From Clostridiales bacterium (lineage in GTDB: Bacteria; Bacillota; Clostridia; Oscillospirales; Oscillospiraceae): a DNA stretch of 38,065 nt. Within the stretch, counting starts at the first letter, position 1. Every line of letters begins with the position of its first letter. A model generated the notes under the pieces. It saw only the letters and a list, made by a program, of their open reading frames with translations. It was not told where the DNA came from and made no database searches. Below are positions 1-38,065 of the stretch, in pieces. The stretch covers positions 136,992 to 175,056 of the forward strand of contig JAAVHX010000008.1 in NCBI GenBank assembly GCA_014799475.1, given 5' to 3'. A program made the translations under genes and the position numbers.

Positions 1-95
1 GCGGCGCCCAGGTCGGTGGCGGGGACGTCCTTCAGGCTTCCGCCAAAGGAACCAACGGCGGTACGGCAGCAGTTGACGACATACAAATCTTTCAT
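1..95 (-). CDS. Acetyl-CoA acetyltransferase (thiolase), N-terminal fragment
   Basis: Only the first 31 codons are inside the window; the gene runs off the left edge. The protein begins [20 protein letters not shown] and continues with [11 protein letters not shown], the usual N-terminus of biosynthetic thiolases, which condense two acetyl-CoA to acetoacetyl-CoA in the butyrate and ketone pathways. The ATG at 95-93 has a GGAGG site about 8 bases upstream, and a promoter-like pair lies at 158-186. The catalytic Cys near residue 90 is outside the window. The family call is strong; whether it is thlA, atoB or a degradative thiolase cannot be told from this fragment. Confidence 0.85.
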
Positions 96-157
96 GGGAA
101 TCGACCTCCAAATTGATATATTTTGTTGAATCCCGCTTTGTTAAGATTCTAACTATC

Positions 158-186
158 ATTATAAACAGGTGGGGGAAAAAAAGCAA
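158..186 (-). promoter_or_regulatory. Putative sigma-A promoter of the thiolase gene
   Basis: On the minus strand, TTGCTT (186-181) and a perfect TATAAT (163-158) are separated by 17 bp. This leaves a leader of roughly 60 bases before the thiolase start. The -35 box is weak, so the call rests mainly on the -10 box and the position. Confidence 0.5.
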
Positions 187-234
187 CAGAAAATCGGCAG
201 CTTTTTGGGAAAGGAGACAAGAAAATCGGGGAGA

Positions 235-382
235 GATCACCGCTTCTCAGCGTCCTTCGTTGTCGCGCTTTGAAGCGGCCAGGGCGCTCGGTCGCTTTCC
301 CTCCGACTCGGCCTGGTCTTGGGCGGCTCTGCCGCCCCGCGCTCGGCCTCGCTCCAGTCCAAGCTTCCTCGCTGTCCGCTTC
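235..382 (-). repeat. Post-stop interspersed repeat, copy A
   Basis: First of four related copies. In the direction of the ATPase gene it begins at the stop codon and contains, in order, GGACTGGAGCGAGG, a G+C-rich inverted repeat (GGGGCGGC..GCCGCCC), and AGACCAG-CCGAGTCGGAG-GGAA. The same blocks recur at 23140, 28035 and 35209. A 13-bp direct repeat CCGCTTCTCAGCG occurs at 240-252 and 376-388, at the two ends of this copy; the right one covers the ATPase stop. No reading frame with a ribosome site fits the element. Confidence 0.75.
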
Positions 383-3019
383 TCAGCGCTTCGCCCGCCG
401 CACCGCTTTTTCCACCTCGCACACCACCAGCGGCGTGAGGGACAGGGCCAGCACCACCAGCCACTCCATTGCGTTCAGATTGCAGACCTGGAACACCGCC
501 TGGAGCGGGGGGATGAGCAGCACAGAGAGCTGAAGTACCATGCCCACCAGGAAGGCTTTGTTCATGGCCGGGTTGGACAGCAGGCCGATGTGGGCGATGG
601 ACTGGGTCTCGCTGCGCACGTCGTAGGCGTGGAAGAGCTGGCAGAAGGTGAGGGTGGCGAAGGCCATGGTGTTGGCGGTGGCCGCCGCCAGAGTGGGGTC
701 GCTGAGGACATACTCCCCCAGCCAGTAGGCCGCCAGCGTCAGCAGGCCCACCATGGCCCCCTGCCAGGCCAGACGGATGGAAAAGCGTTTGGTGAACAGC
801 GGCTCCGAGGCGGCTCGGGGTTTTTCCTCCATCACCGAGGGCTCCACCGGCTCCATGCCCAGGGCCAGGGCGGGGAGGGAGTCGGTGACCAGGTTCAGCC
901 ACAAAAGCTGCACCGCCACCAGGGGGGGCTGGTGGAAGTTGAACAGGGTGGCGAGGAATAGGGTGACGATCTCGCCGATGTTGCAGGAGAGCAGGTAGTG
1001 GATGGCCTTTTTGATGTTGGAGTAGATGCCCCGGCCCTGCTCCACCGCCTTGACGATGGTGGCGAAGTTGTCATCGGTGAGGATCATGTCCGCCGCGCCC
1101 TTGGCCACGTCGGTGCCGGTGATGCCCATGGCGCAGCCGATGTCCGCCACCTTCAGGGCGGGGGCGTCGTTGACCCCGTCCCCGGTCATGGCCACCACCA
1201 TGCCCTTCTTCTGCCACGCCTTGACGATGCGCATTTTGTGCTCGGGGGAGACCCGGGCGTAGACCGCAAACTTGTCCACGTCCTGCTCCAGCAGCTCCTG
1301 GGGCATGAAGTCCAGGTCCTCGCCGGTGATGGCCAGGTCGCCGGGGCGGAAGATGTCCAGCTCCTTTGCAATCGCCACGGCGGTGAGCTTGTGGTCGCCG
1401 GTGATCATCACCGGGCGGATGCCCGCCCCATAGCACTGGGCCACCGCGTCCTTGACTTCCATCCGGGGCGGGTCGATCATGCCCACCAGGCCCACAAAGG
1501 TGAGGCCGGTCTCCAATTCCTCGCTGGTAGGGTTGCGGTCGGATAATTTTTCGATGTCTTTATACCCACAGGCGAGGACGCGGAGGGCCTGCTCTGCCAT
1601 GGAGCCGTTGGCGGCCTCCACGTCCCGGGTCAGGGCGGCGGTGAGGGGGACCGGGGAGCCGGCCAAAATGTGGGTGCTCCGGGAGAGCAGCACGTCGGGA
1701 GCGCCCTTTACCATGACCCGGTACTTCCCGGATTTGCCGCTTAAGGGGTGGACGGTGCTCATCAGCTTGCGGTCGGAGTCAAAGGGCAGCTCGGACACCC
1801 GGGGGAACTCCCGCTCCATCATGTTCTTGTCCAGGCCGTCCAAGAGGGCGGCGTCCACAAAGGCGGTCTCGGTGGGGTCGCCGGTGGTTTTCGGCTTGCC
1901 GTCCCCGCCCACCGCCAGCACCGTGTCATTGCACAGCGCCCCGATGGTCAGCGCTTCCTTCCGGTGGCGGTCGCCGGAGGTCCACACCTGCGTCACCGTC
2001 ATGCGGTTCTGGGTGAGGGTGCCCGTTTTGTCCGAGCAGATCACCCCGGCGCAGCCCAGCGTCTCTACCGCGGGCAGCTTTTTCACGATGGCGTTGTGGC
2101 GCACCATGCGCTGTACCCCCAGGGCCAGCACGATGGTGACGATGGCGGGCAGACCCTCCGGGATGGCGGCCACCGCCAGCGACACCGCCGCCATGAGCAT
2201 TTCCAGGATGGGGCGGTGGTAGAGCAGGCCTACGCCGAACATCACCGCGCACACGGCGAGGCAGACGAAGGACAGGGTTTTTGAAATTTCCGCCAGCTTG
2301 CGCTGGAGGGGGGTGGAGGCGTCCTCCTCCCCCATGAGCATACCGGCGATGCGGCCCACCTCGGTGTCCATGCCGGTGGCGGTGACCACGCAGACGGCCC
2401 GGCCGTTGGTGATGACGGTGGACGAGATCACCATGTTGCTGCGGTCGCCCAGGACGGTCTCCGGGGGCAGCACCTCGTCCGCCTGCTTGTTCACCGGGAC
2501 GGATTCGCCCGTCATGGCGGATTCATCCGCCTTCAAATTGGCGCACTCCAAAATGCGGGCGTCGGCGGGGACTAAATCGCCCGCCTCCAGCACGATGATG
2601 TCGCCGGGGACCAGGGCGTCCGTCTCCAGCCGGATCTGCTGCCCGCCCCGGATCACCTTGGCAAGAGGGGCGGACATCTTCTGCAATGCCTCCAGCGCTT
2701 TTTCCGCGCTGTCCTCCTGGGAGATGGAGATGCAGGCGTTTACCACCACGATGACCAGGATGATGAGGGCCTCGATCCAGTCCTCCCCGCCGGAGGACAC
2801 CAGCGACAGCGCCGCCGCGGCCAGCAGGACGAGGATCATGGGGTCCTTCATCTGCCCGAAAAAGCGGGCGGCCAGGGATTGCTTTTTCGCCCCGGCCAGC
2901 TTGTTGGGGCCGTGCTTCTCCAGCCGCTCCTCCCCCTGGCGGGGGGTGAGGCCGGAACTCTGGCTGGTGTCCAGCTCGTGGAGAACCTGGGCGGCGGGTT
3001 TGGCGTACCATTGGCTCAT
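383..3019 (-). CDS. P-type (P2) cation-translocating ATPase, calcium type
   Basis: This 878-residue membrane pump uses ATP to move a cation, most likely Ca2+, out of the cell. The order is typical of P2 ATPases: an N-terminal cation-ATPase domain, TM1-2 (about 55-100), an actuator domain with the TGES loop (about 170), a PEGLPA motif in TM4 (about 288), the phosphorylated Asp330 in CSDKTGTLT, the hinge GDGVND, and a C-terminal set of transmembrane segments ending in charged residues. The PEGLPA ion-site motif favours Ca2+ over Na+/K+ or Mn2+, but the ion is an inference. The ATG at 3019 has AAGGAG about 10 bases upstream. The gene stands alone; its stop codon abuts repeat copy A. Confidence 0.92.
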   Translation of the reverse strand: MSQWYAKPAAQVLHELDTSQSSGLTPRQGEERLEKHGPNKLAGAKKQSLAARFFGQMKDPMILVLLAAAALSLVSSGGEDWIEALIILVIVVVNACISISQEDSAEKALEALQKMSAPLAKVIRGGQQIRLETDALVPGDIIVLEAGDLVPADARILECANLKADESAMTGESVPVNKQADEVLPPETVLGDRSNMVISSTVITNGRAVCVVTATGMDTEVGRIAGMLMGEEDASTPLQRKLAEISKTLSFVCLAVCAVMFGVGLLYHRPILEMLMAAVSLAVAAIPEGLPAIVTIVLALGVQRMVRHNAIVKKLPAVETLGCAGVICSDKTGTLTQNRMTVTQVWTSGDRHRKEALTIGALCNDTVLAVGGDGKPKTTGDPTETAFVDAALLDGLDKNMMEREFPRVSELPFDSDRKLMSTVHPLSGKSGKYRVMVKGAPDVLLSRSTHILAGSPVPLTAALTRDVEAANGSMAEQALRVLACGYKDIEKLSDRNPTSEELETGLTFVGLVGMIDPPRMEVKDAVAQCYGAGIRPVMITGDHKLTAVAIAKELDIFRPGDLAITGEDLDFMPQELLEQDVDKFAVYARVSPEHKMRIVKAWQKKGMVVAMTGDGVNDAPALKVADIGCAMGITGTDVAKGAADMILTDDNFATIVKAVEQGRGIYSNIKKAIHYLLSCNIGEIVTLFLATLFNFHQPPLVAVQLLWLNLVTDSLPALALGMEPVEPSVMEEKPRAASEPLFTKRFSIRLAWQGAMVGLLTLAAYWLGEYVLSDPTLAAATANTMAFATLTFCQLFHAYDVRSETQSIAHIGLLSNPAMNKAFLVGMVLQLSVLLIPPLQAVFQVCNLNAMEWLVVLALSLTPLVVCEVEKAVRRAKR

Positions 3020-3101
3020 AAGTCCAACACTCCTTTTCTGTACTTCCTATGATACGGATTGCCGGGGTCGAATGATAGGGAAGGGGGACAAGCGGGGAAA
3101 C

Positions 3102-3143
3102 AAAAAAAGACTGATCCACAGCATGACGCTGTGGATCAGTCTT
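3102..3143 (-). terminator. Rho-independent terminator of the foldase gene
   Basis: A perfect 16-bp stem (3107-3122 with 3128-3143, loop 3123-3127) is followed on the minus strand by a run of seven T. It lies about 45 bases after the stop of the PrsA-like gene and ahead of the ATPase start. Confidence 0.92.
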
Positions 3144-3186
3144 ATCGGTTCAAATCAGGCCCAGGGGGCCCCCATGAAGCCGCCTG

Positions 3187-4347
3187 TCAACCCACGCCCT
3201 CTTCTTCGCCGTACAGGGCCTGCTGATACACGGTGAGGCGGTTGTAGAAGTCCTCGGGATCCAGGGTGGACAGGGCGTCCGCCCGAGTGACGTCCGCCGC
3301 GTCCAGCCACTGCTGGACCTGGTCCTCCAGGGCGTCGGCGCGGAAGTTTGCCCCGTATTCGGCCTTTGTCTCTTCGGTGAGGGGCAGACGGAGCATGATG
3401 TGGTAGCCGTAGTCCGTCTCCACCACGCCGGACAGCCCGCCGATTTCCAGTTCCAGCGTGGCCTCACGGAAGCCGCCCACCAGGGAGTCCCCGGCGCTGA
3501 ATACGTAGCCGTCCGGGTTGGTGGCCAGCCCGCCGTCCTCGCTGTACGCGTTCATCAGCTCGTCAAACTTGGCCTCCAGGTCGGATGCCCCCTGGAGCTG
3601 GGAGAGCAGGTCGTCCGCCAGGGCCTTCTTTTCGGCCAGGGCTTCGTCGGACAGGGGTTGGTCGTTGTCGTCAGTGTTCTTGAGCAGGATGTGCTTCACG
3701 GCGAACACGCCCAGGGAGTCCAGATACTCGTCCAGCTCCTGCGTGTCCGGCTCGTGGGTGAGGGCGGCCAGCAGGTTGTCGTAATAGGCGTTGGAGAGGA
3801 TGAGGACGTTGATGGAGTCGTCCGAGAGGCCGTAGCCGGACTGGAGCATCTCGCGGGTCTCGTCATCCAGCGAGTCCTGGGCCTCCTTGACCTGGGCGTC
3901 GGTGGGCAGGCAGCCCAGCTCCGCCGCCTTCTGGCGCAGCAGGGTCTGGCTGATGCAGAAATAGACGGCCTCCTCGATCATGTCGTTGGCGTAGTCGGAC
4001 AGGCTCAAGCCAAGCATACCGTAGTAGGACATGAAATAATAGCAGTTGTAGTCCAGCCAGTAGAGGAACAGGTCGGCGGGCACATCCTCCCCGTTGACGG
4101 TAAGGGCCGTGTCCCCGGGAGACATACCGGCGGAGAACTCCAGCACGCCCTGGCTCAGGTCGGCCACGATCTCCGGGGTGGCGCTGGGATCGGCGTCAGG
4201 GTTGGCGGACACCTCTTCAGAGGGATCTGCGGAGGGGTCCGTGTCCGGGTAGCCGGAGGGCTGATCGTCCCCGGACTTGCAGGCGAACAGGGACAGGGCC
4301 ATGGCTCCCGCCAGGAGCAGGGCCAGAAGTCGTTTCCAGTTTTTCAT
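3187..4347 (-). CDS. PrsA-like peptidyl-prolyl isomerase lipoprotein
   Basis: A 386-residue secreted foldase. The start at 4347 is chosen because it gives a classical lipoprotein signal (KNWKRLLALLLAGAM, then LSLFAC with Cys23 as lipid site) and has GGAG upstream; the longer frame from 4413 lacks both. After a low-complexity Asp/Pro/Ser linker (about 25-55) come a SurA/PrsA-type N-terminal helical region and a parvulin (PPIC rotamase) domain, starting near VKHILL and including the conserved GYHIM end. Family members help exported proteins fold at the outer face of the membrane. The gene follows mfd by 84 bases but has its own promoter candidate at 4402-4430 and a strong terminator. The exact substrate is unknown. 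Confidence 0.85.
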   Translation of the reverse strand: MKNWKRLLALLLAGAMALSLFACKSGDDQPSGYPDTDPSADPSEEVSANPDADPSATPEIVADLSQGVLEFSAGMSPGDTALTVNGEDVPADLFLYWLDYNCYYFMSYYGMLGLSLSDYANDMIEEAVYFCISQTLLRQKAAELGCLPTDAQVKEAQDSLDDETREMLQSGYGLSDDSINVLILSNAYYDNLLAALTHEPDTQELDEYLDSLGVFAVKHILLKNTDDNDQPLSDEALAEKKALADDLLSQLQGASDLEAKFDELMNAYSEDGGLATNPDGYVFSAGDSLVGGFREATLELEIGGLSGVVETDYGYHIMLRLPLTEETKAEYGANFRADALEDQVQQWLDAADVTRADALSTLDPEDFYNRLTVYQQALYGEEEGVG

Positions 4348-4401
4348 TGTGATTCTCCAATCCATGCGGAAAAATTTAGGGGTCAAGTACCGTTGGAGGG
4401 T

Positions 4402-4430
4402 ATTATACACCAACGATCCGGCAAATGCAA
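4402..4430 (-). promoter_or_regulatory. Putative promoter of the foldase gene
   Basis: On the minus strand TTGCAT (4430-4425), a 17-bp spacer and a perfect TATAAT (4407-4402) sit in the short gap just after the mfd stop. This suggests that the foldase can be transcribed separately from the prs-pth-mfd block. Confidence 0.55.
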
Positions 4431-4431
4431 A

Positions 4432-7400
4432 TTATCCTTCGACCGAGGGCAGCAGGGCGGCGTACCGCTCCACCGCCTGGGAGGCCATGCGCAGGGGGTC
4501 CTCAGATTTGCGCAGCTTCAGGGTGAAGGCGGGGACGTCGCCGGGGGAGAACAGCAGCCGGCCCGGATACTGCCCCGCCAGGGCGGCGATGGACTCCAGG
4601 TCGAATTTCTCCAGGGTGAACACCAGGCCGGACGCCTTTTGGGAGATGTCCTTGATGGAGCAGGCCGCCCCCTGGCCCCGGAGGAGGGCCACGGAGATCA
4701 GGTTGTTCACCTGCCGGGGCGGGTCGCCAAAGCGGTCGATGAGCTCGTCGGTCACATCGTCCGCGTCCTCCGCCGTGCGCACCCGGGCAATGCGGCGGTA
4801 CAGGTCCATGCGCTGCTCCGGCGAGGGGACGTATTTGTCCGGGATGGAGGCGGCCACGGTCAGGTCCACCGTGCACTCGGGCAGCTTGGCGGGGGCCTCG
4901 CCCTTCTCGGTGAGCACCGCTTCCTCCAACAGCTTCAAATACAGGTCGTAGCCCACGCTCATCAGGAAGCCGGACTGCTCCGGCCCCAGCAGATTGCCCG
5001 CGCCCCGGATCTCCAGGTCCCGCATGGCGATTTTGAAGCCGGAGCCGAACTCGGCGTACTCCCGGATGGCGGACAGCCGCTTGGCGGCGATCTCGGTGAG
5101 CACCTTGCCCTGCCGGTAGGTCATATAGGCGTAGGCCCGCCGGGCGGACCGGCCCACCCGGCCCCGAATTTGATGGAGCTGGGCTAAGCCCATCTTGTCC
5201 GCGTCCTCAATGATGAGGGTGTTCACGTTGGCGATGTCGATGCCCGTCTCAATGATGGTGGTGCACACCAGCACGTCCACCTCGCCGTCGGACACCCGGG
5301 TCATCACGTCGCCCAGCTCCTCCTGGCTCATCTTGCCGTGGCCCACCGCCACCACCGCCCCCTCCCCCAGCATTTCCTGGATGCGGGCGGCGGTGCGCTG
5401 GATGGTGTCCACCCGGTTGTGGAGGTAGTACACCTGCCCGCCCCGCTCCAACTCCCGGCGCATGGCGTCGGCCAGCACCGACCAGTCGTGCTCCAAGACG
5501 TAGGTCTGCACCGGCTGGCGGTTGGAGGGGGGCTCCTCGATGGCGGACATATCCCGGATGCCGGACAGGGCCATGTTCAAAGTGCGGGGGATGGGGGTGG
5601 CGGACAGGGTGAGCACGTCCACCTGCTTGGACATCTCCTTCAGGCGCTCCTTGTGGGTGACGCCGAAGCGCTGCTCCTCGTCCACCACCAAGAGGCCCAG
5701 GTCTTTGAAGCGTACGTCCTTTTGCAGCAGGCGGTGGGTGCCGATGAGCAGATCCACCGAGCCGTTCTCCACCCCGGCCAGCGCCTTTTTCATCTGGGCG
5801 GGGGTGCGGAAGCGGCTGACCACCTCGATCTCCACCGGGTACTTGGCGAAGCGGCTGCGGGCCGTCAAATAGTGCTGGCGGGCCAGCACGGTGGTGGGCA
5901 CCAGGATCGCCGCCTGCTTGCCGTCCAGCACGCACTTCATAATGGCCCGAAGAGCCACCTCCGTCTTGCCGTAGCCCACGTCGCCGCACAGCAGGCGGTC
6001 CATGGGCCGGGGGGCCTCCATATCCTTTTTGATCTCCCGGATGGAGCGGAGCTGGTCCTCCGTCTCGTCGTAGGGGAAGTCCTCCTCGAACTCCTTCTGC
6101 CAGGGGCTGTCCGGGGCGAAGGCGTAACCCGGCTGGCGCTGGCGCTGGGCGTAGAGCTGGATCAGCCCCTTGGCCAGCTCCTTCACCGCCTTTCGGGTGC
6201 GGGCCTTGGCCTTCTCCCACTCGCCGCCGCCCAGCTTGGACAGCTTCTTGGTCTCCGGGTCCTCGCCGCCGCCGATGTACTTGGCGATGGCGTCAAGCTG
6301 GGTGGCGGGCAGATACAGGGTGTCCGTCCCGGCGTAGGCCAGCTTCACGTAGTCCTTTTCCACGCCGTCCACCGTCATCTTCACCATGCCCACAAACCGG
6401 CCGATGCCGTGGTGCTCGTGGACGACCAAGTCTCCGGGGGAAAGATCTGTAAAGGAATCCACCTTGCGGCGGTCGGCGGCGTTCTTCAGCCGCTTGCCCT
6501 TACGGCGTGGTTCGTTCCCGCCCTCCGTCAGCACGGCGTAGGGACAGCCGATGTAGTCAAAGCCGGCGGACAGCCCCCCCACCGCGATGGTGATGCCCCC
6601 CGGCTGGGGCAGGTCGTGGAGCTGGAAGTCCACCGCCGAGCGCACCTTGCGCTCCCGGAGCATGGATTGCAGATTCAGCGCCCGCTGCTCGCTGCCCACC
6701 AGCACCACCGTGCCCGTGTCCGCGTTTTGCAGCTGGGTCAGGTCCGCCGCCGCCGCGTCCAGGCTGGCCCCGAAGGAGGAGAGCTGCCGGCCCTGGGCGG
6801 TGAGGATCACCTTGGGCGGCAGGGGGGCGGCGGAGGTGGTGAAGGAATCCAGGAAGCACAGGGCATGGTCGGCCAGCACCTCCATCAGCTCGTCCATGGT
6901 GGCGGAAAACCGGGTGTGCTTCCCATCTAATTTCCCTGCCTCCAGCAGGGTCTTGATGTCCTCGTTCAACTGCCACTGCCAGTTTTTGCCCCGCTCCGCC
7001 ACCCGGCTGGACTCGGACAGGCACACGATGGCGTCCGGGGGCAGATGGTGGGCGGCGGTGGCCAGCTTTGCGTACCGGGCGGGGAGCTGAAGGTCGCCCA
7101 CCCGCTCCCAACTGCCGTCCTCCGTGCGGACGGGCAAAAGCTCGCTGACCGGCAAAAACACCGCCTTGTCCAGGTGCCCGATCCGCCGCTGGGAGGACAC
7201 GTCGAACAGGCCCATGGAGTCCACGTCCCGATCCCAGAACTCGATGCGGACGGGGTCGTCCGCCCCCGGGGAGAACACGTCCAGGATGCCGCCCCGCAGG
7301 GCGAACTGGCCCACACCCTCCACCTGTTGGCAGCGGGTGTAGCCCAGGGCGGCCAAACGGTCGGCCAGCTCGTCCAGGTCGTAGCTGCCGCCGGATTCTA

Positions 7401-7821
7401 TAGTGACCACGTGGGCGGCAAGCTCCTCGGGGGGGAGGGTGCGCTGCAAGAGGCCCTCCACCGTGGCGGCGATGAGTGCTGTTTTACCCTCGGCCATAGC
7501 GTGGAAGGCGGCGAGACGTTTGTGCTCCCACTGCTTGGAGGCCACCGCCCCCTCGTGGAACAGGAACTCCCGGGCCCCGATCACGGTGGCGGGGACGCCG
7601 GTCAGTGCCGTCACGTCGGCAGCCAGGCGGGTGCACTCCGATTCGTCCGCGCACACCAGCACCACCGGGCAGCCCAGCCGCTCCAGCAGGCCGGCGGCAA
7701 AATGGGCCCGATGGACGGGGGACAGCCCCGCCACCTCCACCGGGGAGCGGCCCGCCTCCAGGGCGGCGGTGAGCCGGAGGTATTCCGGCACCTCATTTAA
7801 AATGTTCAGCAGCAGTTTCAT
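4432..7821 (-). CDS. mfd: Transcription-repair coupling factor Mfd
   Basis: A 1129-residue SF2 translocase that displaces RNA polymerase stalled at DNA damage and recruits UvrA. Visible parts, in order, are the UvrB-like N-terminal module, the RNAP-interacting domain around SPGDLVVHEHHGIGRF (about 465-480), the helicase core with Walker A GDVGYGKTEVA (about 615), the DEEQ box, RecG-like motif VI with QIRGRVGRSARRAYAY, and the C-terminal TRCF domain. The length fits the family. The start at 7821 has GAGG upstream; the frame stays open to 7971, but that part runs into a repeat element. Pth and Prs lie upstream on the same strand, the order usual in Firmicutes. A 112-bp palindromic element sits between pth and mfd. 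Confidence 0.97.
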   Translation of the reverse strand: MKLLLNILNEVPEYLRLTAALEAGRSPVEVAGLSPVHRAHFAAGLLERLGCPVVLVCADESECTRLAADVTALTGVPATVIGAREFLFHEGAVASKQWEHKRLAAFHAMAEGKTALIAATVEGLLQRTLPPEELAAHVVTIESGGSYDLDELADRLAALGYTRCQQVEGVGQFALRGGILDVFSPGADDPVRIEFWDRDVDSMGLFDVSSQRRIGHLDKAVFLPVSELLPVRTEDGSWERVGDLQLPARYAKLATAAHHLPPDAIVCLSESSRVAERGKNWQWQLNEDIKTLLEAGKLDGKHTRFSATMDELMEVLADHALCFLDSFTTSAAPLPPKVILTAQGRQLSSFGASLDAAAADLTQLQNADTGTVVLVGSEQRALNLQSMLRERKVRSAVDFQLHDLPQPGGITIAVGGLSAGFDYIGCPYAVLTEGGNEPRRKGKRLKNAADRRKVDSFTDLSPGDLVVHEHHGIGRFVGMVKMTVDGVEKDYVKLAYAGTDTLYLPATQLDAIAKYIGGGEDPETKKLSKLGGGEWEKAKARTRKAVKELAKGLIQLYAQRQRQPGYAFAPDSPWQKEFEEDFPYDETEDQLRSIREIKKDMEAPRPMDRLLCGDVGYGKTEVALRAIMKCVLDGKQAAILVPTTVLARQHYLTARSRFAKYPVEIEVVSRFRTPAQMKKALAGVENGSVDLLIGTHRLLQKDVRFKDLGLLVVDEEQRFGVTHKERLKEMSKQVDVLTLSATPIPRTLNMALSGIRDMSAIEEPPSNRQPVQTYVLEHDWSVLADAMRRELERGGQVYYLHNRVDTIQRTAARIQEMLGEGAVVAVGHGKMSQEELGDVMTRVSDGEVDVLVCTTIIETGIDIANVNTLIIEDADKMGLAQLHQIRGRVGRSARRAYAYMTYRQGKVLTEIAAKRLSAIREYAEFGSGFKIAMRDLEIRGAGNLLGPEQSGFLMSVGYDLYLKLLEEAVLTEKGEAPAKLPECTVDLTVAASIPDKYVPSPEQRMDLYRRIARVRTAEDADDVTDELIDRFGDPPRQVNNLISVALLRGQGAACSIKDISQKASGLVFTLEKFDLESIAALAGQYPGRLLFSPGDVPAFTLKLRKSEDPLRMASQAVERYAALLPSVEG

Positions 7822-7882
7822 GGGAACCTCGGAATTGAAAAATTTGGAAGATATGGGCGAAATAATGGGGCAGGGTTTGGCC

Positions 7883-7994
7883 CTGGGCAGGGCTCCCCTT
7901 GCTGCGCGCGGGGGAGACCCGCTGCGGCTCACATAAGGGCGCTCGCCTCCGGGGCCAATTGACCCCCGCACTGCGCGCGCGGAGCCTTGCCCAG
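7883..7994. repeat. MITE-like element with inverted ends between pth and mfd
   Basis: CTGGGCAGGGCTCC at 7883-7896 is matched by its reverse complement with one mismatch at 7981-7994. Further inside, GCGCGC-rich stretches also face each other. The whole 112 bp can fold as one long imperfect hairpin. It has no coding capacity and shares no core block with the post-stop repeats elsewhere in the window. No clear target duplication is seen. Confidence 0.55.
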
Positions 7995-8068
7995 AGCTGT
8001 CTCGCAGAGCGGCTCCGGCCGGCCATTCCTAGACTGCGCGATCGGGGTCATAATCATCCGGCGGGTGC

Positions 8069-8656
8069 TCAATTAAAGCGGTTCATGGCTTTCTGCGGCC
8101 CGTCCCGCAGGAAGCACTCCACCGCGTCGGCGGCGCGCTTCACCGCCTCGTCCATCACCTTTTTGTCCTCGCCCTGGAGCTTGCCCAGCACCCAGTCCGC
8201 CATGTCGTAGTCCGGGTGGGGTTTGCCGCCCACACCCACCTTCAACCGGGGGAACTGGTCGGAGCCCAGATGCTGGATGATGCTCTTGAGCCCGTTGTGC
8301 CCCCCGGCGGAGCCGCCCGTGCGCAGGCGCAGCTTGCCCAGGGGGAGATCCACGTCATCGGAGATGACCAGGACGTGGTCGGGGGCCAGCTTGTAAAACC
8401 GGGCCGCCTCGCCCACTGCCTCGCCGGACAGGTTCATATAGGTGACGGGTTTCATCACCAGCACGCCGGCACCGCCAATGGTGGCGGCGCCCGTGAGCGC
8501 CTTGAACTTCAGGCGCTGGATGGGGAAGCGGCCCCGCTCGCCCAGCTCGTCCGCCACCAGGAAGCCCACGTTGTGGCGGGTGTTTTCGTATTTGTCGCCG
8601 GGGTTGCCCAGGCCCACGATGAGCCAGGAGACGGGGAGTTTTTTTTGAAAGAACAC
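8069..8656 (-). CDS. pth: Peptidyl-tRNA hydrolase
   Basis: A 195-residue enzyme that releases tRNA from prematurely dropped peptidyl-tRNA. The sequence shows WLIVGLGNPG-YENTRHNVGF with the catalytic His in TRHN, then MKPVTYMNLSG and GGHNGLKSI, all hallmarks of bacterial Pth. I take the GTG at 8656 as start because GGGAGG lies 7 bases upstream; a TTG at 8671 would place that site inside the gene. It follows prs by about 100 bases, with a hairpin at 8681-8707 between them, and precedes mfd. Confidence 0.96.
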   Translation of the reverse strand: MFFQKKLPVSWLIVGLGNPGDKYENTRHNVGFLVADELGERGRFPIQRLKFKALTGAATIGGAGVLVMKPVTYMNLSGEAVGEAARFYKLAPDHVLVISDDVDLPLGKLRLRTGGSAGGHNGLKSIIQHLGSDQFPRLKVGVGGKPHPDYDMADWVLGKLQGEDKKVMDEAVKRAADAVECFLRDGPQKAMNRFN

Positions 8657-8680
8657 GTCGATACCTCCCAAAGGGAATAA

Positions 8681-8707
8681 CCGCCCCGGAGCCTTGCCCC
8701 GGGGCGG
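8681..8707 (-). terminator. G+C-rich hairpin between prs and pth
   Basis: A 9-bp stem CCGCCCCGG/CCGGGGCGG with a 9-base loop lies after prs and before pth. The T tract on the minus strand is poor (TTATTCCC), so it may be a partial terminator or an mRNA-stability hairpin rather than a full stop. Confidence 0.5.
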
Positions 8708-8757
8708 AGGATTTCTTTATTAGGACAGCGCGGGAAGGAGACGGCTCCACAGCCGTT

Positions 8758-9723
<966 letters not shown>

Positions 9724-9805
9724 GCTTCCTCTCTTCCTCTCTTTCCTCATATGTACATCAATATTTGCTCACAAATAAATGATAACGGTAAAGGGCACAC
9801 CAAAT

Positions 9806-9833
9806 ATTATAACAGAAACCGGGCGTTTTTGAA
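9806..9833 (-). promoter_or_regulatory. Promoter of prs
   Basis: On the minus strand TTCAAA (9833-9828), a 16-bp spacer ending in TG, and TATAAT (9811-9806) form an extended -10 promoter. The resulting leader is about 75 bases long. Confidence 0.65.
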
Positions 9834-9923
9834 GGGATTTTTCTCAGTTCTGAAAAATTATAACATTGTGACGAAAGACAGGGGAGAAAAACGGGAAAAA
9901 GCGGTGAAAATGTCGAGAACTCC

Positions 9924-10415
9924 TCAGGCGGCGGAGGGCAGCCAGCGCTGGATGGGTTGGGTCTGGTAGAGGTGGACCACCTCGATGGTGGCGCAGATCT
10001 TGTCCGCCATGTTGACCACCAGCGCCTCTCGGCACCGGGGCAGATGGATGGCCAGCGGGAACATATGGGACACGATGGCGTTTTTCTCCTTGTCGCTCAG
10101 GTCGGGGCACAGGGCGGAGGCGTTGCGCAGGGCAAATTCCGGATGGTCCAGGCACTGGTTGCCCGGATGGGCGGAGGCGTCCCAGGGGTCGTATAAGTAC
10201 AAGTCGTGGAGCAGCCCCGCCCGGGCGGCGGCCCGGTAGTCCCAGCCAAAGTACCGGGCCAGCCGGAAGGCCATGTAGGACACGAACAGGGAGTGCTGAT
10301 AACAGGTGATGGAGAAATGATGCCGCCACTGTTTCATGGAGTTGACCTCCGCGCTCTCCAGCAGGGGGCCGACGCACTGGAGAAAAGCAGCGGTATTTAA
10401 ATCATGCTTGGACAT
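9924..10415 (-). CDS. HD-domain protein, putative phosphohydrolase
   Basis: A 163-residue protein with the HD-superfamily metal-site pattern: His in QHS (about 40), the HD pair in LLHDLYLYD (about 70), a later His in SHMFPL, and the terminal Asp in NMADKICA. Members hydrolyse phosphate esters or nucleotides, or act in signalling; the substrate here is not evident. AAGGAG lies about 10 bases before the ATG. It has its own promoter candidate at 10508-10536 and is divergent from the GntR operon. A second, different HD protein is encoded at 13920. Confidence 0.75.
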   Translation of the reverse strand: MSKHDLNTAAFLQCVGPLLESAEVNSMKQWRHHFSITCYQHSLFVSYMAFRLARYFGWDYRAAARAGLLHDLYLYDPWDASAHPGNQCLDHPEFALRNASALCPDLSDKEKNAIVSHMFPLAIHLPRCREALVVNMADKICATIEVVHLYQTQPIQRWLPSAA

Positions 10416-10507
10416 AAGAAAAAGACTCCTTTCTGAATTGGGTGTTGAAACGAGTCGAATATGGCTTTTTGAAGGTCTGCCGGCCGTAATTCAGGCCGTG
10501 CGAAACC

Positions 10508-10536
10508 ATTATAACAGGCCGGAATCCGTTTGTCAG
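10508..10536 (-). promoter_or_regulatory. Promoter of the HD-domain gene
   Basis: On the minus strand CTGACA (10536-10531), a 17-bp spacer and a perfect TATAAT (10513-10508) lie about 90 bases upstream of the start at 10415. Confidence 0.65.
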
Positions 10537-10582
10537 CACTCTTTTGTAAAATTTATTAGGAAGATTTGGAAAATTTTTTCCC

Positions 10583-10611
10583 TTGACAGGGGCTGTCTGC
10601 CATGTTACGAT
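10583..10611 (+). promoter_or_regulatory. Promoter of the gntR-ABC operon
   Basis: A perfect TTGACA at 10583-10588 is followed after 17 bp by TACGAT at 10606-10611. The palindrome GTACTAGTAC begins 5 bases downstream, about where transcription should start. Confidence 0.65.
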
Positions 10612-10615
10612 AACT

Positions 10616-10625
10616 GTACTAGTAC
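10616..10625. promoter_or_regulatory. Palindromic operator candidate GTACTAGTAC
   Basis: A perfect 10-bp palindrome at the expected transcription start of an operon whose first gene encodes a GntR regulator. YtrA-type regulators repress their own ABC operons, so this is the likely operator. Binding is an inference. Confidence 0.5.
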
Positions 10626-10657
10626 GGATAATACAATTGTTGAAAGGAGGCGGGGCC

Positions 10658-11029
10658 ATGCTCAGCCTGAATTACCGGGACGGCCGCCCCATCTACGAGC
10701 AGGTGCGGGACGGGCTGCGCCGGCTCATCATCACGGGGGCCATCCCGGCCGGGGATAAGCTGCCCTCCGTCCGGGCCATGGCGGGACAGCTGGCCATCAA
10801 CCCCAACACCATCCAGCGGGCCTATGAGTCGCTGGAGCAGGAGGGCTACGCCTACTCGGTGCCGGGAAAGGGGAGCTTCGCCGCCCTGCCCCAGGACGTC
10901 ACCGACAAGCGCAGGGAGGAGCTGCTGGCCAAGCTGGACGCCATCGTCCAGGAGCTGGTGTACCTGGGGATGACCCCGGCCAGCATTGCCGAGCGGTGCG
11001 CGGCCTACGGGAAGGAGGAAACAACATGA
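10658..11029 (+). CDS. GntR-family regulator, YtrA subfamily
   Basis: A 123-residue regulator. It carries the GntR winged helix (GRPIYEQVRDGLRRLI, then KLPSVRAMAGQLAINPNTIQRAYESLEQEGY, about 8-75) with only a short helical tail and no large effector domain, which is the YtrA plan. GAAAGGAGG precedes the ATG at 10658. The stop codon overlaps the ATG of the ABC ATPase gene as ATGA, so the two are translationally coupled. It probably represses its own operon through the palindrome at 10616-10625. Confidence 0.92.
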   Translation: MLSLNYRDGRPIYEQVRDGLRRLIITGAIPAGDKLPSVRAMAGQLAINPNTIQRAYESLEQEGYAYSVPGKGSFAALPQDVTDKRREELLAKLDAIVQELVYLGMTPASIAERCAAYGKEETT

Positions 11030-11928
11030 TCGAAGTGAAAAACGTGGTCAAGAGCTTTGACGGCTTCCACGCCCTGGACGGGCTGACCATGACGGTGCCA
11101 AAGGGCGCTATCTACGGGCTGGTGGGGCCCAACGGGGCGGGCAAGTCCACCATCCTGCGCCACCTGTGCGGGGCTTACCGCCAGGACAGCGGGGACATCC
11201 TGCTGGAGGGCGCGCCCATCTACGAGAACCCCGGCATTAAAAGCCGCATGGCGGTCATCCCCGACGAGCTGTACTACTTCGGCTCCGCCTCCACCCGGGA
11301 CATGATGAAGTTTTACAAGGGGATCTACCCCAATTTCGACGTGGAGCGCTACCAGCGCTTAAAGGAGGCATTCCCCGAGGTGGACGAGAAGCGGGCCATC
11401 CGCCGCCTGTCCAAAGGGATGCAGAAGCAGTCCGCCTTTTGGCTGGCCCTGAGCTGCAAGCCCGACTACCTGCTGCTGGACGAGCCGGTGGATGGGCTGG
11501 ACCCGGTGATGCGCCGCCAGGTGTGGTCGCTGCTCATGGGGGACGTGGCCGAGCGGGGCACTACGGTGCTGGTGTCCTCCCACAACCTGCGGGAGCTGGA
11601 GGACGTGTGCGACCACGTGGGCATCCTGAGCCACGGGAAGGTGGCGCTGGAGCGCTCCCTCACCGAGCTGCAGGGCGGCACCGTCAAGGTGCAGATCGCC
11701 TTTGAGACAGAGACGCCCCCCGAGCTGCCGGAGGATCTGCACATCATCCACACCAGCAATGTGGGACGGGTGTATACCTACATCGTCCGTGGGATGGCGG
11801 AAGAGGTCACCGAGAAATTCAAACCGCTGAACCCCCTGTTCGCCGACGCGCTCCCCCTGACTTTGGAGGAGATCTTTATCTATGAAATGGGAGGTGAGGA
11901 CTATGCGGTCCGGGACATCGTACTTTGA
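11026..11928 (+). CDS. ABC transporter ATP-binding protein
   Basis: A 300-residue ATPase subunit. Walker A is GPNGAGKST (about 38-46). The signature is degenerate, RLSKGMQKQ in place of LSGGQ. Walker B is YLLLDEPVDGLDP, followed by the switch His in SSHNL. The C-terminal 80 residues are a variable regulatory tail. It overlaps gntR by ATGA and the permease gene by 26 bases, so all three form one unit. YtrA-linked ABC systems often respond to cell-wall-active peptides or envelope stress; the substrate here is unknown. Confidence 0.93.
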   Translation: MIEVKNVVKSFDGFHALDGLTMTVPKGAIYGLVGPNGAGKSTILRHLCGAYRQDSGDILLEGAPIYENPGIKSRMAVIPDELYYFGSASTRDMMKFYKGIYPNFDVERYQRLKEAFPEVDEKRAIRRLSKGMQKQSAFWLALSCKPDYLLLDEPVDGLDPVMRRQVWSLLMGDVAERGTTVLVSSHNLRELEDVCDHVGILSHGKVALERSLTELQGGTVKVQIAFETETPPELPEDLHIIHTSNVGRVYTYIVRGMAEEVTEKFKPLNPLFADALPLTLEEIFIYEMGGEDYAVRDIVL

Positions 11929-13804
11929 TTGGACGGTTTTCAAGAAAACCATCTGCCGCTTCTGGCCCCTGTGGGCGGCCTATTTTATGGTCTGGCTGGT
12001 GGCGCTGCCGCTGGACGGGCTGATGCTGCTGCGGCTGGAGGCCAACGCCCGACCGGGGGTCACCGGCGGGTATATGGAGAATTTCGCGTTCAGGCAGGTG
12101 CCCGGGGCGGCGGAGAATGCCTGCCTGCCGCTGGCGGTGATCTTCGGGGTGCTGACGGCCATGGCGGTGTTCAGCCACCTCTATAACGCCCGCTCGGCCA
12201 ACCTGTTCGGCTCCCTGCCCATCAAGCGGGAGGGGCTGTTCGCCAGCCACTACCTGGCGGGGCTGTCCTTCTTTATTGTGCCCAACGCGGTCATCTTCCT
12301 GCTCACCCTCCTGGTGGAGCTGGCGGGAGGCTGTGTGAGCGTGCAGGGACTGCTGTTCTGGCTGGGGGTGGCCTGCGGGGAGTGTTTCTTCTTCTACTCT
12401 CTGGCGGTGTTCTGCGCCATGTTCACCGGGCACATCCTGGCCCTGCCCGCCTTTTATGGCATCGTCAACATACTGGCCTACGGGGTGACGGCGCTGGTCT
12501 ATACGGTGTTCCGGAGCTTCTACTACGGCTTCTCCGGGTTCGGCGGCGGGGTGAGCCGGGTGGTGAGGTGGCTCACCCCGACCAGCTGCCTGTCGCTGAG
12601 TGTGGGAAGCTACTACCAGCGCACCACGGAGACTTTGGGAAACGGGGATGTGGTGACCACTGTGGAGCGGGTGCTGTCCACCCGTGGCCTGGGCACGGTG
12701 GGCATCTACGCCCTGGCGGCGGCGGTGCTGACGGGGTGCGCCTTCCTCCTCTACCGGGCCCGGCGGCTGGAGAGCGCCGGGGACGTGGTGTCCGTGCGCC
12801 CCATGAAGCCGGTGTTCAAGTACGGCGTGGCCTTCTGCGCGGGCATGGTGTTCGGCGTGGGCACCGCGTTCGTGCTGGGCCGCGGCGAGTTCGTCCTGAT
12901 GGCCGCCATCCTAGTCTGGGGCGTGATCGGCTATTTCGCCGCCCAGATGCTGCTGGACAAATCCTTCCGGGTATTCAACAAATGGAAAGGCGGGCTGGCG
13001 GTGGCCGGGGTGTTCATCGCGCTGTTCCTGGTGGTGGGCTTCGACCTCACCGGGTACGAGACCCGCATACCCGACCCCGCCAGCGTGAAGTCGGTGCAGG
13101 TGGACGCCAGCAACGGCATCTACTTCAACGACAACGGCGACAGCATTTGGCTGGAGGTGACCGATCCGGCGCAGATCGGGCAGCTGGTGGATCTCCACCG
13201 GGCGGCGGTGGCCCAGCGGGATCGTCACGCCGTCAGCGGGAGCGGCCGCAGTATGCGCTTGGAGCTGACCTATACCCTGAACAACGGCTCCACCCTGACC
13301 CGGGAATACTGGGTGAGCCTCCACCCCGGCGAGGTGCAGCAGGAGGGCACGGCTGCCTGGGCCATGGAGCGGCTGTATCACGACACCGATTTCTATTGGC
13401 GGGTATATGAGTTCGACCTGCTGGAGGACGCCATCGCCGAGGGGAAACGGCTGGATCGGGCGGAGTTCTGGCACTATGACGAGGAAAAGGGAGAGCTCAC
13501 CACCGTGGTGGGCTACGGGAACGACGCCCGGGCCCTGCTGGACGCGGTGGAGGAGGACTTCCGGGCCGGACGCATCGGCGTGCGCACCATCACCGATGAG
13601 ACGGTCCTCAACTACGAAAATAAGGACACCCTGGTCTTCTGCGTGACCGACCCGGCCAAGGGGAACATCTTCCTGCGGACAGAGATCGCCCTGGACAAGG
13701 GGGCGGCCGGCACCCTGGCGGAGCTGGAGCGGCTGGGGGCGGACTTGGATCTGACCCATGACGATCAGGAGCTGAGGGAAGCGCTCCAGGGCTGGACGGA
13801 CTGA
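11903..13804 (+). CDS. ABC transporter permease with large C-terminal extracytoplasmic domain
   Basis: A 633-residue partner of the ATPase encoded just upstream. Residues about 20-380 contain some eight or more hydrophobic segments, including an ABC-2-like pattern (HLYNARSANLFGSLPIKREGLF, typical of YtrC/D-like permeases). From about 390 the protein is soluble and rich in acidic residues, a domain seen in Firmicute permeases that I believe matches the DUF6449 type. The ATG at 11903 is preceded by GGGAGGTGA inside the upstream gene; a frame-open ATG at 11882 has no better site. A strong terminator follows at 13842. The exported substrate cannot be deduced. Confidence 0.8.
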   Translation: MRSGTSYFDWTVFKKTICRFWPLWAAYFMVWLVALPLDGLMLLRLEANARPGVTGGYMENFAFRQVPGAAENACLPLAVIFGVLTAMAVFSHLYNARSANLFGSLPIKREGLFASHYLAGLSFFIVPNAVIFLLTLLVELAGGCVSVQGLLFWLGVACGECFFFYSLAVFCAMFTGHILALPAFYGIVNILAYGVTALVYTVFRSFYYGFSGFGGGVSRVVRWLTPTSCLSLSVGSYYQRTTETLGNGDVVTTVERVLSTRGLGTVGIYALAAAVLTGCAFLLYRARRLESAGDVVSVRPMKPVFKYGVAFCAGMVFGVGTAFVLGRGEFVLMAAILVWGVIGYFAAQMLLDKSFRVFNKWKGGLAVAGVFIALFLVVGFDLTGYETRIPDPASVKSVQVDASNGIYFNDNGDSIWLEVTDPAQIGQLVDLHRAAVAQRDRHAVSGSGRSMRLELTYTLNNGSTLTREYWVSLHPGEVQQEGTAAWAMERLYHDTDFYWRVYEFDLLEDAIAEGKRLDRAEFWHYDEEKGELTTVVGYGNDARALLDAVEEDFRAGRIGVRTITDETVLNYENKDTLVFCVTDPAKGNIFLRTEIALDKGAAGTLAELERLGADLDLTHDDQELREALQGWTD

Positions 13805-13841
13805 GGGGCGTTAGACGGACTTTTCGCGTAAAATTTATCAG

Positions 13842-13882
13842 GCAGTCCCCCCGCAAAGGATTTGCAGGGGGACTGCTTTTTT
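13842..13882 (+). terminator. Terminator of the gntR-ABC operon
   Basis: A 15-bp stem with one mismatch (13842-13857 with 13861-13876) is followed by six T. A TGCTATAAT extended -10 box for the next gene begins right at the end of the T tract. Confidence 0.92.
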
Positions 13883-13890
13883 GCTATAAT
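13882..13890 (+). promoter_or_regulatory. Extended -10 promoter of the second HD gene
   Basis: TGCTATAAT directly follows the upstream terminator. The -35 region would fall inside the terminator hairpin and has no good match, so this would depend on the extended -10. The start codon is about 30 bases away. Confidence 0.5.
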
Positions 13891-13919
13891 GGAAAAAATT
13901 TAGATTAGGAGGCCGTATT

Positions 13920-14501
13920 ATGCCAGGAAAAGAGGAATTCATTGAAATTTACCAGGAGCATATCCACCGGGAGGGCAGCGCGGAGCTGCTGGATTATTTA
14001 GAGAACAAGAGCGACTTTTTCACCGCCCCCGCCTCCGCCCGGTACCACGGCTCCTACGCCGGGGGGCTGTGCGACCACAGTGTCAACGTGTTCCGCTGCC
14101 TGGAGGCGTACCTGGCCCGGGACCGGGTGCGCGAGGTCTATGGGGTGGAGTACCCCATGGAGTCGGTGGCCATCGCGGCGCTGCTCCACGATTTGTGCAA
14201 GATCGGGTGCTACAAGGCGGGCACCCGCAACGTGAAGGACGACGCCACCGGCAAATGGGAGAAGGTCCCCACCTTCTTCTACGAGGACAAGCTGCCCTAC
14301 GGCCACGGGGAGAAGAGCGTGTACATTATCTCCGGGTTCATGCGGCTCACCCGGGAGGAGGCCATGGCCATACGCTGGCACATGGGCTTTTCCGGCACCG
14401 AGGACAGCCGGATGGTGGGCCAGGCCCTCCAGCAGTACCCGCTGGCTTTCGCCCTGGCCACGGCGGACATGGAGGCGTCCTATTTCCTGGAGGGTAAATG
14501 A
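13920..14501 (+). CDS. HD-domain hydrolase
   Basis: A 193-residue protein with the HD metal-site series: His in CDHS (about 53), the HD pair in ALLHDLCKIGCY (about 91), His in YGHGEKS (about 137) and RWHMGF, and Asp in ATADMEASY near the C-terminus. The arrangement resembles the HD domain of YhaM-type 3'-5' exonucleases and related stand-alone hydrolases of Clostridia, but the OB domain of YhaM is absent. AGGAGG lies 9 bases before the ATG. It is monocistronic, with a terminator at 14504. The substrate is unknown. Confidence 0.78.
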   Translation: MPGKEEFIEIYQEHIHREGSAELLDYLENKSDFFTAPASARYHGSYAGGLCDHSVNVFRCLEAYLARDRVREVYGVEYPMESVAIAALLHDLCKIGCYKAGTRNVKDDATGKWEKVPTFFYEDKLPYGHGEKSVYIISGFMRLTREEAMAIRWHMGFSGTEDSRMVGQALQQYPLAFALATADMEASYFLEGK

Positions 14502-14503
14502 GG

Positions 14504-14546
14504 AAAGCCCCCTTCCCCGCACCGCGGGGGAGGGGGCTTTTTTCAT
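14504..14546 (+). terminator. Terminator of the second HD gene
   Basis: A stem of about 17 bp (AAAGCCCCC-TTCCCCGC paired with GCGGGGG-AGGGGGCTTT) with a 3-base loop ends in a T run. It lies immediately after the stop at 14501. Confidence 0.9.
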
Positions 14547-14634
14547 AAAATTTGGGCCCCGCCCGTCAGATTTGAGGGGGCTGCCGCGTCTTATCCATGA
14601 AGCTTCAAACCATGACGCAAAAGAGGTGAACCCT

Positions 14635-15126
14635 ATGAGACAGGAGGAGTTTCTGGCCATCTTCGACCAATACCGCCCCATGGTGTATGCCCTGGCGCTG
14701 AGCTACACCCGCTCGCCCCAGGACGCGGAGGACGTGTGCCAGACGGCGTTCCTGCGCCTGCTGGAGCGGCCCCCGGCGCGGGGGAAAGAGAAAGCCTGGC
14801 TCGCCCAGGTGACGGTGAACGAGTGCCGCAGCCTGCTGCGCGCCCCCTGGCGGAAACGCCGGGTGGAGCTGGAGGAGGGGGCGCTGGAAAGGCTCAGCTT
14901 TGAGCAGTGGTCGGAGGGGGCTCTGTGGGATGCGCTGGGGTCGCTGCCCCCGGATCAGCGGGCGCTGATCCACCTGCGGTACTACGAGGGGTTCACCGTG
15001 GCCGAGCTGGCGGGGCAGTATCGCGTGCCGGCGTCGGTCATCTCCGCCCGGCTGTACCGGGCCAAGAAACAGTTGAAAAAACGATTGGAGGGATCGGGCT
15101 ATGGATCAATATCGCAGAATGTTTGA
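14635..15126 (+). CDS. ECF-type RNA polymerase sigma factor
   Basis: A 163-residue sigma-70-family protein. Region 2 shows YRPMVYALALSYTRSPQDAEDVCQ..FLRLL (about 10-45); region 4 shows SLPPDQRALIHLRYYEGFTVAELA and the recognition helix VPASVISARLYRAKKQLKKRL (about 105-150). AGAGG precedes the ATG at 14635; an in-frame ATG at 14572 has no site. The last 26 bases overlap the next gene, which encodes a single-pass membrane protein, a standard sigma/anti-sigma arrangement. Its target promoters are not apparent in the window. Confidence 0.93.
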   Translation: MRQEEFLAIFDQYRPMVYALALSYTRSPQDAEDVCQTAFLRLLERPPARGKEKAWLAQVTVNECRSLLRAPWRKRRVELEEGALERLSFEQWSEGALWDALGSLPPDQRALIHLRYYEGFTVAELAGQYRVPASVISARLYRAKKQLKKRLEGSGYGSISQNV

Positions 15127-16117
15127 CCAGGCGGTGGAACAGCTGGGGCCGGGTCAGGACAAGGTGGAGACGCTGCGCGGGTCGCTGGCCCGCCGGTGCC
15201 TGGAGAGACAGACAGAGGAGGTCATGCCTACGAGGAAACGCGCTGGGCTTTTGCGCGGCGCGGTGGCGGCGGCACTGTGCCTGGCGCTGGCGGGAACGGC
15301 GGTTGCGGCCTCCCCTGGGCTGCGGGAGGTGCTGGCCGCGGCGCTGGGCGGCTTCGCGCCCTATGCCCAGGAGCAGGAGGGCGAGCCCTATGTAATCAAC
15401 GGCATCGAGTTCCGGGTGAAGTCCGTGCTGGCGGACGGCTTTACCATCCGAGCCTATGTGGAGGCGAAGGATCTGGAGGGCGGTTTTTTCCATAGGATCG
15501 ACGACCTGACCATACCGACCCGCATATCTGGCGGGATGTATGTCCCCGCGATTACAGAGTGGTTCGACCCCGGCGCGGCTGAGAGCTGGTCTTCCGGCGC
15601 GGAGTGCCTGGGTTATGACGAGGGGACCGGGACCGCCCTGCTGGTGATCTCCTGCTGGAAATTGATGCCGGAGGACTTTACCGGCGCCGCCGTAGAGCTG
15701 TGCGAGATGAACAGTTACCTGACGGGGGACTATGAAGTGGTATGGCGCAATGAGAAGGGCATTACCATCCCGGTGGACGTGAAGCCGGTGGAGAGCATCG
15801 TGCTGGACGCGGACTCGCCGCTGGCCTCCGGTCTGGACGCGGCGGAGGTGCGTTTGTCCCCTCTGGGGCTGACCTTCATCTTCGAGGATTATCATATCTG
15901 GCGGCCCGCCGTTGAGAGAAACAGCGGCAGCGTCAGCGTCAAGCTGAAGGACGGCTCCATCGTGGAAGCTCCGCAGGGCAACGCGTGCGGGGTTTTCCTC
16001 CCGCCCCTTGGGGATGGGGACAGTTACCGGGTGAGGGTGTGGAACTTCCTTGAGCCGGTGGAGGCGGAGCAAGTGGATGGCATCTATGTGGGAGGGGACT
16101 ATTTCCCCATGCAATGA
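15101..16117 (+). CDS. Membrane-anchored partner of the ECF sigma factor, putative anti-sigma factor
   Basis: A 338-residue protein with a short basic cytoplasmic N-terminus (about 1-47), one transmembrane helix (about 48-68, GAVAAALCLALAGTAVAA), and a large extracytoplasmic beta-rich domain starting at YVINGIEFRVKSVLADG. This plan resembles DUF4179-type anti-sigma proteins of Clostridia. No zinc-binding HxxxCxxC motif of the ZAS class is seen. TTGGAGGGA precedes the ATG within the sigma gene. The role as anti-sigma is inferred from overlap and topology, not from a recognised binding motif. Confidence 0.7.
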   Translation: MDQYRRMFDQAVEQLGPGQDKVETLRGSLARRCLERQTEEVMPTRKRAGLLRGAVAAALCLALAGTAVAASPGLREVLAAALGGFAPYAQEQEGEPYVINGIEFRVKSVLADGFTIRAYVEAKDLEGGFFHRIDDLTIPTRISGGMYVPAITEWFDPGAAESWSSGAECLGYDEGTGTALLVISCWKLMPEDFTGAAVELCEMNSYLTGDYEVVWRNEKGITIPVDVKPVESIVLDADSPLASGLDAAEVRLSPLGLTFIFEDYHIWRPAVERNSGSVSVKLKDGSIVEAPQGNACGVFLPPLGDGDSYRVRVWNFLEPVEAEQVDGIYVGGDYFPMQ

Positions 16118-16124
16118 GCGATAT

Positions 16125-16158
16125 AAGACCGCCCCCGGCTTGAGCCGGGGGCGGTCTT
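16125..16158. terminator. Bidirectional terminator between convergent genes
   Basis: A perfect 16-bp inverted repeat (16125-16140 with 16143-16158) with a 2-base centre lies between the plus-strand anti-sigma gene and the minus-strand HAD gene. It can serve both. The T tracts are short and lie inside the stem ends. Confidence 0.8.
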
Positions 16159-16159
16159 G

Positions 16160-16972
16160 TCAGTAGATGGAGTCCAGAATCTCGATGGCCTGGGCCACGG
16201 CGTGGTCGTCGCAGCTGCCCAGGAGCCGCGCCCCCCAGTCCCTCACGGGCTGGGAGCAGTTGGACGGGGCGAAGGGAATGGCGCTGAGCGCCAGCATGGG
16301 GATGTCGTTCTGGTTGTCCCCGATGCAATAGAGGTTTTCCCGGGAAACGCCCAGCAGCTCCGCCGCCTTTGCCACCGCCGCCCCCTTGTGGCTGCCCTTG
16401 TCGGTGACCTCCAGCAGGTAGCGGTTGGAGAAAATGGCCTCGTAATGATCCCCCCAGAGCCGGAGGAGGTGGGCCTGTACCTCCTTCAGATAGGGCTCGT
16501 CCTGCTCCAGGATCACCTTCGTCCAGGGGGTGGGCATATCCGGGATGGCGCAGGGGGTCTGCCGCCCGCCCACCCGCTTCAGGTGCTCCGTGGTCACCAG
16601 GTTGGGGTTGTAGACATAGATGTCGTCGTCATGGTACGCCTCCAGGGCCAGGTCGGGGAAGGGCCGGAACAGCTCCGCGAACCGGGCGGGGGCGTCAGCG
16701 TCCAGGAAGGTGCGCATCAGATAGCGGTCCGCGTCGTAGTCGTAGAGGGCCGCGCCGTTGGACAGCACCACCGGGGCGTTGAGGGACAGGTGCTCCAGGG
16801 CGATCTGGGGGGTGAAGGTGCGGTGGGCCCGGCCGGTGGCCACGGAGAAGCGCCCGCCGTTCTCCTGAAAATAGCGGATGGCGGCGTGGTTCTCCGGGGA
16901 GACGGTGTGCGCGCTATTATATAAGGTATCGTCATAGTCGCTGTATAACAGCACGCCGTCAAATTTGCCCAC
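16160..16972 (-). CDS. Cof-type HAD-superfamily phosphatase
   Basis: A 270-residue HAD hydrolase. Motif I is YSDYDDTLYN with the nucleophile Asp near residue 12; motif II is VATGRAH; motif III and IV are Lys in KGAAV and GDNQNDIPML. The large type IIB cap lies between. Cof-type enzymes dephosphorylate sugar phosphates, FMN or pyridoxal phosphate, and some act on the thiamine precursor HMP-PP. It starts with GTG at 16972, 13 bases after thiT, so it is probably under the same TPP riboswitch; a role in thiamine phosphate metabolism is a reasonable but unproven guess. Confidence 0.88.
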   Translation of the reverse strand: MGKFDGVLLYSDYDDTLYNSAHTVSPENHAAIRYFQENGGRFSVATGRAHRTFTPQIALEHLSLNAPVVLSNGAALYDYDADRYLMRTFLDADAPARFAELFRPFPDLALEAYHDDDIYVYNPNLVTTEHLKRVGGRQTPCAIPDMPTPWTKVILEQDEPYLKEVQAHLLRLWGDHYEAIFSNRYLLEVTDKGSHKGAAVAKAAELLGVSRENLYCIGDNQNDIPMLALSAIPFAPSNCSQPVRDWGARLLGSCDDHAVAQAIEILDSIY

Positions 16973-16985
16973 GTAAAATCAGTCC

Positions 16986-17546
16986 TTACTTCAAATCTTC
17001 TCCGTTGAGCCATTTGGCCAGGGGCTTCATCAGCACCGCGCAGACGACCACCGCCAGAATGGTATTGGGGAGCATATAGCCGCCGTTGTAGAGGGCGGAG
17101 TAGAAAAACGGAGAGGTCATGGTCATGCCCATAAACTGCTCGGGCATCCACTCGGCGTAGACGGTGACGCCGCTGATGTAGTGCACGATGAAACGGGCGA
17201 CGCCCGCCACCGCCGCGGCCACAGGGATGAGGTTGGCCTTGCGCTTGAACAGGCCGGCAAGGCCCATCATGGCGTAAGCCCCGGTGTAGTCAAAGACGAT
17301 GGACACCCAGCTGATGACAAAGCTGTCCAGCCCCAGGAAATACTTCAGGGTGCCGAACACCGCGCCGGCGGCGATGCCCCAGCCCAGGCCCCAGCGAACC
17401 GAGAAAATGATGATGGGGATCATGGCGGCGCTGATGGAGCCGCCCTGGAACCACAGGTCCAGCTCCACAAAGGTCAGCGCATAGGCCAGCGCGATGCTGA
17501 CCGCGCCCTCGCAGAGCATACGGGTGGTCTGGTTTACGTTTTTCAT
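16986..17546 (-). CDS. thiT: ThiT, thiamine-binding S component of an ECF transporter
   Basis: A 186-residue protein of six hydrophobic segments. The pattern fits ThiT: an N-terminal helix with an early Glu (FVELDLWFQGGSISAAMIPI), WGLGWGIAAGAVFGTLKYFLG, and the conserved YISGV..Y-EWMP and SALYNGGYMLPN near the C-terminus, where aromatic residues bind thiamine. The start at 17546 is chosen for the GGAGGA site 9 bases upstream; a TTG-like extension to 17618 is not supported. The TPP riboswitch upstream strongly supports thiamine as substrate. The shared EcfA/EcfT energising unit is not in the window. Confidence 0.95.
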   Translation of the reverse strand: MKNVNQTTRMLCEGAVSIALAYALTFVELDLWFQGGSISAAMIPIIIFSVRWGLGWGIAAGAVFGTLKYFLGLDSFVISWVSIVFDYTGAYAMMGLAGLFKRKANLIPVAAAVAGVARFIVHYISGVTVYAEWMPEQFMGMTMTSPFFYSALYNGGYMLPNTILAVVVCAVLMKPLAKWLNGEDLK

Positions 17547-17573
17547 GTGTCGTTTCCTCCTACAAATAAGTAT

Positions 17574-17600
17574 ACCGCAATGCAAACGGTGCAATGCGGT
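17574..17600 (-). promoter_or_regulatory. Hairpin just upstream of the thiT ribosome site
   Basis: ACCGCA at 17574-17579 pairs with TGCGGT at 17595-17600, with further pairing of TGCA inside. It lies between the TPP aptamer and the AGGAGG of thiT and could be part of the expression platform. It has only a weak T-rich tail on the minus strand (ATACTTATTTG). Confidence 0.4.
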
Positions 17601-17652
17601 AAGCGAGAGAAACGACAATGGCCCGGCGGGCTTGCGCCCGCTTTGTCGAATA

Positions 17653-17749
17653 CACTTCCTACGCCGGCATTACCCGGATCAGGTTCGAGGGACCGGGGGC
17701 TGCAATTCGCCCCGCATCTCAGCCGGGAATGACTCCCGGCGCCCCTGTG
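17653..17749 (-). ncRNA. TPP riboswitch (THI element)
   Basis: Read on the minus strand, the two conserved TPP-binding blocks are intact: GGCTGAGATG (about 17724-17715) and GAACCTGATCCGGGTAATGC followed by CGGCGTAGGAAGTG (about 17687-17653). A CAC/GTG P1 closing stem and a P3-like stem (GGGGC..GCCCC) are visible. It lies between a perfect promoter (17777-17805) and thiT, so it should switch off thiT and the HAD gene when thiamine pyrophosphate is plentiful. Confidence 0.97.
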
Positions 17750-17776
17750 CTATTCCATTCACGCTGCGGTGTCCCT

Positions 17777-17805
17777 ATTGTATTCCATCAAAACGGCGCT
17801 GTCAA
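17777..17805 (-). promoter_or_regulatory. Promoter of the TPP riboswitch-thiT unit
   Basis: On the minus strand a perfect TTGACA (17805-17800), a 17-bp spacer and TACAAT (17782-17777) lie about 30 bases before the riboswitch. Confidence 0.85.
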
Positions 17806-17959
17806 GAGGCTGGGCAAAAGGACGAAAAAACGGGGCGATTTTTGTGGACTTTGCCGGGGCCCCAACAAAATGTGGCAAGACGCCCGCAATCCCGCCGGAA
17901 AGCAACAAGATGTGCCAACCCAGGGCGGCTGGCCCTTGGAAGCGCTGGAAATTCAGGGG

Positions 17960-17988
17960 TTGACGAATGGGGAAAAAAGGTGTAGGAT
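17960..17988 (+). promoter_or_regulatory. Promoter of the M23 hydrolase gene
   Basis: TTGACG (17960-17965), a 17-bp spacer and TAGGAT (17983-17988) lie about 90 bases upstream of the GTG start. The leader contains TGTAACC twice and a GTTAC further on, which may be a regulator site; I cannot assign it. Confidence 0.55.
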
Positions 17989-18076
17989 GTGTCTGTAACC
18001 ATTTTGTAACCCTTTTATTTGAGTTTGTTACGATTTTGATTGGATCGAAAACCAACGCTTACAGGAGGGAACTTTC

Positions 18077-19822
18077 GTGAAGCAAGCCGAGAGAGATCAC
18101 GAAACGCTGGAAAATCAAAAGGAAGAGGTCGGGACGGCCGATCCCGTCAAGAATGACGGCACCGGTAAGCCCGCTTCTTGGAGAAGCTATATTGAGCAGA
18201 CCGAGGCCGCCGAGAAAAAGGCGGAGCAAGAGGCCGCGAAAGCCCGGGCCGCGGAGATCAAGGCGTCCAAAAAACGCTTTCAGCCCAAGGCGCTGGCGGA
18301 CAAGGCGAAGGCCGCGCTCAGCGGCGCCAAACGGGACGGGGCCGGACAGGGGCAGCTGAAGGAGAAAGCCGCCCAGATCGGGAAAACCCTGGCCGAGGCC
18401 GCCGAGGTGTGCTGGGAAAAGACCTGCGCCGCCACCGCCGAGGGATGGGACAAGGCGGGGAGCGCCATGGCCAAGGTCCGGGGCGTGGTGGCCCGCCACC
18501 CGGTGTCCCCGCTGCTGTATGTGACGCTGCTGGCGGTGGTCATCGGCGTCACCGCCTTCCACGGGACCTACGCCCGGGCCTATGTGCTGGAGGTCAATGG
18601 CCAGGAGGTGGCCGTGGTGTCCAGCCCCGATGAGAAGGACGCCATTGTCAGCAACATCGAGTCCCGGGCCTCCGACATCCTGGGCGAGCACTATGACTAC
18701 GACGCGGAGATCTCCTTGACCCCGGTGTATGCCGTCCCCAGCGAGCTGAGCGACACCGCCCAGGTGGAGGACGCGCTGTTCGAGGACGTGGGCGCCTGGA
18801 TGACCGCCTACGGCCTGCGGGTGGACGGCCAGGAGCTGGGATACGCCGCCACCCAGGAGGAGCTGTACCGGATGCTGGACGCGGCGGCGCAGCCCTACCT
18901 CACCGCCGACACCGTCAGCTATGAATTTGTGGAGGATGTGGAGGTCTATCCCATCGAGATGCCCTCCAACACCAAGTTTGACGTGGAGCCCATCCGGGAG
19001 ACCCTGGCCCAGATGCGGGTGGAGCAGTCCACCTATGTGGTGAAGAAGGGCGACACCTTCAACGCCATTGCCTACTCTTTGGATATGTGGCCCTACGAGC
19101 TGTCCGTCCTGAACCCGGACGTCATCGTGGATAAGCTGTGGGTGGATCAGGAGCTGATCATCCAAGAGGCCGTGCCCTATCTGTCGGTGATGAACATCAC
19201 CAACGAGACCTATGAAGAGGTCATCGCCAGCCCGGTGGAATATATCGAGACCCCCGACCTCTACGTGGGCGACACTAAGGTGAAGGAGCAGGGCGAGGAC
19301 GGCCTGGCTCTGGTCAATGCCAACGTCACCTATGTGAACGGCGTGGAGGTGGAGCGGGAAATTCTGGCCTCTGATACCCTAAAGGAACCCACAACCACCT
19401 ACGCCTACAGCGGCACCACCCCACGGCCCGTCACCGCTTCCAACGGCTATTTCATCTGGCCGGTGCGGGGTACCATCACTTCCAACTTTGGCGGGCGCAA
19501 CCTGTGGGGCAGCTATGACTTCCACCTGGGCCTGGACATCGCCTGTCCCACCGGCACCAGCATCAAAGCCGCCGACGGAGGCACCGTCATCAAGTCCGGC
19601 TGGAGCGGCAGCTATGGCAATCTGGTGGCCATCCGGCATGACAACGGCTATGTCACCTACTATGCACACAACTCCTCCCTGCTGGTGAGCGTGGGCGATA
19701 AGGTATACCAGGGCCAGGTCATCGCCCGGGCGGGCATGACCGGCAACGCCAGCGGCCCCCACTGCCACTTTGAGGTGCGCATCAACGGCACCAGCGTCAA
19801 CCCCAGGAACTATCTGCGGTAA
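18077..19822 (+). CDS. Membrane-anchored LysM-G5-M23 peptidoglycan hydrolase
   Basis: A 581-residue cell-wall protein. Residues 1-145 are cytoplasmic, Ala/Lys/Glu-rich and probably coiled. A transmembrane helix follows (about 150-168, LLYVTLLAVVIGVTAF). Next are a mixed region, a LysM domain (about 317-362, YVVKKGDTFNAIAYSLDMWP), a G5 domain (about 363-435), and an M23 metallopeptidase domain (about 458-581). The zinc ligands are visible as His483-xxx-Asp487 (HLGLD) and His562/His564 (HCHF), so it should be an active endopeptidase, not a degenerate EnvC/NlpD type. The start is GTG at 18077 with AGGAGGGA 7 bases before it. The long cytoplasmic N-terminus is unusual for the class. It is monocistronic, with a terminator at 19840. 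Confidence 0.93.
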   Translation: MKQAERDHETLENQKEEVGTADPVKNDGTGKPASWRSYIEQTEAAEKKAEQEAAKARAAEIKASKKRFQPKALADKAKAALSGAKRDGAGQGQLKEKAAQIGKTLAEAAEVCWEKTCAATAEGWDKAGSAMAKVRGVVARHPVSPLLYVTLLAVVIGVTAFHGTYARAYVLEVNGQEVAVVSSPDEKDAIVSNIESRASDILGEHYDYDAEISLTPVYAVPSELSDTAQVEDALFEDVGAWMTAYGLRVDGQELGYAATQEELYRMLDAAAQPYLTADTVSYEFVEDVEVYPIEMPSNTKFDVEPIRETLAQMRVEQSTYVVKKGDTFNAIAYSLDMWPYELSVLNPDVIVDKLWVDQELIIQEAVPYLSVMNITNETYEEVIASPVEYIETPDLYVGDTKVKEQGEDGLALVNANVTYVNGVEVEREILASDTLKEPTTTYAYSGTTPRPVTASNGYFIWPVRGTITSNFGGRNLWGSYDFHLGLDIACPTGTSIKAADGGTVIKSGWSGSYGNLVAIRHDNGYVTYYAHNSSLLVSVGDKVYQGQVIARAGMTGNASGPHCHFEVRINGTSVNPRNYLR

Positions 19823-19839
19823 CTCAATCAGCCCTTTGC

Positions 19840-19870
19840 CGCCCCCGGCATATGCCGGGGGCGATTTTTT
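19840..19870 (+). terminator. Terminator of the M23 gene
   Basis: A perfect 24-bp palindrome (19840-19863) is followed by A and six T, immediately after the M23 stop. Confidence 0.93.
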
Positions 19871-19875
19871 GCGCA

Positions 19876-19922
19876 AAAATCGAACAAATTTCCAAAATAC
19901 CCCTTGACAAAATCGAACGAAT
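19876..19922. promoter_or_regulatory. Direct-repeat operator candidate over the next promoter
   Basis: AAAATCGAACAAAT (19876-19889) and AAAATCGAACGAAT (19909-19922) differ at one base and are 33 bp apart, three helical turns. The second lies between the -35 and -10 boxes. Each begins like the left half of a Firmicute LexA box (CGAACRNRY), but neither has the right half. Confidence 0.45.
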
Positions 19923-19932
19923 ATATTATTAT
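19904..19932 (+). promoter_or_regulatory. Consensus sigma-A promoter
   Basis: Perfect TTGACA (19904-19909), a 17-bp spacer, and TATTAT (19927-19932). The leader to the next gene is about 110 bases and contains a GCGG-GAGA-CCGC stem-loop and an 11-codon frame at 20015-20047 that ends 3 bases before the start codon. I do not recognise the leader as a known riboswitch. Confidence 0.8.
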
Positions 19933-20050
19933 AGCGGCGAATAAAACAAAAGGCCGAGCGGGAGACCGCCGACGGGGCGCAAAAAGGCCCGGTTTATGGG
20001 ACTGTAAGCGTGATATGCTGAACTCATCCGATCAGAGGAGGGTTTGAACC

Positions 20051-20407
20051 ATGAAAAGCGTTACCTATACCTTTATCACCTGGGACGACAGCCGGCGGGC
20101 GGCCGGGTTTGACGGCGAGCTGAGCGGCGGCCGGCAGGCCGTGATGGTGCGTCAATCGGGGCGGCAGGGCCGCCCCGTCGAGGACAATGTGATCGACCTG
20201 GCCGCCTGGAGGGCCGCCAACCAGGAGCTCTGGGAGGAGCAGCCGGAGCGTGAGCCGGAATACGACCCGGAGGAGATGGAGCCGGTGGCCCCCGCCCGCC
20301 GGGCGCGGAGCCGCCGCCGCAGGGTCCATATCGATCCCGAGCTGGCGTCCATCGTGATGGTGGTGGGCGTGCTGGCGGCGCTGATGATCCGGGTGCTGCT
20401 GTTCTAA
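20051..20407 (+). CDS. Small tail-anchored membrane protein of unknown function
   Basis: A 118-residue protein I do not recognise. The N-terminal 95 residues are soluble: first a SVTYTFITWDD stretch, then an acidic Glu/Pro-rich part and a very basic RRARSRRRRVH segment. The last 20 residues (ASIVMVVGVLAALMIRVLLF) form one transmembrane helix ending at the C-terminus. AGAGGAGGG lies 8 bases before the ATG. It has a strong promoter with overlapping direct repeats and shares a terminator with convergent mutS. Small single-pass proteins under such control include SOS division inhibitors, but nothing in the sequence proves this. Confidence 0.75.
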   Translation: MKSVTYTFITWDDSRRAAGFDGELSGGRQAVMVRQSGRQGRPVEDNVIDLAAWRAANQELWEEQPEREPEYDPEEMEPVAPARRARSRRRRVHIDPELASIVMVVGVLAALMIRVLLF

Positions 20408-20419
20408 ACCAGGAGACGG

Positions 20420-20459
20420 AAAAAGTGCCGTCCCGGAGGATTCCGGGACGGCACTTTTT
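20420..20459. terminator. Bidirectional terminator between the small membrane protein gene and mutS
   Basis: A perfect 17-bp stem (AAAAAGTGCCGTCCCGG and its complement) around a 6-base loop, with A and T runs on both sides, serves both convergent genes. Confidence 0.93.
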
Positions 20460-20484
20460 GAGGTTCCGCAATGGGCGCGGCTCA

Positions 20485-23124
20485 TTATAGCTGGCTTTTC
20501 AGTTTGTACAGGAGGTTCATGGCCTCGATGGGGGTGAGGGTCTCCACGGAGGTATTCCGCAGCTGCTCCAGCACCGCCGCCCCGGCCATGTCCCCCAGGG
20601 ATACCTGGCCGGATTCCTCCCGGGGCGTCTGGGGCCGGGCGGGCGCCCAGCCCTGCCGCTCCAGTTCGTCCAGGATCTCCCGTGCCCGATCCACCACCTT
20701 GCCGGGAACACCCGCCAGCTTGGCCACCTCCACGCCGTAGCTCTGGTCTGCCCCGCCGGGGACGATCTTGCGCAGGAATACGATGCCGTCCCCCCGCTTT
20801 TTGGCGGCGATGTGGAAGTTTTTCACCCCTTCGATGGACTGTTCCACCTCGGTCAGCTCGTGGTAGTGGGTGGCGAACAGGGTCTTGGCCCCCAGCCGTT
20901 TTTTGTCCGCGCAGTACTCCAGCACCGCCCGGGCGATGGACATACCGTCGTACGTGGAAGTGCCCCGGCCGATCTCGTCCAGGATGAGCAGGGAGCGGGA
21001 GGTGGCGTTTTTCAGCATATTCGCCACTTCGGTCATCTCCACCATGAAGGTGGACTGGCCCGCCGACAGGTCGTCGGAGGCCCCGATGCGGGTGAATACC
21101 CGGTCCACCACTCCGATCCGGGCGAAGCGGGCCGGGACAAAGCTGCCCATCTGGGCCATGAGCACAATGAGGGCCACTTGCCGCATATAGGTGGACTTGC
21201 CCGCCATGTTGGGGCCGGTGATGATGGAAAGACGGTTGTCCCCGCTGTCCATGTGGGCATCGTTGGGGACGAACAGGGAGTCCTTCAGCATCCGCTCCAC
21301 CACCGGATGGCGGCCCTCCCTGATGTCGATAACGCCGCTGTCGTCCACCTCCGGGCGGACGTAGCCGTTCTGCACCGCCGCGGCGGCGAAGGAACACAGC
21401 ACGTCCAGATAGCCCACGCCGCCCGCCACGTCCTGCACCTGGCGCACCCGCTGGGAGGCGGTGTCCCGCAGCTGGCAGAAGAGCTGGTACTCCAGGGCGG
21501 TCACCCGGCTCTGGGCGGACAGGATCTCGTGCTCCAGGTCCTTCAGCTCCTGGGTGATGAACCGCTCGCAGTTCACCAGGGTCTGCTTGCGGATGTAGTC
21601 CTCCGGCACCAGGCTGTAGTAGCTCTTGGACACCTCGATGTAATAGCCGAACACCTTGTTGTAGCGGACTTTCAGGCTCTTGATACCGGTGCGCTCCTTC
21701 TCCCGGCCCTCCAGCGCGGCCACCATGTCCGCGCCGTGGTCGATCACGTCCCGGAGGTGGTCCACCTCGTCGTCATAGCCCTTGCGGATGAAGCCGCCCT
21801 CCCGGATGGTGAAGGGCAGGCGGTTGTCGTCCTCGTCGTCCCGGATGGCCTGCTTCAGCAGGGCCTGCAAATCCCCCAGGCCGGTGAACCGGTCCAAAAA
21901 CTCAAAACGCCGGGGGGCCGCCTTTGCCAGGTCCGCGGCCTGCTCCGCCAGCACGGGCAGCACCGCCAGCCCATCGGCCAGCGTCAGCATATCCCGGGCG
22001 TTGGCGCTGCCGTACACCACCTTGCCGATGATGCGCTCCAGGTCGGGCACCTGCCGCAGGGTGCGGGACAGCTCCTCCCGCACCACCCCGTCCGCCGCCA
22101 GGGCGGCCACCTGGTCCTGCCGGACGGAAATGGCGGCGGGATTGCACAAAGGCTGCTCGATCCAGGCCCGGATCAGCCGGTGGCCCATGGGCGTTTTCGT
22201 CTTATCCAGCACCCACAGCAAAGAGCCCTTTTTTTCCTTGCCCCGGATGGTCTCGGTCAGCTCCAGGGTGCGCCGGGCGGTGAGATCAAGCTCCAGATAC
22301 CGCTGGCGCTTGGCCCCGTCCACCTCCAGGCGGCTGAGATGGCCCAGGTCGGTTTTTTGCGTCTCCTTCAGGTAGGACGCCAGCGCCCCCGCCGCCTGGA
22401 AGCCCAGCAGCGGGCCGCTGTCGGGGCCCTCGGGCAGCTCCTCGCCCTCTGTCCACATCCCGCAGGACATCAGCGCGGCCTTGGCCTGGGAGGGGCGGAA
22501 GCGGGCCTCCCCGCCGTTCTCGCACAGGCAGCCCAGGCGATTTCGCAGAAAGTCCGTCAGCTCCCGTTCGGCGAAGGCCCCGTCGGACAGGATGGCCTCG
22601 CTGGGGGGCTCGGCGGACAGGCGGTTCAGGAGGTGGGACAGCCAGCCCTCCCCCCGGAAGGGGGCGGCGGTGAACTGCCCGGTGGACAGGTCGCACTGAG
22701 CCAGCCCCGCCCCGGTGCTGTCCAGGTAGATGGCGCAGATAAAGTTGTTCCGGCTCTCGTCCAGCATCACGTCGTCCATGGCGGTGCCGGGGGTGACGAT
22801 GCGGATCACGTCCCGGTCCACCAGGCCCTTCGCCGTGGCCGGGTCCTCCATCTGCTCACAGATGGCCACCTTGTACCCCCGCTTGATGAGCCGGGCGATG
22901 TAGCTCTGCGCCGAGTGGTAGGGCACGCCGCACATGGGGGTGCGCTCGTCCTCCGGCTTGCCCCGGTCCCGGGTGGTGAGGGTCAGCCCCAGCTCCTCCG
23001 CGCCCAGCTTGGCGTCGTCGTGGAACATCTCGTAGAAGTCGCCCAGCCGGAAGAACAGCAGGCAGTCCGGGTGCTCCTCCTTCACCTTCCAGTATTGCTT
23101 CATCATGGGGGTCAGCTCCGCCAT
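20485..23124 (-). CDS. mutS: DNA mismatch repair protein MutS
   Basis: An 879-residue MutS1. The mismatch-binding domain is intact at the N-terminus, with FFRLGDFYEMF (about 24-34) containing the Phe-x-Glu-type mismatch contact (DFYEMF). The core, clamp and ATPase domains follow, with Walker A GPNMAGKSTYMRQ (about 635-645), DEIGRGTSTYDG, and FATHYHEL. The C-terminus has the usual helix-turn-helix tail. GAGGAGATATAAA precedes the ATG. MutL, often the next gene, is not found; mutS is last in its strand block. Repeat copy B separates it from mreC. Confidence 0.98.
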   Translation of the reverse strand: MAELTPMMKQYWKVKEEHPDCLLFFRLGDFYEMFHDDAKLGAEELGLTLTTRDRGKPEDERTPMCGVPYHSAQSYIARLIKRGYKVAICEQMEDPATAKGLVDRDVIRIVTPGTAMDDVMLDESRNNFICAIYLDSTGAGLAQCDLSTGQFTAAPFRGEGWLSHLLNRLSAEPPSEAILSDGAFAERELTDFLRNRLGCLCENGGEARFRPSQAKAALMSCGMWTEGEELPEGPDSGPLLGFQAAGALASYLKETQKTDLGHLSRLEVDGAKRQRYLELDLTARRTLELTETIRGKEKKGSLLWVLDKTKTPMGHRLIRAWIEQPLCNPAAISVRQDQVAALAADGVVREELSRTLRQVPDLERIIGKVVYGSANARDMLTLADGLAVLPVLAEQAADLAKAAPRRFEFLDRFTGLGDLQALLKQAIRDDEDDNRLPFTIREGGFIRKGYDDEVDHLRDVIDHGADMVAALEGREKERTGIKSLKVRYNKVFGYYIEVSKSYYSLVPEDYIRKQTLVNCERFITQELKDLEHEILSAQSRVTALEYQLFCQLRDTASQRVRQVQDVAGGVGYLDVLCSFAAAAVQNGYVRPEVDDSGVIDIREGRHPVVERMLKDSLFVPNDAHMDSGDNRLSIITGPNMAGKSTYMRQVALIVLMAQMGSFVPARFARIGVVDRVFTRIGASDDLSAGQSTFMVEMTEVANMLKNATSRSLLILDEIGRGTSTYDGMSIARAVLEYCADKKRLGAKTLFATHYHELTEVEQSIEGVKNFHIAAKKRGDGIVFLRKIVPGGADQSYGVEVAKLAGVPGKVVDRAREILDELERQGWAPARPQTPREESGQVSLGDMAGAAVLEQLRNTSVETLTPIEAMNLLYKLKSQL

Positions 23125-23139
23125 TTTATATCTCCTCTC

Positions 23140-23276
23140 CCGGGCCTTGTCACGCTCGGATTGGCCGCGCTCTTCCCGGCGGCTTCCCTCCGACTCGGAC
23201 TGGTCTCTGGGGCTGTTAGCCCCATCGCTCGTCCTCGCTCCGGTTCATCCGCCGGGGCGCGGCTATCCTCACGCTT
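23140..23276 (-). repeat. Post-stop interspersed repeat, copy B
   Basis: In the direction of mreC it starts right at the mreC stop (TAG then AAGCGTGAGGATAGCC) and ends near CGAGCGTGACAAGG. The middle has GGAGCGAGGACGAGCG, the hairpin TGGGGCTAACAGCCCCA, and GACCAGTCCGAGTCGGAG. All blocks match copies A, C and D. Confidence 0.8.
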
Positions 23277-24107
23277 CTATTCTCCATAATCCACGATCAC
23301 ATAAACATTCTGCACGCCGGCGATGTCCGCCGCCGGCTCCACCTGGGCGTAACGGCTGACGCCGTCCTCCTCCACGTCCAGGGTGCGCACCGAGCCCACC
23401 AGTAACCCCGGGGGATAGACGCCGCCCAGGCCGGAGGTGGTGATCTGGTCGCCGGTGACCAGCTTGGCCTCCTCGGGCAGGAAGGACAGCCGGAGCAGGC
23501 CGTTCAGCATGAGGGCGAAGTCCCCCTCCAAAATGGCGTCCTCGTCGGTGCGGGCCACCCGCCCCCCCAGCTCCAGGGTGGGATCTAAAATGGTGGTGAC
23601 CACCGAGGAATTGGGATTGGCCTCGGTGACCACGCCCACAAGGTAGCCGTATTGGTCGATGACGCAGTCGTTGACCTCCACGCCCCCTAAAGTCCCCCGG
23701 TCGATGGTCAGGTTGGAGGCCCAGTTGGAGGCGGAACGGCGCACCACCGCCGCGTCCCGGTACTGGAGCTCGGGCCGGGCCTCATGGAGGCCCAGCAGAT
23801 CCTTCATGCGCTCGTTCTCCCGCACCGCGTCCTGCCCGGCGATGGCGTCACGCTCCAGCTCCGCCACCCGCTGGCGCAGAGCCTCGTTTTCCGCCGCCAG
23901 CTCCTCATAGCGGAACGCCTTGTCGTATTGGGCCTGAGTCCAGTTGGTCACCGCGCTGGACGCCGCCCGGAAGGGGGTGGCCAGCACCTCCAGCACGTTG
24001 GTGAGGGGGTTGAAGCCCAGGATCTGCGCCCCCAGGGCCAGCACCGCCGCCAGCAGCACCGCCGCCACCAGCAGCAGCCCGCCGTTGTTTCGGAAAAATT
24101 GCTTCAT
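23277..24107 (-). CDS. mreC: Rod shape-determining protein MreC
   Basis: A 276-residue protein: a short cytoplasmic start (MKQFFRNN), one transmembrane helix (about 9-30), a coiled coil (about 65-105, ELAAENEALRQRVAELERD), and the beta-barrel domain with VIDQYGYLVGVV and the C-terminal GLLVG-V. MreC links the MreB cytoskeleton to cell-wall synthesis outside the membrane. The start is the downstream of two duplicated start regions (see 24093-24200). Neither mreB nor mreD is adjacent: maf lies upstream and mutS downstream. Confidence 0.94.
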   Translation of the reverse strand: MKQFFRNNGGLLLVAAVLLAAVLALGAQILGFNPLTNVLEVLATPFRAASSAVTNWTQAQYDKAFRYEELAAENEALRQRVAELERDAIAGQDAVRENERMKDLLGLHEARPELQYRDAAVVRRSASNWASNLTIDRGTLGGVEVNDCVIDQYGYLVGVVTEANPNSSVVTTILDPTLELGGRVARTDEDAILEGDFALMLNGLLRLSFLPEEAKLVTGDQITTSGLGGVYPPGLLVGSVRTLDVEEDGVSRYAQVEPAADIAGVQNVYVIVDYGE

Positions 24108-24200
24108 GGATGAGTGCTCCTATCCGGTCAGTTTGACGCTTTTCCCACCCCTTCGGGGTGGGAAAAGCCGAATAGACAGAAAAATTGCTTCATGGATGAT
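24093..24200. repeat. Duplicated maf-mreC junction around a perfect hairpin
   Basis: GAAAAATTGCTTCATGGATGA occurs at 24093-24113 and again at 24179-24199 (the last base of each copy is left out of some counts). The copy at 24179 carries the maf stop overlapping an ATG as ATGA. The copy at 24093 carries the ATG actually used by mreC. Between them, 24138-24168 is a perfect inverted repeat (14-bp arms, 3-base loop) containing GCTTTTCCCACCCC. Confidence 0.85.
24138..24168. terminator. Perfect hairpin in the maf-mreC gap
   Basis: Arms 24138-24151 and 24155-24168 are perfectly complementary, with A4/T4 tracts inside the stem. It lies between maf and mreC and may terminate or stabilise the transcript. 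The T tract outside the stem is absent, so termination is uncertain. Confidence 0.45.
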
Positions 24201-24777
24201 CTCCTAATAATAAATCTACGCCAAAGCCGGACAGGATGCGGCCCAGCCGGAACACCGGCAGGCCCATCACATTGAAATAATCCCCATGGATGCCGGACAC
24301 CAGCAGGGCGCCCCGCTCCTGGATGCCGTAGGCTCCCGCCTTGTCCATGGGCTCCCCGGTGGCGATGTAGCCCCGGATCTCGTCCGGCGCAATGTCCCGG
24401 AAGGTGACGGCGGTCTCCTCGTGCTGGGTGACCGCTTCCTCCCCCCGGAGGACCGTCACGCCGGTGTACACATGGTGTTCCCGCCCCGACAGGGCGGACA
24501 GCATGGCAAAGGCGTCCGCTTCGTCATGGGGCTTGCCCAGCACCGCCCCGTCCAGGGCCACCACCGTGTCGGCGGCAATGATGAGGTCGTCCGGCCCCGC
24601 CTTTTTCGCCGCCGCCAGCGCTTTGCGCAGGGACAGCTGTTCCACGATCTCGGCGGGGGGCAGGTTGTCCTCCACCGATTCGTCCACGTTGGGGGAAATG
24701 ATTTTAAACTCTTCAATGCCTATTTTCCCCAACAGTTCTTTGCGGCGGGGAGAATTTGATGCCAAAACAATAGTCAT
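24190..24777 (-). CDS. maf: Maf-family nucleoside triphosphate pyrophosphatase
   Basis: A 195-residue house-cleaning enzyme that hydrolyses non-standard or dTTP/UTP-type nucleotides. The N-terminal signature is VLASNSPRRKELLG, followed by ISPNVDES, the catalytic Asp in AADTVVALDG and GKPHDEADAFAML. Near the C-terminus GAYGIQERGALLVSGIHGDYFNVMGLP is typical. The start at 24777 has TTGGAGG 7 bases upstream. The stop TGA overlaps an ATG (the first, non-used copy of the mreC start), which suggests that maf and mreC were originally coupled. Confidence 0.95.
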   Translation of the reverse strand: MTIVLASNSPRRKELLGKIGIEEFKIISPNVDESVEDNLPPAEIVEQLSLRKALAAAKKAGPDDLIIAADTVVALDGAVLGKPHDEADAFAMLSALSGREHHVYTGVTVLRGEEAVTQHEETAVTFRDIAPDEIRGYIATGEPMDKAGAYGIQERGALLVSGIHGDYFNVMGLPVFRLGRILSGFGVDLLLGDHP

Positions 24778-24814
24778 TGTTTGCCTCCAAGTCAATTTTC
24801 CCCCTGCGGGGGGT

Positions 24815-24876
24815 GGCCTCCGGCGGGTCACTTTCTCTCACGCGAGAGAAAGTGACCAAAGAGCGCGCCTAAGGGG
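24815..24876 (+). repeat. Hairpin repeat F, copy 1
   Basis: GGCCTCCGGCGG, then a perfect hairpin with 13-bp arms (24827-24856, loop ACGC), then CAAAGAGCGCGCC. A second perfect hairpin follows at 24868-24890 (CCTAAGGGG/CCCCTTAGG). The matching copy is inverted at 25832-25900. In the two copies, stem bases change together (GTCACTTT/AAAGTGAC versus GGTACTTT/AAAGTACC), so pairing is kept. Confidence 0.75.
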
Positions 24877-24890
24877 CTCCACCCCTTAGG

Positions 24891-25057
24891 TATCCCCGGC
24901 CGCCGCCTATTCAAGGGTGGCTGCTTTCCGGCTTGCGCGGCTGACGCATGGAGCGCACTTCGATTTTCGGCCCACAGGGGCCTGCTCGGTCTGTGTGTCG
25001 CCCATTGGAAGCTCTCCTGAAAGCGCCTACATGGTGCGCCGGATACGGGATTGCACC
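24891..25057. other. Non-coding stretch between repeat F and the XRE gene
   Basis: About 165 bases without a gene, ribosome site or hairpin that I can support. Frames here give only Arg/Ser/Cys-rich shadow translations. Confidence 0.5.
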
Positions 25058-25270
25058 CTAGTTGGGCTCGTCCGTCCGACCAAAGAGGTAGTCAAGACTG
25101 ACTTCCAAAAAGTCCGCGATCGCGACTAGGGTTTCATAGTCGGGGCGGCGTTTGCCGCCCTCGTATTGCTGAAAAGAGCGAACTGTTATCTCTAAATGCT
25201 CAGCCAGCTCTCTTTGCTTGAGGTTTTTTCGTTTGCGGGCTTCTTTTAAACGCATTGCAAATGGAATCAT
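25058..25270 (-). CDS. XRE-family helix-turn-helix regulator
   Basis: A 70-residue stand-alone HTH_3 protein: RLKEARKRKNLKQRELAEHL (about 7-26), the recognition helix in TVRSFQQYEGGKRRPDYETL, and ADFLEVSLDYLFGRTDE at the C-terminus. AAGAGG lies 9 bases before the ATG. It is divergent from the 84-residue protein gene, and a perfect 14-bp inverted repeat covers the shared promoter region. It very probably represses that promoter and perhaps its own. It lies in a segment bracketed by inverted copies of repeat F. Confidence 0.92.
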   Translation of the reverse strand: MIPFAMRLKEARKRKNLKQRELAEHLEITVRSFQQYEGGKRRPDYETLVAIADFLEVSLDYLFGRTDEPN

Positions 25271-25282
25271 GTTTCATACCTC

Positions 25283-25311
25283 TTGACACGATCAATATGA
25301 ACGTATATAAT
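25283..25311 (+). promoter_or_regulatory. Perfect consensus promoter of the 84-residue protein gene
   Basis: TTGACA (25283-25288), exactly 17 bp, then TATAAT (25306-25311). Such an unregulated-strength promoter normally needs a repressor; the inverted repeat at 25288-25328 overlaps both boxes. Confidence 0.93.
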
Positions 25312-25328
25312 ACATTCATATTGATCGT
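25288..25328. promoter_or_regulatory. Operator candidate: 14-bp perfect inverted repeat
   Basis: ACGATCAATATGAA (25288-25301) and its exact complement TTCATATTGATCGT (25315-25328) are 13 bp apart, with 27 bp (about 2.6 helical turns) between the arm starts. The left arm touches the -35 box and lies in the spacer; the -10 box is between the arms. The likely ligand is the XRE protein encoded next to it. Confidence 0.85.
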
Positions 25329-25362
25329 ATTCCTGTTTTGGAAAAAGAAAGGAACGATTTCT

Positions 25363-25617
25363 ATGACTGAGTTAATGGAAGCCCTTTATACATATGCCCA
25401 GGGCCATGCCGTGGCGGCATTTTTAGCCCAGGACGCGGAATACGAACGGTGTATTCAGTGCGCAGAGGCCCAGGAGACGGGGCTCCGGAAAGTATTGAGC
25501 GCTGATGAAGCCGCCCGATTAAAGGCTTTGCTGGATGAGCGGGATCTGGCGCTGTTTGTCCGGGAGCGGGCGGCTTTTTTCGCTGGGTTCCGAATGGCGA
25601 TGGAGCTGGCGCGATAA
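25363..25617 (+). CDS. Small acidic helical protein of unknown function
   Basis: An 84-residue protein predicted all-helical: MTELMEALYTYAQGH, an acidic middle (AQDAEYERCIQCAEAQETGL), and a C-terminal FVRERAAFFAGFRMAMELAR. The ELMEALY start and the ERAAFFAGFRMAMEL end resemble small DUF6809-like proteins found on clostridial mobile elements, but I cannot confirm this. The ATG at 25363 has AAGGAAC upstream. It is driven by a perfect promoter under the divergent XRE regulator. No toxin motif is visible. Confidence 0.75.
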   Translation: MTELMEALYTYAQGHAVAAFLAQDAEYERCIQCAEAQETGLRKVLSADEAARLKALLDERDLALFVRERAAFFAGFRMAMELAR

Positions 25618-25922
25618 AAAGCCTTGCCGGTCCAGGCGCAGTCCGTGGACGGCGGGGGGTTAGTGACCGCATATGGGCGGCAGCACAAATAGGGGGAAAT
25701 CCGTACGAAAGCACCACGCACCGGAAGGGTGACAGCTTTTTCACAGGCGGCGGGCCCTTCGTTCCCCAGGGGGTTCTCAGGGGGAAGCCCGGCCTGTGAG
25801 AGCGGCCCATAGGGCCGCATCGAACCGGCGGGATGCCCCCTGAGCATTCTCTTTGGGTACTTTCTCTCATGTGAGAGAAAGTACCCCGCCGGAGGCGGCC
25901 CTCCATAGAGGGGCATGGGGAG
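25618..25922. other. Gene-free stretch with inverted repeats between the 84-residue gene and the U32 gene
   Basis: This 305-base stretch holds an imperfect inverted repeat at 25741-25799 (TCACAGGC..CGGGC..TTC against GAA-GCCCG-GCCTGTGA), a GCGGCCC/GGGCCGC hairpin at about 25802-25818, and repeat F copy 2 at 25832-25900. No gene is supported. Confidence 0.7.
25832..25900 (-). repeat. Hairpin repeat F, copy 2 (inverted)
   Basis: On the minus strand: GGCCGCCTCCGGCGG, a perfect hairpin with 14-bp arms (25855-25886, loop ATGT), then AAAGAGAATGCTCAGGGGGC. It matches copy 1 at 24815 in reverse orientation. It starts about 20 bases after the stop of the U32 gene. Confidence 0.75.
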
Positions 25923-28007
25923 CTACTCCACGTCCCGGTAATACAGGCCGCGCGTATAGTTATTGGGGATATAATTGCCGCGTCCCCGGTAGGCGTCCAG
26001 CACCTGGACGCACTCCACCCCGTTCTCGGTGGTGAACAGCAGGCGGATGGAACGCAGGCCCGCTTTTTTCCAGTCCGCCGCCTTGTCCGCCAAAAACACC
26101 TTGTTGGCGTTCAAGATCTCGTTGCGGCAGCCGTAGGCCCGCTCCACCGGGAAGCGCACCCCCTTGCGGTCGGTGAGCAGGTTCACGTTGGAGCATACGC
26201 ACTTGCCCGACTGGTTTTTGATGGCGCAGTTTTCCGTGATCATCAGCGGCAGACGGCCATAGGCGATCATCTCCACGTCCACCGCCTTGGAAATGTCGCG
26301 AATTTGGGCCAGCTTCAGCTCAAATGAGGCGGTCAGCGACTGGAAGCCCAGCCGCTTGTACTCCTTCACCCCCTGGCTGTTGAACACCTGGAGGCCGAAG
26401 TCGCCCCGCAGGTTGAAGCCCAGCTCCTTGCACAGCGGGATCAGGCCCAGGTTGCCCACATAGGCGTCGGTCACCCCCGCCTCCTTGCAGGCTTCCAGCT
26501 CGCGCCGCAATCCGTCCAGCTCCCGGTCGAAGCAGATCCGGGGCAGCACCGCCGCCACCGGGACGCCCCGGCCGATGGTGGCTTTCACGTCGTCCGGGTG
26601 GGCGGCGATCTCCTCCGCCGGGAGGGTAATCATGGCAGGGCGGGCCTTTGTCAGCTCAAAAGTCATCTGGCCCGCTTTCCGCAGGGAGACGATGATGTCC
26701 GGTTCCCCCCGGTAGTTCTCGTACCGCGCCCCCAGCTTGTAGGCGCCGTGGCGGCGCTGGGGCAGGGCGGTGCGCTGTTTAGACAGGTCGTCCAGCACCT
26801 GGCGGCGCAGGCCGTTGAGGGCGGACAGGGGCACCGCCAGCCCGTCCTGCACCAGCGAGCGCACGTCGATGACCCGGTAGGGGGTGCCGCCCGTTTTGGT
26901 GAGCTGGCCCTCCACCTCCGCCCGGGTGGTGACCCGGCGGCGGGCCGCCTCGGGGACGCTGCCCGCGGCGGTGGCCACATGGCCCTGGTCGTCCTCCACA
27001 CCCACCTGGATGGGCTCGCCCGGACGGACCAGGGCGTAGAATTTCACCGGGACGCCGGGGCCCTCCCCCTTCTCATAAGCGGCCTTGGCCTGGGCGAACA
27101 GCTCCCGGGGGTTTTTGGCCTCCTCCCGGACGCCGAACATATCGGGGCCCTTCTGCTCCATAAAATAGCCGTCGGTGAAGCCCTGGCGAGAGAAGGCCTG
27201 CTCCAGCCGGGACAGCTCTTCGGCCGTGGGCTCCCGCCCGTCCCGAAGGGCGTCGGCGTACACCTTGGTGACGATATAGACGTACTCGGGGCGCTTCATC
27301 CGGCCCTCGATCTTGGCGCTGGCCACCCCCATGTCCCGCAGCTCCCGCAGATGGCCCGCCAGCGACATATCCTTCAGGGACAGCGGATGGCGGTCGATCA
27401 GCTCGTCCCCCCAGCCGTAGGGCAGGCGGCAGGGCTGGGCGCACATCCCCCGGTTGCCGCTGCGCCCGCCGATAACGGAGGACATGAAGCACTGGCCGGA
27501 ATAGCACATGCACAGCGCCCCATGGACGAACACCTCGATCTCGATGGGGGAGCGCTCGCAGATGTAGGCGATGTCCCGGCGGGACAGCTCCCGGGCCAGC
27601 ACCGCCCGGGTGATGCCCAGATCGGCGGCCTGCTTTACCCCGTCCAGGCTGTGGAGGGTCATCTGGGTGGAGGCGTGGAGGAGCAGGTCAGGGGCGGCCT
27701 GCCGCAGGGCCCGCACCAGCCCCATGTCCTGCACCAGCACCGCGTCCGCCCCCAGTTGGGACGCCTGGACGGCGCAGTCCACCGCGTCCGCCATCTCCCG
27801 GTCGGAGGCCAGGGTATTTAAGGTGAGGTACACCTTTACCCCCCGCAGGTGGCAGTAGGATACCGCCGAGGCGAACTCGTCCCGGGTAAAATTGCGGGCG
27901 CCCCGGCGGGCGTTGAATTGTCCGAAGCCGAGGTAGACCGCGTCCGCCCCGGCGCACACCGCCGCGCGCAGCGCCTCCGGGCTGCCGGCGGGGGATAGTA
28001 TCTCCAT
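25923..28007 (-). CDS. U32 peptidase-family protein, RlhA-like
   Basis: A 694-residue protein. The N-terminal TIM-barrel-like part has EILSPAGSPEALRAAV-AGADAVYLG, and the U32 signature is seen as EVFVHGALCMCYSGQCFMSS followed by GNRGMCAQPCR (about 165-195), with its cluster cysteines. A central DUF3656-like insertion (about 380-470) and a C-terminal domain with ENCAIK and KCVCSN-N-LTDRKG complete it. This architecture matches RlhA, which hydroxylates a 23S rRNA cytidine in E. coli, rather than a true protease. It follows zapA on the same strand, separated by repeat copy C. Confidence 0.9.
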   Translation of the reverse strand: MEILSPAGSPEALRAAVCAGADAVYLGFGQFNARRGARNFTRDEFASAVSYCHLRGVKVYLTLNTLASDREMADAVDCAVQASQLGADAVLVQDMGLVRALRQAAPDLLLHASTQMTLHSLDGVKQAADLGITRAVLARELSRRDIAYICERSPIEIEVFVHGALCMCYSGQCFMSSVIGGRSGNRGMCAQPCRLPYGWGDELIDRHPLSLKDMSLAGHLRELRDMGVASAKIEGRMKRPEYVYIVTKVYADALRDGREPTAEELSRLEQAFSRQGFTDGYFMEQKGPDMFGVREEAKNPRELFAQAKAAYEKGEGPGVPVKFYALVRPGEPIQVGVEDDQGHVATAAGSVPEAARRRVTTRAEVEGQLTKTGGTPYRVIDVRSLVQDGLAVPLSALNGLRRQVLDDLSKQRTALPQRRHGAYKLGARYENYRGEPDIIVSLRKAGQMTFELTKARPAMITLPAEEIAAHPDDVKATIGRGVPVAAVLPRICFDRELDGLRRELEACKEAGVTDAYVGNLGLIPLCKELGFNLRGDFGLQVFNSQGVKEYKRLGFQSLTASFELKLAQIRDISKAVDVEMIAYGRLPLMITENCAIKNQSGKCVCSNVNLLTDRKGVRFPVERAYGCRNEILNANKVFLADKAADWKKAGLRSIRLLFTTENGVECVQVLDAYRGRGNYIPNNYTRGLYYRDVE

Positions 28008-28034
28008 AGGTTCTCTCTCGTTTCTTGTGGTTGT

Positions 28035-28179
28035 TTATCGTTGCGCTACCGCTTCTCACGCTCCGATTGGCCGCGCGGCCGGGTCGCTTTCGCTCCGACT
28101 CGGGCTGGTCTTTGGGGCCGTAGGCCCCATCGCTCGCCCTCGCTCCGTTCCAAGCTCCCCTGCGCGGCTATCGTCGCGC
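28035..28179 (-). repeat. Post-stop interspersed repeat, copy C
   Basis: In zapA direction it begins directly at the TAA stop (GCGCGACGATAGCCGCGC). It contains GGAGCGAGGGCGAGCG, the hairpin TGGGGCCTACGGCCCCA, GACCAGCCCGAGTCGGAGCG, then CGCGCGGCCAATCGGAGCGTGAG. This is the cleanest copy. TTATCG occurs at 28035-28040 and 28180-28185, at the two ends. Confidence 0.82.
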
Positions 28180-28494
28180 TTATCGCTTTTGCTGCAATTT
28201 AAAAATCTCCCGCTTCGACTCGCTCAGCTCCAGCTTCAGCTTGGAGTTCTCCTCCAACAGATCCTTGATCTGGCGGCGCAGGTTCTCCGACGACTCCTGC
28301 TCCTTGAAGCGGTCGTCGGCGATGTTGATGGCGGTGAGGATGGCGCAGTCCATCTGGGACACGCCGCCGGCCTTGCCGGTCTCCCTCAGCTTGTCGTTGA
28401 CATAGGCCGCCACCCGGTGGACATAGTTTTCATCCTCCGCACACAGCAGCGTGTATTTCAACCCACCCACGGTCACGGTGACGCGGTTTTGCAT
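28180..28494 (-). CDS. zapA: Cell division protein ZapA
   Basis: A 104-residue FtsZ-ring stabiliser. The N-terminal globular part has NRVTVTVGGLKYTLLCAEDENYVHRVAAYVNDKL, typical of ZapA, and the second half is a coiled coil (about 60-104, LRRQIKDLLEENSKLKLELSES). The start at 28494 is chosen because GGAGGGG lies 6 bases upstream. It is first in a unit with the U32 gene, and an extended -10 box lies at 28526-28531. Confidence 0.93.
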   Translation of the reverse strand: MQNRVTVTVGGLKYTLLCAEDENYVHRVAAYVNDKLRETGKAGGVSQMDCAILTAINIADDRFKEQESSENLRRQIKDLLEENSKLKLELSESKREIFKLQQKR

Positions 28495-28525
28495 GGCGCT
28501 CCCCTCCTGCATAATGATTCAGATT

Positions 28526-28534
28526 ATTATAACA
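28526..28534 (-). promoter_or_regulatory. Extended -10 promoter of zapA
   Basis: TGTTATAAT on the minus strand (28534-28526), about 32 bases before the start codon. The -35 region is poor. Confidence 0.55.
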
Positions 28535-28598
28535 CACTTTGCGCGAAAAGGAAATGAAAAAAGTATAAACCCAGGATACTTTTTCGGCGGAGGGCTCC

Positions 28599-28627
28599 TT
28601 GACATTTCGGCCCTAAGATGATACAGT
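28599..28627 (+). promoter_or_regulatory. Promoter of glyS
   Basis: Perfect TTGACA (28599-28604), a 17-bp spacer and TACAGT (28622-28627). The leader is only about 35 bases, too short for a T-box. Confidence 0.7.
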
Positions 28628-28665
28628 GTCACGGAATGTACCACTGTAAAAAGGAGTTGTCAGTG

Positions 28666-30090
28666 ATGAACAATACCGAAAAGACCATGGAAAAAATTGT
28701 AGCCCTGTGCAAGGGCCGGGGCTTTATCTTCGCCGGCAGTGAGATCTACGGCGGCCTTGCCAACACCTGGGACTACGGCCCCCTGGGCGTGGAGCTGAAA
28801 AACAACGTGAAGAAAGCCTGGTGGAAGAAGTTCGTCCAGGAGAACCCCTATAACGTGGGTCTGGACGCCGCCATCCTGATGAACCCCCAGGTGTGGGTGG
28901 CCTCCGGCCACGTGGGCGGCTTCTCCGACCCGCTGATGGACTGCAAGGAGTGCCACGAGCGCTTCCGCGCCGACAAGGTCATCGAGGACTGGTGCGCTGA
29001 GAATAATTTCGAGCTGGGCCACAGCGTGGACGCCATGAGCCAGGCGGAGATGAAAGCCTTCATTGACGAGCACCAGATCGCCTGCCCCACCTGCGGCGAG
29101 TTCAACTGGACCGACATCCGCCAGTTCAACCTGATGTTCAAGACCTTCCAGGGGGTCACCGAGGACGCCAAGAACACCGTGTACCTCCGCCCCGAGACCG
29201 CCCAGGGCATCTTTACCAATTTCGTCAACGTCCAGCGCTCCACCCGGCGCAAGCTGCCCTTCGGCATCGGCCAGATCGGCAAGTCCTTCCGCAACGAGAT
29301 CACCCCGGGCAACTTCATCTTCCGCACCCGGGAGTTCGAGCAGATGGAGCTGGAGTTCTTCTGCCAGCCCGGCACCGAGCTGGAGTGGTTCGCTTACTGG
29401 AAAAACTTCTGCCACCAGTGGCTGCTTGACTTGGGCATCAAAGAGGAAAACCTGCGCCTGCGTGACCATGACCCCGAGGAGCTGTCCCACTACTCCAACG
29501 CCACCACCGACTTCGAGTTTGCCTTCCCCTTCACCGACTGGGGCGAGCTGTGGGGCGTGGCCAGCCGCACCAATTTCGACCTGAACGCCCACCAGACCAC
29601 CTCCGGCAAGGATCTGACCTATTACGATCAGGATAAGAACGAGCATTATATCCCTTATGTCATCGAGCCCTCCCTGGGCGTGGAGCGGATGCTGCTGGCC
29701 TTCCTGTGCAATGCCTATGACGAGGAAGTGGTGGACGCGGAGAAGAACGACGTGCGCACCGTGCTCCACCTGCACCCCGCCCTGGCCCCCTTCAAGTGCG
29801 CGGTGCTCCCCCTGTCCAAGAAGCTGGGCGACAAGGCGAAGGAGATCCAGGGCGAGCTGTCCAAGTACTTCATGGTGGACTATGACGACGCCGGCTCCAT
29901 CGGCAAGCGCTACCGCCGCCAGGACGAGATCGGCACCCCCTATTGCGTCACCGTGGACTTTGCCACCGTGGGCGACGACAAGACCGAGGCCGACCACGCC
30001 GTCACCATCCGGGACCGGGACACCATGGACCAGGTGCGCGTGCCCATCAGTGGGCTGAAGGCTTGGCTGGACGAAAAGCTGGCATATTAA
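28666..30090 (+). CDS. glyS: Glycyl-tRNA synthetase, homodimeric type
   Basis: A 474-residue class II synthetase of the alpha2 type found in Gram-positives, archaea and eukaryotes, not the E. coli alpha2beta2 type. Motif 1 region: [15 protein letters not shown] zinc-ligand set is seen in CKECHERF and CPTCGEF. Motif 2 is [21 protein letters not shown]; motif 3 is [13 protein letters not shown]. The C-terminal anticodon-binding domain ends with the [12 protein letters not shown] and R-RD-MDQVRV features. The ATG at 28666 has AAGGAG 9 bases before it; earlier in-frame ATGs lack a site. Confidence 0.97.
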
Positions 30091-30107
30091 AAATTTGTAA
30101 AAAAATT

Positions 30108-30137
30108 AAGTGCCCCCGGTGCATTCCGGGGGCACTT
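30108..30137. terminator. Hairpin after glyS
   Basis: A perfect 12-bp stem (AAGTGCCCCCGG) with a 6-base loop. An A7 run precedes it, but few T follow on the plus strand, so plus-strand termination may be partial. Confidence 0.65.
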
Positions 30138-30219
30138 ATGATATACTATGCTGACCGAATGGAAGCCTTTCCCCGTTTTATGGGGGCAAGTTCAGGCTGT
30201 TCATGATTGGAGGCCGCAA

Positions 30220-32091
30220 ATGAAACGCTTTTTCTCATATTTTCTATTCCAGACCCGGCCGGAGGAGACGCTCACCTCCCGACAGAGGGTGGTATTTTGG
30301 CTGTGGAACGCCCTGCTTACCGCCGGGGCGGCGGCGGCGCTGGGGCTGGCCTCCCTGCTGCTGGCCACCGGCAACGCCAGCGCGAAGGTGATGTTTATGG
30401 ACTACCTGCGCCACCCGGCGCTGGTGGCCCTCAACCTGCTGCCCCCGCTGCTGCTGATGGCGCTGCTGTACGCCGCCACGGGCCGGGCGTGGCTAGCCTA
30501 CCTGATCACCGCCCTGCCGGTGCTGGGGCTGTCCCTGGGCAACTACTACAAGCTGGTATTCCGGGACGACCCCGTCCTGGCCTCCGACCTGCTTATCCTG
30601 GGGGAGGCGGGGAATATGGCGGGAAAATACCACCTGTTCCTGGACCGCAAGCTGGCAATGGCGCTGCTGCCCGCCCTCATGGCCGGGGTGGCGCTGTTCC
30701 TGCTGGCCCGGGGCAGGCCGCGCCTCCCCGTCCGGGGCGGGATCGCGGCCGCGGCGCTGATAGCCTCCCTCGCCCTGATCCCGGTGTACGGCAGCGACAG
30801 CATCTACAACAAAAACGCCAACGCAGATCACATCAACCCGTGGTCCGCCACCCAGCAGTATATCTCCCGGGGGCTGATGTATCCCTTCCTCCACAGCATC
30901 AAGACCGCCATGCCCACCCCGCCGGAGGGCTACTCGGAGAAGGAGGCCGCCGCGATGCTGGCGGAATATCAGGACGCCGACATCCCGGAGGACAAGAAGG
31001 TCAACATCGTGGGCGTCATGCTGGAGGCCTTTACCGATCTCTCGGGTTATGAAAGCATCGAGCTGCAGACCGACCCCTACGCCTATTTCCACGCCCTGGA
31101 GGCGGAGAGCTACACTGGCAACCTGCTGACCAACATCTTTGCCGGGGGCACCGTGGACACCGAGCGGGCGTTCCTCACCGGCATGGCCCCCAACGACATC
31201 AACTATCGCTCCAACACCTCGTCCTATGTGTGGTACCTGAAAAGCCAGGGATACCAGACCTTCGGTGACCACCCCAGCAACCGCTGGTTCTACAACCGGG
31301 TGAACATCAACTCCTACCTGGGCTTTGACCAGTACCGCTTCGCGGAGGACCACTACAAGCCCTTGGTGGGGACGGACACCGCCTTCGACAATGTATTTTT
31401 CCACGAGATGACCGCCGCCGCGGTGGATCGGATCGAAAACGGCGACGGGCCCGTGTTCTCCTTCTCCGTGTCCTACCAGGGCCACGGGCCGTACAGCGAC
31501 AACATCTGCTGGTGGGGCGAGGTGGACGATTATGTGGCCAACTACGACCTGACCCAGGAGGAGCGCACCATTTTGGCCAACTATTTTGGCTCGGTGATGA
31601 GCACCCAGTACTACGTGTCCGAAATGGTGGACGTGTTCCGGACGATGGACGAGCCCATCGTGGTGGTGGTGTTCGGCGATCACAAGCCCTGGCTGGGCAA
31701 CAGCAACAGCGTGTACAATTCGCTGGGCATCGACCTGTCCCGTATGTCGGTGGACAGCTTCTACAATTATTGGTCCACCCGCTACCTTATCTGGGCCAAC
31801 GACGCGGCCAAGGAGGTCATCGGCCACGATATGGTGGGCGAGGGACCGGACATCTCCCCCTGTTTCCTGATGAACGTCCTGTTCGAGCAGCTTGGCTGGG
31901 AGGGGGACGCCTATATGCGGGCGGTGGAGCCGATCCGGCAGGAGCTGCCTATGGTGCACCGCTACGGTTCGTACCTCACCGCGGACGGGGAGCTGACCCT
32001 GGACCCCACCGAGGAGCAGGCGGAACTGGCCCGCAAGCTCCACAACCTGGAGTATTACCGGGCCCATCATTTTTCCGGGGAAACGGGCTGA
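30220..32091 (+). CDS. LtaS/MdoB-like sulfatase-family membrane enzyme
   Basis: A 623-residue protein with an N-terminal bundle of about five transmembrane helices (residues 20-210) and a C-terminal extracytoplasmic sulfatase-fold domain (about 250-600). The pieces expected of phosphoglycerol transferases are present: VGVMLEAFTDLSGY with the first metal Glu, AGGTVDTERAFLTG with the likely catalytic Thr, SYQGHGPYSDN, and VVVFGDHKPWLG with the Asp-His metal pair. Such enzymes polymerise glycerol phosphate for lipoteichoic acid or modify glycolipids. GGAGG lies 6 bases before the ATG at 30220. The precise product is unproven. It is monocistronic. Confidence 0.87.
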   Translation: MKRFFSYFLFQTRPEETLTSRQRVVFWLWNALLTAGAAAALGLASLLLATGNASAKVMFMDYLRHPALVALNLLPPLLLMALLYAATGRAWLAYLITALPVLGLSLGNYYKLVFRDDPVLASDLLILGEAGNMAGKYHLFLDRKLAMALLPALMAGVALFLLARGRPRLPVRGGIAAAALIASLALIPVYGSDSIYNKNANADHINPWSATQQYISRGLMYPFLHSIKTAMPTPPEGYSEKEAAAMLAEYQDADIPEDKKVNIVGVMLEAFTDLSGYESIELQTDPYAYFHALEAESYTGNLLTNIFAGGTVDTERAFLTGMAPNDINYRSNTSSYVWYLKSQGYQTFGDHPSNRWFYNRVNINSYLGFDQYRFAEDHYKPLVGTDTAFDNVFFHEMTAAAVDRIENGDGPVFSFSVSYQGHGPYSDNICWWGEVDDYVANYDLTQEERTILANYFGSVMSTQYYVSEMVDVFRTMDEPIVVVVFGDHKPWLGNSNSVYNSLGIDLSRMSVDSFYNYWSTRYLIWANDAAKEVIGHDMVGEGPDISPCFLMNVLFEQLGWEGDAYMRAVEPIRQELPMVHRYGSYLTADGELTLDPTEEQAELARKLHNLEYYRAHHFSGETG

Positions 32092-32117
32092 TGCTTGAAA
32101 AAAGCAAGGGGAAATGC

Positions 32118-32146
32118 TTGACTTTTCCAAAACGGGCTGATATACT
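32118..32146 (+). promoter_or_regulatory. Promoter of rplU-prp-rpmA
   Basis: TTGACT (32118-32123), a 17-bp spacer and TATACT (32141-32146). The leader of about 90 bases before rplU is where many Firmicutes carry the L21 leader RNA. It contains a GGGAUAAAUCCC-type stem-loop, but I cannot match the leader motif with certainty. Confidence 0.75.
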
Positions 32147-32245
32147 ACTAAAGCCGCTTTGAATGGGTGTGGTGTGTTCCGCAGAAAAGAGGGATAAATC
32201 CCCGCCCCCGACAGCGAGCCCGTAATAAAGGAAAGGAGTGCAGAT

Positions 32246-32557
32246 ATGCACGCGATCATCGAGACCGGCGGCAAGCAGTACAAGGTGGCCGAGGGCGACA
32301 CCCTCTACATCGAGAAGCTGAATGTGGAAGCCGGCGAATCCGTCACCTTCGACAAGGTCCTGGCCGTCCTGGACGGCGACAGCGCCAAGTTCGGCGCCCC
32401 CACCGTGGACGGCGCCTCCGTCACCGCCAACGTGGTGAAGAACGGCAAGGGCAAGAAGATCCTGGTCTTCAAGTACAAACCCAAGAAGAACTACCGCCGC
32501 CGTCAGGGTCATCGTCAGCCCTACACCAAGGTGGAGATCACCAAGGTCAACGCCTGA
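32246..32557 (+). CDS. rplU: 50S ribosomal protein L21
   Basis: A 103-residue protein with the L21 family profile: [18 protein letters not shown] at the start, [13 protein letters not shown] in the middle, and [19 protein letters not shown] at the end. AAAGGAGTG precedes the ATG. It heads the classical rplU-prp-rpmA cluster. Confidence 0.98.
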
Positions 32558-32568
32558 GGGATCCGGCT

Positions 32569-32916
32569 ATGACCACCGTAACCTTCCACAGCGCAAAGAG
32601 CCGCCTGGACGGCTTTGTGGTGGAGGGCCACAGCGGGTACGCCGAGGAGGGGTCAGACATCGTCTGCGCCGCCGTCTCCGCCGCCGTTGGGCTCACCGAG
32701 TGCACCATCAATGAGGTGATGGCCCTCGGCGCCCAGGTGAAGGTCAAGGAGAAGGACGCCCGCATCTCCCTCAAGCTTCCCCCCGCCCTGAACGAGGCCA
32801 GCGACGACCTGTGCCAGGCGGTCATGACCGGGCTGCTGGTCTACCTCCAGACCATGGCGGAGGAATACCCCGACAATCTCGCCGTCCTTTTGGACGACGA
32901 CGATGATGAGGACTAA
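32569..32916 (+). CDS. prp: Ribosomal-processing cysteine protease Prp
   Basis: A 115-residue protease that removes the N-terminal extension of L27. The catalytic His is in [20 protein letters not shown] (His about 21, Cys about 33), the exact Prp signature. The C-terminus is unusually acidic (a run of Asp after LLDD). It starts 12 bases after rplU and lies before rpmA, which encodes an L27 carrying the matching cleavage site. Overlap of function with the neighbour is direct. Confidence 0.97.
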
Positions 32917-32953
32917 CGTGCCTCAACCTTTAACAGAAAGGACGGAAACGACT

Positions 32954-33238
32954 ATGCTGAAGATTAACATCCAGTTCTTCGCCCATAAAAAGGGCGGCGG
33001 CTCCACCAAGAACGGCCGTGACTCCCAGGCCAAGCGCCTGGGCGTGAAGCGCGCCGACGGCCAGTTCGTGCTGGCGGGCAACATCCTGGTGCGCCAGCGC
33101 GGCACCCACATCCACCCCGGCGTCAACGTGGGCAAGGGCAGCGACGACACTCTGTTCGCCCTCAAGGACGGCAAGGTGAAGTTCGAGCGCCTGGGCAAGG
33201 ATCGCAAGCAGGTTTCTATTGTTGAAATCGCGCAGTAA
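32954..33238 (+). CDS. rpmA: 50S ribosomal protein L27 with Prp-cleavable N-terminus
   Basis: A 94-residue protein. It begins [10 protein letters not shown] followed by [14 protein letters not shown], the extension and cut site known from Staphylococcus aureus and other Firmicutes; Prp removes the first residues up to the Phe-Phe-Ala so that the mature N-terminus can reach the peptidyl transferase centre. The rest ([27 protein letters not shown]) is standard L27. The start at 32954 is preceded by GAAAGGACGG. A terminator follows at 33247. Confidence 0.98.
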
Positions 33239-33246
33239 AATGCCTG

Positions 33247-33282
33247 AAAAGCCGCAAACGGGGGACCGTTTGCGGCTTTTTT
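33247..33282 (+). terminator. Terminator of rplU-prp-rpmA
   Basis: A 15-bp perfect stem (33247-33261 with 33266-33280) with a GGGA loop and six T. The next gene starts only 28 bases further on, with no clear promoter between. Confidence 0.93.
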
Positions 33283-33309
33283 CTGTGAAATTCGGAAAAG
33301 GGAAAAGAA

Positions 33310-33906
33310 ATGAGTGTCTTTTGGAGGAAAGAAGAGAAGCATAAATTTGCGCGTGTCTCCAAACGGGGACGTGCGGCATATCTGATTTTGTGCTTTGAGG
33401 AATGTCTGCTGTTTTATGGAGAAAATATAGCTGATTGGAAATGGGTACTGGAAGAATTATGGGAAATCACGTCAACCTGGGATATTGATCGATGGGTTAG
33501 CCGGGTCTGTGACCTGAGCCCTGAGACCGTCCTGCCGTATGCATCCTATAAGGAACTGATGAAAAAAATTAATGAGATCAACTTTTGGTATGAATTAAAC
33601 GAGGAAGAATTTGTTTTTCTACAAAATCTATACCATAAAGAGCGCATGGGCTTTCAAGTGATTAGCGATTTACTGGATAAGATTTATGATGTAATTACGG
33701 ATGACTGGGGAGGTATGGAAGAATCCTTTACGCCGTCCTGCCTGCACAACATAGATGAAGCAGAAGAAATCATGAAAAACAATGATATACCACTTCCATC
33801 CAATCAGTCCGCGTTGGAATTTATTATGAAGCACAGGGACAAGCACTACGGGAAACTATTTGACGGGACGCAATTTTCCATATTGTCAGCACAGAAGGAA
33901 TCTTGA
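33310..33906 (+). CDS. AT-rich orphan gene, possible immunity-type protein
   Basis: A 198-residue soluble protein without signal or membrane segment. It is rich in Trp and acidic residues and probably helical: FEECLLFYGENIADWKWVLE, LWEITSTWDIDRWVSRVCD, LSPETVLPY, and a C-terminal IPLPSNQSALEFIMKH..HYGKLFDG. This pattern is like immunity proteins of polymorphic toxin systems, an impression I cannot verify. One 60-base stretch (33421-33480) is 40% G+C, far below the neighbours, and codons such as AAA, ATA and GAA are common, which suggests transfer. A weak AAAGGGAAAAGAA site precedes the ATG. No toxin gene is nearby. Confidence 0.72.
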   Translation: MSVFWRKEEKHKFARVSKRGRAAYLILCFEECLLFYGENIADWKWVLEELWEITSTWDIDRWVSRVCDLSPETVLPYASYKELMKKINEINFWYELNEEEFVFLQNLYHKERMGFQVISDLLDKIYDVITDDWGGMEESFTPSCLHNIDEAEEIMKNNDIPLPSNQSALEFIMKHRDKHYGKLFDGTQFSILSAQKES

Positions 33907-33924
33907 ATCAAGAAGGAGGTCATT

Positions 33925-35208
33925 ATGGCCAATCAATTCATTGACACCGCCCGCATCACCGTCCGGGCGGGCACGGGCGGCGGCGGCGCGGTGGCCTTCC
34001 ACCGGGAGAAGTACGTGGCCGCCGGCGGCCCTGACGGCGGCGACGGCGGGCGCGGCGGGGACATCATCCTGCGGGTGGACCCCCATATGTCCACCCTGAT
34101 GGACTTCCGCTACAAGCGCAAATACACCGCCGAAAACGGCAAGGACGGCCAGGGCAAGCGCTGCTCCGGCAAGGACGGCAGCGATCTGGTGATCCGGGTG
34201 CCCCGGGGCACGGTGGTGCGGGATCTGGAAACCCGGGAGATCATCTGCGATATGTCCGGCGAGGAGGACTTCGTGCTGGCCCGGGGCGGCAACGGCGGCT
34301 GGGGCAACCAGCACTTCGCCACCCCCACCCGGCAGGTGCCCCGGTTCGCCAAGGCGGGCCTGCCCGGCCAGTACCGGGAGGTCATTTTGGAGCTGAAGCT
34401 GCTGGCCGACGTGGGGCTGGTGGGCTTCCCCAACGTGGGCAAGTCCACCCTGCTCAGCGTGGTGACCAGGGCCCAGCCCAAAATCGCCAACTACCACTTC
34501 ACCACCCTCTCCCCCAACCTGGGCGTGGTGCCGGTGGACGGGGGGGAGTCCTTCGTGCTGGCGGACATCCCCGGCATCATCGAGGGCGCCGCCGACGGCG
34601 CGGGGCTGGGCCACGACTTTTTGCGCCATGTGGATCGCTGCCGGCTGCTGATCCACGTGGTGGATGTGTCCGGCTCCGAGGGGCGCGACCCGGTGGAGGA
34701 TTTTGACGCCATCTGTGAGGAGCTTCAGCGCTGGTCCCCCGAGCTGGCCTCCAGGCGGATGCTGGTGGCGGCCAACAAGGTGGACATTATGGAGGATCCC
34801 GAGCTTTTGGCAAAGCTGCGGGCCCATGTGGAGGCCAAGGGCTGCCCCCTGTTCGAGCTGTCCGCCGCCACCCACCGGGGCACAAAAGAGCTGATGTACG
34901 CCGCGGCGGCGGAGCTGTCCACCCTGCCCCCGGTCATCGTGTATGAGCCAACCTATGTGGAGCGGCCCCCTGAAGTGGACACCTCCGAGGCGCTGGACAT
35001 CCAGCGGGACGAGGACGGCACCTGGCTGGTGGACGGGCCTTGGCTGCGCCAGCTCATGGCAAACGTCAACTTCTCCGACTACGAGAGCCGCAACTGGTTC
35101 GAGCGGCGGCTCCGGGACGCGGGAGTGTATCAGCAGCTGGAGGACCTGGGCGTCCAGGATGGGGACGTGGTGTGCCTGTACAATTTGGAATTTGAATACC
35201 AGCGCTGA
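33925..35208 (+). CDS. obg: Obg-family GTPase ObgE/CgtA
   Basis: A 427-residue ribosome-assembly and stress GTPase. The glycine-rich Obg fold covers 1-158 (IDTARITVRAGTGGGGAV..GGPDGGDGGRGGDI). The G domain has G1 GFPNVGKST (about 166-174), G2-G3 with DIPGIIEGA, G4 NKVD and G5 SAA. A C-terminal OCT domain (about 350-427) ends in GDVVCLYNLEFEYQ. AGAAGGAGG precedes the ATG. In most Firmicutes it follows rpmA directly; here the orphan gene at 33310 intervenes. Repeat copy D begins at its stop codon. Confidence 0.98.
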   Translation: MANQFIDTARITVRAGTGGGGAVAFHREKYVAAGGPDGGDGGRGGDIILRVDPHMSTLMDFRYKRKYTAENGKDGQGKRCSGKDGSDLVIRVPRGTVVRDLETREIICDMSGEEDFVLARGGNGGWGNQHFATPTRQVPRFAKAGLPGQYREVILELKLLADVGLVGFPNVGKSTLLSVVTRAQPKIANYHFTTLSPNLGVVPVDGGESFVLADIPGIIEGAADGAGLGHDFLRHVDRCRLLIHVVDVSGSEGRDPVEDFDAICEELQRWSPELASRRMLVAANKVDIMEDPELLAKLRAHVEAKGCPLFELSAATHRGTKELMYAAAAELSTLPPVIVYEPTYVERPPEVDTSEALDIQRDEDGTWLVDGPWLRQLMANVNFSDYESRNWFERRLRDAGVYQQLEDLGVQDGDVVCLYNLEFEYQR

Positions 35209-35327
35209 GCCGTCGTGAGCAGTGCGGATGGACTGGAGCGAGGGCGAGCGGAGGGACGCACAGCGGCCCGCAGACCAGCCCGAGTCGGAAGGAAGCCGCG
35301 CGTCGCGAACAGGCGAAGCGTGACGAC
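35209..35327 (+). repeat. Post-stop interspersed repeat, copy D
   Basis: It begins directly after the obg TGA. It contains GGACTGGAGCGAGGGCGAGCGG, a less perfect GGGACG..CGGCCC core, GACCAGCCCGAGTCGGAAGGAAGC, and ends with GAAGCGTGACGACAGG. It lies on the opposite strand to copies A-C, but so does the gene it follows, so orientation relative to the gene is the same. Confidence 0.8.
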
Positions 35328-35328
35328 A

Positions 35329-35358
35329 GGCCCTGTCCAAGCGGACAGGGCCCATTTT
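35329..35358 (+). terminator. Terminator after obg
   Basis: A 10-bp perfect stem (GGCCCTGTCC/GGACAGGGCC) with an AAGC loop is followed by CATTTTCTT. It may also end the convergent ClC gene, whose stop is at 35360. Confidence 0.8.
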
Positions 35359-35359
35359 C

Positions 35360-36622
35360 TTAATTTCGGTTCTGGTCGTTCAGCCGTGCCTCCAGCTTGG
35401 AATACACGATATTTTGGCTGGAGTACAGCGAGTAGTTTCCGCTGAGCAGGAAGCTCAGGGCGCAGGCCAGGGCGAAAAACAGCAGCCCCTCCCCACCGAA
35501 CAGCTCGATGGCCAGGAAGATAGAGGCCAAGGGGCAGTTCACCACTCCGCAGAACAGGGCAATCATGGAGATTGCCGCCCCAAACGCCGGGTCCAGCCCC
35601 AGCAAGGGGGCCGCGACGCAGCCAAAGGTGGAGCCGATGAACAGGGTCGGCACGATCTCCCCGCCCCGGAAGCCCGCCCCAAGGGTGATGGCGGTGAACA
35701 CCATTTTCAGCAGGAACGCCCAGGGGACGTGGACATAGCCCTCCAGGGCCAGCTCAATGACGCCGCCCCCCGCGCCGTTGTAGTCGCCGCTGCCCTCAAG
35801 GAGGGTGAGGTCGATGACCAGGGCCGCGCCGACCAGCACCCGGAGATACTGGTTGGGGATGTACTTCTTGTACAGATGCCCCGTTTTGTGCATGAGTACG
35901 CAGAAGGCGATGGACACCAGCGCCGCCAGGATCGCCAGAGCGCCGCATTGCAGCAGAGACACCGGCCCCAGCTCCGGCACGCCGTACAGGTAGTACGCCT
36001 CGCCGGGCAGGCCCAGGCACTGGGGGATGGCGCTGGCCACAAGGGCAGACAGCAGGCAGGGGAACAGCGCGGCATAGCGGAAGTGGCCCACGTTCACCAC
36101 CTCCAGGGTGAACACGGTGGCGGTGAGGGGCGTGCCGAACAGGGCGGAGAACAGCCCCGCCATGCCGCACTGGATGATGGTGTTCAGGTTCCGCTCCCCC
36201 AGCCGGAGCAGCCGCCCGATGCCGGCGGAGACGCTGCCGCCGATCTGAAGGGCCGCCCCCTCCCGCCCGGCGCTGCCGCCGGTGAGATGGGTGAGCACCG
36301 AGCCCAGAAAAATCAGCAGGGCCAGCCGTAGCGGGGGGCGCTTCCCCCCGCGCACACTGGCGATAATTTGATTGGTGCCGCTGTCGTTGGCCATGCCGCA
36401 CATACGGTAGCTGAACACGATGGCAAGGCCGGCCAGCGGCATACAAAATAGCAGCCAGGGGTGGGCCAGCCGCAGGGCCGTCACCTGGGCCACAGACCAG
36501 GAAAAGGCCGCGCCAGTCAGGCCGCAGGCCAGCCCCGTCAGCACCGCCAGCACCAGCCACCGGCCCAGGGCCAGGATGGACGGCAGGACGGCCTGAAGAC
36601 GCGCGTTGAGCCTTTCCGCCAT
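35360..36622 (-). CDS. ClC-family anion channel/antiporter
   Basis: A 420-residue membrane protein with about ten or more hydrophobic segments. The ClC selectivity segments are recognisable but changed: the first is NDSGTNQI where GSGIP is usual, the second is SAGREGAALQIGGS (GREGx with the gating Glu kept but Ala after it), and the third is GGEIVPTLFIG. It lacks C-terminal CBS domains. The family moves Cl- or F-, often in exchange for H+. The altered filter leaves the ion open. GGAGG lies about 8 bases before the ATG at 36622, with a TGGTATAAT box further up. Confidence 0.85.
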   Translation of the reverse strand: MAERLNARLQAVLPSILALGRWLVLAVLTGLACGLTGAAFSWSVAQVTALRLAHPWLLFCMPLAGLAIVFSYRMCGMANDSGTNQIIASVRGGKRPPLRLALLIFLGSVLTHLTGGSAGREGAALQIGGSVSAGIGRLLRLGERNLNTIIQCGMAGLFSALFGTPLTATVFTLEVVNVGHFRYAALFPCLLSALVASAIPQCLGLPGEAYYLYGVPELGPVSLLQCGALAILAALVSIAFCVLMHKTGHLYKKYIPNQYLRVLVGAALVIDLTLLEGSGDYNGAGGGVIELALEGYVHVPWAFLLKMVFTAITLGAGFRGGEIVPTLFIGSTFGCVAAPLLGLDPAFGAAISMIALFCGVVNCPLASIFLAIELFGGEGLLFFALACALSFLLSGNYSLYSSQNIVYSKLEARLNDQNRN

Positions 36623-36687
36623 ATCGTTACCTCCATGTTTGAGTCTGCGCTGTCAAGAATTTTTAAATATATCTTAATCATTATACC

Positions 36688-36696
36688 AGCCCTGTC
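36688..36696 (-). promoter_or_regulatory. Extended -10 promoter candidate for the ClC gene
   Basis: Minus-strand reading gives TGGTATAAT in the region 36680-36690s; TTGACA occurs both just upstream and about 40 bases downstream of it, so the functional pair is uncertain. Confidence 0.35.
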
Positions 36697-36710
36697 AAGG
36701 CGAAAAACTC

Positions 36711-36739
36711 TTGCGGGCGGAGGTATGAAGTGCTATAAT
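36711..36739 (+). promoter_or_regulatory. Promoter of the small lipoprotein gene
   Basis: TTGCGG (36711-36716), a 17-bp spacer ending in TGC, and a perfect TATAAT (36734-36739). The start codon is about 57 bases downstream. Confidence 0.7.
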
Positions 36740-36795
36740 ACCGCTTGCGTCCCGCAGAGCCGGGCCGCAGAATGAAAAACAAGGAGAGAGTTAAA

Positions 36796-37302
36796 ATGAA
36801 GAATGTGAAAAGAAGCTTCGCGGCTCTGTTCGCCCTGGTGCTGATCCTGGCGACCGGCTGCGGCAAGAAGACCAGCAACAAAGTGGTGGACTACAACGTG
36901 GATGTCCCCGCCAGCTTCCAGGAGATGGAGATGGAGGGCGTGACCGAGTGCTGGTACAACGCGGCCGACAACTCCAACATCAACGTGAACATCACCGAGA
37001 AGGACGCGGGCTTCAAGAAGGTCACCGCCGACGCGCTCCGAGAGGCCATGGTGCCGCTCTTTGAGGCGACCTATGGCGCCGCCCCCACCATCACCGACAA
37101 GTACTTCACCACCAATGAGGTGTGCGGCATGCCCGCCTACCAGTACAGCTACACCATCGAGCTGCTGGGCATGGAAATGGACCAGCTGATCGTGTGCATC
37201 GACGCCGACAAGACGTACACTGTTACTTACACCGACACCACCGGCGACTGGATGAGCACATTTGAAGCCAGCGCCAAGAACATCGAGCTCGTTTTTGAGT
37301 AA
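36796..37302 (+). CDS. Small secreted lipoprotein of unknown function
   Basis: A 168-residue protein. A lipoprotein signal is clear: KNVKRSFAALFALVLILATGC with Cys22 as lipid site. The mature part is a single small domain (VVDYNVDVPASFQEMEMEGV .. YTVTYTDTTGDWMSTFEASAKNIEL) of beta-rich type, similar in feel to clostridial proteins that sense or modify lipids or metabolites, but I do not recognise it. AAGGAGAGAG lies 6 bases before the ATG; an in-frame upstream ATG lacks a signal context. It has its own promoter, and a long hairpin follows. Confidence 0.78.
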   Translation: MKNVKRSFAALFALVLILATGCGKKTSNKVVDYNVDVPASFQEMEMEGVTECWYNAADNSNINVNITEKDAGFKKVTADALREAMVPLFEATYGAAPTITDKYFTTNEVCGMPAYQYSYTIELLGMEMDQLIVCIDADKTYTVTYTDTTGDWMSTFEASAKNIELVFE

Positions 37303-37308
37303 GCTTTT

Positions 37309-37375
37309 GGGCCCTGTTTGAGGATGGCCAAGGCGTCCGTCGCCGGTCATTTCTCAGGCAGGGCCCGAATTTTGT
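37309..37375 (+). terminator. Long, nearly continuous hairpin after the lipoprotein gene
   Basis: GGGCCCTG-TTTGAG (37309-37322) pairs with CTCAGG-CAGGGCCC (37353-37366), two positions being G-T. Inside, ATGGCC pairs with GGTCAT and GGCG with CGCC around a TCCGT loop. GAATTTTG follows. It may be a terminator, but its 58-nt structure is longer than any other terminator here. Confidence 0.7.
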
Positions 37376-37430
37376 AAAAAAGTTTGAAAAATTTTTCACA
37401 ATTCCCCTTCCCTTTGGGGCGAGGATAGAG

Positions 37431-37436
37431 TATAAT
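37431..37436 (+). promoter_or_regulatory. -10 box of the gap promoter
   Basis: A perfect TATAAT about 50 bases before the gap start. No convincing -35 is 17 bp upstream (TTCCCT). A CCCC..GGGG inverted pair (37404-37419) covers that position and could be a regulator site. Confidence 0.5.
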
Positions 37437-37473
37437 AATACCGAGCAAATCCAGCACTACCATAATTTATTAA

Positions 37474-38065
<592 letters not shown>

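What the first reader, a model, noticed from the sequence alone, without database searches (positions are those of the whole stretch)
28035..28179. A four-copy repeat that always begins at a stop codon, in the same orientation to the gene
Copies at 235-382, 23140-23276, 28035-28179 and 35209-35327 share the blocks GGAGCGAGG-CGAGCG, a central hairpin, and GACCAG-CCGAGTCGGA. The genes they follow (P-type ATPase, mreC, zapA, obg) are unrelated, yet each copy begins within 0-3 bases of the stop, and always in the same sense relative to that gene. Three are read from the minus strand and one from the plus strand, so this is not a chromosomal strand bias. The stem in the central hairpin is kept while its bases change (GGGGCGGC/GCCGCC, TGGGGCT/AGCCCCA, TGGGGCC/GGCCCCA). 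In two cases (mreC-mutS, zapA-U32) the next gene is on the same strand, so the element may be read as an mRNA part between genes. I know of no named family with this behaviour; it might be a 3'-UTR stability or termination element, or a mobile repeat that targets gene ends.
Basis: seen in the sequence. Interest (0 to 1): 0.72.

Follow-up and report, generated by a model that had tools for sequence, protein, structure and literature searches.

The report
Mobile hairpin repeats at gene ends
This is a family of about 130-base hairpin-forming repeats, scattered through one bacterial family, that mostly sit at the stop codons of unrelated genes and point the same way as the gene; they behave like small mobile elements, and how they come to lie at gene ends is unknown.

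Summary
The four copies belong to one family (window 260-392 -, 23147-23277 -, 28053-28182 -, 35199-35326 +). The own draft genome has 34 matches; 33 of 42 genus genomes and 38 of 300 family genomes (15 of 106 genera) have some.

The sense strand folds into one long imperfect hairpin; 28 of 36 pairs show changes on both sides.

The gene-end rule is strong but not absolute. In the genus, 60 of 92 first-or-solitary copies start at a same-sense stop codon; 57 lie between two co-directional genes, 5 between two antisense genes, and 49 of the 57 start no more than 4 nt past the stop or overlap it. In other genera, without one deviant genome (G214, 2 of 14 at a stop), 26 of 35 start at a stop.

It behaves as a mobile element: absent or decayed at the same sites in relatives, in head-to-tail arrays with mostly 4-nt spacers, of different subtype at the same gene. 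It resembles REP and ERIC repeats but failed defining tests of both. No Rfam match; no enzyme found. A terminator role is not supported; a stability role is open but not needed.

The parts
260..392 (-). Element copy 1, subtype B arms; its left end GAAGCGCTGA contains the stop codon of the P-type ATPase gene
   Evidence: R1 match 124.7 bits; relative G005 shares it, G032 lacks it and has a different gene end
240..258 (-). Fragment resembling the left end of another element, just after copy 1
   Evidence: Read; called by eye
383..3019 (-). Host gene of copy 1: calcium-type P-type ATPase
   Evidence: NCBIfam: above the cut-off of TIGR01517 and TIGR01494, below that of the best-scoring TIGR01522
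23147..23277 (-). Element copy 2, between mreC and mutS; overlaps the mreC stop codon by 1 nt
   Evidence: R1 match 112.3 bits; shared with G005; G064 and G032 have a GC-rich hairpin there instead
23277..24107 (-). Host gene of copy 2: mreC
   Evidence: NCBIfam TIGR00219 above cut-off
28053..28182 (-). Element copy 3 (the finding), between zapA and a U32/TrhP-like gene; its first 3 nt are the zapA stop codon
   Evidence: R1 match 106.5 bits; absent in G005, G064 and G032; other subtypes or remnants at the same gene in further species
28180..28512 (-). Host gene of copy 3: zapA-like
   Evidence: NCBIfam NF010724, E 6e-13, below cut-off
35199..35326 (+). Element copy 4, after obg, subtype C arms; contains the obg stop codon at 35206-35208
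   Evidence: R1 match 102.2 bits, not in the model's alignment; absent in G064, G005 and G032
33925..35208 (+). Host gene of copy 4: obg
   Evidence: NCBIfam TIGR02729 and NF008955 above cut-off

Best explanation
A lineage-specific family of non-autonomous mobile hairpin repeats, mostly 127-137 bp, that works like ERIC/REP/MITE repeats. Shown: dispersed copies; a conserved single long hairpin on the sense strand with compensatory changes; a left end (GAAGCG) that lies at the end of a gene or other functional unit in most copies, nearly always in the direction of transcription; presence/absence differences at the same site between close relatives; head-to-tail arrays. Inferred: new copies enter from elsewhere with their left end at a gene end, or at the left end of a resident copy, duplicating or carrying about 4 nt; once in place they drift and are lost by internal deletion. 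Inferred effect: the transcribed hairpin sits at the mRNA 3' end or between two genes of an operon and may alter decay or downstream expression, as reported for ERIC. The mobilising enzyme, and whether the folded intermediate is DNA or RNA, are unknown.
For: Copies: 34 in the own genome and at least 120 in G013; 33 of 42 genus genomes; 38 of 300 family genomes in 15 of 106 genera (11 candidates scored per genome). Absent sites: zapA and obg copies are missing in three close relatives, the ATPase copy in one of the two with that region; deletion remnants, by eye, at mreC, zapA and obg in others. Same gene, different subtype: 13 of 70 host-gene clusters hold more than one copy; apart from near-identical orthologues (0.89-0.99), same-gene pairs are 0.62-0.83 identical, random pairs 0.71 on average (some of these loci were fetched because they lie at zapA or mreC). 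Arrays: in 68 of 131 copies a GAAGCG-like hexamer follows within 6 nt, 51 of them exactly 4 nt on; the 4 nt on either side are identical in 17 of 68 against 1.7 expected. Position where at least 60 nt of room exist: 26 of 34 start no more than 4 nt past the stop in the genus (1.2 expected), 12 of 14 in named loci (0.8), 18 of 21 new loci of other genera without G214 (0.9). Orientation ++ to --: 57 to 5, 27 to 2, 27 to 4 in the same sets. Fold. The stop codon lies at least 9 nt inside the element in 28 of 90 stop-adjacent copies of the first set and 3 of 29 of the second. One copy lies on a viral contig.
Against: No enzyme is linked to it: the three families searched give no match that follows copy number. 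Solitary copies show no significant target duplication (63 copies). Comparisons with relatives are rarely clean: flanks differ, and some differences could be deletions or recombination; at mreC two relatives carry another hairpin. Arrays could also arise by recombination. The orientation rule is not explained by ordinary random transposition. In G214 only 2 of 14 copies lie at a stop, and 32 of 92 genus copies do not.
Confidence: 0.68

Rival explanations
1. A host-adapted cis-acting RNA element: the hairpin is kept at mRNA 3' ends or between genes because it stabilises, processes or uncouples transcripts.
For: Sense orientation; sense-strand RNA fold more stable than antisense in 55 of 57 copies and G-U cells outnumber A-C cells 79 to 46, one constant G-U column left out; pairs kept through change; the same gene is occupied in several species.
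Against: Copies are missing or decayed at the same site in close relatives. In 8 same-site pairs, 12 changed base pairs broke, 8 were kept by a one-side change and 4 changed on both sides, which is no clear constraint (small and not independent). Some copies lie just after terminator-like sites, a tRNA or an SRP RNA, or near promoter-like sites.
Confidence: 0.14
2. A retro-type element: its RNA is copied and joined to the 3' ends of other RNAs (template jumping), so copies land after stop codons, terminators and tRNAs in the same sense.
For: The left end abuts gene or RNA ends, with one base between a tRNA-Gln and a copy; 19 of 230 rows have a T-rich run within 15 nt before the element, 4 of 230 within 12 nt after it (the two stretches differ in length); the sense strand is the better folder.
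Against: RVT_1 is found in 11 of the 17 genus genomes with 15 or more matches, but not in G013, which has the most, nor in G032, G018, G020, G031 or G034 (drafts of 71-96% completeness, so absence is not certain). Stop codons are not known to be mRNA 3' ends. Several copies lie near promoter-like sites.
Confidence: 0.08
3. A folded single-strand DNA site recombined by a tyrosine recombinase, in the manner of integron attC sites (long imperfect palindromes after gene ends, same orientation, arrays).
For: Length, palindrome with conserved mismatches and variable arms, orientation, arrays with mostly fixed spacing.
Against: attC boxes RYYYAAC and GTTRRRY (recalled) in 0 of 230 rows, either strand. 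Integron integrase above cut-off in 0 of 42 genus genomes, though weaker matches, as expected of any tyrosine recombinase, occur in all 42 and in all 14 controls. Sites are dispersed among housekeeping genes, not in one platform.
Confidence: 0.07
4. No special targeting: random insertion, with selection removing copies that harm genes, in gene-dense genomes.
For: Other repeats in these loci also sit at gene ends in some cases, but too few independent copies were found to judge.
Against: In gaps with 60 nt or more of room, 26 of 34 genus copies still start no more than 4 nt past the stop, against 1.2 expected from uniform placement that spares the last 20 nt.
Confidence: 0.1

Closest known systems
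ERIC (enterobacterial repetitive intergenic consensus)
   Same: About 127 bp (recalled), one long stem-loop (PMC2267715, passages), intergenic, reported at 3' ends of Yersinia genes with an effect on mRNA decay (PMC10969869, passages), non-autonomous.
   Different: No sequence match of one tested copy in 20,395 E. coli records, which carry ERIC (recalled); far removed host group; arms vary freely while pairing is kept; nearly fixed orientation; head-to-tail arrays.
REP / GTAG-tagged palindromes with RAYT transposases
   Same: Lie next to the 3' ends of upstream ORFs and can provide their stop codon (PMC3733652, passages).
   Different: 20-40 bp there, about 130 bp here; no GTAG or CGTC end in the alignment consensus; Y1 transposase family found in 2 of the 17 genus genomes with 15 or more matches and in 7 of the 9 without any.
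MITEs such as bcr1, RUP, NEMIS, Nezha, EFAR (named in PMC3733652, passages)
   Same: Short, dispersed, no enzyme of their own.
   Different: No conserved terminal inverted-repeat sequence: ends GAAGCG and GTGACAA are not inverted copies of each other; sign of target duplication only in arrays and one doublet.
Integron attC sites (for example Vibrio repeats; recalled)
   Same: Long imperfect palindrome after a gene, same orientation, arrays.
   Different: attC boxes and integron integrase not found.

Membership tests
REP/RAYT | Short palindrome (20-40 bp) ending in GTAG or CGTC | tested here: not met
   57-copy alignment: ends GAAGCG and GTGACAA, about 130 nt
REP/RAYT | Y1 (RAYT-like) transposase in the same genome | tested here: not met
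   PF01797 in 16 of 42 genus genomes; none in the window's genome; 2 of 17 copy-rich genomes; drafts
ERIC | Sequence similarity to ERIC copies | tested here: not met
   No match of one copy (L012) in the E. coli collection at E 0.01
ERIC | About 127-bp single long stem-loop between genes | tested here: met
   Median length 132; fold
MITE (general) | Conserved terminal inverted repeats recognised by a transposase | tested here: not met
   Arms pair within each copy but differ between subtypes; only short ends are conserved and they are not inverted copies
MITE (general) | Target-site duplication | tested here: inconclusive
   Equal 4-nt flanks in 17 of 68 array-type junctions, 1.7 expected; none significant in 63 solitary copies; a doublet (L016) is flanked by TAAA on both sides
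MITE (general) | No coding capacity | tested here: inconclusive
   No open frame in 64 of 230 rows, one in 129, two in 37; no protein conservation test was made
Integron attC | R'' and R' boxes; integron integrase | tested here: not met
   0 of 230 rows; 0 of 42 genomes over the integrase cut-off
Intrinsic terminator | Hairpin followed by a T-run | tested here: not met
   T-rich run after 4 of 230 rows
Rfam RNA families | Score at or above gathering | tested here: not met
   Window: only a TPP riboswitch elsewhere. Eight element loci at E up to 5: an ncS011 match overlapping one copy in L016 at 21.7 bits (gathering 48, E 0.08) and an L10-leader match overlapping one copy by 5 nt in L036 (41.9 bits, gathering 44); the one match above gathering is an SRP RNA beside the copy of L026

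The most novel reading that the evidence does not exclude
A mobile element with a new kind of target: it recognises the 3' ends of genes or transcripts, with its left end abutting stop codons, terminator T-runs, tRNA and SRP RNA ends, or its own kin, and is inserted in the sense direction through a folded sense-strand intermediate, by an enzyme that is none of the known Y1, integron or reverse-transcriptase systems.
Probability: 0.22. Interest if true: 0.8.

Novelty: new variant of a known kind. Interest (0 to 1): 0.5.

Why it matters
Repeats that sit at gene ends are known, but here orientation and left boundary are nearly fixed, the pattern recurs in other genera, and the fold is kept while most stem positions change (28 of 36 pairs). 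That makes a testable case for how small repeats come to lie at gene ends: by an enzyme, by RNA, or by selection. The elements also rewrite protein C-termini and stop codons: in 28 of 90 stop-adjacent copies of the first set the stop lies at least 9 nt inside the element.

Tried and rejected
RT-driven retro-element: RVT_1 not found in several copy-rich genomes, kept only as a rival. REP/RAYT: Y1 family distribution is nearly opposite. Integron attC: boxes and integrase not found. Terminator: no T-run. Known RNA family: none at gathering level over an element. Phage or plasmid passenger: no match of one copy in 50,697 phage or 72,556 plasmid records; one stretch of viral contigs matched the exact core pattern. 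Control repeat families, to test whether the gene-end rule is general, gave 8, 8, 24 and 7 places, some of them the two strands of one palindrome or one site in several species: too few to judge. Ordinary target duplication at solitary copies: not found. Nine literature searches listed no description of this family; I read only listings and passages of PMC2267715, PMC3733652 and PMC10969869, and most subscription journals are not held, so an earlier description is not excluded.

Rows dropped before counts: of 203 model matches (109, 94) 17 were left out of the context table, being cut off, fragments or split by a nested insert; the starts of L031 and L074 were moved by hand to before the nested insert; 186 entered gave 169 distinct, 133 of them first or solitary. 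Of 63 matches, 2 partial ones were left out. labels the first set 'genus', but its 50 named-collection rows come from mixed genera, and 10 of the 61 rows of the second set repeat named loci; one search separates the sets, and its numbers are the ones to use. The 230 rows hold 219 distinct copies. Genes in these loci were called with a simple codon-usage finder trained on the window, so single contexts can be wrong. Sampling is not uniform: some loci were fetched because they lie at zapA, mreC or obg; orthologous copies are counted apart; and the scans scored only 11 to 150 candidates per genome.

Full report
What is there. The four copies are real. A covariance model (R1) built from 57 copies, three of the four among them, places them at window 260-392 (-), 23147-23277 (-), 28053-28182 (-) and 35199-35326 (+). 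The host genes are a P-type ATPase, mreC, a zapA-like gene and obg. The window lies in a 2.08-Mb draft genome of 46 contigs. The exact core pattern occurs in 49 stretches of the named genome collection; the titles name uncultured Oscillospiraceae, Pseudoflavonifractor, Clostridiales, Ruminococcaceae or only 'bacterium'.

Anatomy. Length is 125-186 nt with a median of 132. The left end is GAAGCG and the right end GTGACAA. Between them the sense strand folds into one long hairpin of short helices separated by small, mostly purine internal loops. Across 57 copies, 28 of 36 pairs of the structure I named have changes on both sides, 89.9% of cells pair, and none of 500 shuffles reaches the observed covariation; slid controls pair in 26-41%. 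The structure was drawn partly from these sequences, so the slid control leans in its favour; a separate RNAalifold run gave 21 of 28 pairs with both-side changes. The sense strand folds better as RNA than the antisense in 55 of 57 copies, and G-U cells outnumber A-C cells 79 to 46 (25 of the 46 A-C cells lie in two columns where subtypes are poorly aligned). Subtypes differ in their arms. Some copies carry another inserted repeat (for example L002 and L031), and some have a different inner hairpin.

Where copies sit. Own genome: 34 matches at E 0.01 with 150 of 1424 candidates scored. Genus: 33 of 42 genomes, from 0 to 79 matches with 80 candidates scored each; G013 reaches 120 with 150 scored. 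Family: 38 of 300 genomes, 15 of 106 genera, at E 1e-5 with 11 candidates scored each. Context was tabulated for 169 distinct copies and, later, 61 rows from other genera, and the sets were separated. Genus genomes: 92 first-or-solitary copies, ++ 57, +- 15, -+ 6, -- 5, 9 with one gene unknown; 60 of 92 at a same-sense stop; 49 of 57 ++ copies start no more than 4 nt past the stop or overlap it; with at least 60 nt of room 26 of 34 against 1.2 expected. Named loci of mixed genera: 41 first-or-solitary, one of them inside a gene, ++ 27, +- 7, -+ 3, -- 2, one unknown; 25 of 27; with room 12 of 14 against 0.8. New loci of other genera without G214: 36, one inside a gene, ++ 27, -- 4, -+ 2, +- 1, one unknown; 24 of 27; with room 18 of 21 against 0.9; 26 of 35 at a stop. 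G214: ++ 2, +- 8, -- 4, 2 of 14 at a stop; most of its copies follow another repeat. In 28 of 90 stop-adjacent copies of the first set and 3 of 29 of the second the stop codon lies at least 9 nt inside the element, so the element gives the protein a new end.

Exceptions. 41 copies are listed with no same-sense stop close by. By eye, six of them directly follow a T-run of a terminator-like hairpin (L027, L032, L036, L185, L217, L218), and several lie within tens of bases of promoter-like sequences. L077 starts two positions after a tRNA-Gln end, one base between. L026 starts 15 positions after an SRP RNA match. So the left end tends to abut the end of a functional unit, not only a stop codon.

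Mobility. zapA and obg copies are absent from three close relatives (G005, G064, G032); the ATPase copy is in G005 and absent from G032; remnants with internal deletions occur, by eye, at mreC, zapA and obg in other species. At the obg site of G028 the element lies inside another repeat, just before a GAAGCG of that repeat. Arrays: of 131 copies with standard ends, 68 are followed within 6 nt by a GAAGCG-like hexamer, 51 of them exactly 4 nt on, and the 4 nt on either side are equal in 17 of 68 against 1.7 expected. A doublet in the own genome (L016) has TAAA on both outer sides. Solitary copies show no significant duplication. The zapA sites of G034 and G062 could show an insertion before an older fragment, but a deletion in G062 would give the same picture. 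Same host gene, different subtype in different species recurs; this could be repeated insertion or replacement by gene conversion.

Constraint at single sites. In 8 same-site pairs, 14 of 384 loop positions changed; among 340 pairs, 12 broke, 8 were kept by one-side change and 4 changed on both sides. This is small and not independent, and gives no clear sign of selection in place.

Enzyme. Of 17 genus genomes with 15 or more matches, RVT_1 is found in 11 and not in 6, among them G013; Y1 transposase is found in 2, against 7 of 9 genomes without the element. Integron integrase is over the cut-off in 0 of 42. These are drafts. The enzyme is unknown.

Compared with what is known. REP repeats also lie next to 3' ends and can provide the stop codon, and ERIC repeats are reported at 3' ends of genes with effects on mRNA decay (passages only). 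Thus the behaviour has precedents; the family fails a defining test of each (for ERIC by sequence; for REP). The nearly fixed orientation, the near-exact left boundary, the changing but pairing arms and the mostly 4-nt-spaced arrays are, together, what sets it apart.

Verdict. An ERIC/REP/MITE-like mobile hairpin repeat, new as a family as far as these searches show, with an unusually strict gene-end rule whose cause is open.

Noticed in passing
window 17639-17756 (-): TPP riboswitch above Rfam gathering score.
   Followed up: no
L002, L031, L039, L195, L196, L197: A second small repeat with two hairpins (CCGTTAGGC... / ...ACGG) is inserted inside copies of the element, apparently in both orientations (by eye).
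   Followed up: partly
L021, L023, L028, L064: A third repeat (GGCGCTGTGTGCCGGTGGCACACGTC... or a relative of it) is inserted inside copies at different points (by eye).
   Followed up: no
L200-L203, L206, L213-L215 (genome G013): Longer multi-hairpin units begin with the same kind of left end (GAAGCGCTGAGCC) but carry a different body (AAAAAAGTCCAAGGACTTTTTT...); they lie in the same arrays.
   Followed up: partly
L098, L101, L104, L105, L111: Another palindromic repeat (GGGCCTTACTTTTTCTTTGAAAAG...) also starts 0-6 nt after the obg stop in several relatives.
   Followed up: partly
mreC-mutS gap, L155, L156, L158, L170: Relatives without the element carry a GC-rich hairpin, followed at most by a short T stretch, between mreC and mutS; G000 and G005 carry the element there instead.
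   Followed up: no
L007, L008 (G000 contig C11) and viral contig L292: Copies follow genes that look like phage structural genes (by eye) and one lies on a viral contig, so phages may carry the element.
   Followed up: partly
L132, L135; L191: Copies follow a T-box-like sequence and a CIRCE-like palindrome (recognised from memory).
   Followed up: no
genome G214 (L256-L269): Most copies of this genome follow another repeat ending in GCCTGGCAAAAAATACAG and do not lie at stop codons.
   Followed up: partly
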